Source: Nitrospinaceae bacterium
Lineage (GTDB): Bacteria; Nitrospinota; Nitrospinia; Nitrospinales; VA-1
DNA: 64,000 nucleotides
Direction: 5' to 3'
NCBI GenBank assembly: GCA_021604505.1
Contig: BQJC01000002.1
Span: 124,001 to 188,000 of the forward strand
The translations under genes were made by a program, and so were the position numbers. Position 1 is the stretch's first letter. Every line of letters starts with the position of its first letter. The notes beneath the pieces were generated by a model that saw only the letters and a list, made by a program, of their open reading frames with translations, searched no databases and had not been told where the DNA came from. Below are positions 1 to 64,000 of the stretch, in pieces.

Positions 1-1676
1 GGGTCCCTGTTTCCTTCCGTAGCGACGTCGCGGTTCAAGGGCTTGGCGACCTCGACCGTGCCGGAAAGATATTGGGTTAAATTGAACCGCGTGCCGAGAC
101 CTGCGGACGCCAGATCCTGTCGTCTGGCCCCTGTCGGAGTCGGAACCCGGTTCCAGACAGACCCGTAGTCGATGAACGCGTAGGCTTGCAGGTTGCGCAA
201 AAATTTCTTTTTCAACTGAAATGCCCGTTGCAGCTCCAGCTTGAAGGCCACCCCCTGGTCTCCAGTGATTTCGGAAGGATCGAACGCCCGCCCAAAAGAA
301 AGCCCTCCGACCCCAAATTCTTCTGAAGCCAGAAGTTTTTCAAAGGAATATTGCCCGGCGGCGGAACCTGAGAGCATCCAGGACGGCGCCAACTGTTGCA
401 GGCGCTGGATTTTAGCGGAGATTTTAGTGAAATCGCTCCTTCCCTGAGAGCGGGACAAATTGAGGGACCCGGGTTCCGTGGCATCGAGAATGTTCAAGCC
501 TTGACTGACGTTGACACTGAACAAGTTGATGCCGCGAAAGCGGTCGGCATTATCGTAAGTCAATCCCAGTTCGATGATTCGCAACCGGTCCTCGGAATCC
601 AGGGTTCCTAAAATATCGGTTTTTGTATTCCGATGGGTGTAGGAAAGATGGCCTCGCAAATTTTCACCGCGTGAACGAATGAACGGATGTGTCAGCCCCA
701 GGGAGAACGTAAAGGTCTCCCCCTCCACATTGAACACCTCCAGACTCGAGCCGGGCTGGGAATTGCTGACCGACCCGGAAACGTTGAGCATGGTTCCTTC
801 GTTGGTGACGGGAGCTTCATAAAATCCGTTGACGTAAAACAATTCCTGAGGATCGCTGGTGATCACGCCCTGAATTCCGGTTCGCTCGTAAAACCCCAGA
901 AGAGAATTTTCAGACGCCCCGGCAAACAATTGAATCGGGCCGTTGAATTTGGTGCCGCGGTTATCCACCCCGGCATGCGCATCGATGGGTTTATTTTCCA
1001 GGATCAGAGTGAGGTCGGATGTCCCCGGCTTGTCTTTCGAAGGCGTCAAAACGGATTTGACCGATACCCCCGGCAAATCGTCGATCAACAACAGGTAGCG
1101 TTCCAGATCCTTGGCGTGCAGGGGACGCGATTTTAACAGACGCTTTCTATAAGCGTTCAACAAAGGCTTGGGGCCCCTGACCTGGCCCTGCACTCGCACG
1201 TTGTCTACGGCTCCTTCCATGATGTTGACCCGCACAACGCCTGCATCGATCTTTTGCGGGGGAACGATCGCCTTGCTCAAAATATAACCTTCATTTCTGT
1301 ACTTTTTGGTGATCGCGTCGGCGATCCGGTAAACGTGCGCAAGCGTGATTTCCCGGCCCAGGAAATTGCGGTACAAATGCAAAAATTGACGGTTCCTGTA
1401 CACGGTGGAGCCCTGAATCAGGAGGCGTTGCAATTTGAATTTGACCTTTTTGAGCTCTTTAGGGAAAAGTGGGGTCATCGTATCGGGCTCCACTGGAACG
1501 ACCGTGGATTGTGGCGTTTGAGGCTGCTCCTGGTTTTTTATGAACCGGTCGGGTGCCGCCTGTTTGAACACCCGGTCCCGGCCTTCGGGACTGATTTGCG
1601 CACTGGCTTCCATGGCCGACAAAAAAACCCCGGCTCCTGCAAAAATGAACACCAAACCAAGTTGCAAAAATTTCAC
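1..1676 (-). CDS. TpsB-type outer-membrane transporter (ShlB/FhaC family), C-terminus cut by window edge
   Basis: Reverse-strand reading frame open from about 1709 to the window start, so the C-terminal end is missing. The GTG at 1676 has an AGGA ribosome site 6-7 nt upstream; a GTG at 1709 is possible but has a poor site. It begins with a signal peptide (hydrophobic FLQLGLVFIFAGAG, cleavage after ASA). A POTRA_2-like region follows (LIQGSTVYRNRQF, then IADAITKKYRNEGYILSKA), then a second POTRA and a 16-strand-type barrel. The late motif GVGGLSFGRAFDP with DQG matches the conserved loop-6 region of ShlB/FhaC proteins. In the family, such pores export a large TpsA exoprotein by two-partner secretion, and the partner is usually adjacent. 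No TpsA is visible here, so it would have to lie left of the window. BamA-like surface antigens are the main alternative. Confidence 0.85.
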   Translation of the reverse strand, partial: MKFLQLGLVFIFAGAGVFLSAMEASAQISPEGRDRVFKQAAPDRFIKNQEQPQTPQSTVVPVEPDTMTPLFPKELKKVKFKLQRLLIQGSTVYRNRQFLHLYRNFLGREITLAHVYRIADAITKKYRNEGYILSKAIVPPQKIDAGVVRVNIMEGAVDNVRVQGQVRGPKPLLNAYRKRLLKSRPLHAKDLERYLLLIDDLPGVSVKSVLTPSKDKPGTSDLTLILENKPIDAHAGVDNRGTKFNGPIQLFAGASENSLLGFYERTGIQGVITSDPQELFYVNGFYEAPVTNEGTMLNVSGSVSNSQPGSSLEVFNVEGETFTFSLGLTHPFIRSRGENLRGHLSYTHRNTKTDILGTLDSEDRLRIIELGLTYDNADRFRGINLFSVNVSQGLNILDATEPGSLNLSRSQGRSDFTKISAKIQRLQQLAPSWMLSGSAAGQYSFEKLLASEEFGVGGLSFGRAFDPSEITGDQGVAFKLELQRAFQLKKKFLRNLQAYAFIDYGSVWNRVPTPTGARRQDLASAGLGTRFNLTQYLSGTVEVAKPLNRDVATEGNRD

Positions 1677-1709
1677 CGGGTTTCCTATTTTCCCTTTTTT
1701 ATCAATCAC

Positions 1710-2241
1710 TTTTTATTTCTTATCGGACACAACGTTTGAATATTGAGAAGATTACAATGAGGAAATCCGAGTAAAACAGACGAAATCCGTGCGCTTCCGG
1801 GAATTTCGATGGCTATGTTTAAAACAGGCAATTTCCTTTGATTCCGGATGGATGAAAAGTCGATTTTCTTTCCGATCAACAACTTATCGGAATGGCGGAG
1901 GACTTGCTTGAGCTAGTAAACCATTCATAAAAAAAGCGTTAGCAACGGTTTTTCAGCATATTTGAGCAAAGTCCGTGCCAAATGAGAGAAAGACCCTTGC
2001 CAACGTAAGTCTTTATTTTTAAAGAGTGTTTTTTGCAAAGCGTTAGTTCGGCATTAGGATATTTCTTGAAAGGGGGAAAATTGTTCCACAAGAATAGGGA
2101 AGAAATTTTCTTCAAAAAAAATATATTTGATAATTTTTTTACATATAACGAGCCATTTGAAAAATCAAGGATATCGGGTTTTATCCGATATGATATTTGA
2201 AGAAAAACTTTCCAAGTTCTCCTGCGAGGCCGCTTTCATTC
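1710..2241. other. AT-rich intergenic region with two inverted repeats
   Basis: About 530 bases with no convincing gene; all frames are short. Two structures stand out. At 1931-1953 an A-rich arm and a T-rich arm of 10 bases with one mismatch enclose the loop AGC, which looks like an intrinsic terminator usable on either strand although no gene ends there. At 2171-2191 the perfect repeat ATATCGG-N7-CCGATAT lies about 50 bases before a small Cys-rich gene and could be an operator. Both roles are inference. Confidence 0.4.
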
Positions 2242-2427
2242 ATGAAAAAGTTAAAAACCCTGAATATGTGCGATTTTTGTTCCAAGGAAATCCAGACTTG
2301 TGGCGCCAATACGGTCCTGGCAAAAGAAGTCGACACCGATGATGTCGCTCTTACGAACCCCGATTCGATCATAGCCTGTGATCAATACGAAAATCCGGTG
2401 GATATTTTAAAGAAAAAATTCCACTGA
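2242..2427 (+). CDS. Small Cys-rich hypothetical protein
   Basis: Short frame of about 61 residues beginning MKKLKTLNMCDFC. It has a CxxC pair at the N-terminus (CDFC), another Cys six residues later (TCG) and a fourth in ACDQYENP, an arrangement able to bind one zinc or iron ion. The second half (acidic, then NPDSIIACDQYENPVDILKK) has the balanced composition of a folded protein rather than random frame. No ribosome site precedes the ATG at 2242; ATG 2266 and TTG 2197 are in-frame alternatives. Function unknown. Stand-alone between an intergenic palindrome and the next promoter. Confidence 0.45.
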   Translation: MKKLKTLNMCDFCSKEIQTCGANTVLAKEVDTDDVALTNPDSIIACDQYENPVDILKKKFH

Positions 2428-2487
2428 AGCCCGCCTCACCCCGCCCATTGCAGGTTCCCCCACCGAATCCAGATTTCCTCATATTTG

Positions 2488-2516
2488 TTGACACACATGT
2501 AACTTCTGCTTAACGA
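2488..2516 (+). promoter_or_regulatory. Possible sigma-70 promoter
   Basis: A perfect -35 TTGACA (2488-2493) is followed after 17 bases by TAACGA (2511-2516), a poor -10. It lies about 100 bases before the hypothetical gene starting at 2617. Supported only by the -35 box and spacing. Confidence 0.3.
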
Positions 2517-2616
2517 CCGCGTAATACCTGAAACCTATACTCCTAAACAGTACGCGGGAAGCCTGGCGTTTGCATTCCCGAAGATTCGAAACTCTTAATT
2601 GACGGAGAGAGGTGTC

Positions 2617-3033
2617 ATGGCGAACGAAGAAGAATCTAAAAGAAAACTGGTCGAGTTTTTGTGGGTGGAAATCAACCGCGCCATCATCAACTCGATGGAA
2701 GTGAAGTCCTGCATCAAGATCCTTAAAGATCTTGAACTGCTGGACCATATCGAAGACTACAACCTGGTGCTGGACGTCAAGGCTCTGATCGAATTGATCC
2801 AAAAAAAAGATGAAAAAGGCACGGAGCTTCCCGCAAGGGAAGAAAAAGCAGACCAAAAACTTTCCGCGGACACGGGAAAGTCCGGCCAGGACCAGAAATC
2901 AGAAAAAGAGTCCCCCCAGGTAATCGACGGAAAAAAATTGACGGAAAACGAGATCCTGTTTCAAAAGTATCTGGAGCGGAATTTCGATGAAAGCGTGTGG
3001 CTGAAAAAGGCGGGAATCCGGTTTTTGAACTAA
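2617..3033 (+). CDS. Conserved-type hypothetical acidic protein
   Basis: 138-residue soluble protein starting MANEEESKRKLVEF. The start has a good ribosome site (GGAGAGAGG) 6 nt upstream; a TTG 18 bases earlier lacks one. Residues 1-65 are predicted helical (VEINRAIINSMEVKSC, LKDLELLDHIEDYNLVLDVKALIELIQ), then a charged linker rich in Lys, Glu and Gln to about residue 105. A C-terminal helix follows (TENEILFQKYLERNFDESVWLKKAGIRFLN). No enzyme motif, no signal peptide. I do not recognise the family. The two-part helical layout with a variable linker suggests a protein-binding role, which is only inference. The next gene follows after 53 bases on the same strand. Confidence 0.8.
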   Translation: MANEEESKRKLVEFLWVEINRAIINSMEVKSCIKILKDLELLDHIEDYNLVLDVKALIELIQKKDEKGTELPAREEKADQKLSADTGKSGQDQKSEKESPQVIDGKKLTENEILFQKYLERNFDESVWLKKAGIRFLN

Positions 3034-3086
3034 GCCTTCCAAAAAGGCGCTGTGGCTAAACCGATGAAAAAACAAATTGGAGAAAG

Positions 3087-3749
3087 ATGATGTTTCGCAA
3101 ATTTTGTTATTTGATGTTGATCGTTTCCTTTCTGGTTTGGGCGTTCGGTGCGGCGCACGCACAAAAAGTTTCTCCGTCTGGCGAACAGGAGCCCGACCGC
3201 ATACGCGGTCAAATCGCTTCCATCGATGGTTCTTCTGTTGTGCTTAAAACCAAAGACGGAAGGAGTGTCCGTCTCGGGCTTCTCGAATACAGCAGTATCC
3301 TGAGCCTGTCCAAGACCAGCTTCACCGATGTGGATTTTGGCGTTTACGTCGGTTCCGTCTCCAGGCGGCTCGATCAATACAGTCCCATCGTGCGGGATTC
3401 CTTGAGTTGGCTGCATCAGGGCTATGAGCTCCGGGTGTTTGATGAAGAGTTGCGTGGTCTGGCCCTGGGCCATCAGAAGTGGGACTTGACCTCTGAGAGC
3501 GTGATGACGCACGGCTGGGTCGATGATCTTGAGATTCGCGTGCTATCTATCAAATACGGCCCGACGGAGGAAGAGGAAACGGATGTGGACGTATCCCGCG
3601 AAGTGCCTATTTTGAGGTTGTCGGTTGGAGACAGGAGTTTGTTAAAGCCCGGCGTCCATGTTTTTGCCGGTGCACAGAAGGGAGAAGACGGCGACTACGT
3701 GGCCGTCTTCATGATGGTGGGGCAGGATGGCATCGTGCCAAGTTTGTAA
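3087..3749 (+). CDS. Secreted DUF5666-like protein
   Basis: 220 residues with a clear signal peptide (FCYLMLIVSFLVWAFGAAHA, cleavage before QKV). ATG at 3087 with GGAGAAAG just upstream; the adjacent ATG at 3090 is equivalent. The mature part is beta-rich. RIRGQIASIDGSSVVLKTKDG is an OB-like repeat opening, and it is followed by a segment with GHQKWDL, the T-M-T/H pair and DRSLLKPGVHVFAGAQ. This arrangement resembles a family of periplasmic DUF5666-type proteins of rhizobia and other bacteria whose function is not established. Likely periplasmic. The match was made by recall of the motif pattern, so family assignment is moderate. Confidence 0.8.
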   Translation: MMFRKFCYLMLIVSFLVWAFGAAHAQKVSPSGEQEPDRIRGQIASIDGSSVVLKTKDGRSVRLGLLEYSSILSLSKTSFTDVDFGVYVGSVSRRLDQYSPIVRDSLSWLHQGYELRVFDEELRGLALGHQKWDLTSESVMTHGWVDDLEIRVLSIKYGPTEEEETDVDVSREVPILRLSVGDRSLLKPGVHVFAGAQKGEDGDYVAVFMMVGQDGIVPSL

Positions 3750-3822
3750 TCACCGGCCCCCACGGTTAAACGCCGGACTTCCACGGTAACCGCCCCCTGA
3801 AAACCAAACCTGTCCCTCAAAA

Positions 3823-3851
3823 TTTACAAAACAAAGGCTGTGTGCTAGGAT
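3823..3851 (+). promoter_or_regulatory. Sigma-70 promoter for the phosphohexomutase gene
   Basis: TTTACA (3823-3828), 17-base spacer, TAGGAT (3846-3851). Predicted start near 3858 gives a leader of about 80 bases to the ATG at 3937. Confidence 0.5.
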
Positions 3852-3936
3852 TTTCCGCTGTAGAGCTCTGTCCGCCAGATCTTGCAAGCAAATTCCTTAA
3901 GATTCGCCGCCGCTTCGAAAACCAGGACCGCACCCC

Positions 3937-6078
3937 ATGAAGGAAATAAAGCCCCACTCCGCCTCCCTTTCGCTCAGGCTCCAGGGAACCGACGGCATCC
4001 GCCGCGAGGTCAGGCCCCAATCCTCCAAAGAATTCACAGGGTTGACTCCGCAACAGGTCTTTCTGGAACAGGGCTTCATCACCGAAAAATTCATGGAGCT
4101 GTATGCCTTTGCCTATGTAAATAGTTTAATAAAAAAAAGACGGGGGAAACCAGGTGACGGATTCGTGGTCGGCTGGGACCCCAGGGATGTTAAGGGAACC
4201 TTCACCCGGGCCGTGATTGCGGGAATCCGAAAGGCGGGCGCCAACGCATGGGTCGTGGGCATCGTTCCCACTCCCCTGGTTCCCGCGTTTGCGCTTTATA
4301 AACAGGCCAAGGGAGGATTCATGATCACCGCCTCCCACAACCCGAAAGATCAAAACGGAATCAAAACATTTTGCGCTCATCGAGGCATGAAACTTCTTCC
4401 GGAAAATGACATCGAACTCACACGCGCCATTCTTTCCCTCGACCACCGGATTTTAAAGAAGACTTCTCTCAAGGGGAAACAAAAAGATTGCCATAGAGAA
4501 GCACTCGATCTGTTTACAAAGTTCTCTCTGCATCCGGAAAATGCCTGGTCCGAGCCGGAACCCGGCAACCCTCCGCCATTCAGTAAGATCCTGCTGGTGG
4601 TCGATCCGGCCAAAGGATCGCTCTCCAAAATAGCGGCGGAAATTTTCCGGAAAGCCGGGTTTGGCCGGGTGATCGAAGTCAACGCCAAACTCGACGGCGA
4701 CGTCAACCTGTGGAGCGGGGTGGCGGATCTCGAAGGCCACACGCATATCTCCCCCTCCATGATCGACAAACGGTCGGGGCATTTCCGCAAACACAAAGCG
4801 GTATTAAAACTCTTTGAACTGGGCAGAAAATTTAAAACAAAAATCCTGAACGGATCGCAACGGGTTGCCGGAGCTATATTTGACGCCGACGGCGACCGGT
4901 TTTACCGGCTGGAATACGATCCCTTCAAGGATGAGCTTCTGGTATTGAGCGGCGATGAAACGGCGTTTTTGCAAGGCATGTTCCTCCTTAAACGCGATCC
5001 AAAACGCTATAAAAACGCGCTTTATATCAACACCGTGGAAAGCGATCTCAACACGGCGGTTGCGGCAAATCAACTCGGCCTGAAACCCAGGCTCACCGCA
5101 GTCGGCGATAAATGGATTCTCCTGCAAACCGCGCTCTTCATTGCTGACGCTAGACTGAAAGCGCTGAAGAAAAATTCGGGAAACGTTCTTCCCGGTCGCG
5201 TTCAAAAAATGTGGGACGCGGTGCGAAAAAACGGCGCTCTCAATGTCGATGCCTTTCGGAAAATAGAAGAGGAAATTGACGCTCTGGAGAAAAAAATATC
5301 CTCTCCAAAACCGGTCGATTTTTCGCGCTTTCTTGCCTTTGCGGTCGGAAGCGAGGAAACCGGCCACAACATCACATTAGGCTGGCTCGACCTGGAATCG
5401 GGCCATCGCATTCCCGTGTTCTTTGGCAACGGGCTGAAAAGCGCTCTCAACACATTCGCCGCCACGGATTCCCTATTTAACGGGAAAACACCGCGCGCCT
5501 ATTTTTCCGGCATTCACAAACCGTTCAAGCCCGGATTCAAGGAAACGCTTTACGTTTATTACATAAAAAAAGAAAGATTCCATAAAGATTCCGCCGTCTG
5601 GAAAAAAATCAAGCGATCCATTCTGACCGATGCCAAAGCCGAGGGTTTCCGGGGGACCACCGCCATATTTCCGGAAGACCCGGACATGCTGTATATTTCT
5701 CTGAAAGCCGGCACCAGCAAAAATCCGACGGCGGGAGTTTTTGTGCGTAATTCGGGAACGGAAAATAAAATCAGCGTGAACCTGAGAGGGGATCGAAAGG
5801 ACGCCCGCAAACTGAAAAAAATCGGAGAAAACGCCATTCGCCTTCTTCTTGCGGCGCTCAAGGATACGGAGGATCATTTCTACAAACTGGAATTGGATGT
5901 TTTGAGCCAGGTGGCCCTGCATCCGATACCAGAAGGCACGCTGGTCCTGGAAAAACGGTCGCGGACACGGGTGTTGGCTGAAATGGGCAAACAACACCTG
6001 ATCGAACTGACTCTCAAAGGTTATCGCCTGACTACCAGAGGAAAATGGTATATTGCCTCGAACCAGATCACGAAATGA
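3937..6078 (+). CDS. Phosphoglucomutase/phosphomannomutase family protein (oversized)
   Basis: Alpha-D-phosphohexomutase, 713 residues against the usual 450-580. It would interconvert sugar 1- and 6-phosphates for sugar-nucleotide synthesis in the cytoplasm. All four active-site motifs are present. The phosphoserine loop TASHNP has Ser133. The metal loop is D316-A-D318-G-D320-R321. The sugar-binding EETGHN is present. The phosphate-binding RNSGTENK lies near the C-terminus. Extra length comes from an insertion between the metal and sugar loops (basic and helical, about residues 405-460) and a C-terminal tail of about 75 residues after the phosphate domain. No good ribosome site precedes the ATG. 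The substrate (glucose, mannose or glucosamine phosphate) cannot be told from motifs. The next gene, a beta-helix protein, starts 16 bases after the stop and may act on the same sugar. Confidence 0.9.
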   Translation: MKEIKPHSASLSLRLQGTDGIRREVRPQSSKEFTGLTPQQVFLEQGFITEKFMELYAFAYVNSLIKKRRGKPGDGFVVGWDPRDVKGTFTRAVIAGIRKAGANAWVVGIVPTPLVPAFALYKQAKGGFMITASHNPKDQNGIKTFCAHRGMKLLPENDIELTRAILSLDHRILKKTSLKGKQKDCHREALDLFTKFSLHPENAWSEPEPGNPPPFSKILLVVDPAKGSLSKIAAEIFRKAGFGRVIEVNAKLDGDVNLWSGVADLEGHTHISPSMIDKRSGHFRKHKAVLKLFELGRKFKTKILNGSQRVAGAIFDADGDRFYRLEYDPFKDELLVLSGDETAFLQGMFLLKRDPKRYKNALYINTVESDLNTAVAANQLGLKPRLTAVGDKWILLQTALFIADARLKALKKNSGNVLPGRVQKMWDAVRKNGALNVDAFRKIEEEIDALEKKISSPKPVDFSRFLAFAVGSEETGHNITLGWLDLESGHRIPVFFGNGLKSALNTFAATDSLFNGKTPRAYFSGIHKPFKPGFKETLYVYYIKKERFHKDSAVWKKIKRSILTDAKAEGFRGTTAIFPEDPDMLYISLKAGTSKNPTAGVFVRNSGTENKISVNLRGDRKDARKLKKIGENAIRLLLAALKDTEDHFYKLELDVLSQVALHPIPEGTLVLEKRSRTRVLAEMGKQHLIELTLKGYRLTTRGKWYIASNQITK

Positions 6079-6094
6079 AAACGGCAAGAACTAT

Positions 6095-6910
6095 ATGATC
6101 GCAACTGAAAATTTTTTCGACTCTTTAAAGGACTTCACTCACCCTGAGATTTTTGCCGACAGCGAATGGCTCTGGGAGCCCTTAAAAACCCTGGACCGAT
6201 CCATAGAAAGTCTGATCCGGGAAAATTCAGGGAACGCTGAGCGGTCGGATGCGCTGGAAGGAACCCTGATTTCCAATCCAGCCGACCACGGCAACGCTAG
6301 AATTGGCAAAAGTTTGGTCGTCACTCAATGGATAGAAATAAAAACTCCGATCCTGCTGGAAACCCTGGGAATCCTGATCGGTCCGGGAACGGTCCTGGAA
6401 CCGTCGGCCATCCTCAAAGGTCCCATGATCATCGGAGCGAACTGTGAAATCCGGCAGGGCGCTTACATTCGCGGCAATGCCATTATTGGAAATCATTGTG
6501 TCATAGGGCACGCCACCGAAATCAAAAACAGCATCGTGATGAACCACAGCGAGGCCGGGCATTTCAATTATATCGGCGACAGTATCTTAGGAAGGCATGT
6601 CAACATGGGGGCAGGCTCCAGGCTGGCCAATCTGCAGTTTCGTACCGCCGCTGAAAAAGACCGGGAAGAGCAAATCTTCCCCGAAATTCCCGCCCTCATT
6701 GAAGATGATACCGTTGCCACAGGTCTCAATAAATTTGGCGCGATCATAGGGGATAATGTAGAAGTGGGTTGCAACGCGGTGCTTTGCCCCGGAGCTCTGG
6801 TGGGCAAGGACAACTGGGTCTATCCCAACTCCGTATTGCCCAAGGGATATTACCCGCCGGGTTCGATTCTGGCGCACACAAACCGGAAACCAAAAATTTC
6901 CGGGAAATGA
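6095..6910 (+). CDS. Left-handed beta-helix protein, GlmU C-terminal-like
   Basis: 271 residues starting MIATENFFDSL. A longer frame reaches back into the mutase gene but has no ribosome site. Residues 1-85 are unlike a nucleotidyltransferase. From about residue 90 there are hexapeptide repeats (LIGPGTVLEPSAILKG, IIGANCEIRQGAYIRG, VIGHATEIKNSIV) forming a left-handed beta-helix. The GlmU-like segment NYIGDSILGRHVNMGAGS follows, then more helix turns (IIGDNVEVGCNAVLCPGALVG). Such proteins are acyltransferases or, with a GT-A domain, sugar-1-phosphate nucleotidyltransferases. Here the GT-A domain is absent, so acyltransferase or a binding partner is likelier. Placed just after the phosphohexomutase, consistent with sugar-nucleotide metabolism. 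It lacks the catalytic layout of LpxA/LpxD. Confidence 0.85.
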   Translation: MIATENFFDSLKDFTHPEIFADSEWLWEPLKTLDRSIESLIRENSGNAERSDALEGTLISNPADHGNARIGKSLVVTQWIEIKTPILLETLGILIGPGTVLEPSAILKGPMIIGANCEIRQGAYIRGNAIIGNHCVIGHATEIKNSIVMNHSEAGHFNYIGDSILGRHVNMGAGSRLANLQFRTAAEKDREEQIFPEIPALIEDDTVATGLNKFGAIIGDNVEVGCNAVLCPGALVGKDNWVYPNSVLPKGYYPPGSILAHTNRKPKISGK

Positions 6911-6937
6911 GGGGAAATATCACTATAATGTTTTTAA

Positions 6938-6966
6938 TTGCGACCCATGTAGCCGCCGACTATTAA
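6938..6966 (+). promoter_or_regulatory. Sigma-70 promoter for tRNA-Leu
   Basis: TTGCGA (6938-6943), 17-base spacer, TATTAA (6961-6966). The predicted start lies about 20 bases before the tRNA. A lone TATAAT at 6924 has no matching -35 and was not chosen. Confidence 0.5.
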
Positions 6967-6992
6967 AACTTGCCGTAGACAAAACACATCGT

Positions 6993-7074
6993 GCGGGAGT
7001 GATGAAACTGGTAGACATGCGAGATTTAGGATCTCGTGCTTCACGGCGTGGGGGTTCGAGTCCCTCCTCCCGCA
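6993..7074 (+). tRNA. tRNA-Leu (anticodon UAG)
   Basis: 82 bases folding as a class II tRNA. The acceptor arms GCGGGAG and CTCCCGC pair perfectly. The D-loop contains GGTAGAC. The anticodon stem CGAGA/TCTCG encloses the loop TTTAGGA, giving anticodon TAG. A long variable arm (GTGCTTCACGGCGT) and TTCGAGT T-loop follow. CCA is not encoded. It reads CUA and, by wobble, other CUN leucine codons. Confidence 0.96.
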
Positions 7075-7218
7075 CTCCTTTCAGGGTGGGCGAACAGGTC
7101 AAACGTTGGCGGCGGAAAAAGTTGATTCGGCACACCACTGGCGATCATTTTGGCGGAGTGACCCGCTTAAAAGCGAGTTTTCTCTCCCATGCTAAATATT
7201 TAATCCTTGGGACACATC

Positions 7219-8583
7219 ATGAATATCGAAATCGAAGAAATTGATGCCTGTAACAAAAAGATCAAATTCGACATTCCTCATCAGGAATATCAGACGAAAA
7301 TAAAAAACTACTACAAAACCCTGGGACGGGACGTCAAGGTCCCAGGCTTTAGAAAGGGTAAAGTCCCCCAGTCGCTTCTGGAAAAGCAATTTGGCCCCAG
7401 GGTCAAACAGGAGGTTCTCACCCAGCTCATCAGCGACCATGTCATGGAAGCCATCCAGGAAAAAGGCTTGCGGGCGGTGAGCCAACCCAATCTACTGGAA
7501 GTCCACGCCGAAGAAGGCACGGATATCAACGTATCCGCCTCAGTGGAAGTTTTGCCGGAGTTTGAACTTGCGGACCATGCAGACGTCGAGATTGATGTAA
7601 AAGTCGCCAAGGTGACAGAAGACGAAGTGGATCAGGTGCTGAAAGGTTACCAGACCAATAAAGCGAAAAATATTCAGGTGACCGACCGGGTCTCCCAGAA
7701 AGAGGATTTCCTCAAGATCGATTTCACCGGCACGCTGAACGGCAAACCCTTCGAAGGAGGCGAAGCGAAAGATTACATCATTCAACTGGGAACGAAACAG
7801 CTCATCGAAGACCTGGAAAAAAACCTTTATGGAATGAGCTTAAACGAAACCAAAGACGCCAAAGTGCAGATTCCAGAGGACTACTTCAACAAACCCATCG
7901 CAGGCAAAGAAGTGGATTTCTCCATCACCTTAAAGGGCATCCAGGTGAAAGAGCTCCCTGAATTGAACGACGAGTTCGCTCAAACGGTGGACCCGGACAG
8001 AAAATACGAAAATTTAGCCGACATGAAAGAACAAATTCGTGAGGACTTGGAAAATCACGAAAAAAAGCAGGCCCGAAAAGGAGCGCAGAAACAGCTGGCG
8101 GATAAACTCACGGACTTGAACCCTGTCAACCTGCCTGAAGGTCTGATTCTGGAACAAATTCGTTTGATGGCCGCCGAAGCGGAAAAGAAAAAAAACCCCC
8201 AGACCGCCCAGGGGCACACCCACGATCACGACCATGACCACGGTCATGAGGAGGGAAAAGACGCCCAGGTGTCCCAGGAGGACCAGGAAAAATTCCGCGA
8301 ACCCGCGCTTAAAATCCTGCAGCAGGAACTGGTCGTCGACAAACTGGCCACCCAGCTGAAAATTGATGTTTCCCAGGACGAATTGGACAGAGAGGTCAAT
8401 AATTTCATACAGATGCTTGGCGGCGGGGACATCGAAAAAACCAAGAGAGACTGGCAAAAATCGGGTCTTCTGGCCAAACTGCACAGCCGGATGAGAAAAG
8501 AAAAAACCCTGGAAGCTGTTCTCGATCAGGTAAAAGTGCGTGAAGAAATGGTTGACAGGAAAGAATTAATTGCTGATAATTAA
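7219..8583 (+). CDS. tig: Trigger factor with a His-rich insertion
   Basis: Ribosome-associated chaperone and prolyl isomerase, 454 residues. The N-terminal domain holds the ribosome-docking signature GFRKGKVP (residues 46-53). The FKBP-type isomerase domain follows (DFLKIDFTGTLNGKPFEGGEAKDY, about 160-245), then the helical C-terminal chaperone domain. ATG at 7219; an in-frame start 12 bases upstream is less likely. Odd feature: residues about 333-345 form a run rich in His and Asp (HTHDHDHDHGH) inside the C-terminal domain. It could bind zinc or nickel and is not part of the usual E. coli protein. First gene of the classical tig-clpP-clpX-lon quality-control run. Confidence 0.97.
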   Translation: MNIEIEEIDACNKKIKFDIPHQEYQTKIKNYYKTLGRDVKVPGFRKGKVPQSLLEKQFGPRVKQEVLTQLISDHVMEAIQEKGLRAVSQPNLLEVHAEEGTDINVSASVEVLPEFELADHADVEIDVKVAKVTEDEVDQVLKGYQTNKAKNIQVTDRVSQKEDFLKIDFTGTLNGKPFEGGEAKDYIIQLGTKQLIEDLEKNLYGMSLNETKDAKVQIPEDYFNKPIAGKEVDFSITLKGIQVKELPELNDEFAQTVDPDRKYENLADMKEQIREDLENHEKKQARKGAQKQLADKLTDLNPVNLPEGLILEQIRLMAAEAEKKKNPQTAQGHTHDHDHDHGHEEGKDAQVSQEDQEKFREPALKILQQELVVDKLATQLKIDVSQDELDREVNNFIQMLGGGDIEKTKRDWQKSGLLAKLHSRMRKEKTLEAVLDQVKVREEMVDRKELIADN

Positions 8584-8685
8584 TATGAGGGTCGATCAAC
8601 CTTATCTGTTTATTTCTTAATGACTTACACGTTTTCTGTTCCCTTCGTTTCCCCTAATCCCCTTTAAAGAGAAAAAGAGCCGAAT

Positions 8686-9351
8686 ATGAGTGAAATTTAC
8701 AATCAGCTGGTGCCCATTGTCGTCGAACAAACAAGCCGAGGAGAACGATCCTACGATATCTATTCGCGCCTGTTAAAGGACCGTATCATTTTTCTGGGAA
8801 CCGCCATCGACGATCACGTCGCCAACCTGGCCATTGCCCAATTGCTGTTTCTAGAGTCCGATGAGCCGGAACAGGACATTTTTATATACATCAACAGCCC
8901 CGGAGGCCAGGTCAGCGCGGGACTGGGCATATACGACACCATGCAGTACATCAAGCCCGATGTGCAGACCATTTGCATGGGGCAGGCCGCAAGCATGGGC
9001 GCTTTATTGCTGGCGGCGGGAGCCAAGGGAAAACGTTTCGCTCTTCCCCATTCCCGGATCATGATCCATCAACCCAGTGGCGGATTCCAGGGTCAGCATT
9101 CAGACATCGAAATCCAGGCCAAGGAAATTTCCAAGGTCCGCGAGATTCTGGATGGGATATTGGCCGACCATTGCGGCAAGGACGCGAGTCAGGTCCACAC
9201 GGACACGGAGAGAGACCGTTTCATGACCGGTGAGGAAGCCAAAACCTATGGCTTGATCGACAACGTCATCACCAAACGGGTAGAATCTAAAGAGTTGGAT
9301 AAAGCCCTGGAAAGCTCCAAAGCCAAGAAAAAGGACAAAGAAAGCAAATAA
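8686..9351 (+). CDS. clpP: ATP-dependent Clp protease proteolytic subunit
   Basis: 221-residue serine peptidase that forms the double-heptamer chamber served by ClpX and ClpC. The catalytic Ser103 sits in [12 protein letters not shown], His in [14 protein letters not shown], and the Asp follows near the third conserved block (GLIDNVI region). The N-terminus [30 protein letters not shown] is typical and contains the short propeptide region. Followed 50 bases later by clpX. The Lys-rich C-terminal tail is common. Confidence 0.97.
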
Positions 9352-9401
9352 ACCCAGAGGGAAAGGACGCCACCCCCTCTCAACACCCACATGAGGATTT
9401 A

Positions 9402-10649
9402 ATGGCCAAGAAAAACTCAACGAACGGAAACTACAGGTGTTCCTTCTGCGGCAAAAGCCAGGAAGAGGTCAAAAAGCTGATCGCCGGCCCCACAGTCTAC
9501 ATCTGCGATGAATGCATTGAGTTGTGTAACGAAATCATGGTGGAGGAATGGGCGCAGGAGAAAAGTGAAGACTTTCGCCACCTTCTGAAACCCAAGGAAA
9601 TCTATAAACACCTCGATCAGTACATCATTGGCCAGGAGCGCTGTAAAAAAATTCTTTCCGTGGCGGTGCACAACCATTTCAAGCGTGTCGATTCTTCGGT
9701 GGATTTGGAAGACGTTGAACTGCAAAAGAGCAATGTACTCCTCATGGGGCCGACGGGTTCAGGTAAGACCCTGATGGCGCAGACACTGGCCCGGATCCTG
9801 GACGTTCCCTTCACCATCGTCGACGCCACCACCTTGACCGAGGCGGGTTATGTCGGCGAGGATGTCGAGAATATCATTCTCAAACTCCTGCAAGCCGCCG
9901 ACTACGACGTTGAAAAAGCCGAACGCGGTATCATTTACATCGACGAAGTCGACAAAATTTCCAGAAAATCTGAAAATCCGTCCATCACCCGCGACGTTTC
10001 CGGGGAAGGCGTGCAACAGGCCCTGCTGAAAATCATTGAAGGAACCACAGCCAGCGTGCCCCCGCAGGGAGGGCGTAAACACCCGCATCAGGAATTTTTG
10101 CAGGTCAATACCACCAACATTCTTTTCATTTGCGGCGGCGCATTTGTCGGGCTGGGTCCGATCATCCGCAACCGCATTGGCAAAAAGGCGCTGGGATTCG
10201 GCCAGGAAATCGTGACTAAAAAGGAAAAAGACGATGAAGCCGTTTTGGAAAAAGTACAGCCTGAGGATTTACTCAAATACGGCTTGATTCCGGAATTTGT
10301 CGGTCGCTTTTCGGTGATGGCCACCTTGAAGGAGCTGGATGAAGAAGCTCTAATGAAAGTCCTCACGGAACCCAAAAATGCCCTCACCAAGCAATACAAA
10401 AAATTGTTTGAGTTTGAAAATGTCAAACTGAAGTTCACCGAAGGCGCCATCCGGGCCGTGGCGCAAAAAGCGATCAGCCGGAAAACCGGAGCCCGGGGTC
10501 TTCGAGCGGTGTTAGAAGACACCATGCTCGACATCATGTTCGAGATTCCAGGAAGTGAAAATATCGAAGAAGTGGTGATCAGTGAAGAAGTGGTTCAGAA
10601 CAAAGAGCAACCGCTTCTTGTCTACCAAAACCAGAAACAAGCCAGCTAA
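9402..10649 (+). CDS. clpX: ClpX unfoldase
   Basis: 415-residue AAA+ ATPase that unfolds substrates and feeds them to ClpP. The N-terminal zinc domain has four Cys (CSFCGKSQ...CDECIELC). Walker A is GPTGSGKT, Walker [11 protein letters not shown]. The sensor and box VII region is [21 protein letters not shown], and the pore loop is [11 protein letters not shown] at 9402 follows AGGA. The TAA stop overlaps the ATG of lon by one base, so the two are translationally coupled. Confidence 0.98.
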
Positions 10650-13066
10650 TGACCACAGAAAAACTCGAACTACCTCTGCTTCCATTAAGGGACATCGTTG
10701 TCTTTCCCTTCATGGTCATTCCTTTATTCGTGGGACGGGAAAAGTCCGTCCGGGCGCTGGAAAAATCCATGGCCGAACAAAAACACATCTTTTTGTCGGC
10801 GCAACGCAATCCCGCAAACAACGACCCCACTCCCGGTGAAATTTACGAAACCGGGACTCTGGCTAACATTCTGCAGATTTTAAAACTGACCGACGGAACC
10901 ATGAAGGTTCTGGTGGAAGGAATCCAGCGTGCACGCATCAACGCCTTCACGGACAATCCGGATTTTTACCAGGTGGAAGTCGTCAAGATTCATGAAAATA
11001 CCGAAGCCACCGCAGACGTCAAGGCGCTCATGCGCGGCGTAGGCACCATCTTTGAGCAGTATGTCAAGCTGAACCAGAAAATCCCTCTGGAAGCCGTTTC
11101 CGCCACCGCCAATATCGCCGAACCGCACCGTTTTGCCGACAGCGTCGCCGCCTACATGGTTTTCCAAACCGCGGACAAGCAGGAACTCCTGGAAACCTAT
11201 CACCCGGCGGACCGCTTGAACAAGCTGATGTCGACACTGAAGTCCGAGATGGAAGTTCTAAAAATTGAAAAACGCGTGCACGGACGGGTTCGAAAACAGA
11301 TGGAGCGCAGTCAAAAAGAGTTCTACCTGAACGAACAAATCAAGGCCATCCAGAAAGAGCTTGGCAAGCGCGATGAGTTCAAATCGGATATCGACGAACT
11401 CACCCAGAAAATTAAAAAAGCCAAGATGCCGAAAGAAGTCAGCGAAAAGGCCATGAAGGAACTCAGGCGGCTGGAGCTCATGCAACCCATGTCGGCGGAA
11501 GCCACGGTATCCAGAACCTACATCGAATGGCTGGTGGATCTTCCCTGGAAAAAAGCCGCGGGTGCTGAAAAAATTAAAATCGATCAGGCCCAGAAGGTCC
11601 TGGATGAAGACCATTTCGGATTGGAAAAAGTCAAAGAGAGAATCACCGAGCACCTGGCGGTTCTCAAACTGGTCAAAAAAATCAAAGGCCCCATCATCTG
11701 CCTTGTGGGGCCTCCGGGCGTCGGCAAAACATCACTCGGGAAGTCCATCGCCCGCGCCATGGACCGGAAATTTGTCCGCATTTCCTTAGGAGGGGTGCGG
11801 GACGAAGCCGAAATCCGCGGGCACCGGAGAACTTACATAGGCGCTTTACCGGGAAAAATTATTCAAGGCATGAAAAAGGCGGGTGTTGCCAATCCTGTAT
11901 TCATGCTGGACGAAATCGATAAAATGACCAGCGATTTTCGAGGCGACCCATCTTCCGCCATGCTCGAAGTGTTGGATCCGGAACAAAACGCCTCCTTCAA
12001 TGACCATTATCTGGAAGTCGACTACGACCTGTCGCAAGTGCTTTTTATTTGCACGGCCAATGTCCTCCATACCATCCCGCAGCCTCTGCTCGACCGTATG
12101 GAAGTTTTGCGTCTGCCTGGCTACACCGATCAGGAAAAAATCGGCATCGCAGAAAATTTTCTGATCGGTAAAAAGATGCAGGAACACGGTCTGTTAAAAA
12201 AGAATCTCCAGTTCGGCAAAAACGTGCTTGAAAAAATCATCCGCGAATACACCCGTGAGGCGGGTGTCCGGAATTTGGAGAGAGAGATTGCCACCGTTTG
12301 TCGAAAAGTGGTCAAGGAAGTCGTCAACAAAGGAAAGAAATTCTCCCTAAAACTGCTTCCTTCGCATTTGGGGACCTATCTTGGAATCCCAAAATTTCAA
12401 CCGCAGGAAACCCTCCAGCCCCTGGACATCGGCGTATCGACGGGGATGGCTTGGACCGAGTTCGGCGGGGAACTCCTGTCTATTGAAGTCACCGCGATTC
12501 CAGGAAGCGGCAAGCTGGTGCCGACCGGAAAATTAGGAGAGGTCATGAAAGAATCCGCGCAAGCGGCCATGACTTATGTCAGGTCACGGGCGGATAAACT
12601 GGGTCTCGCAAAAAACTTTTATCAAAAGATGGACATTCACATCCACATCCCTGAGGGAGCGGTTCCAAAAGACGGGCCTTCAGCGGGAGCGGCCATGGCC
12701 GTCGCCCTGATTTCCGCCTTGACTCAAAAACCGGTACGGCATGAAGTGGCGTTGACCGGAGAATTGACGCTGACAGGAAAGATCCTGCCCATCGGCGGGT
12801 TGAAGGAAAAAGTCCTCGCCGCTCACCGGGCCCGGATTGAAGACGTCATCCTTCCAAAAGATAACGAAAAAGATCTTCAGGACATTCCAGAAAATGTTCG
12901 AAAAGCCCTGAATTTTCACCCTGCCGGCAATATGGACGAGGTATTGGCTCTGGCCTTTGACAAAAAATATAAACTGGGGAAAAAGACCACCGCGAAAAAA
13001 TCCGCATCCAAAAGCTCGAAAAAACGGACTCCCGCTAAAAGACCTTCCGTTTCAACCCTGAATTGA
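10649..13066 (+). CDS. lon: Lon protease, ATP-dependent
   Basis: 805 residues, the usual bacterial LonA size. The N-terminal substrate domain opens [23 protein letters not shown]. The AAA module has Walker [13 protein letters not shown] and Walker [10 protein letters not shown]. The protease domain has the catalytic Ser in [12 protein letters not shown] and the Lys about 43 residues later in [12 protein letters not shown]. It degrades misfolded and regulatory proteins in the cytoplasm. Start codon overlaps the clpX stop. A Lys/Ser/Arg-rich tail of about 25 residues at the C-terminus (after YKLGKK) is an addition beyond the conserved core and may bind DNA or polyphosphate (inference). Confidence 0.98.
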
Positions 13067-13094
13067 TTTTTTTTAAATCTCCCGGAGTCCTTGA

Positions 13095-13943
13095 TCACAT
13101 ATCCGGGTCAAAGTTTTCGTAAGGGGCTTCTTTATCTTCCCTGAGCGCTAAAACCATATACTCGTCGGTGGTGGAAAGGGTTTTCATCGCATTCAAAAGA
13201 GTCACGGCATCGGAAAGAAAGCTTTGTTTGGTCGTCTCATCTACCGGTCGCTGGGTCAACTCTTCGTACAAACCGATCATCGGCCGCATTCGATTCATCA
13301 GCCCTTCAATGGATTGATAGTCCAGATTCCGCGTTGCATTTTTTTTCCAGTATTCTGCGTGATCCAGCCAGATGGTGATATCTTCCTTGGTTTTTCCCAG
13401 TTCCTTTAATTCCTGCGCAACCACGTCCCTTCCTTTTTCTGCAACTTTTTTTGAGATCACGTGCGAAATCGTATCCAAAGCAAGTCCCTCAGCCGATTTA
13501 CAAAGATGGCGCAGGGAAGCGACCATTTTATTCAGGGTGCTGTCGATCTGCATGCCGTTTTCGGAAAAAGGCCGCACTTCAGGGGAACGCTCAAAAGCGT
13601 GCCACATTCCTCCCACCTTTTGCACAGCCATCCTTTTTTGATCCAAAGGCTTCAACGAAGCCAAACAAGACGCCGCATCCGTCACCGCAGCATTATCTTT
13701 GGAAGGTTGAGCTTTGCTCAAACGCTTCTTCAAAGCCTCATTGACAGGGATGTCCATCGGGGCTTCCGCTTGCTTCGCAAAAAAAGCCTCCTTGGTTTTT
13801 TTTACCGTTTCCTTGCGTACCCAGGTATGCTCCCTGGGAGGCAATTTAACCACCGGTTCGTCTGAAACTTCATTCGCACATGCTGGCAAAATCAATACCC
13901 CCACCAATAAAAACGCCCCCGCAAAAATTATATTCCGAACCAT
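13095..13943 (-). CDS. Hypothetical lipoprotein
   Basis: 282-residue protein with a hydrophobic N-terminus ending LILPAC, a plausible lipobox with Cys22, so probably membrane-anchored in the periplasm. The mature region is helical, with several charged heptad-like stretches (DVVAQELKELGKTKEDITIWLDHAEYW, GLMNRMRPMIGLYEELTQ). No catalytic motif. I do not recognise the family. It converges on lon with 28 bases between and is divergent from another lipoprotein gene at 14140; the shared upstream region has an 18-base palindrome (14003-14020). Confidence 0.75.
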   Translation of the reverse strand: MVRNIIFAGAFLLVGVLILPACANEVSDEPVVKLPPREHTWVRKETVKKTKEAFFAKQAEAPMDIPVNEALKKRLSKAQPSKDNAAVTDAASCLASLKPLDQKRMAVQKVGGMWHAFERSPEVRPFSENGMQIDSTLNKMVASLRHLCKSAEGLALDTISHVISKKVAEKGRDVVAQELKELGKTKEDITIWLDHAEYWKKNATRNLDYQSIEGLMNRMRPMIGLYEELTQRPVDETTKQSFLSDAVTLLNAMKTLSTTDEYMVLALREDKEAPYENFDPDM

Positions 13944-14002
13944 ATCGACCCTTGAGAAAATTTCAAAAAAGTGTGTAACCCCTATTTATACATGTTTTTT
14001 AT

Positions 14003-14020
14003 AGAATTTTCAGAAATTCT
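14003..14020. promoter_or_regulatory. Operator-like palindrome between divergent lipoprotein genes
   Basis: AGAATTT-TCAG-AAATTCT, perfect 7-base arms. It lies 60 bases upstream of the minus-strand lipoprotein start and 120 upstream of the plus-strand one. A weak TATAAA -10 for the minus-strand gene lies about 10 bases away. Regulatory role is inferred only from symmetry and place. Confidence 0.3.
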
Positions 14021-14139
14021 ACCCGCCCCCTTGAAAAAGAAGATTATTTGAAGGGCTTTGCGGAATTTATGCTCAAAGTTCTTTAGATAAACCGGGGAAA
14101 TGACGATAAATGCTTAAAATAGTTGAAACTCTAGGATCC

Positions 14140-14697
14140 ATGAACCCAAAAAACCTTTTATATCCCATCATTTTCTTGATTTTTACCACCGCCTGCGAAG
14201 TCAAAATGGCGCCCTCGGAAACATGGGACAAGTGGTTCAAGACACAGACGGATTCCAGTTATTACAAAGGCAAAGCCGAAAGATTGGTCAAGAAAATCTC
14301 AAAAGGCAGTTTCGAATACGAAATCAACCGGGTGGCGGTGATCGACCCGGTCAACTCCGAAAAGAAAGCGCCCGTCCTCGGGGAATACATATCCTCCCGG
14401 GTCATAGAGGCCATTGCCAAGAAAAGAGTTTTCCGGGTGACCCAGAAGGGGGAAGTCAACGACGTTCTCACCCAGCTCAACCTGCCGCCGGCCTTCGCCT
14501 ACACAAAGCCTGAGCTGCAAAGACTGGGCAACGCCCTGAACGCCCAGGCCATCCTGACCGGCAAACTGACCGATTTAGGCACCAACCTCGATGTCCACGT
14601 CACCCTGATCGACGTTGCCAGCGGCGAAGTCATCGCCTCCGCGACGGAATACCTGACCCGCACCAAATTTGCCATGGAGTTAATGCGGCACTACTAG
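14140..14697 (+). CDS. FlgO/LpoB-like outer-membrane lipoprotein
   Basis: About 185 residues starting MNPKNLLYPIIFLIFTTAC, a good lipoprotein signal with lipobox TTAC. A start 30 bases upstream would spoil the signal. The mature protein has the alpha/beta pattern of the FlgO/CsgG-like fold. A strand (NRVAVIDPV) is followed by a helix (GEYISSRVIEAIAKKRVFRVTQKGEV), then GNALNAQAILTGKLTDLGTNLDVHVTLIDVASGEVIASA. Members of this superfamily sit at the outer membrane as flagellar or peptidoglycan-synthesis accessory proteins. The exact role here is unknown. Its stop overlaps the convergent squalene-hopene cyclase stop by 4 bases. Confidence 0.8.
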   Translation: MNPKNLLYPIIFLIFTTACEVKMAPSETWDKWFKTQTDSSYYKGKAERLVKKISKGSFEYEINRVAVIDPVNSEKKAPVLGEYISSRVIEAIAKKRVFRVTQKGEVNDVLTQLNLPPAFAYTKPELQRLGNALNAQAILTGKLTDLGTNLDVHVTLIDVASGEVIASATEYLTRTKFAMELMRHY

Positions 14698-16667
14698 GAA
14701 ACGGTGGTTTTTTCCTCTTCCACGGCATTACGATAGCGCGATAAAGCCATCAAGGGGAAAAAGTGCTGGTACATGTGGTATTTGATAAAAAAGTGGACGG
14801 GAAACCCCGTTCCGGTGAATTCGTCCTCCCACCAGGTTCCCTCCGTGTTTTGTGTCTGCAGCAAATAATCGACGCCCTTTTTGACAACAGGGTTTTGAGC
14901 TTCCCCGGCGGCGACCAGGCCCAATATAGCCCATGCCGTCTGTGAAGCGGTGCTTTTCCCCTGGCCGCGTAATTTTGGCCGTTCATAGCTCTCGCAGGTC
15001 TCTCCCCAGCCCCCGTCCGTATTTTGATGGTCCTCCAGCCAGCGCACGGCTTTGCCGATGAACGGCTGATTCATATCCTCACCGATGAATTTGAACCCGT
15101 TCAACGCCAGAAAGGTGCCGTAAATATAATTCACCCCCCACCGGCCCCACCAACAGCCATCCAGTTCCTGATTCGCCTTTACAAACTGCAGTGCCTTGTC
15201 GACACGCGGATGATTTCTTTTAAGCCCCAGCTTACCAAGACACCACAATATGCGGCTGGTAACGTCGATCGTCGGCGGATCGAGCAGGGCCTTATGATCC
15301 GCGAAAGGCACCTCGTTTAAAATTTCTTTATCGTTGTCCTGGTCGAATGCGCCCCAGCCGCCGTTTTTGCTTTGCATGCTCAACAGCCAGGTCAGCGCCC
15401 GTTCCGACTCTTTCAATTTCCAGCGATGATCGGGAATGGCGATCCGGTCGAGCGCGATTAAAATTTCCGCGGTATCGTCATTATCGGGATAGAGTTCGTT
15501 AAAAAACTCGAACGCCCAGCCGCCAGGCTCGGTGTGCGGATTTTTAACCGTCCAGTCGCCCGGTTTCACCACCTGCTTTTTCACCATCCATTCCCCCGCT
15601 TTAACGAGCCCAGGGTGATCCGCGGGCAAACCCGAATCTAAAAGCGCATTACAAGCGATGGCCGTGTCCCACAACGGCGAAACACAAGCCTGAAAGGAGA
15701 TGCAGTCGTCCTCCTCGATGAGGAAACGGTCCACCGCTTCCATGCCCTTGACAATCGCCGGGTGGTCGTGAGGGTATCCCAGAAAATGCAGCGCCAGGAG
15801 GGAGTTGAGCATGGCCGGTTGAATGCCGCCAAAATCGCCTTCATCCTCCTGATGGGTCAATATCCACTTTTCGGCTTTTTTCAAAGCCCTTCGGCGAAAC
15901 GGTTTCCAGGAAGACTTGCCGATGAACTTAAAAAACCCGTCGAGATGAATAAAAAAGTTTCTCCAGGAAGAAAAGAGATTTCCGTCGGCGTAAAATCCAA
16001 GGTCACGGTCGTTCTCGGTAAACAATTCCTGAACATCCCGGCCCGGTTCCAATGTATGCACCGGTCGATACGCACAAACCACCGACAAGGGAACCACCGT
16101 CCCGCGTGACCAGCTGGAAATCTCATAGATGTTGAACCAGCATCCGTCCGGCAAAAGCACGACCTCCACCGGAACGGCAGGCGGCACGTTCCAGGAAATC
16201 TGCCCGAACAGCGCCAGAAAAATTTTGGTAAAAACGCGTGTCGCCTGGATTCCGCCGTTTGCAAAAATAGCTTCTTTGGCCTTGACCAAAGCCGGGTGAT
16301 CGGCAGAATATCCGGCCATCTTTAACGCCATATAACATTCCACCGTCGAATTGATATCGCAGGGTCCCCCGTGATAAAGCGTCCAGCTCCCATCCTCCCT
16401 CTGCTTCTTGAGCAGGTAATTGATGAGTTTCTCCTGCCTGCCGGTGTCCACACGGCCGGTCATGTGCATGAAAAAGATCAGTTCCGCCGTTATGGTGGCG
16501 TTCGATTCCAGTTCATCGACCCAGAATCCCTCTTTATCCTGGCGGGAAAGGAGATAATCCCTGGATTTGCCAATCCCTTGCTCAATATCAAGGTTTCCTG
16601 AAGAAACGCCTGCGGATTGGGTTTCAGGCTCCATCGATCCCGATTCTAATTTGGTCGCGTCATTCAT
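14694..16667 (-). CDS. shc: Squalene-hopene cyclase
   Basis: 657-residue class II triterpene cyclase that folds squalene into hopene, the first step of hopanoid membrane lipids. It acts as a monotopic membrane enzyme. The protonating motif is DNDDTA at residues 395-400 (family DxDDTA). QW repeats occur throughout (for example EDGSWTLYHGG, NGGWGAFDQDND, DGCWWGRWGVNY, DGGWGE, EGTWWEDEF). The conserved GTGFP precedes the C-terminal hydrophobic stretch (HFFIKYHMYQHFFPL). No other hopanoid gene (hpnCDE, hpnH) is nearby, so it stands alone here. ATG at 16667 (MNDATKLES). Confidence 0.97.
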   Translation of the reverse strand: MNDATKLESGSMEPETQSAGVSSGNLDIEQGIGKSRDYLLSRQDKEGFWVDELESNATITAELIFFMHMTGRVDTGRQEKLINYLLKKQREDGSWTLYHGGPCDINSTVECYMALKMAGYSADHPALVKAKEAIFANGGIQATRVFTKIFLALFGQISWNVPPAVPVEVVLLPDGCWFNIYEISSWSRGTVVPLSVVCAYRPVHTLEPGRDVQELFTENDRDLGFYADGNLFSSWRNFFIHLDGFFKFIGKSSWKPFRRRALKKAEKWILTHQEDEGDFGGIQPAMLNSLLALHFLGYPHDHPAIVKGMEAVDRFLIEEDDCISFQACVSPLWDTAIACNALLDSGLPADHPGLVKAGEWMVKKQVVKPGDWTVKNPHTEPGGWAFEFFNELYPDNDDTAEILIALDRIAIPDHRWKLKESERALTWLLSMQSKNGGWGAFDQDNDKEILNEVPFADHKALLDPPTIDVTSRILWCLGKLGLKRNHPRVDKALQFVKANQELDGCWWGRWGVNYIYGTFLALNGFKFIGEDMNQPFIGKAVRWLEDHQNTDGGWGETCESYERPKLRGQGKSTASQTAWAILGLVAAGEAQNPVVKKGVDYLLQTQNTEGTWWEDEFTGTGFPVHFFIKYHMYQHFFPLMALSRYRNAVEEEKTTVS

Positions 16668-16862
16668 GAAAATAGGGGTAAAAGCGGTGTTTTTTTATCT
16701 CAGGCCGGATAAAATAGCGTAATTCCAGCGAAAAAGATATCTTAAAGAAACCCGCACAAATCGATATTTTTCAGCTTTTAGAAAGTAACTCAATAAATGC
16801 CATGATATCATCCCTTGCCGTTGTGATGGAGAGGGTTTTTTACAATTTGGGACACAATTCTA

Positions 16863-16891
16863 TTGACAGAAGGTATAGAGTTTTCTAAGAT
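16863..16891 (+). promoter_or_regulatory. Strong sigma-70 promoter for rplM-rpsI
   Basis: Consensus TTGACA (16863-16868), exactly 17 bases, then TAAGAT (16886-16891). Predicted start near 16898 leaves a leader of about 45 bases before the rplM ATG. The leader is short, with no obvious L13-type regulatory structure. Confidence 0.75.
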
Positions 16892-16942
16892 TAACGGTTT
16901 GTTATCCCAACGCTGAACTTGTCAAAGAAAGACTGAACCAAC

Positions 16943-17371
16943 ATGAAGACTTACTCCGCCAAAAAGGGTGAAGTTGAAAAAAAATGGGTGCTCATTGATG
17001 CCCAGGATCAATCCCTGGGGCGTGTCGCCTCCAAAGCCGCATCAATCATCCGCGGAAAAACCAAGCCGGTTTTCACGCCCCATGTCGACACAGGCGACAA
17101 TGTGATCATCATCAACGCCGCCAAGGTCCGTTTGACCGGGAAAAAGTGGGACGACAAAATCTACTACCACCACACGGGATATCCCGGCGGAATCAAATCG
17201 ACAACGGCCAAGGAAATCCGAGAAAAACAACCCGCCAATCTGCTGAAAAAGGCCATCACCGGAATGTTGCCAAAAAACCGGTTGGGGCGGTCCCTGCATG
17301 GGAATTTTCGAATTTACGACAACGAACAACATCCGCACGTTGGGCAAAATCCGGAAACCGTAACAGTTTGA
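16943..17371 (+). CDS. rplM: Ribosomal protein L13 (uL13)
   Basis: 142 residues, full family length, starting MKTYSAKKGEVEKKWVLIDA. Contains the conserved LGRVASKAASIIRGKTKPVFTPH and the GMLPKNRLGR block used in family signatures. Binds 23S rRNA early in large-subunit assembly. Followed after 56 bases by rpsI, the near-universal bacterial pairing. Confidence 0.98.
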   Translation: MKTYSAKKGEVEKKWVLIDAQDQSLGRVASKAASIIRGKTKPVFTPHVDTGDNVIIINAAKVRLTGKKWDDKIYYHHTGYPGGIKSTTAKEIREKQPANLLKKAITGMLPKNRLGRSLHGNFRIYDNEQHPHVGQNPETVTV

Positions 17372-17427
17372 CGGAATATCCCCCACTTGTAAAAATAAAA
17401 TTTGCAGATCATTTAAGGAGCTGATTG

Positions 17428-17826
17428 ATGGAAGGCGGCGAAGAAAAATATTACGCAACAGGAAAACGAAAAGAATCCATCGCCAAAGTCTGGCTGGAGC
17501 GCGGCGAAGGCAATTTTTCCATCAACAATCGGACCTTGAAAGAGTATTTCCGCAGAGACAGCCTGGAAACCAACGCGCAATTGCCCCTGGTACTCACCGA
17601 AACCCTGGAGACATTTGACGTGAAAGCTTCCGTCACCGGGGGCGGCCTCTCAGGCCAGTCCGGTGCCCTTCGCCTGGGCATCGCCCGTGCGCTTATCGAG
17701 TCCAACCCCGATCTTCGCACTTCGTTAAAGAGGGCGGGATATCTCACCCGGGATGCGAGAGCGGTCGAGCGCAAAAAATACGGCCAGCCCGGCGCCCGGA
17801 AAAAATACCAGTTCTCCAAGCGGTAA
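17428..17826 (+). CDS. rpsI: Ribosomal protein S9 (uS9)
   Basis: 132 residues. ATG at 17428 preceded by AAGGAG; the TTG just before it is unlikely. The family block GGGLSGQSGALRLGIARAL is present. The basic C-terminal tail ends KKYQFSKR, the segment that reaches the decoding site and contacts P-site tRNA. Second gene of the rplM operon. Confidence 0.98.
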   Translation: MEGGEEKYYATGKRKESIAKVWLERGEGNFSINNRTLKEYFRRDSLETNAQLPLVLTETLETFDVKASVTGGGLSGQSGALRLGIARALIESNPDLRTSLKRAGYLTRDARAVERKKYGQPGARKKYQFSKR

Positions 17827-17927
17827 ATCAGAGGTCCACTCTACCCCAGTCATCCCCTCAGCGGGTCTCCGGTTTGCTATTTTCATAATAGATCAGCGAT
17901 CTCCTTTTCTTTCGATTCAACACGGTT

Positions 17928-18965
17928 ATGGTCAAAGTTGGCATAGCAGGCGCAAGCGGATACACAGGGCTGGAACTGGTCCGCCTGTTGATCAAACACC
18001 CTGAAGTCGAAATAACCACCCTCACCTCGGAAAAACATCAGGGGCAAAAAATTGCAGACGTTTTTCCATTCTTCAGTGGGTTTTTAGACAAAAAATTTGT
18101 CAGCCTCAGCCCTTCCATCGCCGAAGGATGCGATCTCTTATTCCTGGCATTGCCGCACACCACATCCATGAACCAGGTCCCGGCTTTCCTCAAAACAAAC
18201 TGCCGGGTCATCGATCTCAGCGCCGACTTCCGTTTGAAATCGGCGGAGGACTTTGAAACCTGGTACGCCGTAGCTCACGAACAAAAGGAAATATTAGCCC
18301 AATCGGTTTATGGCCTGCCGGAGTTGCACCGCGAGGCCATCCGGTCCGCAAAGCTGGTTGCCAATCCCGGTTGTTATCCCACCAGTGTCACGTTGGCGCT
18401 GGCGCCGTTAATAAAAACCGACTGGGTGGACCTTGGATCGATCGTCGCCGATAGCAAGTCCGGCGTTTCAGGAGCGGGAAGAAAACCCGCACTTGGCACC
18501 CAGTTTTCCGAATGCAACGAGGCGGTTTCAGCTTACGGTCTGGGGACGCATCGCCATACGCCGGAAATCGAGCAGGAAATTTCCGCGTTAGCGGGTCGGG
18601 AAATCCGCATCACCTTTTCCCCGCATTTGATACCCATGACCCGCGGCATGCTGAGCACAGTCTACATCAACCTGACCAAAGACATTAAACTCGAAGCCCT
18701 GGACACCCATTTCCGGGAATTTTATAAAGACGAACCGTTTGTGCGCATATTAAATCCTGGAACGTTCGCCAACACGCAGTATGTCGCGTCCTCAAATTTT
18801 TGCGACATAGGACTGACAATCGATAAGCGCACCCGGCGCATCGTTCTCACCAGCGCCCTGGACAACCTGGTGAAAGGCGCGGCAGGCCAGGCCGTGCAAA
18901 ACATGAACATCATGCTGGGAATCGATGAAAAAACCGCGCTCGATTTTCCCGGTATTTTTCCATAA
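17928..18965 (+). CDS. argC: N-acetyl-gamma-glutamyl-phosphate reductase
   Basis: 345-residue arginine-pathway enzyme reducing N-acetylglutamyl phosphate with NADPH. Rossmann start KVGIAGASGYTGLELVRLL. Catalytic Cys in VANPGCYPTS. The partner motif region is GTHRHTPEIEQE and FSPHLIPMTRGML. Full length. The intergenic gap to argJ is only 8 bases, so the two are co-transcribed. Confidence 0.97.
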   Translation: MVKVGIAGASGYTGLELVRLLIKHPEVEITTLTSEKHQGQKIADVFPFFSGFLDKKFVSLSPSIAEGCDLLFLALPHTTSMNQVPAFLKTNCRVIDLSADFRLKSAEDFETWYAVAHEQKEILAQSVYGLPELHREAIRSAKLVANPGCYPTSVTLALAPLIKTDWVDLGSIVADSKSGVSGAGRKPALGTQFSECNEAVSAYGLGTHRHTPEIEQEISALAGREIRITFSPHLIPMTRGMLSTVYINLTKDIKLEALDTHFREFYKDEPFVRILNPGTFANTQYVASSNFCDIGLTIDKRTRRIVLTSALDNLVKGAAGQAVQNMNIMLGIDEKTALDFPGIFP

Positions 18966-18973
18966 ATTCCGCC

Positions 18974-20182
18974 ATGACCCAGTCAACCACGCGCATGCCC
19001 CAGGTTCCGGGCTTTCGGGCCTCAGGAATCGCCTGTGGCCTCAAAACCAACGGTAAAAAAGATCTCGCTCTCATTCTTTCAGAGACGCCGGCCACCGCCG
19101 CCGGAGTCTTCACCAAAAACCGCGTGCAGGCGGCCAGTGTGATCTTAAGCCGCCAGACTCTGAAAAAATCCCGGCCCATCCGCGCCGTCATCGTCAACAG
19201 CGGCAACGCCAACGCCTGCATCGGGCGCCAGGGAATGATCGACTGCAAATTCCTCATCGACCGCCTGGCCCAGGAACTTTCCATTTCGACCCAGGAAATC
19301 CTGATCGCTTCAACGGGCGTGATCGGCGTTCCATTGCCCCCAAACACCTTGGCGGACGGCGTTCCCGAGCTGGTCGCAAAATGCTCGTTAAAGGGATGGA
19401 AAAACGCCGCGGAAGCGATCATGACCACCGATCTCGTCCCAAAAACCGCGGCCCTCAATTTCACCCTGGGAAAAAACAAAATCGTGATGGGCGGCATCAC
19501 CAAGGGGTCCGGAATGATTCACCCAAATATGGGAACCATGCTGGCCTTCGTGCAAACCAACGCCAATATAAATGCCGCTACTTTACGTCAAGCCATCAAA
19601 GAAGCCAATGACGCGTCGTTCAACAGCATCACCGTGGATGGCGACACCAGCACCAACGATATGTTCATCGTGATGGCCAACGGGCAGGCGAAAAACCCTT
19701 CCATTCGAAAAGGTTCCAAGGAGTACGCCCGGTTCGTCGAGGCGCTGACCGAAGTGAGTAAGAGTCTTGCGTTTCAGATCGTCGAAGACGGCGAAGGAGC
19801 CACGAAATTCGTGACCGTCTCGGTCACCGGCGCAAAAACCCGCAACCACGCACATAAAGTCGCAACCACCGTGGCCAAATCTTCGCTGGTCAAGACCGCG
19901 ATTTTTGGGGAAGACCCCAACTGGGGGCGCATCCTTTGCGCGGTCGGGTACGCCGGAGTCCCCCTGAACTCCGAGAAAATCGTGATCCGCCTCAATCAAG
20001 CCACTCTGTACAAAAACGGCGCACCCGCCAAGGGGGCTTCTATGGAATCGTTGCGGAAAAAAATGCAAAAAAAATCAATCCTCATTTCCATTGATCTGGA
20101 CAGCGGCAAGGAGTCGGCAGAGGTCTATACCTGCGACCTGTCCTACGACTATGTCCGCATCAACGCCGAATACACCTCCTGA
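18974..20182 (+). CDS. argJ: Bifunctional ornithine acetyltransferase/N-acetylglutamate synthase
   Basis: 402 residues. Recycles the acetyl group from acetylornithine to glutamate in arginine synthesis. It self-cleaves into two chains. The cleavage and nucleophile block is GMIHPNM-G-T-MLAF, with Thr188 as the new N-terminus. The residue before it is Gly, where the family most often has Ala. Other signatures: NSGNANAC, EAIMTTDLVPK, GEDPNWGR, and the C-terminal tail ending with YVRINAEYTS. Whether it is mono- or bifunctional cannot be read from the sequence. Confidence 0.96.
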   Translation: MTQSTTRMPQVPGFRASGIACGLKTNGKKDLALILSETPATAAGVFTKNRVQAASVILSRQTLKKSRPIRAVIVNSGNANACIGRQGMIDCKFLIDRLAQELSISTQEILIASTGVIGVPLPPNTLADGVPELVAKCSLKGWKNAAEAIMTTDLVPKTAALNFTLGKNKIVMGGITKGSGMIHPNMGTMLAFVQTNANINAATLRQAIKEANDASFNSITVDGDTSTNDMFIVMANGQAKNPSIRKGSKEYARFVEALTEVSKSLAFQIVEDGEGATKFVTVSVTGAKTRNHAHKVATTVAKSSLVKTAIFGEDPNWGRILCAVGYAGVPLNSEKIVIRLNQATLYKNGAPAKGASMESLRKKMQKKSILISIDLDSGKESAEVYTCDLSYDYVRINAEYTS

Positions 20183-20366
20183 GCTAAACGGAGGCAAAAT
20201 ATCATCGCAAAAACCATTTCCCGCCAAAAAACAACACAACATCCCCTCCCACAGCGCGAGAAACGTGACGTATTTGCCATGACAAATTTTAGCCGATAGT
20301 CAAAATTTCATATATAATTAGATAATTGAACCATTTAACACCTTATTTTCCAAAAAGAGCGAAATT

Positions 20367-20879
20367 GTGTCCATTTTAACGATCAAAAACTGGCTGGACC
20401 CGGTCCTTCGGAAAAAAGGCGAACCCATTGAAAATATTGACGGCTCCATTGCAAAATTGACCGAGGATATGATCGAAACCACCTTGAACGCCAAAGGAGC
20501 CGGTCTGGCCGCCAATCAAGTAGGCCTTCCCTACAGTCTCTTCGTGGTCGATATGGGCATCGAAAAAGGCACGCATGATCTGATCGCTGTGGTCAACCCC
20601 GTCATCACCGCGACGGAAGGCGAGGAAATCAGTGAAGAAGGGTGTCTCAGTATTCCCGAGGTCTACGCTCAGGTCAAACGCGCCCTCAAAGTGGAACTCA
20701 AAGGTCTGGATCTGGATGGCAACCCCATCCGTTATGAGGCCAAAGGCTTTTTAGCGCGTGCCTTTCAGCATGAAATGGACCATCTCGACGGGTCCCTGTT
20801 CTGGGACAAACTGGGAAAACTAAAAAGGGATTCGCTCAAGCGCAAATTCAAAAAGAAACAGAAAGAGCTGGAAGCATGA
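20367..20879 (+). CDS. def: Peptide deformylase
   Basis: 170-residue metal hydrolase that removes the formyl group from nascent proteins. The three motifs are GAGLAANQVG, EEGCLSIP (metal Cys) and HEMDHLDG (metal His pair and catalytic Glu). GTG start at 20367 with AGAG a few bases upstream. A TATAAT at 20313-20318 may be its -10, but no good -35 is visible. Stop overlaps the fmt ATG (ATGA), the usual def-fmt coupling. Confidence 0.97.
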   Translation: MSILTIKNWLDPVLRKKGEPIENIDGSIAKLTEDMIETTLNAKGAGLAANQVGLPYSLFVVDMGIEKGTHDLIAVVNPVITATEGEEISEEGCLSIPEVYAQVKRALKVELKGLDLDGNPIRYEAKGFLARAFQHEMDHLDGSLFWDKLGKLKRDSLKRKFKKKQKELEA

Positions 20880-21838
20880 AGATTGTCTTTATGGGAACGC
20901 CCGAGTTTTCGCTTCCAACTCTTAAAAACCTCGTTTCGTCAGATCATCAGGTCGCAGCCGTCGTCACCCAGCCCGATCGGCCCAAAGGCCGGGGCAGGGA
21001 GCTGGCAGCCTCACCGGTTAAAACCTTTGCCCTTAATTCCGGCATCGACGTTCTTCAACCCGAAAAGGCCAGCGCGGAAAGTTTTATCGAAATTCTTCGC
21101 AAGCTTAAACCGGACCTGATCATCGTCGTGGCCTACGGCCAGATTTTACGCAAACAGGTTCTTGAAATTCCCGGCAGATTTTGCATGAATCTGCATTCGT
21201 CCCTGCTTCCCAAGTACCGGGGAGCCGCACCCATCAACTGGGCCATCATCAACGGGGAAAAAGAAACCGGCGTCACCACCATGAAAATGGACGAGGGGAT
21301 GGATACCGGTGACATCCTCCTCACGGAAAAAACCCCCATCACGGATTCGGATAACGCGCAAACTCTGCACGACAAACTTTCCGAAGCCGGGGGTTCACTC
21401 GTCCTTGAAAGCTTACGCCGGCTGGAGGACAACTCGCTGACGCCCCTGCCCCAGGATTCCAGTCAGGCTTCCTATGCTCCAAAACTTAAAAAAGAGGATG
21501 GACTGATCCATTGGGAGAAAGACGCCGTGAGCCTTCGCAATCTGGTCCGGGGGTTGGAGCCCTGGCCGGGAGCGTTCACCTATTTAAATTCCAAACGGCT
21601 CCGCCTGTGTGCCGTCGAAACCACATCGGGAGAGAAGAAGGACCAACCCGGTGAAATCGCACGCCTCACAGACCACGGAATCGAGGTTGGATCTGGTAAA
21701 GGCAGGTTGATCATCACCGAACTGCAACCGGAAGGCAAAAAAAGGATGTCTGCCAAAAGTTTCCTTGCCGGACATAAAATGACCAGAGGGGAACGCTTCG
21801 AAGCCAGCTTGACCCCCTGCACACCCAACACCCATTAG
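20876..21838 (+). CDS. fmt: Methionyl-tRNA formyltransferase
   Basis: 320 residues, adds formyl to initiator Met-tRNA. Opening [16 protein letters not shown]. The folate-binding and catalytic block is [26 protein letters not shown], with the active Asn in [11 protein letters not shown]-terminal tRNA-binding domain contains [13 protein letters not shown]. Overlaps def by 4 bases. Confidence 0.97.
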
Positions 21839-21846
21839 AGGAACCG

Positions 21847-22794
21847 ATGCCTAGAACTTTAATCACCGGAGGAGCGGGTTTTCTGGGATCGCATTTTTGC
21901 GATTTCCTGCTGAAAAAAGGCCATGAAGTGATCTGCATGGACAACGTGATCACAGGCTCCCTGCAAAACATCGCCCACATCAAAAACGATAAATTCACCT
22001 TTATCAAGCACAACGTGACCCAGCACATCAAGATCGAGGGTCCCCTGGATTTCGTCCTGCATTTTGCGTCACCTGCAAGCCCCATCGATTACCTGGTGCA
22101 CCCCATTCCCACTCTCAAGGTGGGTTCTTTAGGAACTCACAATACCCTGGGACTGGCGGAAGCCAAGCGCGCGGTTTATCTCATCGCTTCCACCTCGGAA
22201 GTGTACGGCGATCCTTTGGTGCATCCTCAAAAAGAAGATTATTGGGGAAACGTCAACCCCGTAGGTCCCCGGGGTGTTTACGACGAAGCGAAACGATTCT
22301 CCGAGGCAATGGCCATGGCGTATCACCGGGCGCACGGACTCGACGCCAAGATCGTCAGAATATTCAACACCTACGGTCCGCGCATGCGGCTGCAGGATGG
22401 CCGCGCCATCCCCAACTTCATTCACCAGGCTTTGAAGGGCGAAGACATAACCGTATACGGGGACGGCAGTCAAACCCGGAGTTTCTGTTATGTCTCGGAT
22501 CTCATCGAAGGCATTTACCGGTTGATGATGTCCAGCGTGAACGAACCGGTGAACATAGGAAACCCCAAGGAAATGACGATCAAGGAGATGGCGGAGAAAA
22601 TTTTGCAAGCCACTCAAAGCAAGAGTAAAATCCTTTACACTTCGCTTCCCGTAGACGACCCGAAAGTCAGACAGCCGGATATCACGCTGGCAAAGAAAGT
22701 CCTGAGCTGGGAACCGAAGGTGGGATTGGATGAGGGTTTAAAGTCCACCCTGGAATATTTCAAGGCCAAAGTAAACTCGTCCAATACCAAATAA
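21847..22794 (+). CDS. UDP-glucuronate decarboxylase (UDP-xylose synthase)
   Basis: 315-residue extended short-chain dehydrogenase. Converts UDP-glucuronate to UDP-xylose with internal NAD. Rossmann [15 protein letters not shown]. The family-specific [27 protein letters not shown] is followed by the TSEVYGDP Ser/Thr region and the YDEAKR Tyr-Lys pair. [10 protein letters not shown] and [15 protein letters not shown] are typical of this branch rather than of UDP-glucose 4-epimerases. Supplies a pentose donor for surface polysaccharide. Ribosome site GAGGA just before the ATG; fmt ends 8 bases upstream. Confidence 0.92.
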
Positions 22795-22800
22795 GGTCGT

Positions 22801-23499
22801 ATGGGCAATCACAGTGATTCCTCAATAAAACATTGGCCCGAAGACGAACGGCCCAGGGAAAGGCTGATAAAATTTGGTGAAGACAAACTTTCCGACGCTC
22901 ATCTATTGGGAATTTTGATCGGGTCCGGTGACCGGTCGGCCAAAAAAAACGCCATTGATCTCAGCCGCGACCTGTTAAACGTGTTCAGTAATTTTTATCA
23001 AATCGATCAGGCATCGGTGACGGAACTGTGCCAGGTCAAAGGCATCGGCGCCGCCAAGGCCGCGCAAATCAAGGCGGCGCTGGAAGTGGGGAAACGGCTG
23101 TCCTCGCAGTCATCGGGGAAAAAAGAAAAAATGGCCACCAGCCGGTGTTTCGTGGAGTATTACTCCCCGTTTATGAAGCACCTGAAAAAGGAAATCGTCA
23201 AGGTCGTTCTTTTAAATCCCAAACTCTATATGATCAAGGACCTGACCATTTCAGAAGGCATTTTAAACGCCAGCATCGTTCATCCAAGAGAGGTCATGAT
23301 ACCGGCCATCAAGGAATCCGCGGCTTCTTTCGCTCTGATCCACAACCACCCAAGCGGCGATCCTTCTCCCAGTCAGCAGGATATCGAAATCACGCACCGG
23401 CTCAACAAAACCGGACAGATTGTGGGCATTCAAATGGTGGATCACATCATTATCGGCGACAACAAATATTTTAGTTTTTCAGATGAAGGTCTGTTATGA
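22801..23499 (+). CDS. radC: RadC family (JAB/MPN) protein
   Basis: 232 residues. The N-terminal helix-hairpin-helix part (LCQVKGIGAAKAAQIKAALEVGKRL) is followed by a JAMM metalloprotease-like domain with HNHPSGDPSPSQQDIEIT (His pair, Ser, Asp). The molecular function of RadC proteins is unsettled despite the repair-related name. ATG 6 bases after the previous stop, so it belongs to the same transcript. Confidence 0.92.
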   Translation: MGNHSDSSIKHWPEDERPRERLIKFGEDKLSDAHLLGILIGSGDRSAKKNAIDLSRDLLNVFSNFYQIDQASVTELCQVKGIGAAKAAQIKAALEVGKRLSSQSSGKKEKMATSRCFVEYYSPFMKHLKKEIVKVVLLNPKLYMIKDLTISEGILNASIVHPREVMIPAIKESAASFALIHNHPSGDPSPSQQDIEITHRLNKTGQIVGIQMVDHIIIGDNKYFSFSDEGLL

Positions 23500-23546
23500 A
23501 CCGTGAAGATTTCAGATCTTAACAAAAACCTATTTGATCTTTTTTT

Positions 23547-24107
23547 ATGGAACGAGTAAAAAATTTTTTAAATGCCAGCGCCGATTTAAAATATCAGGTG
23601 GCGGAGACCCTGTCGGAAAGAATTCTTGAAGCCGCACGGCTGATTCAAGAGAGTCTTAAAAGCGGCGGCAAACTGCTTCTCATGGGAAACGGCGGCAGTG
23701 CGGCGGATGCCCAGCACATCGCAGCCGAATTGGTGGGCCGCTTCAAAAAAGAACGAGCGGCGATTGCCGCCATCGCGCTGACGGTGGACACCTCCTCTCT
23801 CACCGCGCTCGGCAACGATTACGGATTCGAAACGATTTTCGCGCGCCAGATCGAAGCGATTGCCCGAAAAGGCGATGTTTTGGTGGGCTTCAGCACCAGC
23901 GGCAATTCGGAAAACATCATCCGCGCTTTCAAGGTAGCCAACGAACTCGGGGTGACGACCATCGCATTGCTGGGTAACGAAGGGGGCCGCGCCAAGGAGC
24001 AAGTGCGCCTGGCCATCGTGGTCCCTTCAGAAGACACCGCCCGCATTCAGGAAGTGCATATCACCATCGGTCACATTATCTGCGAAATCATCGAAGACGA
24101 GCTTTAA
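23547..24107 (+). CDS. gmhA: Phosphoheptose isomerase
   Basis: 186-residue SIS-domain enzyme turning sedoheptulose 7-phosphate into heptose 7-phosphate, the first step of LPS core heptose synthesis. Signatures: LLMGNGGSAADAQHIAAELVGRF, GLDV-equivalent VLVGFSTSGNSENIIRA, and the catalytic region ending EVHITIGHIICEIIED. Stop is immediately followed by the hldE ATG. Confidence 0.96.
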   Translation: MERVKNFLNASADLKYQVAETLSERILEAARLIQESLKSGGKLLLMGNGGSAADAQHIAAELVGRFKKERAAIAAIALTVDTSSLTALGNDYGFETIFARQIEAIARKGDVLVGFSTSGNSENIIRAFKVANELGVTTIALLGNEGGRAKEQVRLAIVVPSEDTARIQEVHITIGHIICEIIEDEL

Positions 24108-25577
24108 ATGAGAACCAAATTTAAATATTTCTTCGACAGCAAAGAGCGTCCCAAGGTCCTGGTCATGGGAGACCTCATTCTCGACGAATATCTCTGGGGC
24201 GGAGTGACCCGCATCTCTCCCGAAGCCCCGGTTCCCATTCTCGAGACCAAATCCGAAAACCTCTCTTTAGGTGGCGCCGCCAACGTCGCCAACAACCTCG
24301 CCGCTTTAGGGTGCGAAGTCTACCTGATAGGCGCCATCGGCCAGGATGAAAAAGGCGACCGCTTGTTGGAGCTGATCCGCGAACGGGGCGTCAACACCGA
24401 AGGCATTTTCCGGTTCGTGCACCGCCCGACCACCTCCAAAATGCGGATCATCGCACACAACCAGCAAATCCTGCGTATCGACAAAGAAGACAACCGCCCG
24501 ATCACCGAAGAGACCGAAAAGAAAATCATTCAGTTCACCAACAAGGTTCTGCCCAAGATGCAAGGCGTCATCTGCTCCGACTACCAAAAAGGAGTGTTGA
24601 CCGAAAAGGTGATCAAAAATCTGATGCACCGCGCTCAAAATTCCAGAAAAAGCGTCATCGTCGATCCCAAGAGCGCCGATTTTTCTCTTTACAAGGGAGC
24701 CACCGTCCTCACCCCCAATGAAAAAGAAGTCGAACGCTCGGTGCCCATAAAAATCAACAGCAGTGAAGATTTAGAGCGCGCCGCCGAATACTTGTTGACT
24801 CTGACACGGGCGGAAGCGCTTCTGGTCACCCGCGGCAAGGACGGCATGACCCTTTACCCAAACAAGGGCAAACCGGTAGCCATTCCCACCGTGGCCAAGG
24901 AAGTGTTCGACGTCACCGGCGCCGGTGACACCGTGGTCAGCGTTTTCGGAATGGCGGTCTTTGTCGGTTTTAATTTTCAGGAAGCCGCCTGGCTTTCCAA
25001 CATGGCCGGCAGTATCGTGGTGGGAAAAGTGGGAACCGCTGTCGTCACTCTGAACGAGATCAATGAATTTTTACAGGAAGAGACGTTTCGCACCTCGCAC
25101 ACCGTCCTGGAATTAGAAGAGCTTAAAAAACTGGTCAGCCTCGCCAAGAGCACCGGAAAGACCGTGGTCTTCACCAACGGTTGTTTCGATCTGATTCACG
25201 GCGGCCACATCGAATTTCTGCAAAAGGCCAAGGCCCTGGGCGACATCCTCGTGGTCGGGCTCAACAGCGACCCGTCCGTACGCGCGATCAAGGGCGACGG
25301 GCGGCCCATCAAAACCCAGCAGGAACGCGCCAACATCCTTTCCGCCTTACGCTACGTCGACTACATCACCATCTTCGATGAAAGCACGCCTGCCAACCTG
25401 ATCAGCGAAATCCGCCCGGATATTCTCGTGAAGGGCGACGACTACGCCATTGATGAAGTGGTCGGCCGGGAAATCGTCGAAGGTTACGGCGCACGGGTCG
25501 AACTCATCCCCATCGTCAAAGGCCACTCGACCACCAACACCGTCGAGCAGATCCTCGAAAACCACAAGCTGGATTGA
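24108..25577 (+). CDS. hldE: Bifunctional heptose 7-phosphate kinase/heptose 1-phosphate adenylyltransferase
   Basis: 489 residues, both activities fused as in E. coli. The N-terminal PfkB kinase (residues 1-330) has GGAANVANNLAALG and the catalytic DVTGAGDTVVSVF. The C-terminal nucleotidyltransferase (about 350-489) has FTNGCFDLIHGGHIEFL (HxGH). Makes ADP-heptose precursor for the LPS inner core. gmhB (the phosphatase between the two steps) is not in the window. Pathway's last gene hldD lies 1.1 kb away on the opposite strand. Confidence 0.97.
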   Translation: MRTKFKYFFDSKERPKVLVMGDLILDEYLWGGVTRISPEAPVPILETKSENLSLGGAANVANNLAALGCEVYLIGAIGQDEKGDRLLELIRERGVNTEGIFRFVHRPTTSKMRIIAHNQQILRIDKEDNRPITEETEKKIIQFTNKVLPKMQGVICSDYQKGVLTEKVIKNLMHRAQNSRKSVIVDPKSADFSLYKGATVLTPNEKEVERSVPIKINSSEDLERAAEYLLTLTRAEALLVTRGKDGMTLYPNKGKPVAIPTVAKEVFDVTGAGDTVVSVFGMAVFVGFNFQEAAWLSNMAGSIVVGKVGTAVVTLNEINEFLQEETFRTSHTVLELEELKKLVSLAKSTGKTVVFTNGCFDLIHGGHIEFLQKAKALGDILVVGLNSDPSVRAIKGDGRPIKTQQERANILSALRYVDYITIFDESTPANLISEIRPDILVKGDDYAIDEVVGREIVEGYGARVELIPIVKGHSTTNTVEQILENHKLD

Positions 25578-25670
25578 GATAATTTTCCCTGCACTTTGTG
25601 GTCACTCAGGGAACATGGATGTGAGTGGCAGAGCAAACTCTACCTCCCCCGCCAATAGCCTAATTTTGCC

Positions 25671-25700
25671 CCAACAATCATATTTATTAGCCAACAATCA
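25671..25700. repeat. Two exact copies of CCAACAATCA, 20 bases apart
   Basis: Copies at 25671-25680 and 25691-25700, same orientation. The centre-to-centre distance is about two helical turns, and they sit 44-73 bases upstream of the sigma-54-like -24 box. Could be activator binding sites; unproven. Confidence 0.45.
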
Positions 25701-25743
25701 GTCAAAGAACTGAGCAACTATCAGTTTATCAAAGGTTGTTATT

Positions 25744-25758
25744 TGGCATGGGGATTGC
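25744..25758 (+). promoter_or_regulatory. Sigma-54 promoter candidate before the membrane-protein gene
   Basis: TGGCAT (25744-25749), five bases, TTGC (25755-25758). GG and GC are in the required -24/-12 spacing of ten bases. Predicted start near 25770, 47 bases before the ATG at 25817. The -12 element lies inside an inverted repeat TGAGCAA (25711-25717)/TTGCTCA (25755-25761). Confidence 0.6.
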
Positions 25759-25816
25759 TCATAAATATTGTGCTCAGATGAAATCCTGATTCTACTAATC
25801 GAATTAAAGTAACCAG

Positions 25817-26110
25817 ATGCCAGCTAACTCTCCTGATGTTTTCGAACTTTTGCTTCAGCTTTTAATTATTTTAATCCCCTTGGGATGTGGAGTCAGTTTG
25901 ATTTTTGGAACAATCAAAAAGTGGCCTATGCTTGTTGATCCCCCCGAAAAAATGTGGACTTACTACTCTCATTCTTTACTCAAGAAGTTTTTTGGCAAAA
26001 AATTTTTAATCTACTATAACTATTTATTAGGATGTATATTTTTTTCCCTTGGCTTTTATGGCCTTACCGTAACCTTGAGAAAAATTTACAAAGTAATAAT
26101 TGGTAATTAA
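25817..26110 (+). CDS. Orphan two-TM membrane protein
   Basis: 97 residues. Two hydrophobic segments: about 8-31 (FELLLQLLIILIPLGCGVSLIF) and 66-88 (YLLGCIFFSLGFYGLTVTL). A basic, aromatic loop of about 30 residues lies between them. The composition and codons are AT-rich compared with hldE and hldD on each side, suggesting later arrival. No ribosome site stands out. I do not recognise a family. A sigma-54-like promoter sits about 70 bases upstream, so it may be an inducible small membrane protein (inference). Confidence 0.55.
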   Translation: MPANSPDVFELLLQLLIILIPLGCGVSLIFGTIKKWPMLVDPPEKMWTYYSHSLLKKFFGKKFLIYYNYLLGCIFFSLGFYGLTVTLRKIYKVIIGN

Positions 26111-26166
26111 CTATCTTTGTCAATTCAGGATTTTATAGGATACAAAATAAATGTTATTGGGTGCTT

Positions 26167-26559
26167 ATGAAAAGGAAAAAATTTCTCAGCGAATTTTTAG
26201 GTGCGCTAGGGGCAGTAAAAATAGAAAGGCACCATGAGAATGACAGTCTCATTTCGGGGAAAGTTATCTATAACTCAGATGATCCTAATGAGGCACAGGA
26301 GTTTCGCTGGCGCATACCGGAAAATGAGGTGCCATCAGAAGAAGTTAGGTTACTAGCAAAACTATTAAAAGAAGAAAACCTCTTGAGTATTGATAAAATC
26401 ATAGTGACACGAAAAGAGCTTGGAATTAGATACAATGCTGTATACGGCATAAAATTCACTGAGCAGGAGTTCAACAAAATTCTCGATGATTTAGAATCTG
26501 TTGAGGTTTCAATGGTGGATAACGACAAAGAAACAGACGTCTATTTTATCCATGAGTAA
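26167..26559 (+). CDS. Orphan acidic hypothetical protein
   Basis: 130 residues starting MKRKKFLSEFLGALGAVKIER; an in-frame GTG lies 6 bases earlier. Soluble, rich in Glu/Asp, with alternating strand and helix pattern (SGKVIYNSDDPNEAQEF, SEEVRLLAKLLKEENLLSIDKIIV, EQEFNKILDDLESVEVSMVD). It may be a small binding or immunity-like protein, but no motif supports any function. AT-rich like its neighbour and 56 bases after it, so probably one transcript from the sigma-54-like promoter. Confidence 0.6.
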   Translation: MKRKKFLSEFLGALGAVKIERHHENDSLISGKVIYNSDDPNEAQEFRWRIPENEVPSEEVRLLAKLLKEENLLSIDKIIVTRKELGIRYNAVYGIKFTEQEFNKILDDLESVEVSMVDNDKETDVYFIHE

Positions 26560-26560
26560 T

Positions 26561-26580
26561 GGGGCTAATCATGCCCCAAA
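26561..26580. terminator. Hairpin between convergent genes, weak terminator
   Basis: TGGGGC-7-GCCCCA hairpin directly after the orphan gene stop and downstream of the convergent hldD operon. No T-run follows on either strand, so termination is uncertain. Confidence 0.3.
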
Positions 26581-26650
26581 TTATAATCCACCACGGAAAA
26601 TACTGACTGACCTTGATTAAAGAATCCCCTCTCTCAACTTCAGGTCCACG

Positions 26651-27625
26651 TCACTCTCCCAAACGTTTTCCTGGGGCGAGATAGTTCTGCACGTAGTCTT
26701 GAATTCCGTCTTCAAGAGAAGTGCCGGGCGCATCGTAACCGGCTTTTTGGATTTTGCCCATTTCGGCTTGCGTGTGGTATTGATATTGATCGCGGATGGA
26801 AGCCGGCATCTCAATGTATTCGATATCGGGTTCCTTATCCATCGCTGAAAAAAGCGCACGTGCCATGGCGTTCCAGTTTCTCGCCTTTCCTGACCCCACA
26901 TTGAACAACCCGCCGATTTTCGGACGATCGAGAAAAAATAAGGTCATTGCCACCGCGTCCTTGATATAGAGAAAATCCCGCTCCTGCCCGCCGTCTTTGT
27001 ATTCGGGTTTATAGGATTTAAACAGCCGCATCTTTCCGGTTTCCTGAATCTGATAAAACCCCTTGCGCGCCAGACTCTGCATGTCACCCTTGTGGTATTC
27101 GTTCGGGCCGTAAACGTTGAAGTACTTCAAGCCGACGATTTTATCAAACGCGCCTTTGTCTCTGGCCCAAAGGTCAAACTGGTGCTTGCTCCCCCCGTAA
27201 AGGTTGAGCGGACGGAGTACATCCAATTGCGATTCATCGTCACGGTAACCTTGGGCGCCATCGCCGTAAGTCGCGGCGCTTGATGCATAAATGAAACGGG
27301 TTCCCTGTTCCAGGCAAAACGCGGCCAGCTCGCGGGTGTATACAAAATTATTTGTTCTCAAAAATTCCTGATCGGTTTCCGTGGTGGAGGAACACGCCCC
27401 CATGTGGATGATGGCCTCTATGGAAGAAGTCAGCGAACGGGACCGGACAGATTGCAGGAACGCGTCTTTACCTTGAAGACCATCAAATTTTAACGCGGCG
27501 AGGTTTTTTTCTTTCTCCGGATGATCGACGTCGTCGACGATGAGAATTTTGGACATCTCGCGTTTATTGAGTGCATGGCCAATCGCACTGCCGATGAACC
27601 CGGCCCCTCCCGTTACAACGATCAT
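26651..27625 (-). CDS. hldD: ADP-L-glycero-D-manno-heptose 6-epimerase
   Basis: 324 residues from ATG 27625, which has AGAGG 4 bases upstream; the longer frame to 27760 has no such site. NADP Rossmann TGGAGFIGSAIGHALN. Family hallmarks: HMGACSSTTETD, SSAATYGDG, LYGGSKHQFDLWA (Tyr-x3-Lys variant), KYFNVYGPNEYHKGDM. Makes the L,D-heptose form used in LPS core. Last gene of a minus-strand run with the M48 protease 8 bases upstream, away from gmhA-hldE by the AT-rich island. Confidence 0.97.
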   Translation of the reverse strand: MIVVTGGAGFIGSAIGHALNKREMSKILIVDDVDHPEKEKNLAALKFDGLQGKDAFLQSVRSRSLTSSIEAIIHMGACSSTTETDQEFLRTNNFVYTRELAAFCLEQGTRFIYASSAATYGDGAQGYRDDESQLDVLRPLNLYGGSKHQFDLWARDKGAFDKIVGLKYFNVYGPNEYHKGDMQSLARKGFYQIQETGKMRLFKSYKPEYKDGGQERDFLYIKDAVAMTLFFLDRPKIGGLFNVGSGKARNWNAMARALFSAMDKEPDIEYIEMPASIRDQYQYHTQAEMGKIQKAGYDAPGTSLEDGIQDYVQNYLAPGKRLGE

Positions 27626-27632
27626 GTTGCCT

Positions 27633-28850
27633 CTAAAAAAAAGTTTGCCGTACCGAAGGATCTTCCTCACTCTCTTTGGGGTGCATGTCCCTGTGCGTGA
27701 GCGCCTTCCAATCGATATCGGGTAAAAGAGGGGTATATGATTTTTTCTCCGACATTTCAACCTGCTTTTTCAATTCCTTCACCCGGCCCTTCCCCGCAGG
27801 ATGCGTGGACAGATACTCCAGCCAGGATTCCGAATCGTCTTCCGAACCGGTTTTTTGGGATTGTGCATCCAAAATCAACCGTCCCTCCTCCTGTTGAAGT
27901 TTTTCGAACATACGGACCATGCCGGAGGGATCGATGTTTGCGGCCAGAATCATATCCATTCCCTTCTCGTCCGCTTCCCGTTCCATATCGCGGCTAAAGG
28001 ACAACCCTTGAAGCTCACCCGCCACATTCAACACGACATCCATCGTGCCGCTCATATCTCCGGTGAACAGCGTTAAAAGAGTGCTTGCGGCCATCGCCCG
28101 AATGATCCCCCGGGTGGAGTGCCGAAGCGTCACATGCTGAATTTCGTGGGCCAGGATGCCCGCCAGCTCCTCAGGAGACGCCGCCGCATTCAGCAACCCT
28201 TGAAACACCAGGATACTCCCTCCCGGAAAGGCCACAGCGTTGATTACATCAAGTTGAGATATATAAATGCGAATGTTGTAGGGCTGGTCCGGATGGGTGG
28301 CTAAAAGCCGCCGGGCAATGGCATTGAGAGCCTGTTCCTGATCCGGCTGAGAGGAAGGCGCCAGTATCGTTGGCAGGGATTGCAATATTCGGTCTCCCAG
28401 TTTCTCTTCCCAGGAAACCGGAACCCGCATGGCCACGTGATCCGACAATTTCGGAATCACCACCGTCCACAATCCATACAGGAAAATCGGCACAGCAAGG
28501 ACAGCCAGAGCCAGAAACACGTGTTTCATCCCGCTGGCCGGTCTCAGGGTTGGATGCAGGGAAACCGCGGAAATCGCTCTGAGGTCGCTGAGAAACGCGG
28601 GATCTTCCACAGACAGCGTCTCCAGCCGATTCCCCTCAGGCGTGTTTACCACGTGTTCTAAATGAAACGGTGGGTTGCCGCGCGCATCCGCTGAATTCAG
28701 ACGCAGGTCGGCGTATTGCCAGTCAAGGGTCCGGCCGCCGGGAAGCGTCACCCCCAATTGCCGGGGAGACAAACTGAGGACGACCTCGTGTTTTCGGGCA
28801 CTCAACCCATCGAAATAGGCGCCGGTGTATTGCAGTCTCCGGGTGCTCAT
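27633..28850 (-). CDS. Membrane-anchored M48 family metalloprotease
   Basis: 405 residues. Residues 1-105 form a soluble N-terminal domain (RLQYTGAYFDG, VVLSLSPRQLGVTLPGGRTL) seen before M48 domains in some bacteria. One TM helix follows at about 109-130. The protease domain has zinc motif HEIQH at 235-239 and the third ligand in EREADEKGMD (about 291). It likely faces the periplasm and trims or degrades damaged proteins, as BepA/Oma1-like relatives do. Close to a DUF898 gene on the same strand; such M48-DUF898 neighbours recur in other proteobacteria. Confidence 0.9.
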   Translation of the reverse strand: MSTRRLQYTGAYFDGLSARKHEVVLSLSPRQLGVTLPGGRTLDWQYADLRLNSADARGNPPFHLEHVVNTPEGNRLETLSVEDPAFLSDLRAISAVSLHPTLRPASGMKHVFLALAVLAVPIFLYGLWTVVIPKLSDHVAMRVPVSWEEKLGDRILQSLPTILAPSSQPDQEQALNAIARRLLATHPDQPYNIRIYISQLDVINAVAFPGGSILVFQGLLNAAASPEELAGILAHEIQHVTLRHSTRGIIRAMAASTLLTLFTGDMSGTMDVVLNVAGELQGLSFSRDMEREADEKGMDMILAANIDPSGMVRMFEKLQQEEGRLILDAQSQKTGSEDDSESWLEYLSTHPAGKGRVKELKKQVEMSEKKSYTPLLPDIDWKALTHRDMHPKESEEDPSVRQTFF

Positions 28851-28875
28851 GATTTAAAGATCACCCTCAACAATA

Positions 28876-30114
28876 TTATCCGATATCGACAGGGACATCG
28901 AATACATCCGCCGCGGCTTCACCCATGGCGCCGCTTTGTTTCATCTCCTGAACCACGGAATCCATGTCCATGTCCCCTTCCAAAGTGAGATGCTCGGCAA
29001 AAAATTTCTGGTTTCTGACCACCACCCAGGTATAACCCAGTCCAAGCGTGAAAACAAAAATCAACGTATTGACCAAGTTAAGCACGAACCATTCTCCGCC
29101 GGTGGCGCTGAACCGGAAAGTGGCATCGCCAAACCGCGTGTTCGCCCAATAATAACGCTTTAAATAGGCGTTAAACCAGATCCAGTACACGCCCATCGTC
29201 AAAATGGTAAGAAAAATAGCCAGCACATATTTTCCAAAAATTTCCTTAGCTTCACCGGTGAATTTACCTTGCAGATTGCCGAAATAGGAATTCTCACGCC
29301 AGAATTCCTCCGCCCTCATGAGGAAATAGGGCATATACAAGCCCAGGGTGAGGATGACTAAAACGATCCCTTTCAGATAAATCTTCACGGCTTCCGCCCC
29401 CTTGCCGCGAAAGGAAAAATGAATGCCGCGCCAGGCGGTTCTAGATAGCCGGTAACGCCACGCCCTCACCATTAAAACAGGGATGAACAGCGAAAGGGAA
29501 ATCTGGATCAGGGCGGAAACCCCTGACCCCCATAAACCGCCATAAATTTCGACCCCGATAATCAGGGCAATGAGCCCCACCAAGATGGGAGAAATTTTCA
29601 TAAATCCTTTAAACAACTCCTTACCCGTTCCATGGTAAGAAAAAGGGTCTCCCGCAAAAGTGGTGTTGGACCACATGTATTGACGAACCCGCGTTTTGGC
29701 CCAGAACCGATAGATTCCCAAAGTAAATATTGTTTTCAGCCAGTTGGAGATAAACAGGCCGAACAACTCCCCCCCCTTGCCCCTGAAAGCAAAAGGCAGA
29801 CCGTTGCCGGGCTCCTCATCAAAGCCTTCGTCAGCGGTTGCATCCGACGAATAGGCGGAGTCCTCCGGTTCTTCCTCCATACTGCTGAGCGACTTGAGAT
29901 CCACCTGGAATCCCAGACTTTGCAGATAGGCCGCCGCCGGTCCCGCCTGGTGATCGGCAATTTTCTGAGCAAACTTCCAGGCCCGCCCATCCTGCAATTG
30001 TTCCAAAATGGTTTCCCCCTGCTGAAGGCTTATCCTGAACACCTTGGCCATTTTGTCCGCCGCCAGGTCAGGGTCCGACCCAAACCAGGAATTGAGCGTT
30101 ATTTGGTGACTCAT
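28876..30114 (-). CDS. DUF898 (YjgN-type) multi-TM membrane protein
   Basis: 412 residues. A soluble N-terminal region (1-115) ends in an acidic stretch. Three repeated blocks of the DUF898 pattern follow: aromatic opening PFAFRGKGGELFGLFISNWLKTIFTLGIYRFW and later copies with FRGKGAEAVKIYLKGIVLVILTLGLYMPYF, FSATGGEWFVLNLVNTLIFVFTLG. Several TM helices are evident. The function of DUF898 proteins is unknown. Strong ribosome site AGGAG 6 bases upstream of ATG 30114. Sits between an MBL hydrolase and an M48 protease on one strand. Confidence 0.9.
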   Translation of the reverse strand: MSHQITLNSWFGSDPDLAADKMAKVFRISLQQGETILEQLQDGRAWKFAQKIADHQAGPAAAYLQSLGFQVDLKSLSSMEEEPEDSAYSSDATADEGFDEEPGNGLPFAFRGKGGELFGLFISNWLKTIFTLGIYRFWAKTRVRQYMWSNTTFAGDPFSYHGTGKELFKGFMKISPILVGLIALIIGVEIYGGLWGSGVSALIQISLSLFIPVLMVRAWRYRLSRTAWRGIHFSFRGKGAEAVKIYLKGIVLVILTLGLYMPYFLMRAEEFWRENSYFGNLQGKFTGEAKEIFGKYVLAIFLTILTMGVYWIWFNAYLKRYYWANTRFGDATFRFSATGGEWFVLNLVNTLIFVFTLGLGYTWVVVRNQKFFAEHLTLEGDMDMDSVVQEMKQSGAMGEAAADVFDVPVDIG

Positions 30115-30188
30115 GCAGTTCTCCTTGTTTTTCCTTTAAAAAATTGTAAGAACGATGGATTGATTATCGGTTTTTTAACCTTCCATGA

Positions 30189-31082
30189 TCAAAAAAAATC
30201 AAACGCCACTTGCTGTTCCGTCCAGCCGAGAAAACCGTCTTCTACCGGGTTGCCGGTAAATCCGTCAGATTCCTTGACCCAGGTTTCGGGCTGATCCCAA
30301 TTATCTCCATAGTGGTATAAAAACATTTTTTTGCGGATGTCTGCCGGCATCGTCATCAACTCGTGATAGGAAGCATGAATCCCGCCTTGGAACAACTGGC
30401 AATCGTGAAACATGACTTCGGATATCTCCGCGAACCGGCTGATGTAGTCGCGATCGATCATGGTGTCGCCGGAAATCCACACCTGTTGATTGATCAACAC
30501 CCCACAACACCATTGCGATTCCTCCGCACTGTACGCCGAGTCCGGAAAGTGACGAGTTCTCATGATGGCAATTTCAAGGGGACCGTGCTGGTAGGCCCAA
30601 TATTTCCTGCCCTGGATTTCAGCCGGGGTGGGCCGGAGGATGTCGAAAAAATCCGCCAGTTGCAGAGGCCGTCCCTGTTTCGATTCGCAATATTCCATGC
30701 CCCCCGCAAGGCTTTTACTCCAAAGGTTGTCCTGGTAATCGCTTAGAATGATCATTTCCGGCCTGGATTTATTTGCGTCCATTGAGCCGTAACGGTTGAC
30801 GAGAGCCACCTCCTCCAGGCCGCCGATATGATCGGCATGACTATGGGTGGGCAAATAGCACTGGACCTTCATCACATCCAGTCCAATATCCGAAAGGGCC
30901 AAAGGACCCTGGGTCCCGCAATCAATGAGAACATGACAATCGCCCTGAATGACAAGAATGTTTGATTGCCGGCGTCGTTTGGCAAAGGCCGAACCGGTTC
31001 CAATAAAAACCACGCGCAGATGACCGTCCGTCCGCAAGGGAAGAGGCTCGCCGTTTTTACAAATCTCCGTCACCTGATACAT
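30189..31082 (-). CDS. MBL-fold metallo-hydrolase (RNase Z-like)
   Basis: 297 residues. The metal motif THSHADHIGG gives His80, His82, Asp84 and His85. The strand-1 core is LRVVFIGTGSAF, and VLIDCGTQGP is the family's beta-loop. Later metal ligands appear in QVWISGDTMIDR and the C-terminal MFLYHYGDNW region. Could be a nuclease, phosphodiesterase or lactonase; the insert between the motifs (GGMEYCESKQGRPLQ) is not diagnostic. Starts with GAAGGGAAC 8 bases upstream of the ATG. First gene of the DUF898-M48-hldD run. Confidence 0.88.
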   Translation of the reverse strand: MYQVTEICKNGEPLPLRTDGHLRVVFIGTGSAFAKRRRQSNILVIQGDCHVLIDCGTQGPLALSDIGLDVMKVQCYLPTHSHADHIGGLEEVALVNRYGSMDANKSRPEMIILSDYQDNLWSKSLAGGMEYCESKQGRPLQLADFFDILRPTPAEIQGRKYWAYQHGPLEIAIMRTRHFPDSAYSAEESQWCCGVLINQQVWISGDTMIDRDYISRFAEISEVMFHDCQLFQGGIHASYHELMTMPADIRKKMFLYHYGDNWDQPETWVKESDGFTGNPVEDGFLGWTEQQVAFDFF

Positions 31083-31136
31083 GGGTTCGTTCCCTTCGCC
31101 CTAGAATTTGTTTCAAAAAAAATCGTCCCGCGCATG

Positions 31137-31160
31137 AAAAAAGATCGGCCAGACCGATCT
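31137..31160 (-). terminator. Intrinsic terminator on the minus strand, upstream of the MBL gene
   Basis: Perfect 7-base stem AGATCGG/CCGATCT with a five-base loop. On the minus strand it is followed by six Ts. It lies 55 bases before the MBL gene start with no known minus-strand gene before it, so it ends an unknown short transcript or acts as an attenuator in the MBL leader. Confidence 0.6.
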
Positions 31161-31406
31161 CACATAACCATTAACCCATTAAAATACAATAACATAAGAT
31201 CGACTTGGAGTCCATAAAAGTTTCCTTCCCAAAATACCGGCAGATAAAAATTCAGGCTCCAAACAGCCTCTTTCCGCTCGGCAACAATAAGTTCAAAAAG
31301 CTTTGGATTTATGGCACTTGCTTTTAGGAAGCGAAACCTTTTGCAAAGAGAGGCGGCCCCCCGGCTTTTGCAGGACAAACCCTCTTTAAAATGTTATGAT
31401 GCATTC
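31161..31406. other. Intergenic region with possible minus-strand transcript
   Basis: About 245 bases between the MBL gene terminator and the activator gene. A minus-strand frame of 72 codons with a TTG start ends exactly at the terminator hairpin (stop at 31160-31162), but has no ribosome site and an unlikely composition. A small hairpin AGGCT-GTTTGG-AGCCT lies in it. I see no recognised RNA. Confidence 0.3.
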
Positions 31407-32798
31407 ATGCAACAAAAAATCCTGATCCTCGACCCCAGCCGGCCTTCGGTAGAAACCCTGCGGCAAACCCTCAAACATCAAAAATACGAAGTTATTGCGG
31501 GGTACACTGCCAATGAAGGGCAAAAAAGGCTGCTGGAAAAAGTTTTTCACCTGGCCCTCATCGACGAAAAAATTGTTGCAGAAAATGGACAGAAATTTCT
31601 GGACAATTTACACCGCAAATTCCCTGGCCTGCCAATCATCCTCCTCACCCGCCAGGGCTTGTCCCTCGAAATAGAAGAAAGCGCGGAAAAATCAGGTTTT
31701 CATTTGTTTCCCCGGTCCCGGGGAACGCCTGAACTGCTGGAATTGATCGCCGAGATATTCAAATGTGCGAATGCCGAGGGCGGTCATTTTGATGCCGAAA
31801 CCTGGATGGAAAAACCCTTTCAACTGCTGGGAGAAAGCGCATCCATCCAAAATCTACGCGAAACCCTGCGGACGGTGGCGGTCACCGACGCCGGGGTCTT
31901 GTTGCGCGGAGAAACGGGAACCGGAAAAGAACTGGCCGCCCGTTTCCTGCACGCCCACAGCTTAAGGAGTCAGAACCAGTTTGTGGCCGTCAATTGCGCC
32001 GCTCTCACGGAATCTCTCCTTGAGAGCGAATTGTTCGGGCACGAAAAAGGCGCCTTCACCGGGGCCCATCGACAAAAACTGGGAAAATTCGAATATGCCG
32101 GTTCCGGTACGCTTTTCCTCGATGAGATTGGCGAAATCTCTCCGCATCTTCAGGCCAAAATGCTTCGCGTACTCGACGACCGGCAGTTCGAGCGGGTCGG
32201 AGGTAACAAAACCCTGATCGTTCATTGCCGGGTGATTGCCGCCTCCAACATCGATTTTGCAGAAGCCTTAAAAGCTGGGGGGTTCCGCGAAGATCTCTAT
32301 TACCGGCTCAACGTCATATCCATCGACCTGCCCCCGCTGAAAAACCGCTTGCAGGATATCCCCATCCTGGCGCAGCATTTTTTGACCCAAAAATCCAAGC
32401 GCCACAACAAACCGGCGCCTGAGATCGCTCCCAAGGCTATGGAACAACTGCAGCAATATTCCTGGCCGGGAAATATAAGAGAACTGGAAAACATCGTCGA
32501 GCAGGCGGTGATCCTTTGCAGAACCGACAGCATCGACCGCTTTCCTTTGCCTGTCCAGCAGCCCCTCCCTCCCTCCCAGGAAACCCTTCAGGAAGGGGAC
32601 CCTTTGCAAATGACCCTGAAAGAATACCTGGCGACGATCCTCAAAAAATCCGAAGCCCGCTACTTTGAAGCCCTGTTGAAGAAACATAAGGGCCATATTT
32701 CCCGGACCGCCAAATCCGCGGGAATCGACCGAAAAACCTTTTACCGGAAAATTGCGCATTGCGGAATCGACCCCAAAGCCTACAAGCCACAGAAATAG
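31407..32798 (+). CDS. Sigma-54 activator with a degenerate receiver domain
   Basis: 463 residues, ATG at 31407. Residues 1-120 are a response-regulator receiver in shape, with the phosphorylatable Asp53 (LALID) and Thr81. However, the first acidic pair is reduced to a single Asp (ILILDPSRPS) and the conserved Lys is replaced in HLFPRSRG. Residues 140-370 are a sigma-54 AAA+ domain with Walker A GETGTGKE (168-175) and GAFTGA (215-220), the loop that contacts sigma-54. A Fis-type helix-turn-helix follows (GHISRTAKSAGIDRKTFYRKI). It may be unphosphorylated or regulated otherwise. Its natural target is the sigma-54 promoter at 32938, just downstream. Confidence 0.93.
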   Translation: MQQKILILDPSRPSVETLRQTLKHQKYEVIAGYTANEGQKRLLEKVFHLALIDEKIVAENGQKFLDNLHRKFPGLPIILLTRQGLSLEIEESAEKSGFHLFPRSRGTPELLELIAEIFKCANAEGGHFDAETWMEKPFQLLGESASIQNLRETLRTVAVTDAGVLLRGETGTGKELAARFLHAHSLRSQNQFVAVNCAALTESLLESELFGHEKGAFTGAHRQKLGKFEYAGSGTLFLDEIGEISPHLQAKMLRVLDDRQFERVGGNKTLIVHCRVIAASNIDFAEALKAGGFREDLYYRLNVISIDLPPLKNRLQDIPILAQHFLTQKSKRHNKPAPEIAPKAMEQLQQYSWPGNIRELENIVEQAVILCRTDSIDRFPLPVQQPLPPSQETLQEGDPLQMTLKEYLATILKKSEARYFEALLKKHKGHISRTAKSAGIDRKTFYRKIAHCGIDPKAYKPQK

Positions 32799-32937
32799 AT
32801 AATTGTTGATAAAATTCCCCATAAAATTAAATAATGTAGCTTTAATACCTCAAATTTGGACAGACCTCCGCCCTTCTCTATTTCAAAAAATCTAGAAACT
32901 CCTTTTAAATCAAGTGGTCAATGAGCTTTGCTGAAAC

Positions 32938-32952
32938 TGGCACATTAATTGC
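32938..32952 (+). promoter_or_regulatory. Near-consensus sigma-54 promoter
   Basis: TGGCAC (32938-32943), ATTAA, TTGC (32949-32952); matches TGGCAC-N5-TTGC in full. Start expected near 32964, about 70 bases before the Rho_N/DUF4912 gene. It lies 140 bases after the stop of the sigma-54 activator gene on the same strand. Confidence 0.75.
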
Positions 32953-33032
32953 TTTTAAAAAGGCAATAAGCCTCGATTTTTGAGGAAAAAATCCAAAACC
33001 GGTGCTCCGGTCCCTGCCATCCGAGGAAAGCC

Positions 33033-34256
33033 ATGCCCACTGTCGATATATCCAAAATGACCAAGGACGACTTGCTCAAACTCGCCGCCAAAAGAAAAAT
33101 TGCCGTGAAAAAATCCATGCTTAAAAGTGAAATTCAGGCGGTTATTAAAAAAGAGATGAAAAAGATCGCAAAAGCCACAGCCGCAAAAAAGGCGGCTGTA
33201 AAAACTAAAAAAACACCTTTGAAAAAAACCGCTGTAAAAGCTGGAAGAACCCCGGCGAAAGCAAAAAGAAAAGAAGAAAAACCCAAAACGTCACCCAAGG
33301 CAAAATCCAAAAAACCCGCGCTCACAACCAAACCGAAGGGAACGACCAAAAAAATAACCGCAACCGCCAAACCTAAGTCCAGCGCAGGGAAAACAAAATC
33401 GACCCCCCCCCCTTCGAAAGCGCTCGCATCCCGAAAAAAAGAAAAGACAGCGACAAAGACAGCGACAAAGAAAAGGGTCCGGAAAAAAACAGCCTCCCCA
33501 CCGTCGTCACCGTCTTCTGCAAGCATTAAGGAACTGCGCCCGAAATTTGAACTGGAAGACAGCGCTCAGGAGGCGAAATTCATCATCGGCAAACCAGACA
33601 TTCGCGACGAATCGCATGCAGAACAATTCCAGGAACTGCCCGCGAATTACGGCGACAACAAACTTGTCCTCCTGGTCCGCGATCCCTACTGGTGTTTTCT
33701 TTACTGGGAATTGCAATCCGAAAAAATTGCAGAAGGACTGCAAAGGCTCCACCGGAACCAGAGCGAAGTCCGCCATATTTTGCGTATCCATTCCCCCTCA
33801 GCAGGTGGAACATACTTTGATGTGGACGTTGACTTTCGGGCTGAAAGTCACTACATCCAACTGTCTCCCCCCGGCGCTTCGTTTTTCGCTGAAATCGGCC
33901 TTTTGGACCCGGAGGGCCACTTCGCCGCTCTGGCCATATCCAACACCATCACGCTTCCCCTGGACGGCCCTTCAGACGTCATCGATGAAAAGTGGATGAC
34001 CACCAGTGAAAACTTTGAAGAAATCTATGCCCTGTCCGGCGGCAGGTTGGCAGAGAGTTTGAATTTTGGAAGCTCTGAAGAGTTGCAAAAAATCAGAAGC
34101 GAGCAACGAAGGCTGACTATGGATTTTTCTTCATCTTCCGTCAGCAGTTTCAGTTCCGGACAAACCCCAAACCCCCATATAAAGACGTTCAGTTACCGGA
34201 TCGATGCCGAACAGGCTCTTCCTGACGAAACGAATTCAAAAGAGGAAAAACAATGA
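33033..34256 (+). CDS. Rho_N / Lys-rich / DUF4912 protein
   Basis: 407 residues in three parts. Residues 1-44 resemble the Rho N-terminal/SAP-like helix bundle (DISKMTKDDLLKLAAKRKI). Residues 45-165 are a histone H1-like run of Lys, Ala, Thr and Pro with short repeats. Residues about 195-320 hold DUF4912 (LPANYGDNKLVLLVRDPYWCFLYWEL); the C-terminal 70 residues are Ser-rich. A C10 tract at 33403-33412 lies in the basic linker. The acidic Ser-rich tail and basic linker could bind nucleic acid or glycogen, which is inference. It overlaps the GH57 gene by 4 bases, so the two are translated together from the sigma-54 promoter. Confidence 0.9.
   Translation: MPTVDISKMTKDDLLKLAAKRKIAVKKSMLKSEIQAVIKKEMKKIAKATAAKKAAVKTKKTPLKKTAVKAGRTPAKAKRKEEKPKTSPKAKSKKPALTTKPKGTTKKITATAKPKSSAGKTKSTPPPSKALASRKKEKTATKTATKKRVRKKTASPPSSPSSASIKELRPKFELEDSAQEAKFIIGKPDIRDESHAEQFQELPANYGDNKLVLLVRDPYWCFLYWELQSEKIAEGLQRLHRNQSEVRHILRIHSPSAGGTYFDVDVDFRAESHYIQLSPPGASFFAEIGLLDPEGHFAALAISNTITLPLDGPSDVIDEKWMTTSENFEEIYALSGGRLAESLNFGSSEELQKIRSEQRRLTMDFSSSSVSSFSSGQTPNPHIKTFSYRIDAEQALPDETNSKEEKQ
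33403..33412. repeat. Homopolymer C10 in the DUF4912 gene
   Basis: Ten Cs inside the codons for Thr-Pro-Pro-Pro. Loss or gain of one base would shift the frame before DUF4912 and uncouple the downstream gene. Slippage at such tracts is a known phase-variation mechanism elsewhere; no variation can be seen in a single sequence. Confidence 0.9.
33447..33470. repeat. Tandem duplication of a 12-base unit
   Basis: ACAGCGACAAAG occurs twice in tandem inside the Lys-rich linker, encoding two Thr-Ala-Thr-Lys units. It shows how the linker lengthens by in-frame duplication. Confidence 0.9.
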
Positions 34257-35854
34257 CAACTCCTAAAGGATACCTCGCTCTGGTTTTACACGCTCACCTG
34301 CCCTTTGTCCGGCATCCGGAATATGAAGAGTTTCTGGAAGAAGACTGGCTTTATGAAGCCATCACCGAAACTTACATTCCCCTGCTGAATATCTTTGAAG
34401 GCTTGGTGGAAGACGAAGTTCCCTTCAAACTCACCCTCACTCTGACTCCCACCCTATTGAGCATGCTGAGTGACCCTTTACTGCAAGACCGGTACCGCCG
34501 GCATCTGGACCGGTTGATAGAATTGTCCTGTAAAGAAATCGATCGCACCCGGAACCAGCCGGAGTTTCACGATCTGGCCCTGCACTACCACTGGCAGCTC
34601 AGCCGGGTCCGGGAAACGTTCGTCAACCATTATCAGAACAACCTCATCCAGGGTTTTCGTAAATTCCAGGATCTGGGGCACCTGGAACTGATCACCTGTG
34701 GAGCCACACACGGGTTTCTTCCGCTGATGGCGGTGAATGACAACGCCGTGCGGGCGCAGATTCAAACCGCCGCCCAGACCCACGAAAGGTTTCTTGGCAG
34801 AAAACCGCGCGGCATCTGGCTTCCCGAATGCGGTTACCAGCCGGGAATCGAAAAATACCTGCAGGAAGCGGGAATCCGTTTCTTTTTTACCGACACGCAT
34901 GGAGTCCTGCACGCAACTCCCAGGCCCAAATACGGCGTCTTCGCCCCCATCTATTGCCCCAACGGCGTGGCGGTGTTTGGCCGCGATACAGAGTCCTCCA
35001 AGCAGGTGTGGAGTGCCAACGAAGGGTATCCGGGAGATGGAAATTACCGGGAATACTACCGGGACATCGGGTTCGACCTGGATTACGATTACATCCGGCC
35101 TTACATCGCCTCGACCGGAGAGCGCAAAATGACCGGCTTCAAATATCACCGCATCACCGGCAAGGGCGATCACAAGGAGCCCTACAACCCGGAAAATGCC
35201 GTTGCCAGGGCCGCAGAGCATGCCGGAAATTTCATGTTCAACCGGGAACAACAGGTGGAGCATCTCGGCCGTTTGATGGACCGGCCACCCTTGATCGTCG
35301 CTCCCTACGATGCAGAACTGTATGGCCACTGGTGGTTTGAGGGTCCCGAATGGCTGAACTTTCTGATCCGCAAAATTGCTTTCGATCAGGACACCATTGA
35401 ATTGACCAACCCAAGCAGTTATTTACAAAAGTTTCCGACCCATCAAATGGCAACCCCCTCGACATCGAGCTGGGGTTACAAGGGATATAACGAGTACTGG
35501 CTGGGTAAAGACAACGACTGGATCTACCGCCATCTGCATAAAGCCGCCGAACGCATGGAGGAGATGGCCAGAAATCATCAACACGCGACCGGCCTCGCAG
35601 AACGAGCGCTCAATCAGGCCGCCAGGGAACTTCTTCTCGCCCAGGGAAGCGACTGGGCCTTCATCATGACGTCGGGGACCATGGTCGAATACGCCGTGAA
35701 GCGCACCCGGGATCACATCAATCGTTTCACACGAATTTTTCATGACCTGCAAAACCAAAATCTGGATGAGGACTGGCTGGCCGGCATTGAGCACAAAGAC
35801 AATCTTTTTCCCGCAATCGATTTCAGGGTGTACGCCGGGCAGGGCTCCATCTAA
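34253..35854 (+). CDS. GH57 1,4-alpha-glucan branching enzyme-type protein
   Basis: 533 residues of the GH57 branch formerly called DUF1957. N-terminal HAHLPFVRHPE is the family's first conserved region. The catalytic nucleophile is Glu192 in IWLPECGYQPG and the acid Asp353 in APYDAELYGHWWFEGPEW. Both fit the positions of the archaeal branching enzyme TK1436. It would make alpha-1,6 branches in glycogen. Overlaps the DUF4912 gene stop by 4 bases. No glycogen synthase is in the window, so its substrate route is not shown. Confidence 0.92.
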   Translation: MTTPKGYLALVLHAHLPFVRHPEYEEFLEEDWLYEAITETYIPLLNIFEGLVEDEVPFKLTLTLTPTLLSMLSDPLLQDRYRRHLDRLIELSCKEIDRTRNQPEFHDLALHYHWQLSRVRETFVNHYQNNLIQGFRKFQDLGHLELITCGATHGFLPLMAVNDNAVRAQIQTAAQTHERFLGRKPRGIWLPECGYQPGIEKYLQEAGIRFFFTDTHGVLHATPRPKYGVFAPIYCPNGVAVFGRDTESSKQVWSANEGYPGDGNYREYYRDIGFDLDYDYIRPYIASTGERKMTGFKYHRITGKGDHKEPYNPENAVARAAEHAGNFMFNREQQVEHLGRLMDRPPLIVAPYDAELYGHWWFEGPEWLNFLIRKIAFDQDTIELTNPSSYLQKFPTHQMATPSTSSWGYKGYNEYWLGKDNDWIYRHLHKAAERMEEMARNHQHATGLAERALNQAARELLLAQGSDWAFIMTSGTMVEYAVKRTRDHINRFTRIFHDLQNQNLDEDWLAGIEHKDNLFPAIDFRVYAGQGSI

Positions 35855-35947
35855 AACCATACAATCTGGATGGAGGCGGGGCTTTCCTCCCGGCTTTTCG
35901 CCGGTGATGCCCTTTCAGATCCACCTGCCGCGGTTTCCCCGGTAAAT

Positions 35948-35976
35948 TTGAGCTTGTCAGCAATATAAGCTATAAT
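35948..35976 (+). promoter_or_regulatory. Sigma-70 promoter for the ApgM-like-lysC-cimA operon
   Basis: TTGAGC (35948-35953), 17 bases, perfect TATAAT (35971-35976). Expected start near 35983, leader about 37 bases to the ATG at 36020. Confidence 0.65.
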
Positions 35977-36019
35977 TCCCGGTTACACTCTGGATCATTT
36001 TTAGCCCAACTGTTTGAAT

Positions 36020-37219
36020 ATGAAATACTTAATTGTCATCGCCAGCGGTCTGACTGACCACCCGATCGCGGAAAGGGATAACCGCACGCCGCTTGAGATC
36101 GCGGACACCCCGAATCTCGATCGGTTGGCGCAAACGAGCCGGTCGGGAAGCGTGCAAACCATTCCGGAAAATTTCGAGGCGGGAAACGACGTCTCCCTTC
36201 TTTCCCTTTTAGGCTATGCCCCGGAAGCGCACCATTCCGGAACGGCGCCGTTTGACGCCCTGGCCCTGGATGTCAAGCTTGCGGAGGATGAAATTCCCCT
36301 GTGCTGTACGTTCGTGCAACTGCAATCCAGCCACAACGATATGGTGATGAAGGATTTTACCGCCGGCAACCTTTCCAGCGAAGACTCGCGGGTTCTTCTG
36401 GATGCGCTTAAGGAACAGGTCGGCGACGCTCCGGTCCGGTTTTATCCGGGAAGGGGGCCTCACAATCTAATGGTGATCAAAAGTCCACCCTTCAAAAGTA
36501 CTTTGAATCCGCCCATGGAACTCATCGGCGAAGGCATCCGCCAATTCATGCCGGAGGGGGACGAATTTAAAGAATTGGTCTACATCATGAACCAGGCGCA
36601 GATCATTCTTCACAACCACCCTTACAACCGCAATCGGCAAAGAGAAAGCAAAGACACGGTGAACAGCGTGTGGTTGTGGGGCAACGGCTCAGGGAAGGCC
36701 CTGCCGCTATTTTCTGAAGTCTTCAAAAAGAGCGCGGCGGTCGTCACTTCCTCCCTGCTGTTTAAGGGCATGGGTAAATCGGCAGGATTACATATTGCAG
36801 ATTCTTCGCAATCCAACGGAAGCGCGCCGTTAAGTTTTGCAGGAACGGTGGATGCGGCTCTAAACGAACTTCAATCTCATGATGTCGTCTACCTGCATGT
36901 CGGAGAAATTGAAAACATTTCCCTTAAAGGAGATTTGGACGATAAAGTGTTTGCCATCGAAGATTTTGACCAGGAGGTCGCAGGCCCCCTGCTGAATGCT
37001 CTAAAGGACCGCAATGATGTTAAAATGCTATTTGTGGTGAATCATGTATCGTCAGCCGCTCTCATGAAATACACCAAGGACAGCGTTCCCTTCCTCGTTC
37101 ATCCAACGGGACAAAAGGAAACGGTCGAGAATTTTGACGAGAAAATCCTGGATTCAGGGAAGGTCCATTTTAAAACCGGACCGGAATTAATTACAGCATT
37201 TTTACAGGGCCAGTTGTAA
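36020..37219 (+). CDS. ApgM-family protein with a degraded active site
   Basis: About 399 residues, colinear with archaeal-type phosphoglycerate mutase and the related proposed homoserine kinase. The homologous body is intact: TPNLDRLAQ, LSLLGYAP, VNSVWLWGNGSGKALP, VFAIEDFDQEVAGPLL. Yet each metal-site motif is altered. The N-terminal DGM is ASGL. The catalytic Ser motif GSD is GND. The PDEAGH-type block is EIENISLKGD. DHPTP is NHVSS. The late His before DPVPF is Tyr (KYTKDSVPF). It sits before lysC and cimA as the apgM-like gene does in Geobacter. Catalysis seems lost, so a regulatory or structural role is more likely. ATG at 36020. Confidence 0.85.
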   Translation: MKYLIVIASGLTDHPIAERDNRTPLEIADTPNLDRLAQTSRSGSVQTIPENFEAGNDVSLLSLLGYAPEAHHSGTAPFDALALDVKLAEDEIPLCCTFVQLQSSHNDMVMKDFTAGNLSSEDSRVLLDALKEQVGDAPVRFYPGRGPHNLMVIKSPPFKSTLNPPMELIGEGIRQFMPEGDEFKELVYIMNQAQIILHNHPYNRNRQRESKDTVNSVWLWGNGSGKALPLFSEVFKKSAAVVTSSLLFKGMGKSAGLHIADSSQSNGSAPLSFAGTVDAALNELQSHDVVYLHVGEIENISLKGDLDDKVFAIEDFDQEVAGPLLNALKDRNDVKMLFVVNHVSSAALMKYTKDSVPFLVHPTGQKETVENFDEKILDSGKVHFKTGPELITAFLQGQL

Positions 37220-38490
37220 TGGGCTCACTCATAGTGCAAAAATATGGCGGGACCTCGGTCGGAACCATCGACCAGATCAAACGCGTGGCCCAGAGGATCG
37301 CCGAGGTGGAAAAATCCGGCAAAGACATCGTGGTGGTGGTTTCCGCCATGGCCGGGGAAACCGACAAGCTGCTGAAAATGGCCAAGGAAATTTCCTCCGC
37401 CCCTCAGCAGCGGGAGGTCGATCTTCTGCTTTCCTCCGGCGAACGGATTTCATGCGCTCTGTTGACCATTGCCTTAAACGAGATCGGTTGCCCTGCGGTT
37501 TCGATGACCGGACGGCAGATCGGACTGCAAACCGACAACACGCATACCCGCGCGAGAATCAAGCAAATCGATGGAGAACGGTGTAAACATTATTTGCAGA
37601 ATAATCACGTCGTGGTCGTCGCCGGGTTCCAGGGCATCAACGAGCACGGAGATGTCACCACCCTAGGACGCGGAGGCTCGGACACGTCCGCCGTTGCGTT
37701 AGCCGTCGCATTGAAAGCCGAACAGTGCGAGATCTATACCGATGTGGACGGGGTCTACACCGCCGACCCGCGAGTGGTTCCGGACGCGCGCAAACTGGAC
37801 ACCATCTCCTATGAAGAAATGCTGGAAATGGCCAGTTTAGGCGCAAAGGTTCTACAGATCCGTTGCGTGGAATTTGCCAAGAAGTACAATATGCCTCTCA
37901 TCGTGAGGTCCTCATACAATAACAACCCAGGAACCTTGATCTCCGAGGAGGATCCGAAAATGGAACAACCGGTCGTTTCCGGAATCATGTACGACAAAAA
38001 TCAGGCCAAGATCACGGTCAAGGAGGTTCCCGATCAGCCGGGCATTGCCGCCAAACTGTTTAAAGCGCTGGCGGAAGCCTCGGTGTCGGTGGACATGATC
38101 ATTCAAAATATCAGCGAGGAAGGACATACGGACATTTCCTTCACGGTCACCACCGAACATTTGACCGATGCCATGGCTGAAGTCAATCGGGTGGACCGTG
38201 AAATCAAAGCGGCCAAAATCACATCCGACAGTGACATCTGCAAAATCTCCATTGTCGGGGCGGGGATGAAAAGTCATTCAGGCATCGCGGCCACCATGTT
38301 CCAAACGCTTTCGAAAGAGAACATCAACATCATGATGATCAGCACATCCGAAATCAAGGTCTCCTGTGTGATCGACGAAAAGTACACCGAACTGGCCACC
38401 CGCTCCCTGCACGAGGCTTTTGGCTTAAAATCGGAGCCGGTCCCGGTTTCCGGTCAGGGGGCTTCCGAAAAAAAAATGAAAGCGTTATAG
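37219..38490 (+). CDS. lysC: Aspartate kinase
   Basis: 423 residues, first enzyme of the aspartate pathway to lysine, threonine and methionine. The N-terminal catalytic KYGGTSVG is followed by [26 protein letters not shown]. The C-terminal pair of ACT domains begins with [34 protein letters not shown] and has a second copy after [21 protein letters not shown]; these sense pathway products. Start ATG overlaps the TAA of the previous gene (TAATG), so translation is coupled to the ApgM-like protein. Confidence 0.97.
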
Positions 38491-38494
38491 ACTC

Positions 38495-40078
38495 ATGCGA
38501 TTGATTAAAATATACGACACAACCTTAAGAGACGGTTCTCAATCGGAAGATGTGTCCTTCACCGTGGAAGACAAAATTCGCATTGCCCACAAGCTGGACG
38601 AATTTGGAGTTCACTATATTGAAGGCGGATGGCCGGGGTCCAATCCCAAGGACATGGAATTTTTTGAAAAGGTCCGGCACGCCACCTTGAAAAATTCAAA
38701 AGTAGTGGCATTTGGAAGCACCCGTTATCCGGGAAAGACCGTCGAGGAAGACAGCAATATCCAACATCTCCTCAAGGCGGAAACGGAGGTGATCACCATC
38801 TTCGGAAAATCCTGGGACCTGCATGTAGAGGCCGCATTGTCCACGGATCAGGATGAAAATCTCCGCATGATCACTGAAAGCCTGACTCATTTAAAAAAAC
38901 ACAGCGGGGAAGTGATATTTGACGCGGAACATTTTTTCGACGGCTATAAATGCAACCCGGAATACGCAATGAAAGTGGTTGCGGAAGCCGAATCGGCAGG
39001 CGCCGACTGGATCGTTTTGTGCGACACCAATGGCGGCTCTCTTCCCTGGGAAATCAGCAAAATTTTCGAAGAAGTGAAACGGTCGGTGAACGTGGGTCTC
39101 GGAATTCACTGTCATAACGATTCCGAACTTGCCGTGGCCAATTCCCTGAAAGCCGTGGAAAGCGGCGCCGGGCAGGTTCAGGGAACCATCAACGGTTATG
39201 GAGAACGCTGCGGCAACGCCAATCTCGTGTCCATCATCCCCAATCTGAAACTCAAAATGGGATTGGATTGCGTGACCGACGAGCAGATGAAGAACCTGAA
39301 AGAAGTATCTTCCTTTGTGGATGAACTGGCCAACAAAGCCCATTGGAACCACCAGCCATATGTCGGGCAAAGCGCGTTTGCCCATAAGGGCGGAATCCAT
39401 GTGAGCGCCATTCAGAAGAACCGTCTCACTTACGAACACATCGACCCGGAAGCCGTCGGCAATCGCCAGCGCATCCTGATCTCCGACCTGTCGGGAAAAA
39501 GCAATATCGTTTTCAAGGCGAAGGAATTCGGTATCGATGTCAACGGCAGCGACCCGAAAGTCCGAAAAATTCTCGACAATTTAAAGGCCCTGGAGAATCT
39601 GGGGTACCAGTACGAGGGTGCGGAAGGGTCTTTCGAATTATTGATGCACGACGCGTTGGGCGACAAAGAAATTTTCTTTGATTTCGTCGGATTCCGGGTC
39701 ATCGTTGAAAAACGCCAGGAGGACGAGGAGCCGATTTCCGAAGCCACCGTCAAAGTCCGTGTCAACGGCGTTCTGGAAGTGACTGCCGCCGAAGGAACGG
39801 GACCGGTCAATGCTTTGGACAAGGCCATCAAAAAAGCGTTGATCAGATTTTATCCCGAACTTGAAGAAGTTAATTTATTCGACTACAAAGTGAGAATCCT
39901 CGATGAAAAAAAAGGCACCCGTTCCAAAATCCGGGTGTTGGTGGAGTCCGGGGACCATCATTCCAAATGGGGCACGGTCGGGGTTTCGGAAAACATCATC
40001 GAAGCCAGCTGGCAGGCCCTCATCGACGGCATCGAATACAAACTCAACTCCTTTTCTAAAAACAAGACACCCTCCTAG
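38495..40078 (+). CDS. cimA: (R)-citramalate synthase
   Basis: 527 residues, condenses pyruvate and acetyl-CoA to citramalate, opening the isoleucine route that avoids threonine. Opening [22 protein letters not shown] is the CimA form of the alpha-isopropylmalate synthase family. Catalytic-barrel signatures include [27 protein letters not shown] and [16 protein letters not shown]-terminal leucine-type regulatory domain follows from about residue 390. Only 4 bases separate it from lysC. Confidence 0.96.
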
Positions 40079-40190
40079 GTTCGCTCCTGACCGGGCCATT
40101 CCTGCGCGAATCTCTGGGCCAAGCACACTCACACCCTCTGGTTTTTCAATCCTTTTCTCGGAAGAGGGCGGCCAGAAACCACCAAAACTA

Positions 40191-40219
40191 TTGATTTTAA
40201 AAGAGTTATTGGATAAACT
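40191..40219 (+). promoter_or_regulatory. Possible promoter for the sensor kinase
   Basis: TTGATT (40191-40196), 17 bases, TAAACT (40214-40219). The predicted start coincides with the ATG at 40226, so the message would be leaderless, or the elements are chance. No proper ribosome site exists before that ATG. Confidence 0.3.
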
Positions 40220-40225
40220 GGTGGT

Positions 40226-43039
40226 ATGCAAAGCTCCAATTCAAACCCTAAATCCGCTCCATCTCAAACTTCGATTTTGCCGGGGAAAAGCTTTTTTCCC
40301 TCAGCGGTTCCTGGCCTTACTTTATCGATAGTCACCGTTATCCTTCTTGCCGGCATCGGGTGGTTGGGATTCTCCTCCGTGGAACGGGAAATGAAGGACA
40401 ACTTGAGCAAACAACTGCAAGCCATTCTTTCCTCAAACGTGGAATCTCTTAACTTCTGGATTAAAGAAAAAAAATTAGATGCGGAGGTTCTAGCCAGCCA
40501 ACCGGAAATCAGGGAAAAACTAATTTCCCTGATAAATATTGCAAAAAAAGAGGATTTACCCGCAACGATTCTAAAACAAACTGAAGAACTCAAATGGCTG
40601 CGTGAACATTTAGGCAACGCCTGCAAAAAATATGGTTTTGTTGGGTTTGTCGTTTTGGACCCCACCGGGTTTCAAGTCGGCTCTTATTTGGACGACGCCC
40701 TAGGCAAACGCCAATTGATCCAACGTTCGGATTTTTTTTACCGGTCCCTGCAAGGCGATACCGTGGTGTCTCACCCATTTCCCGGTGAAGTGGACCTGCC
40801 GGACAACCAGGGAAATTGGCAGCCCGATAGACCCACTATGTTCACTTCCGCACCGATATTGAATGACTCCGGAAATGTGATGGGAGTTCTGGCTTTTCGT
40901 TTTCGCCCTGAGATGGAGTTCACTCATATGTTGGAGGTCAGCCGTTTTGGAAAAACGGGAGAGTCTTACGCTTTCAACATCGAAGGACTTATGCTGACTC
41001 ACAGCCGTTTTCTCGATCAATTAAAAAAGCAAAGGCTGCTTCCGAATGATATAGATACTTCCGCTATCTTAAATGTTCAATTGCGGGAGCCGAGAAAAAA
41101 ATCAAGCCCGAAAGCAAATTTCCAATGGCAAAGGAAAAAACCTTCCCCCCTGACTCGAATGGCGGCCAGCGCCGTGAAAGGCGAATCGGGGGTGGATGTG
41201 AATGGTTACTTCGGCTACCGGGGAGTTCAGGTAGTAGGCGCTTGGATATGGCTTCCCGGCCAATATATGGGAATAGCCACAGAAATCGAAGCGCCGGAAG
41301 CCTTTGGGCCGCTTTATGCCATCTCCAGAGGGTTTCTCGCGGTTTTAGGCCTGTTGGCAGTGGCCACTTTGATTGCTTTTTTGATGCACCTTTTCCAAAT
41401 GCGCCTGCAAAAAGAGAAAAACCTTGCGAATAAACACGTAAGGGAAACAGAAAAAAAAATAAAAAGCCTGGCAAAATTTCCCTCGGAAAACCCCAATCCT
41501 GTCCTTCGTATCGCGGGAGATGGGAAATTGCTCTATGCCAACGCACCCGCGTTCACTCTGCTCAATGACATGACAATTCAAGTGGGCGATCTGGTTTTTC
41601 CTGAATTTCAGGCAAACGCTGCCTACGCCCTTTCTTCTAAATCCATTCAGGAAATAGCCACCCAGGTTGGCAAGCGGACATTTCTCCTGCAATGGGTCCC
41701 GATTTTAAACGAGGGTTACGTCAACATCTATGCTCAGGACATCACAGAACGTAAGGAAGCCGAGGAGAAACTTCTAACCTATGCAAAACTGCGGGTGGCC
41801 ATAAATAAGCTCAGCCAATTAGCGTTGTCAGGGCCGGACTTTCAGGAGTTGATGGACCATGCAGTCCATCTTCTCAGTCAAACCATAGATCTGGAGTTTT
41901 CCAACGTACTAAAATTTATCCCTGAAGATCACTATTTTCTTTTGCAAGCCGGTCGTGGATGGAAAGAAGGCTTGGTGGGCAAAACCAGGATTCCGGGTGA
42001 TATGGGATCTCAGGCGAATTATATCTTAAAAACCAATGGCCCGGTGGTGGTTACGGATTTAAAACACGAAAGCCGCTTTCGAAGTCACCCGTTTTTATTG
42101 GACCATGGAATCGTCAGCGGCATGAGCGTCACCATTCATTCAGGAGCCCGGGTGGTCGGCATCCTCGGTGGGCACACTCGAAGAGCACGGGTATTCAAGA
42201 ATGATGAGATTAATTTTCTTCAATCCATGGCAAATATTTTAGGAAGTGCGATGGAACGCAAGGATGCTGAGGAAAAGCTGGAGCAGAAAGCCTGGGAACT
42301 GGAACGCAGCAACCAGGAACTGGAGGATTTTGCTTTCATTGCTTCGCACGATTTGCAGGAACCACTTCGCAAGGTGATGCTTTTTGGGGACAGGATCAAA
42401 AGCACCTATCCCTCCAGCGGAGACGATCGGGGAAAAGACTATATCGACCGGTTACAAAAATCGATGTATAAAATGCAGGACTTCATTCGCGATCTTCTGG
42501 AATATTCCAGGGTCACCCGTTCCCAGGGTCAATTTACCGTAGTGAGGCTGGAAGACATCGTTGAAGAAAGCTTGGGCAATTTAGAAGAACAAATAAAGCG
42601 AACTCAGGGGGTGGTTGAAGTTCTCGCCCTGCCATCCGTAACAGGAGATCGGTTTCAGCTCGGGCAGTTGATCCAAAACCTCATTTCCAACGCTTTGAAA
42701 TATTCCAAAGAAAACGTGACCCCGGAAATTAAAATCAGGGCTTTAAGCCATGGCAATAGCGCATGGGATATTCGAGTCGAAGATAATGGCATTGGAATGG
42801 ATCCAAAATACTTCAACAAGATTTTTAAGCCCTTTGAACGCTTGCATTCGAACGACCGCTATGGCGGCACCGGAATCGGACTGGCGATCTGCGCCAAGGT
42901 GTTGACCCGGCATAGCGGAACCATCCGGGTTGAGAGCGAGCTGGGCAAAGGTTCCACGTTTATCCTCACTCTGCCAAAAATTCAGGCCACGGCCTCCCCT
43001 TCAAAAATAATCCAGGAAACAGAAACTCTATCCAGATAA
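40226..43039 (+). CDS. Membrane sensor histidine kinase (dCache-PAS-GAF)
   Basis: 937 residues. TM1 is near 28-49 and TM2 near 369-391, flanking a periplasmic sensor of about 320 residues with a dCache layout (LSKQLQAILSS, GFVVLDPTGFQVGSYL, FGKTGESYAFNIEGLMLTHS). Then a PAS domain (about 413-510, NPVLRIAGDGKLLYANA, DITERKEAEEKL) and a GAF domain (about 518-685). The phosphorylated His708 is in SHDLQEPLRK, and the ATPase has N box QNLISNALKYS, DNGIGMD and GGTGIGLAIC. The SHDLQEPLRK motif is the phytochrome-like kinase type. No receiver gene lies next to it, so it is an orphan kinase. It converges with glnE, 2 bases between stops. Confidence 0.9.
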   Translation: MQSSNSNPKSAPSQTSILPGKSFFPSAVPGLTLSIVTVILLAGIGWLGFSSVEREMKDNLSKQLQAILSSNVESLNFWIKEKKLDAEVLASQPEIREKLISLINIAKKEDLPATILKQTEELKWLREHLGNACKKYGFVGFVVLDPTGFQVGSYLDDALGKRQLIQRSDFFYRSLQGDTVVSHPFPGEVDLPDNQGNWQPDRPTMFTSAPILNDSGNVMGVLAFRFRPEMEFTHMLEVSRFGKTGESYAFNIEGLMLTHSRFLDQLKKQRLLPNDIDTSAILNVQLREPRKKSSPKANFQWQRKKPSPLTRMAASAVKGESGVDVNGYFGYRGVQVVGAWIWLPGQYMGIATEIEAPEAFGPLYAISRGFLAVLGLLAVATLIAFLMHLFQMRLQKEKNLANKHVRETEKKIKSLAKFPSENPNPVLRIAGDGKLLYANAPAFTLLNDMTIQVGDLVFPEFQANAAYALSSKSIQEIATQVGKRTFLLQWVPILNEGYVNIYAQDITERKEAEEKLLTYAKLRVAINKLSQLALSGPDFQELMDHAVHLLSQTIDLEFSNVLKFIPEDHYFLLQAGRGWKEGLVGKTRIPGDMGSQANYILKTNGPVVVTDLKHESRFRSHPFLLDHGIVSGMSVTIHSGARVVGILGGHTRRARVFKNDEINFLQSMANILGSAMERKDAEEKLEQKAWELERSNQELEDFAFIASHDLQEPLRKVMLFGDRIKSTYPSSGDDRGKDYIDRLQKSMYKMQDFIRDLLEYSRVTRSQGQFTVVRLEDIVEESLGNLEEQIKRTQGVVEVLALPSVTGDRFQLGQLIQNLISNALKYSKENVTPEIKIRALSHGNSAWDIRVEDNGIGMDPKYFNKIFKPFERLHSNDRYGGTGIGLAICAKVLTRHSGTIRVESELGKGSTFILTLPKIQATASPSKIIQETETLSR

Positions 43040-43041
43040 AT

Positions 43042-46000
43042 CTATAGAGCCGTTCGCAGCCACGTATCGAGCATTTTACGGTACAAGGCACGGACCTGCC
43101 CTGTGATTTCATCATAATCAACAAGAAGCGCATCCGCCTGTTGATCAACCTTCTTTCCTTCATAACCTAACAACCTGGAAAGAGCCGCCAGCGAAAACTT
43201 ATCTTTTGGAAGATGATTGGAAGAAGAGATGCCGACGATACGCAGAGCGCATTCCAGGTTTCTTAAAAATACATAGTATTCCGACATCTGGTCCACGGCC
43301 TTTTGATCGAGAATTCCATACGCGGCAACGACTTTTAATACGTCGAGCATATTGGTACAGCGTAGCTTCGGGTTCTGATAGCCATGCATCAATTGCAAAA
43401 TCTGCAGAGAAAATTCGATATCCACCAGACCGCCAAAGCCAAGCTTGATGTTTTTGCCCTTCGTCGATTCTTTTGCCAGTTCCTTTTCCATGCGTTCCCG
43501 CAAACGGGAAATTTCGATCAAAGATCCATATTCAAATTTTTTCCGGTAAGCAAATTCGTGGGCGACTTTAAGAAACTTTTCTCCCAGAGTCGCGTTTCCC
43601 GCGACAAAGCGCGCCCGTGTCATCGCCTGTTGTTCCCAGATCCGGGCACGGGTTTTAAAATATTCTTCATAGCCTTTGACCGAAAGGGCGAGATCCCCCC
43701 TGCTGCCGTCGGGCCTGAGATCGGTATCGACTTTGTAGGCGTAACCAGCCGAGGTCATTTCCGAAGTCAGTTGATAAATCAATTGCGAGTAGCTCACATA
43801 GTGCGCAATCAATTCCGCTGGCGTAAGAGGAGACTCCGAAAACTGCGGCTCATCGTAAACAAAAATAATATCGAGGTCCGATCCAAAGTTCAGCTCTCCG
43901 CCGCCCAATTTTCCCAAACCGAAGATGGCGAAATCGTTGGGAAGCGCGTCCGATGATTTGCCATTCAGTTCCTGATAGGCCAAGTCGGCAACAATTTGCA
44001 GATACGAATCGGCCAGCGAAGAAAGATCGGCCAGCGTCCCCATCAGATCGGCCTCTTTGATCAGGTAGCGAATTCCTATTCTCAGTTCCTCGCCTTGTTT
44101 GAGACGGCGAAGAGCGATTTTTTTTGCGTCAAAATTCTTACAGGACTTCAAGACCCGCGTCCAATCTTCATCGACTTGTTCCGGGGGTTTATAGCGGTAA
44201 ATGGACTCCTGGTCCATGAAAATATCAACGAGATCCGGTTGTTTTATCAGAGTTTGAGAAAGCAAATCGCTGCTTCCAAACAAAATGATCAAAAGCTCGA
44301 GGAATTTGCCCGTGGAATTAAAAAGGTTCAAATAGGTTTCCCGGGCGCCGCTGGCATCGACAAATTTAACAAGGTTTTCAACGGCTGAATCGGGTTTGGG
44401 AACACCAACGCTGAGAGCCAGGATTCGGGGAAGAACGGAATAAAAACTTTGAATGCTTTTTTCAGTGGGATGAGAAAATTGCGGTCCATCCCGCAACGAT
44501 TCTAAAAACCGGGCGATCCGCTCGGGATCGGCAAAACCCCTTTCTTCCAATTGGTCTACCGCGAGCCATTCTTCTTTCAATAATTTTCGCTCCGATTCTT
44601 TAGAAGCAATTTGAGTCGCTTCCTGTCTCGCTTCCTCAACAAACAAATTGGCAAACATATTGCCAACAAATCGCGTATGACGGTCAAATTCGCCGAGCAA
44701 CCGCTCGACCAGAACCTGCGGGCGATCTCCCGTCAGCCGCATTTTTCTGGCCAGAACGGCAAGTTGGACATCATCCTTTGGCAATACATGGGTTTGCAAA
44801 CCAAAAGAAATTTGCACACGGTTTTCCAAATTCCGCAAGAAAATATACGCCTGCCGGAGGTTTTCATAATCCTCCGCCGTCAAATATTGACATTCTCGCA
44901 ACCGCTCCATTAACTTTAGTGTGGGAATCACCCGCAGGGTCTCGTCTCGGCCGCCAAACAATAGTTGATAGGCCTGGACGGTAAATTCGACTTCGCGGAT
45001 GCCGCCAAACCCGAGCTTGATATCACCCTTGCCGATTTTCTTACCTTTCAGGTGCGCATTGATTTTGTTTTTCATGGCCTTGATTTCTTCAATCGCCGAG
45101 AAATCGAGACTTCGCCTGTAGATAAAAGGGGACAATAGAGAAAAGAATTCCTGGCCCAGGGGAATGCTCCCGGCACAAACACGAGCCTTTAAAAGAGCTT
45201 GCCGTTCCCAGGTCCGCCCCCAGGATTGATAATAGATCTCACAACTTGCAAGCGAATTGGCGATTTCTCCACTAGGCCCTTCCGGGCGAAGATCAAGATC
45301 CACACGAAACACGTTGCCTTCCGAGGTGATCTCGTGAATGGTTTTAGTGACCAACTGCGCCAGCTTGGTGAAGTATTCGTGATTGCTCAGGCGTACGGTG
45401 GAGTGTCCGGATTCTTCCTCCGGCTGGGTCTCTCCCTTGCTGGATGTATAAATATAGATGAGATCGATGTCTGAGCTGAAATTGAGCTCACTGCCCCCCA
45501 GCTTGCCCATTCCGAGAATGGTGAATTCCGAGACCTTCCAGTTTCCGTCGGCATCCTGATAGTAAGGAATTCCATATTTTTTTTCACACTCCTTGTCGGC
45601 ATAGTCATAGGCGATCTGCAGGCAGACATCCGCCAGATTGGAAATATCCCCCACCGTTTCCTGCATCTCCGCCTTTCCCAACAGGTCGCGCAACCCAATG
45701 CGAATGTATTCTCTTTTTTTAAATCGTCGCAAAAGACGGGGCACATCTTCTGAATGGCCTTCGGACATCTCATGAAAATCCCGCATGAGAGCATCCTTCG
45801 ACCGTCGTTTATTTAAGATATCCGGATGCTTCAACCAGTCAAAATGAGAAGGTTCCTTAAGGAGAGTGTCCGTTAGAATTTGACTGCCTGAAAAAAGAGT
45901 GATCAGCGCATGGAGAAGGTCAGGGCTTTCCGTAAGAAAAGTATATAAATAATTTTTGTCGTGAATTTTATCCGCAAACCGTTCGAAGTTGGTCAAGGCC

Positions 46001-46248
46001 AGATCGGCATTGTAGGACTGGGAAACCAACTCCATTAACGCAGGGAAAAAACCAGGCAGCAGTCTGGAAAAATTTGCCTGTGCAGATAATACCCCGAGTG
46101 TCTTCCAGGCTTTTTCCACATCTTCAAACCCAAAATTTTTGAGTTCAGCAATCCCATCCGAAGGGCAGGAAAGTCCTTGATACAGAGATTGCAACCAATC
46201 GGGCTTGATGTTCGTACCCTCCAAATCGGACACTAAAAAAATGAACAA
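43042..46248 (-). CDS. glnE: Glutamine synthetase adenylyltransferase/deadenylase
   Basis: 1068 residues, somewhat longer than E. coli GlnE (946). Two nucleotidyltransferase halves, each with GxGKLGGxE...SDxD: residues 246-262 (GMGKLGGSELNFSSDID) and a second copy (GLGKLGGGELNFGSDLDIIF) in the C-terminal half. Adds or removes AMP on GlnA under PII control. TTG at 46248 with AGGA just upstream; an in-frame GTG 15 bases later is the other option. Its target GlnA carries the adenylylation Tyr398, so the circuit is complete here. Confidence 0.96.
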   Translation of the reverse strand: MFIFLVSDLEGTNIKPDWLQSLYQGLSCPSDGIAELKNFGFEDVEKAWKTLGVLSAQANFSRLLPGFFPALMELVSQSYNADLALTNFERFADKIHDKNYLYTFLTESPDLLHALITLFSGSQILTDTLLKEPSHFDWLKHPDILNKRRSKDALMRDFHEMSEGHSEDVPRLLRRFKKREYIRIGLRDLLGKAEMQETVGDISNLADVCLQIAYDYADKECEKKYGIPYYQDADGNWKVSEFTILGMGKLGGSELNFSSDIDLIYIYTSSKGETQPEEESGHSTVRLSNHEYFTKLAQLVTKTIHEITSEGNVFRVDLDLRPEGPSGEIANSLASCEIYYQSWGRTWERQALLKARVCAGSIPLGQEFFSLLSPFIYRRSLDFSAIEEIKAMKNKINAHLKGKKIGKGDIKLGFGGIREVEFTVQAYQLLFGGRDETLRVIPTLKLMERLRECQYLTAEDYENLRQAYIFLRNLENRVQISFGLQTHVLPKDDVQLAVLARKMRLTGDRPQVLVERLLGEFDRHTRFVGNMFANLFVEEARQEATQIASKESERKLLKEEWLAVDQLEERGFADPERIARFLESLRDGPQFSHPTEKSIQSFYSVLPRILALSVGVPKPDSAVENLVKFVDASGARETYLNLFNSTGKFLELLIILFGSSDLLSQTLIKQPDLVDIFMDQESIYRYKPPEQVDEDWTRVLKSCKNFDAKKIALRRLKQGEELRIGIRYLIKEADLMGTLADLSSLADSYLQIVADLAYQELNGKSSDALPNDFAIFGLGKLGGGELNFGSDLDIIFVYDEPQFSESPLTPAELIAHYVSYSQLIYQLTSEMTSAGYAYKVDTDLRPDGSRGDLALSVKGYEEYFKTRARIWEQQAMTRARFVAGNATLGEKFLKVAHEFAYRKKFEYGSLIEISRLRERMEKELAKESTKGKNIKLGFGGLVDIEFSLQILQLMHGYQNPKLRCTNMLDVLKVVAAYGILDQKAVDQMSEYYVFLRNLECALRIVGISSSNHLPKDKFSLAALSRLLGYEGKKVDQQADALLVDYDEITGQVRALYRKMLDTWLRTAL

Positions 46249-46281
46249 GTTCCTGTTAACAACAAAAGGTGATGCTGGCCC

Positions 46282-47070
46282 CTAGAACAACTCCCCTTGA
46301 AACACGGTCACCGCTTGCCCTCCAAGTAAGACCCGACCCCCATTCAAAGAAACCCGCACAAAACCACCACGCGATGACGCCTGGTAACCCAGCAATTCTT
46401 GCCTGCCCAGCCTAATAGCCCAGAAAGGCCCTAAGCTGCAATGCGCGGAACCCGTCACCGGGTCTTCATCGATCCCGGCGGCCGGCGCAAAAAACCGGGA
46501 GACAAAATCGAAATCTTTCGAATCCGCCCTGCTGGTCACACTGATCCCTCTTGCGGGAAATCTTTTTAACGCCTTTAAATCGGGCGTCAGTGCGCGAACC
46601 TGCGATTCCGATTCGACCTCCACCAGATAGTCCGTTCCATCCCAGCCGGTAAATTTTCCATGCCCTCCAAGCGCCTCCAGCAAACCCTTCGGCGCTTGAA
46701 TTTTTTCAACGGTGTTTGCCGGGAAATCCAGCTCAATCCATTCGCCTTTAAGACGCGCTGTCAACCGGCCGCTTTTTGTATCGAACCGGGCCGGCTGTTC
46801 TGGCTTCAATATGCCCGACTCCCACAATGCATGCGCACTCGCCAACGTTGCATGCCCGCATAGATCCACCTCCGTCGTGGGCGTGAACCAGCGCAAATGA
46901 AAAGCCTCGGCATCCGGAACCAGAAAAGCGGTTTCGGATAGATTCATCTCTTCGGCGAGATGTTGCATCCATTTCTCATCCCGTGGCTCATCCAGAATAC
47001 AAACCGCCGCCGGATTGCCTTTAAAAGGTTCCGAAGTGAAAGCATCCACTTGAATTATTTTTGCACCCAC
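46282..47070 (-). CDS. PhzF family isomerase
   Basis: 262-residue protein of the diaminopimelate epimerase-like fold. Signatures: opening IIQVDAFTSEPFKGNPAAVCIL, the catalytic Glu in MNLSETAFL, RWFTPTTEVDLCGHATLA and the C-terminal DEDPVTGSAHCSLGPFW. Many bacteria hold such enzymes of unknown substrate; phenazine synthesis is not implied, as no other phz genes are here. GTG start at 47070. It lies between glnA and glnE on the same strand, behind a terminator. Confidence 0.92.
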   Translation of the reverse strand: MGAKIIQVDAFTSEPFKGNPAAVCILDEPRDEKWMQHLAEEMNLSETAFLVPDAEAFHLRWFTPTTEVDLCGHATLASAHALWESGILKPEQPARFDTKSGRLTARLKGEWIELDFPANTVEKIQAPKGLLEALGGHGKFTGWDGTDYLVEVESESQVRALTPDLKALKRFPARGISVTSRADSKDFDFVSRFFAPAAGIDEDPVTGSAHCSLGPFWAIRLGRQELLGYQASSRGGFVRVSLNGGRVLLGGQAVTVFQGELF

Positions 47071-47152
47071 TATTTTTTATCCCTAAAGTGGCGCCATAAA
47101 AATCCACTAGAAAAAACGCACTTTTCCCAGGTTACCTGATTATAACCTGAAC

Positions 47153-47184
47153 AAAAAAGCCCCTTGGGGATATTCCCAAGGGGC
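47153..47184 (-). terminator. Intrinsic terminator after glnA
   Basis: A perfect 10-base stem GCCCCTTGGG/CCCAAGGGGC with a six-base loop, followed on the minus strand by six Ts (plus-strand A-run 47153-47158). It ends the glnA message before phzF. Confidence 0.9.
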
Positions 47185-47228
47185 CGGCAAACTTTTTCTG
47201 AACCCTGAACAAAAGCCAATCGCTTCGG

Positions 47229-48641
47229 TTAAACGTCGTAATACATTTTGAATTCCATGGGATGAGGCCGTAACCGAAGGTTGGCGATATCATTTTCCCG
47301 TTTGTAATCGATCCATTGATCGACGACATCCTGAGTGAACACATCTCCTTTGAGAAGGAAATCGTGGTCCTCTTCCAAGGCAGTTAACGCCTCATCCAGC
47401 GAATGGGGAAGAGTGGGAATTCCCGCGAGCTCTTCCGGACCCAACGCATAAATATTTTTATCAAGCGGTTCACCGGGGTCGATTTTATTTTCAATACCGT
47501 CCAGCCCCGCCATGAGCATGACTGAAAAAGCCAAGTACCCGTTGCACGAGGGATCGGGGTAACGCACCTCCACCCGTTTGGCCTTCGGGCTCGGAGAATA
47601 CATGGGAATCCGACAGGCCGCACTGCGGTTGGAGCTGGAATAGGCCAGATTGACGGGAGCCTCAAACCCTGGAACCAACCGTTTGTAGGAATTGGTAGTG
47701 GGCCCCGTAAAAGCACAGATGGCGCGTGAATGTTTTAGGATTCCGCCAATATAGTGGAGGCCCATTTCACTGAAACCCGCATAACCGTTGCCCGCAAAAA
47801 GGGGTTTGCCATCCTTCCAGATACTTTGATGGACGTGCATTCCCGATCCGTTATCTCCATACAAGGGTTTGGGCATGAAGGTGGCGGTTTTGTTATGTTG
47901 TTTGGCGACGTTTTTGACGATGTATTTATACCATTGCAAATTATCCGCGCATTTGACCAGAGGAGAAAAACGCATGTCTATTTCACACTGTCCACCCGTG
48001 GCAACTTCGTGATGATGGCACTCCATGGAAATTCCTACCTGCTCCATCAACAGCACCATTTCCGTACGAATATCCTGCAGGCTGTCCCCAGGAGATACCG
48101 GGAAATAGCCTTCCTTATGACGAGGCTTATGACCTAGGTTCGGGCCTTCATCGCGTCCGGTATTCCAGGTTCCTTCTACAGAGTCCACTTGATAAAACGA
48201 TTGGTTAGCGCCCATATCATAGCGAACGTCATCGAAAATAAAAAACTCAGCTTCCGGACCAAAATAAGCCGTGTCACCAATGCCAGTGGACTTCAGGTAG
48301 GCTTCGGCTTTTTGCGCAATATTCCGGGGGTCGCGGGTGTATTTTTCCTTGGTGATCGGGTCGACAATATTACAGAGCAAACTCACTGTGGGAGCCGCCA
48401 TGAAAGGGTCCATCATGGCAGTCGCAGGATCGGGAATAACCAGCATGTCGCTGGCGTTGATCGCCTGCCATCCACGGACACTGGAGCCATCGAACCCCAG
48501 TCCTTCATCAAAGAGATGCTCCTCAAACTCACTGACGGGAACCGTAAAATGCTGCCACGTGCCCAGAAGGTCCATAAATTTCATATCCACCATTCGGGCA
48601 TTATTTTTCTTCGCCAAATCCACCGCTTCCTTGGGGGTCAT
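47229..48641 (-). CDS. glnA: Glutamine synthetase, type I
   Basis: 470 residues. Makes glutamine from glutamate, ammonia and ATP. Signatures: DGSSVRGW, the PxxEFF ligand region ([10 protein letters not shown]), [35 protein letters not shown], and [11 protein letters not shown] with [12 protein letters not shown]. Adenylylation Tyr398 lies in [11 protein letters not shown], matching the E. coli Tyr397 site and the nearby glnE. A strong AGGAGGG ribosome site is 7 bases upstream. glnB is 171 bases upstream on the same strand, so a glnBA unit is likely. Confidence 0.98.
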
Positions 48642-48812
48642 CGAGCCCTCCTTTTACAAAATAGTTTGATAAAAACCAATACAATGATTATCGGTAAATT
48701 TTTATTCTGGGTCTCCGCTTTCAGGAAGCGGGCGCCATCAATCGAATTCAGTCTGTCAGGGAGTTACAGGAAAGGAAAATACCGTATTTTTCAGTGAACG
48801 GCAAGTGTTGCT

Positions 48813-49536
<724 letters not shown>

Positions 49537-50184
49537 TTAGGCCGGCGATTCGCAGTCCGATGTAAGTTGGTTCAGACTATTTTCCAGTTCCTGCTGTTTT
49601 TCCCGAAGAGCGGGCTCACCACCTTGGCGGCCAATGTGCAGGGGGTTGCCAAATTTCACCGTGCAACGAGCAAAAGGCAGAGGCAGGATAAAACGGTCCC
49701 AACTGTTGAGAACCCATTTGTGCCGGGCCGAAAATGCCAGAGGGATCACCTGGGTTTCTGTCATTCCGGCGATTTGCAGGAGTCCCGGTTGCACTTTTAA
49801 ACGGGGTCCACGCGACCCGTCGGCAATGATGGCAATGTTTCCCTGCCGCCTCAGCACCTTGATCAGTGACCGGGCGGAGGGGACCGCTTTTTTAAAGGAG
49901 GATCCGCGAATCACCGAATATCCCATCAATTGTGCCAGACGCGCCAGAATATCCCCGTCCTGACTGGGGCTGATCAACAGGTACAAATCGGGCAGTTTGC
50001 GGCAATGATAAAAAATATAGAAAATCTGCCCATGCCACAGGGTGAGAATATATCGCCCGCTCTTCCCCCGGATATATCTTTCGCCTTCCGGATTTTTGTT
50101 GTTTATCCGGAGTGTGAAGCACCAAAGATGGAAGACGACAAATAAAAAATAGGGGATCAAATAATTATTGAGAAATTTTTTCAT
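49537..50184 (-). CDS. Lysophospholipid acyltransferase family protein (DUF374)
   Basis: 215 residues from ATG 50184, chosen because it lies at the end of lpxB with the natural N-terminus MKKFLNNYLIPYFLFVVFHLW. One TM-like helix opens it. The active-site block is TLWHGQIFYIFYH, and ISPSQDGDILARLAQLMGYSVIRGSS is the acceptor part of the DUF374 family. DGSRGPRLKVQPGLLQIAG follows. These proteins are thought to acylate lipid A-related acceptors at the inner membrane; the precise step is unproven. It overlaps lpxB by 20 bases. Confidence 0.85.
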   Translation of the reverse strand: MKKFLNNYLIPYFLFVVFHLWCFTLRINNKNPEGERYIRGKSGRYILTLWHGQIFYIFYHCRKLPDLYLLISPSQDGDILARLAQLMGYSVIRGSSFKKAVPSARSLIKVLRRQGNIAIIADGSRGPRLKVQPGLLQIAGMTETQVIPLAFSARHKWVLNSWDRFILPLPFARCTVKFGNPLHIGRQGGEPALREKQQELENSLNQLTSDCESPA

Positions 50185-51337
50185 GTCCGGCAGGCTGATC
50201 GAGATACTGGCATATGCTTTCCGCCACACGTTTCATCACTCCAGGTTCTCCCAGAGATTCGCGAATTTTTAGAAGCCGCGATTTCACCGCTTTCAACCGT
50301 TCAGGGTTATTGAGAAGGTCCACCGCTTCCTGTTTGATGTTCTCGGCATTCGCTTCTCCCTGAATCAATTCGGCAGCCACCGGTTCCCCGGCGACAATAT
50401 TGACCAGGCCGATCATCTCCGTGTCGATCAGGATTCTCGCCAGATAATAAGTGATCGGGTTGAGCTTGTAAACGATCACCATCGGACACCCCAGTATTCC
50501 TGCCTCCAGTGTGGCAGAACCGGACGCGATGATGACAAAGTCACAACAATTCATGACATCGTAGGTTTTTCCGGTGACGAGGCGAATGTCTAATGGGTTT
50601 CCGTTTAATTTCTGACGTATCATTTCAGGATCAATAGAGTCCGCAATTGGTAAGACAAACTGGCAATTTGACAATTCCTTTTGAATCTTTTCAGCCGCTT
50701 CAACCATCACCTGCAACAGAGACTGTATTTCATTTTTGCGGCTGCCCGGAAGCAAACCAATGATTTTTTTACCGGAGTCCAGACGAAATTCCTTACACGC
50801 AACTTCCTTTTCCATACTTGGAAACACTTTGTCGGCAAAAGGATGACCTAAAAACTCGGCGTCCACACCGGCATCGAGGTACAGGCTCTCCTCAAATGGC
50901 AGAACCACAAACATGCGGTTGACGGTTTCACGAATCTGTTTGATCCGCCCTTTGCGCCAGGCCCAGATTTGCGGACTGATAAAATAAAACACCGGAACGT
51001 TCGCCCGTTTGCACAACTTGGCCAGACGCAGATTCAGCGTAGGGTAATCGATGAGGATAGCGGCATCGTAGCTTCCTGAAGATATCTCCGCGGCCAGCTT
51101 GCGGTAAACTTTGATATAGAGCGGCAATTCTCCCAGAATTTCGATGGCGCCAACGGCTCCCATCCGTTCGATGTCAAAAAATGTATCCACCCCTTCGGAA
51201 CGCATTTTCTTTCCACCCATACCAAAAAACCGACTGTCGGGATGCAGCAAATTGAGAGCTTCCACCAAGTGGCTTCCATGGAGATCCCCGGAAGCTTCCC
51301 CGGCGACAATAAGTATGCGATAGGATTTTTTCGACAT
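50165..51337 (-). CDS. lpxB: Lipid-A-disaccharide synthase
   Basis: 390-residue GT19 glycosyltransferase joining UDP-diacylglucosamine and lipid X to the disaccharide. Opening ILIVAGEASGDLHGSHLVEAL and FGMGGKKMRSEGVD. The later blocks PVFYFISPQIWAWRKGRIKQI and LLPGSRKNEI are diagnostic, followed by ASGSATLEAGILGCPMVIVYKLNPITYYLARIL. Peripheral inner-membrane enzyme. It follows lpxI after a 49-base gap. Confidence 0.97.
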   Translation of the reverse strand: MSKKSYRILIVAGEASGDLHGSHLVEALNLLHPDSRFFGMGGKKMRSEGVDTFFDIERMGAVGAIEILGELPLYIKVYRKLAAEISSGSYDAAILIDYPTLNLRLAKLCKRANVPVFYFISPQIWAWRKGRIKQIRETVNRMFVVLPFEESLYLDAGVDAEFLGHPFADKVFPSMEKEVACKEFRLDSGKKIIGLLPGSRKNEIQSLLQVMVEAAEKIQKELSNCQFVLPIADSIDPEMIRQKLNGNPLDIRLVTGKTYDVMNCCDFVIIASGSATLEAGILGCPMVIVYKLNPITYYLARILIDTEMIGLVNIVAGEPVAAELIQGEANAENIKQEAVDLLNNPERLKAVKSRLLKIRESLGEPGVMKRVAESICQYLDQPAGHEKISQ

Positions 51338-51386
51338 TCAGTTTTTCGTAATTTATGGGAATACAAAAGAGACCTGAAACCAGGCA

Positions 51387-52202
51387 TCAGACACAAATCA
51401 CCGACAATCCGGCCCGATCGGCCATCTCCACAACCCTTGCCTGATCGACCATCATCACCCGTTCCGCTTCCAGAGCCAAAACCCTGGCCCCGCCTTTTAT
51501 GAGTCCCTCAATGGTTTTCGGCCCCACTCCCGGACTGTCAAAGCGGTAATCCTGATCGGTTCGACTGACCTTGACGACCACGGCGCTTTCCTTCGCCAGG
51601 GAGCATCCTCTTTCAATCGTACGGTCGGTCCCCTCGATCGCTTCCACAGCGATAACCGTCTTATTAGAAACCACCAGGGTTTGACCGATTTCCATGTCCG
51701 CCAGTTTTTTTGCGATCGGCAACCCAAACTCGACATCTTCCATTTCACTTTTGGAGGGCGGACGGCGCGATAAAATTTTCCGCGCGGGAAAAATTTCCCT
51801 TAAAAATTCACGTTGGTCAAGCACCTGGAACCCTTCCTTGTTCATTTCTTCGATGACTCCAAGCATGAGGGTTTTGTCTTCTTTATTTTTTAAATTCTTC
51901 AGAAACTTCAGCGTCCGCATATCGAACATCTGAAGGCGGAAAATAACACTTTTATCCACCTTTCCGAGGATCAACACATCCCGAATGCTTTCCTCTTTCA
52001 AGGTGCTTATTATTTTTGAAGTCTTACCGAGGCCGATGGAGTAGGATTTCTCGGCAAAGGGGGCCAGTTGCGCCTGAATGTCATCTGTGAACCCGATGGA
52101 TACGAGCCGGGCACCATTTTTTGATGCCTTACGCGCAAAATAGATGGGAATCTCGCCGGCACCGGCAATGAGGCCAATGCGCAACGGTTGGAGGTTGCTC
52201 AT
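51387..52202 (-). CDS. lpxI: UDP-2,3-diacylglucosamine pyrophosphatase LpxI
   Basis: 271 residues of the DUF1009/LpxI family, replacing the LpxH step found in E. coli. GLIAGAGEIPIYFARKASKNG opens it. KTSKIISTLKEESIRDVLILGKV, AIEGTDRTIERG and the C-terminal GVGPKTIEGLIKGGARVLALEAERVMM are family blocks. Produces lipid X. ATGA overlaps the end of the preceding oxidoreductase gene, so translation is coupled. Confidence 0.95.
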   Translation of the reverse strand: MSNLQPLRIGLIAGAGEIPIYFARKASKNGARLVSIGFTDDIQAQLAPFAEKSYSIGLGKTSKIISTLKEESIRDVLILGKVDKSVIFRLQMFDMRTLKFLKNLKNKEDKTLMLGVIEEMNKEGFQVLDQREFLREIFPARKILSRRPPSKSEMEDVEFGLPIAKKLADMEIGQTLVVSNKTVIAVEAIEGTDRTIERGCSLAKESAVVVKVSRTDQDYRFDSPGVGPKTIEGLIKGGARVLALEAERVMMVDQARVVEMADRAGLSVICV

Positions 52203-53173
52203 GCACCCGGTTTATTTCCAAGCTGATTGTAATTCTCGAGGATGTTCAAGGCGATCTCCAGAGAATAAAGCTCGCTGTCGACTCCCACTTTCCGGGGACT
52301 TCCATTTTTAGCGCAGTCGATGAAATGCTGGAGTTCCAGCTTGAGCGGATTTTCCTTATGAACAAAAATACGTTCCACCAGGGATTCCTGCTTGTACCTG
52401 AGCGATCCTTTACTGAGTTGATGCTCTGAGGAAGACTGCCTGTGAACATATATTTCCTGGTCGGTGTAGTCCAAAAGAACGTAAGAATCCTTCTGCGTGA
52501 CTGAAAGGGTTCTTTCTTTATTCTGCGATGCGCGGCTGGCGACAATGCTTGCTATGCATCCGTTTTCAAATTCCAGTTGCACGCTCACTAAATCATCTTT
52601 CTTGGAAAAAACAGATGTCCCCAGCACGTGAGTTTTTACAACCTTGGAATTGATGAGGTTTAGAATAATATCAATATCGTGGATCATGACGTCAAGCACG
52701 ACCCCATCATCCTTGATCCGTTCATTAAAAGAACTCATCCGCTTGCATTCCACATAAATCGGATCGGACACAATTTTATGAAGTTCCTGAACCGCACCGT
52801 TGAACCGCTCGATATGGCCAACATGAAGGGTCAACCCTTTATCAGTTGCAAGGTCAAAAAGTTCTCTCGCCTGGTCCAGGTTATCGGCGCAAGGTTTCTC
52901 CAGAAGCGCATGGGTTCCTGCAATAAGAGAATCTTTGGCAACGGAATAATGCAATGAAGTGGGAACGGCAATGACAACCACATCCACTTTTTCGAAGATA
53001 TCCCGGTAGTCGGTATAATAAGAACAACCAAAGTTTTTGGCGATGGAGCGGGCCCGGTCCTCATCAATATCCACCACCCCGACAAGGGTGACTTCACTCA
53101 TTTCCGATAAGACACCGACATGATACTCTCCCATTTTGCCCACACCGATAACGCCTGCTTTGACCTCACCCAT
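52199..53173 (-). CDS. Gfo/Idh/MocA oxidoreductase inside the lipid A operon
   Basis: 324 residues. The NAD-binding Rossmann VGVIGKM-type opening is AGVIGVGKMGEYHVGVLS. EKPCADNLDQARELFDLA is the conserved EKP region. The substrate domain has DVMIHDIDIILNLI. The family is NAD-dependent oxidation or epimerisation of sugars. In other bacteria a related enzyme, GnnA, with aminotransferase GnnB, makes the 3-amino UDP-sugar for amide-linked lipid A. No GnnB is in the window. lpxA stop and this ATG overlap by one base, and lpxI overlaps its end. GnnA-like function is inference. Confidence 0.9.
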   Translation of the reverse strand: MGEVKAGVIGVGKMGEYHVGVLSEMSEVTLVGVVDIDEDRARSIAKNFGCSYYTDYRDIFEKVDVVVIAVPTSLHYSVAKDSLIAGTHALLEKPCADNLDQARELFDLATDKGLTLHVGHIERFNGAVQELHKIVSDPIYVECKRMSSFNERIKDDGVVLDVMIHDIDIILNLINSKVVKTHVLGTSVFSKKDDLVSVQLEFENGCIASIVASRASQNKERTLSVTQKDSYVLLDYTDQEIYVHRQSSSEHQLSKGSLRYKQESLVERIFVHKENPLKLELQHFIDCAKNGSPRKVGVDSELYSLEIALNILENYNQLGNKPGA

Positions 53174-53943
53174 TATTTCGTAATTCCTCGCGATGATTGT
53201 TTTATGAAGTGGATAAGATATCGAATTTCGTCCAGCATTTCAATTTCTGCTTCGATTTTTTCAATGGCCTGCGACGTATTGTGCTCGGGATCCAGCAGAA
53301 TCTTCAATGCTTTTTTCAAGGCGGCCCTTACCGGAGGTTTTACATCCCGCCTCCTAAGGCCCACCGAATTGGTACTGACCAACCGGGCCGGTGCGCCTTC
53401 GACAAGGGAAAAGGGTAGAATATCTTTACTGACAGCGGCTTTACCGCCCACCATCGCAAACTTTCCGATGCGGACAAATTGATGCACCCCCACCTGACCG
53501 GATACAAACGCGTGGTCTTCCACTTCAACATGCCCCGACAACCCGGTATAATTTACGATCACAACGTGGTCACCTATTTGGCAGTCGTGCGCGACATGCA
53601 CGTAGTTCATGAGCATGCAGTGATCGCCAATCTTCGTCTTCTGGGATTCCTTCGCCCCACGGTGAATGGTCACGAATTCGCGAATGACCGTACCATCGCC
53701 GATTTCCACAGATGAGGAAATGTCCCTAAAGTTCAAAATCTGCGGATCGCCCCCAATAGAGGCGCCTTGAAAAATCCGGCAATCGCGGCCGATCACCGAA
53801 TTTTGAAAGACCACAACGTGGGAGCCGATTTCGGTGTCGTCGCCAATGGTCACATTGGGCCCGAGAATTGAAAACGCCCCTACGGAAACATTTTTACCCA
53901 AAGACACACGCGAATCGATCTCAGCACTCTTATGAATTGTCAC
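53173..53943 (-). CDS. lpxA: UDP-N-acetylglucosamine acyltransferase
   Basis: 256 residues from GTG 53943 (reads MTIHKSAEIDSR), the natural LpxA N-terminus; the longer frame to 54033 is not LpxA-like. Hexapeptide repeats of a left-handed beta-helix occupy most of it. The catalytic His is in MNYVHVAHDCQIG. The Gly that sets acyl length in E. coli is kept in AMVGGKA. It attaches the first hydroxyacyl chain to the sugar nucleotide. fabZ lies directly upstream on the strand, the usual pairing. Confidence 0.96.
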   Translation of the reverse strand: MTIHKSAEIDSRVSLGKNVSVGAFSILGPNVTIGDDTEIGSHVVVFQNSVIGRDCRIFQGASIGGDPQILNFRDISSSVEIGDGTVIREFVTIHRGAKESQKTKIGDHCMLMNYVHVAHDCQIGDHVVIVNYTGLSGHVEVEDHAFVSGQVGVHQFVRIGKFAMVGGKAAVSKDILPFSLVEGAPARLVSTNSVGLRRRDVKPPVRAALKKALKILLDPEHNTSQAIEKIEAEIEMLDEIRYLIHFIKQSSRGITK

Positions 53944-54046
53944 CTTAAACGACTCTGAGAGGTTGCTCTTTGATGAAGAAGTCCAAACCCGCCGGGAACA
54001 CACACGTGGTGGGGACGGTAGGGATAATAGCAATCAATAGGGGGTT

Positions 54047-54481
54047 CTATTCAGTTTTCCCCAACATCGCCTGTAAAGTGCATTCAGTAGCCAGCGTCTC
54101 GCCGACGTAGGCCTCAGCTTGAAACCGGAATATAGTTCCTCTCTGTTTGAGCTTGTTCAATTCCAACCGTAACTGATCCCCCGGAACCACAGGTTTGCGG
54201 AATTTGGCGCCGTCGATCCCCGTAAAAAAAACGGAACCATGCCCTTCTTTCTTAAGAATTTTTAGGGCCAGAATGCACGCGACCTGGGCCAGAGCTTCAA
54301 TGATCAACACTCCCGGCATCACTGGATACTCGGGGAAATGCCCTTGGAAAAAGGGCTCATCGGCAGTCACGTTCTTGATCCCCACAATTCGGGATTCCAT
54401 ATCACACTCAGTCACTCGATCGACCAACAAAAAAGGATAGCGATGGGGAATGATGCGTTTAATTTCATTTATGTCCATCAT
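54047..54481 (-). CDS. fabZ: 3-hydroxyacyl-ACP dehydratase
   Basis: 144-residue hot-dog enzyme of fatty acid elongation. Signatures: IPHRYPFLLVDRV, the catalytic His in GHFPEYPVMPG and Glu in IIEALAQVACI. ATG at 54481 or 54478. Sits between skp and lpxA where lpxD would also be expected; lpxD is absent here, with only 127 bases to skp. Confidence 0.96.
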   Translation of the reverse strand: MMDINEIKRIIPHRYPFLLVDRVTECDMESRIVGIKNVTADEPFFQGHFPEYPVMPGVLIIEALAQVACILALKILKKEGHGSVFFTGIDGAKFRKPVVPGDQLRLELNKLKQRGTIFRFQAEAYVGETLATECTLQAMLGKTE

Positions 54482-54608
54482 GGCAAAAAATAAATCTACA
54501 AAGAGGTGTTAGGTAAATATGAATTTTTTAAATCGCAACCCATCCGGGCTTTATTATTGATTGCAACCCCAAAAGTTCTCGTATCAGCCCGGTTCATTCT
54601 CGGCAAAT

Positions 54609-55151
54609 TTATTTGTATTTCATATCGTAGGCTTTGACAGCCAAATTGGTGAGGTCGTTTCCCTGGTCGTGGTAGAGAACCGATTTTTTCTCTAATATCA
54701 TGGTGTATTTACGGTCTTTGCCTAATTTTTGGATGACTTCTATCATTTGTTGTAAAAATTTCCGGGTCATTTCTTTTTCTTTTTTTCCGAATTCATTGTT
54801 TTGGTCTTCCACGTAGCGCTCGAACGCGACTTTTTCTTTTCTGAAGTCATCTTCCTTCTTCTTCTTTAGTTTCGGGTCCAAAATAAAACTTTGCTTATTC
54901 AGATCCTCTAACATCTTTTTGATCTTTTTTTCTTTTTTGGAAATCAAACCTTTTTGCTGTTGAAAATTGGCTTTGAAAGCAGCGAATCCCTTTTTCCAAT
55001 CTTTGGTACTGGAGATAGCCTTCTGAACATCAATAAAACCAATTTTTGATTCCGCGGCCATCGCCGTATTCAGTGTCAACAACCATGCCAATGCCGTGAT
55101 CGACAAAAGGCAGCCAAGCTTTTTCCTGAACTGAATCATTATGAACTGCAT
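54609..55151 (-). CDS. skp: Periplasmic chaperone Skp/OmpH
   Basis: 180 residues. ATG 55151 has AGAGGGA 8 bases upstream. Signal peptide ends MAA before ESKIGFIDVQKAI, the family's conserved N-terminus. The rest is a long charged coiled-coil arm rich in Lys and Glu (KEKKIKKMLEDLNKQ, EDDFRKEKVAFERYVEDQNN). Holds unfolded outer-membrane proteins on their way to BamA, whose gene is next to it. Confidence 0.93.
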   Translation of the reverse strand: MQFIMIQFRKKLGCLLSITALAWLLTLNTAMAAESKIGFIDVQKAISSTKDWKKGFAAFKANFQQQKGLISKKEKKIKKMLEDLNKQSFILDPKLKKKKEDDFRKEKVAFERYVEDQNNEFGKKEKEMTRKFLQQMIEVIQKLGKDRKYTMILEKKSVLYHDQGNDLTNLAVKAYDMKYK

Positions 55152-55287
55152 GAATATTGTCCCTCTAAAAATAGAAATACTGGATGGTAATAAACTAAGG
55201 ACCTCAAACGTTTACTGTTTTTTCTTTCTACCGATCCTCCTGGATAAAGACCGGCTCATTATCATATTTGAATGGCTTGCGGCGTTC

Positions 55288-57564
55288 CTAAAAAGAACTG
55301 CCGGCAGTGAAATGAAACTCCGCTAAGTCCTCACCGTCTTCCTGGTCAAGCTTGATCCCATAGGCAAAACCAACAGGCCCGAAGGGGCTTAAGAAACGCA
55401 ATCCCGCACCAATGCTATGCCGCATTTCCGCCAGGTCGATATTTTTTCCGGTTGTGGAAAGGTCGATACCATTTCCATAAACATTGCCCCGGTCATAGAA
55501 CACAAAACCGCGGAAGGACTTGGAAAAGGGGTACTGAAGTTCAAAGTTGAACAACAGCGCTTGCGATCCGCCAACGGGATCCCCGGTGGCATTTTTGGGA
55601 CCGACGTCACGAATGTCAAAACCTCTCAAACTGTTGGCGCCTCCCATAAAAAACCGTTCAAACGCAGGAAGGGTATCGCCGTTATAATCTTCCGCATAAT
55701 TGAATTCTGCATGAAAGGCCCCCACCAGCTTCCCAATTATGGGGCGATAATACGTAAATTCATATCCGGTTTTGACGAAATCTGAGCCGCCGAGAGGCCC
55801 CCCCGCAAATTCAAATCGTACCACATGCCTCATTCCCTTGGAAGGGTTTAAAAAATCGTCCCTTGTGTCGCGCACATAGCTCGGGGATATTCGGCTGGTC
55901 GTTCGAGTTTCATTCTTCAGAAATTCGGTGATATCCGCAGGGTTCACATCAGAAACCTTGACATTTTCATAGCGGTAGTTGAGCCCCACCCAATCGTATT
56001 CTGTCAGAGACTTGCCGAGACGGAGCCCGCCGCCCCGCCTCCTTGATTCAAAACTGAAAAAATCAGAATCTCGATTGAATAAATCGATTCCCCCCAGGAT
56101 TTCCGTGTCAAATATACGGGGCTCCGTAAAGGCAAGATTGAAATCACTACGTCTGGACGACAGACTGGTGGAAAAGTTGAGCCGTTGTCCCCGGCCAAAC
56201 AGGTTGTTCTGGGAAACCGAACCGGTAAAAATCACCTTCTCAACCGAACTGAACCCGGCACCCACTGAAATGGACCCAGTGGGACGTTCGGTAACGGTTG
56301 TGGTGATATCGATTAAATCCGGTTTTTCCCCGCGGCCGGTATCAATTTTGACGTCTTCAAAAAACTGCGTGTTGTTGATCCGCTGTTTGCTGCGCCTCAG
56401 CTTTTCACTGTCGAACAAATCGCCTTCACGCAAACGAAACTCTCTGCGTATAACATTGTCTCGTGAACTGACGTTTCCCAGAATCGAGATTTTACCGACG
56501 TAAACCTTTTTGCCCTTTTCGATTTCCATGCCAAGGTCAACCGTCTTTTTAGCATCATCGATTTTCGTGACGGGATTGACGTCGGCATAGGCAAACCCCT
56601 GAGTCGAATAAAGGTCGGAAATTTTTAATACGTCTTCGCGAAGTTTTGACACATTGTACCACTCACCCTTCTTTGACTGAACGGCCGCAAAGAGTTCCTC
56701 ATTGGTAAATGTGCCATCCCCTTTAATCTCAATATTCCCTACTTTATACCTCACCCCTTCCACCACGGGAATCGTAATATAAATGGCGCGGTCTTTTTTA
56801 TTCACATCAATTTTCGGGTCCAGCACGCTTATCCGGATAAAACCGCGGTCTTGATAAAATGCCTCAATACGGAACAAGTCCAGTTTCAGGATGTCTTTTT
56901 GATACACACCCGAATCATCCAGCCAGGAGTACCAGGTTTTCTCCTTGGTCTCCATTTGCTTCCGCAGCTCTTTATCCTTAAAGGTTTTGTTTCCGGAGAA
57001 TCGGATCTTTTTAACGCCTACTTTCTCTCCCTCCTGAACGCGGATGGTGACGTCCACCAGGTTGTCAGGCGTGACCTCCGTTGCAATTTTGGCTTCCGCG
57101 AAAAAATAGCCCTTGGCTTCATAGAGCTTATTGATCTCATTGATACTTTCTGAAATTTGCTGGTCGTGAAAGGCGGCTCCCCGTTTCAATCCTATTTTTT
57201 CAAAGATATCCTCCGAGTCGAGCACTTTATTTCCGACGATTCTCAAATCACCGATGGAAGCGATCTCCACCACTTTGAAAATCACCACCAGCCCGCCGGC
57301 CGTTGATTGAGTGTCTACTTGAATGTCTTTAAATTGCCCGAGGTCGTAAATCTGTTCGATGTCTTTACGGATTTGTACGCGGGAGAGAGGTTTACCGATT
57401 TCGGTCTTGATGTAATAGAGAATGGTCGAGTCGTCGACCCGTTTATTTCCTTGAACCTGAAGGGACTGAACGATCTCGCCTTCCTGGGCAAAACCCAAAA
57501 CAGAAAAAAAGAGAGAGCATTGAATGACCCAAATGGATAAAAAAAACCTGGAGACTTTCGTCAT
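55288..57564 (-). CDS. bamA: Outer-membrane protein assembly factor BamA
   Basis: 758 residues. Signal peptide ends near VLGFA before QEG. Five POTRA domains fill residues 27 to about 430 (repeat openings VQSLQVQGNKRVDDSTILYY, IGDLRIVGNKVLDSEDIF, VKKIRFSGNKTFKDKEL, VGNIEIKGDGTFTNEELF, VGKISILGNVSSRDNVI). The barrel follows, with the family motif GMRHVVRFEFAGGPLGG, the RGF substrate loop FMGGANSLRGFDIRD and the C-terminal FHFTAGSSF (terminal Phe). Inserts beta-barrels into the outer membrane. Upstream of skp and fabZ. Confidence 0.97.
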   Translation of the reverse strand: MTKVSRFFLSIWVIQCSLFFSVLGFAQEGEIVQSLQVQGNKRVDDSTILYYIKTEIGKPLSRVQIRKDIEQIYDLGQFKDIQVDTQSTAGGLVVIFKVVEIASIGDLRIVGNKVLDSEDIFEKIGLKRGAAFHDQQISESINEINKLYEAKGYFFAEAKIATEVTPDNLVDVTIRVQEGEKVGVKKIRFSGNKTFKDKELRKQMETKEKTWYSWLDDSGVYQKDILKLDLFRIEAFYQDRGFIRISVLDPKIDVNKKDRAIYITIPVVEGVRYKVGNIEIKGDGTFTNEELFAAVQSKKGEWYNVSKLREDVLKISDLYSTQGFAYADVNPVTKIDDAKKTVDLGMEIEKGKKVYVGKISILGNVSSRDNVIRREFRLREGDLFDSEKLRRSKQRINNTQFFEDVKIDTGRGEKPDLIDITTTVTERPTGSISVGAGFSSVEKVIFTGSVSQNNLFGRGQRLNFSTSLSSRRSDFNLAFTEPRIFDTEILGGIDLFNRDSDFFSFESRRRGGGLRLGKSLTEYDWVGLNYRYENVKVSDVNPADITEFLKNETRTTSRISPSYVRDTRDDFLNPSKGMRHVVRFEFAGGPLGGSDFVKTGYEFTYYRPIIGKLVGAFHAEFNYAEDYNGDTLPAFERFFMGGANSLRGFDIRDVGPKNATGDPVGGSQALLFNFELQYPFSKSFRGFVFYDRGNVYGNGIDLSTTGKNIDLAEMRHSIGAGLRFLSPFGPVGFAYGIKLDQEDGEDLAEFHFTAGSSF

Positions 57565-57580
57565 TTCCCTCGATTGGTGT

Positions 57581-57608
57581 ATTGTAAAATTCCTAAAATG
57601 AATCGGAA
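57581..57608 (-). promoter_or_regulatory. Possible promoter for bamA
   Basis: On the minus strand TTCCGA (57608-57603), 16 bases, TACAAT (57586-57581). Predicted start is about 10 bases before the bamA ATG but after the terminator at 57633-57683, which would separate bamA from clpC. Confidence 0.4.
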
Positions 57609-57632
57609 CGTTGGGTATCGTAAGCTTGGACC

Positions 57633-57683
57633 AAAAAAAAGTACTAAGCTTTCAAAAAGTTAAAGTTGGGAAAGCTTAATACT
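57633..57683 (-). terminator. Terminator between clpC and bamA
   Basis: Arms AGTACTAAGCTTTC (57640-57653) and GAAAGCTTAATACT (57670-57683) pair over 14 bases with one wobble, with a 16-base loop. Eight Ts follow on the minus strand. It ends the clpC message; five Ts on the plus side suggest weak two-way action. Confidence 0.75.
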
Positions 57684-57749
57684 TTTTAATGATTGGAATC
57701 CATGACCGCTGAAATTAATGTGAGAATCCCAGCGGGATCCTAGCCCTGC

Positions 57750-60182
57750 TCAACAAGCATTTAGAGCGCCGGCAGATTTTTCGGTGAACACAAGTTCATC
57801 CCCTTGCAAACCAACCTTGATATGTCCGTCTGCTTTAAACCGCCCCTTCAACATTTCATCGGAAAGTTTGTCTTCGAGATATTTTTGAATGGCGCGCTTC
57901 AAGGGCCGCGCTCCAAACGTTTTGTCGTATCCTTTTTCCGCAAGCCACCTTTTGGCTTCCGCTGTCATTTCCATTGTGAGTCCTTGCTGAATGAGCTGTT
58001 CGTTCACTTGCGCCAACTGCACGTCCAGGATTTTCACGATATGATCCAAATCCAGAGGCCGGAAGACCACCATTTCGCTGATCCGGTTCAAAAACTCAGG
58101 ATTAAACGTTCGCTTCAAATCCTGCTTGATTTCTTTTTGCATCTTTTCATAATTCAGCTCGTCATCGTCTTTATGAAATCCCAGAGAAGTGCCTTTATCA
58201 AGACTCTTGGAACTGATATTGGAGGTCATGATGATCACGGTGTTTTTAAAATCGATCACCCGGCCATAGCTGTCCGTCAAACGGCCGTCATCCATGATCT
58301 GCAACAAAAGATGGAACACATCCGGATTGGCTTTTTCGATCTCGTCGAACAGCACCACGGAATAAGGCTTTCTTCGCACTTTCTCCGTCAACTGCCCGCC
58401 TTCTTCATAGCCGACATAACCGGGAGGCGCTCCCGTCAAGCGGGACACATTGAATTTCTCCATGTACTCTGACATGTCAAGACGCACCAAAGCATCTCTT
58501 TGACCAAACAGAAACTCGGCGAGAACACCCGCCAATTCCGTTTTCCCCACGCCTGTCGGCCCAAGAAAAAGGAAAGTTCCTATTGGCCGCCGCAGATCTT
58601 TCAACCCTGAGCGGGACCGGCGTATCGCCTTAGTGATCACCTTGATAGCCTCGGTCTGACCCACAATTTTGTTGGCCAGCTCCGCTTCCATATTCATCAG
58701 ACGCGCGCTTTCTTTTTCCTCGATCCTGGAAAGCGGCACTCCTGTCATGCTGGAAACAACAGCGGCGATGTCTTCTTCCGTGATGGAAGGCTCACCCAAA
58801 TCCTGATCGCTCTCCCAACTTTCTTTTTCTTTTTCAAGCGCTTCGCGGAGACTTTCTTCCTTATCACGAAGATCGACCGCTTTCTCGAACTCCTGGCTTT
58901 CAATGCAGATTTTCTTCTCCCTGATGACAGCGTCGATATCCCGTTGAATCTGGCGCATATTTGGCGACTGAGTCACTTTACGCAAACGCACACGGGAACC
59001 CGCTTCGTCGATCACATCGATCGCCTTATCGGGCAAGAACCGATCGCTGATGTATCTATCCGAAAATCGCACCGCCATGACGATGGCCTCATCGGTGATT
59101 TTGGCTTTATGATGCATTTCATACGGAACTTTTAAACCCTTGATGATTTCGACGGTCTCTTCCACCGTGGGCGGATTCACAACGATCGGCTGGAACCGCC
59201 GTTCCAGAGCTCCGTTTTTCTCGATGTATTTCCGGTATTCTTCCAAGGTCGTTGCGCCTATGCACTGAATTTCCCCACGCGACAAAGCAGGTTTCAACAT
59301 GTTGGAGGCATCCACCGAACCCTCTGCGGCTCCAGCGCCAACCAGAGTGTGCAACTCATCGATAAAAAGAATGATTTTTTCATTTTGCACGATTTCTTTC
59401 ATGATTCCCTTGAGACGAGCTTCAAACTGTCCCCGGTATTTCGTTCCCGCAATCAACGAACCGAGATCCAAAGAAACAACTCTCTTATCAAACAGAGTAT
59501 CCGGAACTTCCTTTTCAACGACCAACTGGGCCAATCCTTCGACGATAGCCGTCTTACCGACTCCCGGCTCGCCGATTAAAACCGGATTATTTTTTGTACG
59601 TCGGCTCAAAATCTGAATCACCCGTTCAATTTCCTTGGCGCGTCCTATAATGGGGTCCAGTTTTCCATCGACCGCCATCTTAGTGAGGTCCCGGCTGAAC
59701 TCGTCCAGAGTCGGTGTTTTACCGACTTCCCGCGAACTCTCTGTAGGCTCCTTGAACATTTCAGCAATTTTCTCCTTCACGTCATCAAAAAACATTCCAA
59801 AGCTGTTAAGAACCCTGCACGCAACCCCTTCTTTTTCCTTAAGCAACCCCAAGAGCAAATGCTCCGTCCCAATGTAATTATGATTCAGGGATCTGGCTTC
59901 CTCCACCGCAAACTCTAAGACTTTTTTAGCCCGGGATGTAAACGGGATATCCCCGATAATCAGCGAATTGGAACTGCGCGGAAGATTTTTCTCTAGCTCC
60001 TTTTTGAGCTCTCTGAGATCGGCTCCCGATTTTTGCATGATCGCAACTGCGATTCCGCCGCCATCTTTCACAACACCTTGCAATATGTGTTCCGTTCCAA
60101 GGTATTCATGGCGGTAGAGTTCCGCTTCTTCACGTGCAAGAATTATGACCCTACGGGCTCTTTCTGTGAATCGTTTGAACAT
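57750..60182 (-). CDS. clpC: ClpC AAA+ unfoldase
   Basis: 810 residues. Clp_N double repeat at the start ([36 protein letters not shown]). AAA-1 has Walker [18 protein letters not shown]-type coiled motif lies in the middle ([18 protein letters not shown]). AAA-2 has [12 protein letters not shown] and [28 protein letters not shown]. The domain layout and UVR motif mark ClpC rather than ClpB or ClpA. Pairs with ClpP. No mcsA/mcsB/ctsR neighbours, as in many non-Firmicutes. Confidence 0.96.
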
Positions 60183-60287
60183 GATTCAACCACCTCGTTT
60201 AAAATTTTGCGGAATGTGCTTGAGAAGGCCGGCGGGTTGGTTTCCGGGCTGAAGAAGCACTCTGTTTTTTTGTTTGATACCTTATTT

Positions 60288-60315
60288 ATTCTAGCAAAAG
60301 GCACCAATTTTACAA
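60288..60315 (-). promoter_or_regulatory. Promoter candidate for clpC
   Basis: On the minus strand TTGTAA (60315-60310), 16 bases, TAGAAT (60293-60288). Leader of about 100 bases to the ATG at 60182. Confidence 0.45.
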
Positions 60316-60567
60316 GGATTTATTTTCCTTCGACCCAACCATCTCAACCCCTTACAACAGTTAAGGTTTCTATAATCATTCATCTACCGGAAATTGTGTC
60401 TTTTTGATTGCAGTCTGTGATTTCCGCACCAGACATATTTTTCTACCCCGGATGGGTGAAATTCGACCGTTTTTATTTTCCATTTACGAGGAAAGTTGCC
60501 TTCTTTTTTTAAAACGTTTTGGCGAAAAAAAGCCAGGTGAGAAAACCGCTTCAGGCTCCTTCCAAGG

Positions 60568-60611
60568 CGATCAAAAAAACCAAAAAAAATCTCAAAAAAA
60601 TATTTTGATCG
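60568..60611. repeat. Inverted repeat around T-tracts downstream of metH
   Basis: CGATCAAAA (60568-60576) and TTTTGATCG (60603-60611) with a 26-base T-rich (minus strand) interior. Role unknown; may be part of metH 3' termination. Confidence 0.4.
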
Positions 60612-60690
60612 AATAAAACCTAGCGGGCGGGATTGGTTTTTTCCGTCAAATCCTCCGCCAATGTCAAAAAAATGACTGGTTTTATTGGCT

Positions 60691-63600
60691 TTATGAGTAT
60701 CCGGCTTCCTTATGAAAGCACACCACGGCGGCCGTTGAGCTGGGCGGGTCAAATTCATTGGACCCGGTCAAAGTCACTCCAATGTCTTCTGCCTGCAGGG
60801 TTTCCCAAATAACCCGGTTGTTGATTAAATCCACAATCGCGGGATAGCCCGGACTGTATCTTTGACCCTGCTTCCCCTTTTTCTGTCCCACCCGCCCCCT
60901 GAGAAGATTATGAATATATTCAGCAAGATCTTCCACGATCCGGTCGCACAAACCCTGTAAAAAAAGCGCCGATTCAGAATCGTGCCGGCTTTTAAACTCT
61001 TCGATGACGGACTCCACCTGCAGTCCGGCGGTGGTGATCTGCAATCCAATGACATCCATCTGCCCCGATGATTTTGGATGGAAATATTGAGCGACGGAAA
61101 ATTTATCCTTCCTTCCCTTCCCAATACAAGGTGTGAAATGAACCCTGGCGATCTCTTTTTTCAAGTCGCCGGCGTCGTAAATGATCACCTCGTCCCCTTC
61201 AGACTGGGCCGGCAGGAGCGCGAACCGGGCGCGCGGTTTGATCCACTGGTTGGCCTCCGCTTTTTCCACCCATTCATTTTTCAATGCCTCAAGATGCTCT
61301 GGGGTGACTCCCTTCTGCGGCCAGGAGGATTTTTTGCCAAACTTCCAGTTCAGGGAAAACAAGCTCTTGTCATCCAGATTGGGGCTCAACTTGCTGACTT
61401 TGAACTCAACACGATGCACCCCAAAATCATTACACGGAACTTCATGTTTTTTAAAACTCACCTTGCGGCGCGGAAGCGTTTCCAGCAACTTATCTTTGGT
61501 TTCCTGAAGGCCCTTGGCCCGTTGATACTCAATGAGAAGTTTCTCGCGGTTTTCCTGAAGCAGAGAATCGCGGTTGCCATTTTCCTTGAGAGCGTTCATG
61601 GTGTTGACGCCATCCATTCCGCTCTCGCAGTAAAAAACATTATCGAGAATGGTATCCGTGTCGGCCTGCCCGTGCATGGCCACGAAACCGGCGTGGCGGT
61701 GGTTGACCGGGGCGCCTCCGATGAGAATCGGGAAATTGCGGGACGCTTCCTTCAACATGCGGGCCACCGTGATCATATGATTCGAGGTTTGCACAAGAAG
61801 CGCGCTCATACCGATGGCATCGGCTTTCTCTTTTTCAGCGGTCTCAATAAAATTTTCCAAAGGAACCTGCACGCCAAGGTCGATGACCCGGTAGCCGTAG
61901 TTTTCCAGCAAGGTCTTGGCCAGATCCTTGCCGATGCTGTGCACGTCCTGATAGACCGTGCCGATCACCACCACTCCCTTGTATTCAAGAGCGGCGCCTT
62001 CCGGGGCGCCGGTTTTCATGCGCATGAACCCTTCCAGAAAACCCATGACATTGCGCATCACATCGGCGCTTTTCAACAAATGCGGAAGGCTGACTTCTCC
62101 GCGCCCGAACGCATCGCCCAACTGCCGCATGGTTTTCATGAGATAACTGCTGATGAACTCCAGCGGTTCGTGTTTATCGACAATTTGGGCAACTTCTAAA
62201 ACGATCCGGTCATGATAATCAAAACGGCCGCCGTCCTTTTCCACCTGCCCCTGCTCTTTTTGCTTGAATCCGTCCCTGATTTTCTGGCAGATGCGGTCCT
62301 CCAAAGAAAGGTCTTCATAGTCGACTTTCTTTTGCACGGCGCCGGTTTTTTTGGTCAGAGCGATCTGCTCCAGTTCTTCAAAAGCATCCATATCTCTGTG
62401 CAGGATGACTTTCCTGGCCAGATCCACATCGTGCTGTTTGAGACTTTCCAGGGGAACGTAGTGGTTGGGGTTGAGAATGGCGCAATCCAAGCCTGCACGT
62501 TCCGCTTCATCTAAGAACACACTGGTGAGCACTTTTCGCATATAGGGTTTTTGCGCCAACCCGTTGGTCAGATTACCCACACCGATGCTGGTTTTAAGAT
62601 CGGGATGAATCGCCTTGATGCGGGGCAGACATTTCAAAGTCTCGGCGCAAAAATTCAACCCTTCCACCGATTCACTGCCGATGGGGTAGGCATTCACGTC
62701 GATCAACAACTGGTCGGGCGTCACGCCAAACTTTTCTTCCGCCTGCTTGACGATTTCCGCGGCCAACTCATATTTCTCATCCGCCGTCTGCCCTGGGCCT
62801 TGGGGGCCATTGACCAGGGCCACGTAAACCGGGTGATGCTCCTCGGTGAGAGACAGCACCGCTTCCAGTTTGCTTTGCCCCTTACTATATTCTTCCAGAC
62901 TGATGGAGTTGATGATCGGGCGGCCGGGATACACCTCGATCGCCTCCTTAAGTGCTTCCACGGAAAAGGAGTCCAGGCACATGGCCCCTTGAAAATCGCT
63001 GGTGAGATGGTGGATCACCTCAGGCAGAACCTTTTCTGTTTCTACAATGTTGCTGTCCATGCACACGTCGATGATTTCGATTCCCAGGTCCTTGACCTGC
63101 TCGCGGACGACCTCTTCCAACGGTGGAAACTGCAATCCGCCTTCGGATTCCACCGCATCTCGAATGACCTTGCTGCCGCGCACGTTGAGACGCTCGCCGA
63201 TCCGTATCAGCCCCTGGGAACTGTCGAGGGGCACCGCCTCCTGCGGGCCTGAAACGTAAACTCCGGAATCGGGTTGACGGCTCTTTCGTTCAATGCCGTC
63301 AATTCGTTTTCTGAGGGCCTCGATATGATCCGGCCTGGTGCCGCAACAACCGCCAACGATGGCGACACCAGATTCGCTGACAAAAGCTCCTACCATTTCC
63401 GCCATCGCTTCCGGTTCCAGCTTGTAACAAGTCTTGCCGTCCTCCGAGATCGGCTGGCCAGCATTGGGAACAATAGAGATGGGATGGTGACAGAACCGGC
63501 TCAGTTTCTCCACCGTGCCGCCCATGAGCTCCGGTCCCACATTACAGTTGATCCCGAACACATCGATTCCCATGCCTGAAACTGCGGTGTAGGCGGCGTG

Positions 63601-64000
63601 AATGTCGGTATTGAAAATCTGCATTTTCGAAAACTGATCCACCGTCACCTGAGCCATGATCGGAAGCGGCCGTCCTAGCTCCTGAAAGGCGCGCTTGGCT
63701 CCAATGATCGAGGCTTTCAATTCCAGAATATCCTGCTGGGTTTCAAATAAGAGAAGATCGGCGCCGCCGTCCAGCAATCCCAAGACCTGCCGACGGTTGT
63801 TGTCTACAATTTGCGCGAACACGGCTTTTTTTAGATCGGCTTCTGTGCTGGACAAAACATAATTGGAAGGGCCGATGGACCCGGCCACAAAAAGAGGGCG
63901 ACCGTCGTATTCGGGAAGCGAACGGTATGTATCCACGGCCTGTTTTGCAATTTTCGCGCCGGCAACGTTTAAGTGGTAGGTGATGGCCTCATAATCGCAT
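60691..64000 (-). CDS. metH: Cobalamin-dependent methionine synthase, N-terminus outside window
   Basis: The frame is open to the window edge at 64000, so the start lies to the right; over 1,100 codons are visible. Domains in order: homocysteine/zinc (Cys in GINCNVGPE and GGCCGTRPDH), pterin (GLIRIGERLNVRGS onward), cobalamin cap and binding with DVHSIG (His ligand), and the AdoMet reactivation domain with RYSPGYPA and LTGSNEFDPPSSTAA. It methylates homocysteine using methyl-folate through B12 in the cytoplasm. Four-domain layout is that of full E. coli-type MetH. Stop TAA at 60691. No cobalamin riboswitch is visible in the part shown. Confidence 0.97.
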   Translation of the reverse strand, partial: CDYEAITYHLNVAGAKIAKQAVDTYRSLPEYDGRPLFVAGSIGPSNYVLSSTEADLKKAVFAQIVDNNRRQVLGLLDGGADLLLFETQQDILELKASIIGAKRAFQELGRPLPIMAQVTVDQFSKMQIFNTDIHAAYTAVSGMGIDVFGINCNVGPELMGGTVEKLSRFCHHPISIVPNAGQPISEDGKTCYKLEPEAMAEMVGAFVSESGVAIVGGCCGTRPDHIEALRKRIDGIERKSRQPDSGVYVSGPQEAVPLDSSQGLIRIGERLNVRGSKVIRDAVESEGGLQFPPLEEVVREQVKDLGIEIIDVCMDSNIVETEKVLPEVIHHLTSDFQGAMCLDSFSVEALKEAIEVYPGRPIINSISLEEYSKGQSKLEAVLSLTEEHHPVYVALVNGPQGPGQTADEKYELAAEIVKQAEEKFGVTPDQLLIDVNAYPIGSESVEGLNFCAETLKCLPRIKAIHPDLKTSIGVGNLTNGLAQKPYMRKVLTSVFLDEAERAGLDCAILNPNHYVPLESLKQHDVDLARKVILHRDMDAFEELEQIALTKKTGAVQKKVDYEDLSLEDRICQKIRDGFKQKEQGQVEKDGGRFDYHDRIVLEVAQIVDKHEPLEFISSYLMKTMRQLGDAFGRGEVSLPHLLKSADVMRNVMGFLEGFMRMKTGAPEGAALEYKGVVVIGTVYQDVHSIGKDLAKTLLENYGYRVIDLGVQVPLENFIETAEKEKADAIGMSALLVQTSNHMITVARMLKEASRNFPILIGGAPVNHRHAGFVAMHGQADTDTILDNVFYCESGMDGVNTMNALKENGNRDSLLQENREKLLIEYQRAKGLQETKDKLLETLPRRKVSFKKHEVPCNDFGVHRVEFKVSKLSPNLDDKSLFSLNWKFGKKSSWPQKGVTPEHLEALKNEWVEKAEANQWIKPRARFALLPAQSEGDEVIIYDAGDLKKEIARVHFTPCIGKGRKDKFSVAQYFHPKSSGQMDVIGLQITTAGLQVESVIEEFKSRHDSESALFLQGLCDRIVEDLAEYIHNLLRGRVGQKKGKQGQRYSPGYPAIVDLINNRVIWETLQAEDIGVTLTGSNEFDPPSSTAAVVCFHKEAGYS

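Follow-up and report, generated by a model that had tools for sequence, protein, structure and literature searches.

Two small genes lie between hldE and hldD in the genome of a Nitrospinaceae bacterium, and the question this locus raises is what they are, how they came to be there, and what they might do. The window, by which we mean the whole stretch of 64,000 nucleotides that was analysed, is part of a contig of 769 kb in a genome of 3.64 Mb, and a contaminating scrap is thereby ruled out. The features of the locus are the following.

24108-25577, plus strand: hldE (NCBIfam profile match)
25700-26605, no strand: inserted AT-rich patch (alignment with the junction of the same-genus genome G001, and GC content; ends uncertain by about 20-40 bp)
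25744-25759, plus strand: sigma-54-type promoter candidate, TGGCATGGGGATTGCT (exact match; motif counts above chance)
25817-26110, plus strand: 97-aa ORF with two predicted transmembrane (TM) helices, assigned to an Imm17-like putative immunity family (relatives, Rhs linkage of two of them, a near-match to Imm17, AlphaFold2)
26167-26559, plus strand: 130-aa acidic soluble ORFan, possible second immunity protein (homolog-free; pI 5.0)
26560-26578, plus strand: GGGGC...GCCCC hairpin, possible transcript end (directly 3' of the second gene; T run absent; fold z -1.8)
26651-27625, minus strand: hldD (NCBIfam profile match)

Composition of the locus

A sequence-only reading of this DNA had described an AT-rich two-gene patch between hldE and hldD, and the ORF list, the base composition and the NCBIfam matches of the flanking genes confirm it. 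The hldE and hldD genes are convergent, with the two ORFs between them, both on the plus strand and 56 bp apart. GC falls from about 0.52 to about 0.34 across the patch (0.35 for the patch as a whole), and GC3 is 0.35 and 0.39 in the two ORFs, compared with 0.71 in hldE and 0.59 in hldD. When the patch was shuffled by mononucleotides, 0.1% of the shuffles had a longest ORF of at least 130 codons and 2.8% one of at least 97. An alternative GTG start at 26161 would lengthen the 130-aa protein to 132 aa. We also noted an imperfect inverted repeat (25778-25807 and 26107-26136; 30 nt, 70%) that flanks the 97-aa gene and may be due to chance.

Insertion at the hldE-hldD junction

That the genes were gained by transfer had been suggested from the sequence, with this junction in related genomes as the comparison to make, and gain by insertion is what the comparison supports, the junctions of relatives being either empty or otherwise filled. 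In G001 only 155 bp separate the convergent hldE and hldD, and this DNA aligns at its left end to positions 25575-25700 of the window and at its right end to about 26605-26650; positions 25578-25700 are ordinary junction DNA, common to the window and G001. Given that short junction, and gaps of about 30-150 bp in the family members G006, G008, G009 and G011, we conclude that the roughly 0.9-kb patch was inserted in this lineage. The comparison was made without G002 and G003, where hldE and hldD are on separate contigs, and G004, where hldD was not found.

In the genome G037, the gap is 454 bp and is filled by a different short ORF, starting MPYDKGLAERMEGLIDPRQGLVHKKMFGGIGYML, which we take to be TfoX-N-like. 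Since the G037 junction holds another small gene, the spot tolerates small genes, and such genes have been acquired here in two lineages, that of the window and that of G037. No direct repeats were found at the ends of the insertion, and a search for structured RNA within the patch gave none. We also looked by eye for integron attC sites near the genes and rejected this possibility, as there were no matching core sites.

The 97-aa protein belongs to a small family

Neither protein was thought to have a recognisable family. Direct library scans of the two agree with this, but a search of 77 genomes of the phylum does not: there the 97-aa protein has six relatives that make up, with it, a family of seven with a patchy distribution. 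The closest, in the same-genus genome G003, is 54% identical. Plasmid records, viral contigs and the genome_contigs collection yielded no relative of the 97-aa protein at the sensitivity used. The weak matches L002, L003 and L011-L013 are attributed to chance. A PADLOC scan gave no match, and sequence and fold searches of the PDB returned nothing meaningful.

Structure prediction of each protein alone, also proposed from the sequence, was informative for the first protein and not for the second. The 97-aa protein is predicted to have two TM helices (residues 8-33 and 61-95), and its AlphaFold2 model (pLDDT 91) consists of two long helices with short ones joining them. The loop is basic and aromatic, with W36, VDPPE, W47-T-Y49 and KK-FFG-KK, and across the family it follows the consensus G-T-x-K-K-W-x3-V-D-P-P-E-x2-W. 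The 130-aa protein reached a pLDDT of 37 from its single sequence, at which its fold is not predictable.

Two relatives lie directly behind Rhs toxin tips

The relative in G003 starts 33 bp 3' of an orphan fragment of an Rhs core that has its own variable C-terminal tip (CT), in the order 1096-aa Rhs gene, 116-aa small gene, orphan Rhs core-CT, relative of the 97-aa protein. In G037, 22 bp separate the relative from an Rhs-CT ORF on its 5' side, and directly after it come a further Rhs-CT fragment and one more small TM protein, making this a cassette array. The tips measure about 116 aa past the core in G003 and about 146 aa in G037, and the relative next to each has 80 aa. The Rhs identity of the cores is secure, with TIGR03696 matches at E-values of 1e-19 to 1e-20. 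The other four of the six relatives do not adjoin an Rhs gene. By an estimate from Rhs counts that assumes one gene per kb, chance would place at least two of six relatives immediately 3' of an Rhs gene with a probability of about 3e-5. Other Rhs-CTs of these genomes often have unrelated small ORFs behind them, at -4 to +35 bp, several with TM helices, and a toxin followed by its immunity gene is the standard order for Rhs effectors (PMC10539506). Since its closest relatives are encoded directly behind Rhs toxin tips, the 97-aa gene most probably serves as a spare immunity gene, one that would protect the bacterium from the toxins of its neighbours. We call it an orphan because at the window locus itself there is no Rhs tip upstream.

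The two CTs that precede the G003 and G037 relatives have no recognisable likeness to each other, and the CTs ahead of the relatives match no toxin or enzyme family. They are glycine-rich with hydrophobic stretches, which suits membrane action without proving it. We made two further observations around the relatives. The region G037:C1:3058000-3070000 is an array of three or more Rhs-CT/immunity cassettes that have been displaced, and one of the tips has a weak L,D-transpeptidase (YkuD) match. The relative in G046 (G046:C193, 4311-7688, minus strand) is surrounded by small, mostly membrane, unannotated ORFs, possibly a poly-immunity locus.

Rhs genes in the same genome

We searched the genome that carries the patch with TIGR03696 and an Rhs protein query; PF03527, whose control was also blank, was set aside. 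There is a single Rhs core (G000:C6, at about 37-40 kb), which is 36% identical to the Rhs core of G037 and of a different lineage. Its gene has a histidine-rich tip with an ankyrin-repeat gene directly behind it, likely a toxin-immunity pair of its own. Given that the sole Rhs core is of another lineage and has another downstream gene, we consider the cognate Rhs toxin to be absent from the assembly, which is 96% complete, as far as Rhs scaffolds are concerned. No Rhs cores were found in G001, G002 and G004, all of the same genus, and the non-coding DNA of the patch showed no detectable likeness to Rhs.

A candidate sigma-54 promoter

A sigma-54-like promoter had been placed ahead of the two genes, and motif counts support this statistically. 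The candidate site lies inside the inserted part and matches TGGCAYN5TTGCW exactly, with GG and GC elements at -24 and -12 in fixed spacing, a pattern that is found above chance. Transcription is predicted to start near 25770, about 47 nt upstream of the ATG of the 97-aa gene. In the window, the pattern occurs three times against 0.11 expected. In the whole genome, a tighter sigma-54 pattern has 16 sites, and the same pattern reversed, as a control, has 2, so that about seven in eight typical matches should be real. An NtrC-type gene at 31311-32798 carries the GAFTGA motif, the mark of sigma-54 activation, and the organism therefore probably uses this mode of activation. On the sequence evidence, the 97-aa gene is probably expressed from a sigma-54 promoter.

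The second exact site in the window (32938-32953, plus strand) is 80 bp before a 407-aa ORF (33033-34256) and 140 bp downstream of the NtrC-type gene; the third is at 1965-1980 on the minus strand. At the other end of the two-gene patch, a terminator scan found no terminator.

The 130-aa protein and the two genes as a pair

The 130-aa protein has no homolog in the library scans, the 77 genomes of the phylum, plasmid and phage records, viral contigs or the PDB. A match to Clostridia in the genome_contigs collection (L098) was rejected as chance, being a 25-residue stretch with KFTEQEFN in an unrelated 282-aa ORF. The gene is missing near all six relatives of the 97-aa gene, and a conserved two-gene system is unlikely for that reason. 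The earlier suggestion of a single system made up of both genes thus finds no support, whereas that of a transferred small system for defence or the membrane survives roughly, as orphan Rhs immunity, for the 97-aa protein. The length and acidity of the 130-aa protein fit an immunity protein, and that it is a second one is our guess.

Interpretation

We believe, with a probability of roughly two in three, that the patch is an orphan immunity locus gained by this genome, and that its 97-aa protein belongs to an Imm17-like family of Rhs immunity proteins, with its toxin missing. Members of the family would normally be encoded right after the variable toxin tip at the C-terminus of an Rhs (YD-repeat) polymorphic toxin, and here the gene would have entered the hldE-hldD junction without the toxin. 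Its product would be made from the sigma-54 promoter and placed in the inner membrane, with the basic, aromatic loop facing the cytoplasm (positive-inside rule, applied by eye), and may bind or block a membrane-acting Rhs tip, either pore-forming or membrane-crossing, that comes from a neighbouring cell. The 130-aa acidic protein would most simply be a second, unrelated orphan immunity protein in the same patch.

Two genes on the same strand at this short spacing, with a statistically good sigma-54 site in front, LPS genes adjoining, and four relatives of the 97-aa gene without Rhs, would also suit a sigma-54-controlled stress or envelope module in which both proteins act together and have no toxin link. 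We consider this unlikely, because the 130-aa gene is homolog-free and not near any relative of its neighbour, the junction is empty in a genome of the same genus, and two relatives are locked behind Rhs tips. Those two relatives hold the immunity position and not the toxin position, which also counts against a toxin-antitoxin or abortive defence pair with the two-TM protein as membrane toxin and the acidic protein as antidote. A small hydrophobic protein next to an acidic soluble one in an acquired AT-rich patch is what such a pair would look like, but the 130-aa gene does not accompany the relatives of the 97-aa protein and PADLOC recognised no system, and to this explanation we give the least credence.

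A decaying remnant, that is, a functionless fossil of an Rhs cassette after loss of its toxin, would agree with the immunity side alone being left and with non-coding DNA in which nothing Rhs-like was detected. However, both reading frames are intact, a well-formed promoter motif stands ahead of the first gene, and the conserved loop residues are retained, so that we find a fossil quite improbable.

Within the orphan immunity reading, a more specific proposal is a sigma-54-inducible, stand-alone immunity islet, in which an Rhs immunity gene has been captured and, together with a second immunity gene, has come under the control of an alternative sigma factor. We offer this tentatively, with the odds against it. 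If true, an environmental signal would switch on protection from neighbours, untied from any toxin of the cell's own. More broadly, the locus suggests that orphan immunity genes can sit singly between housekeeping genes and come under sigma-54 control. Two nameless small genes have become a testable proposal, with the Rhs tips of G003 and G037 as candidate cognate toxins.

Comparison with known systems

The known family closest to the 97-aa protein is Imm17 (PF15562). As described in PMC3482391, a stretch with WxW and an R separates its two TM helices, it occurs in mixed poly-immunity loci, and such proteins may, as that paper suggests, act at the membrane. The G038 relative scores 23.2 bits against Imm17 (E 6.4e-5), where the curated cut-off is 25 bits; none of the seven members reaches that cut-off, and the window protein has no match at E<=10. 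In its model the window protein has the two TM helices. The loop WxW is present in three of the seven members (WLW in G008, WYW in G046, WMW in G044), the window protein has WxY, and the basic site is R or K. The likeness thus lies in size, the two TM helices, an aromatic and basic loop, a patchy distribution and linkage to toxin cassettes; the differences are the score below the cut-off, the extra VDPPE loop motif and Rhs linkage in two cases, as well as a phylum that is absent from the Imm17 listing of PMC3482391. Judged by these sequence features, the family appears to form a new branch of Imm17-like proteins, marked by VDPPE in the loop.

Two-TM inner-membrane immunity proteins are also known from contact-dependent inhibition, as Imm-CdiI (PMC3482391), but the library scans gave no sequence similarity to them, and the linked relatives are next to Rhs rather than CdiA. 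As a locus, the patch resembles the orphan Rhs/T6SS immunity genes of Serratia Db10 (PMC10539506) and the rAID arrays of Bacteroidales (PMC12247911) in being effector-less, gained by transfer and derived from Rhs-CT/immunity cassettes. Those genes stand in arrays or follow an Rhs gene, whereas the window gene stands alone between housekeeping genes, without a recombinase and with a sigma-54-like promoter. Orphan immunity genes are uncommon and already known; what is unusual here is the sigma-54-type promoter.
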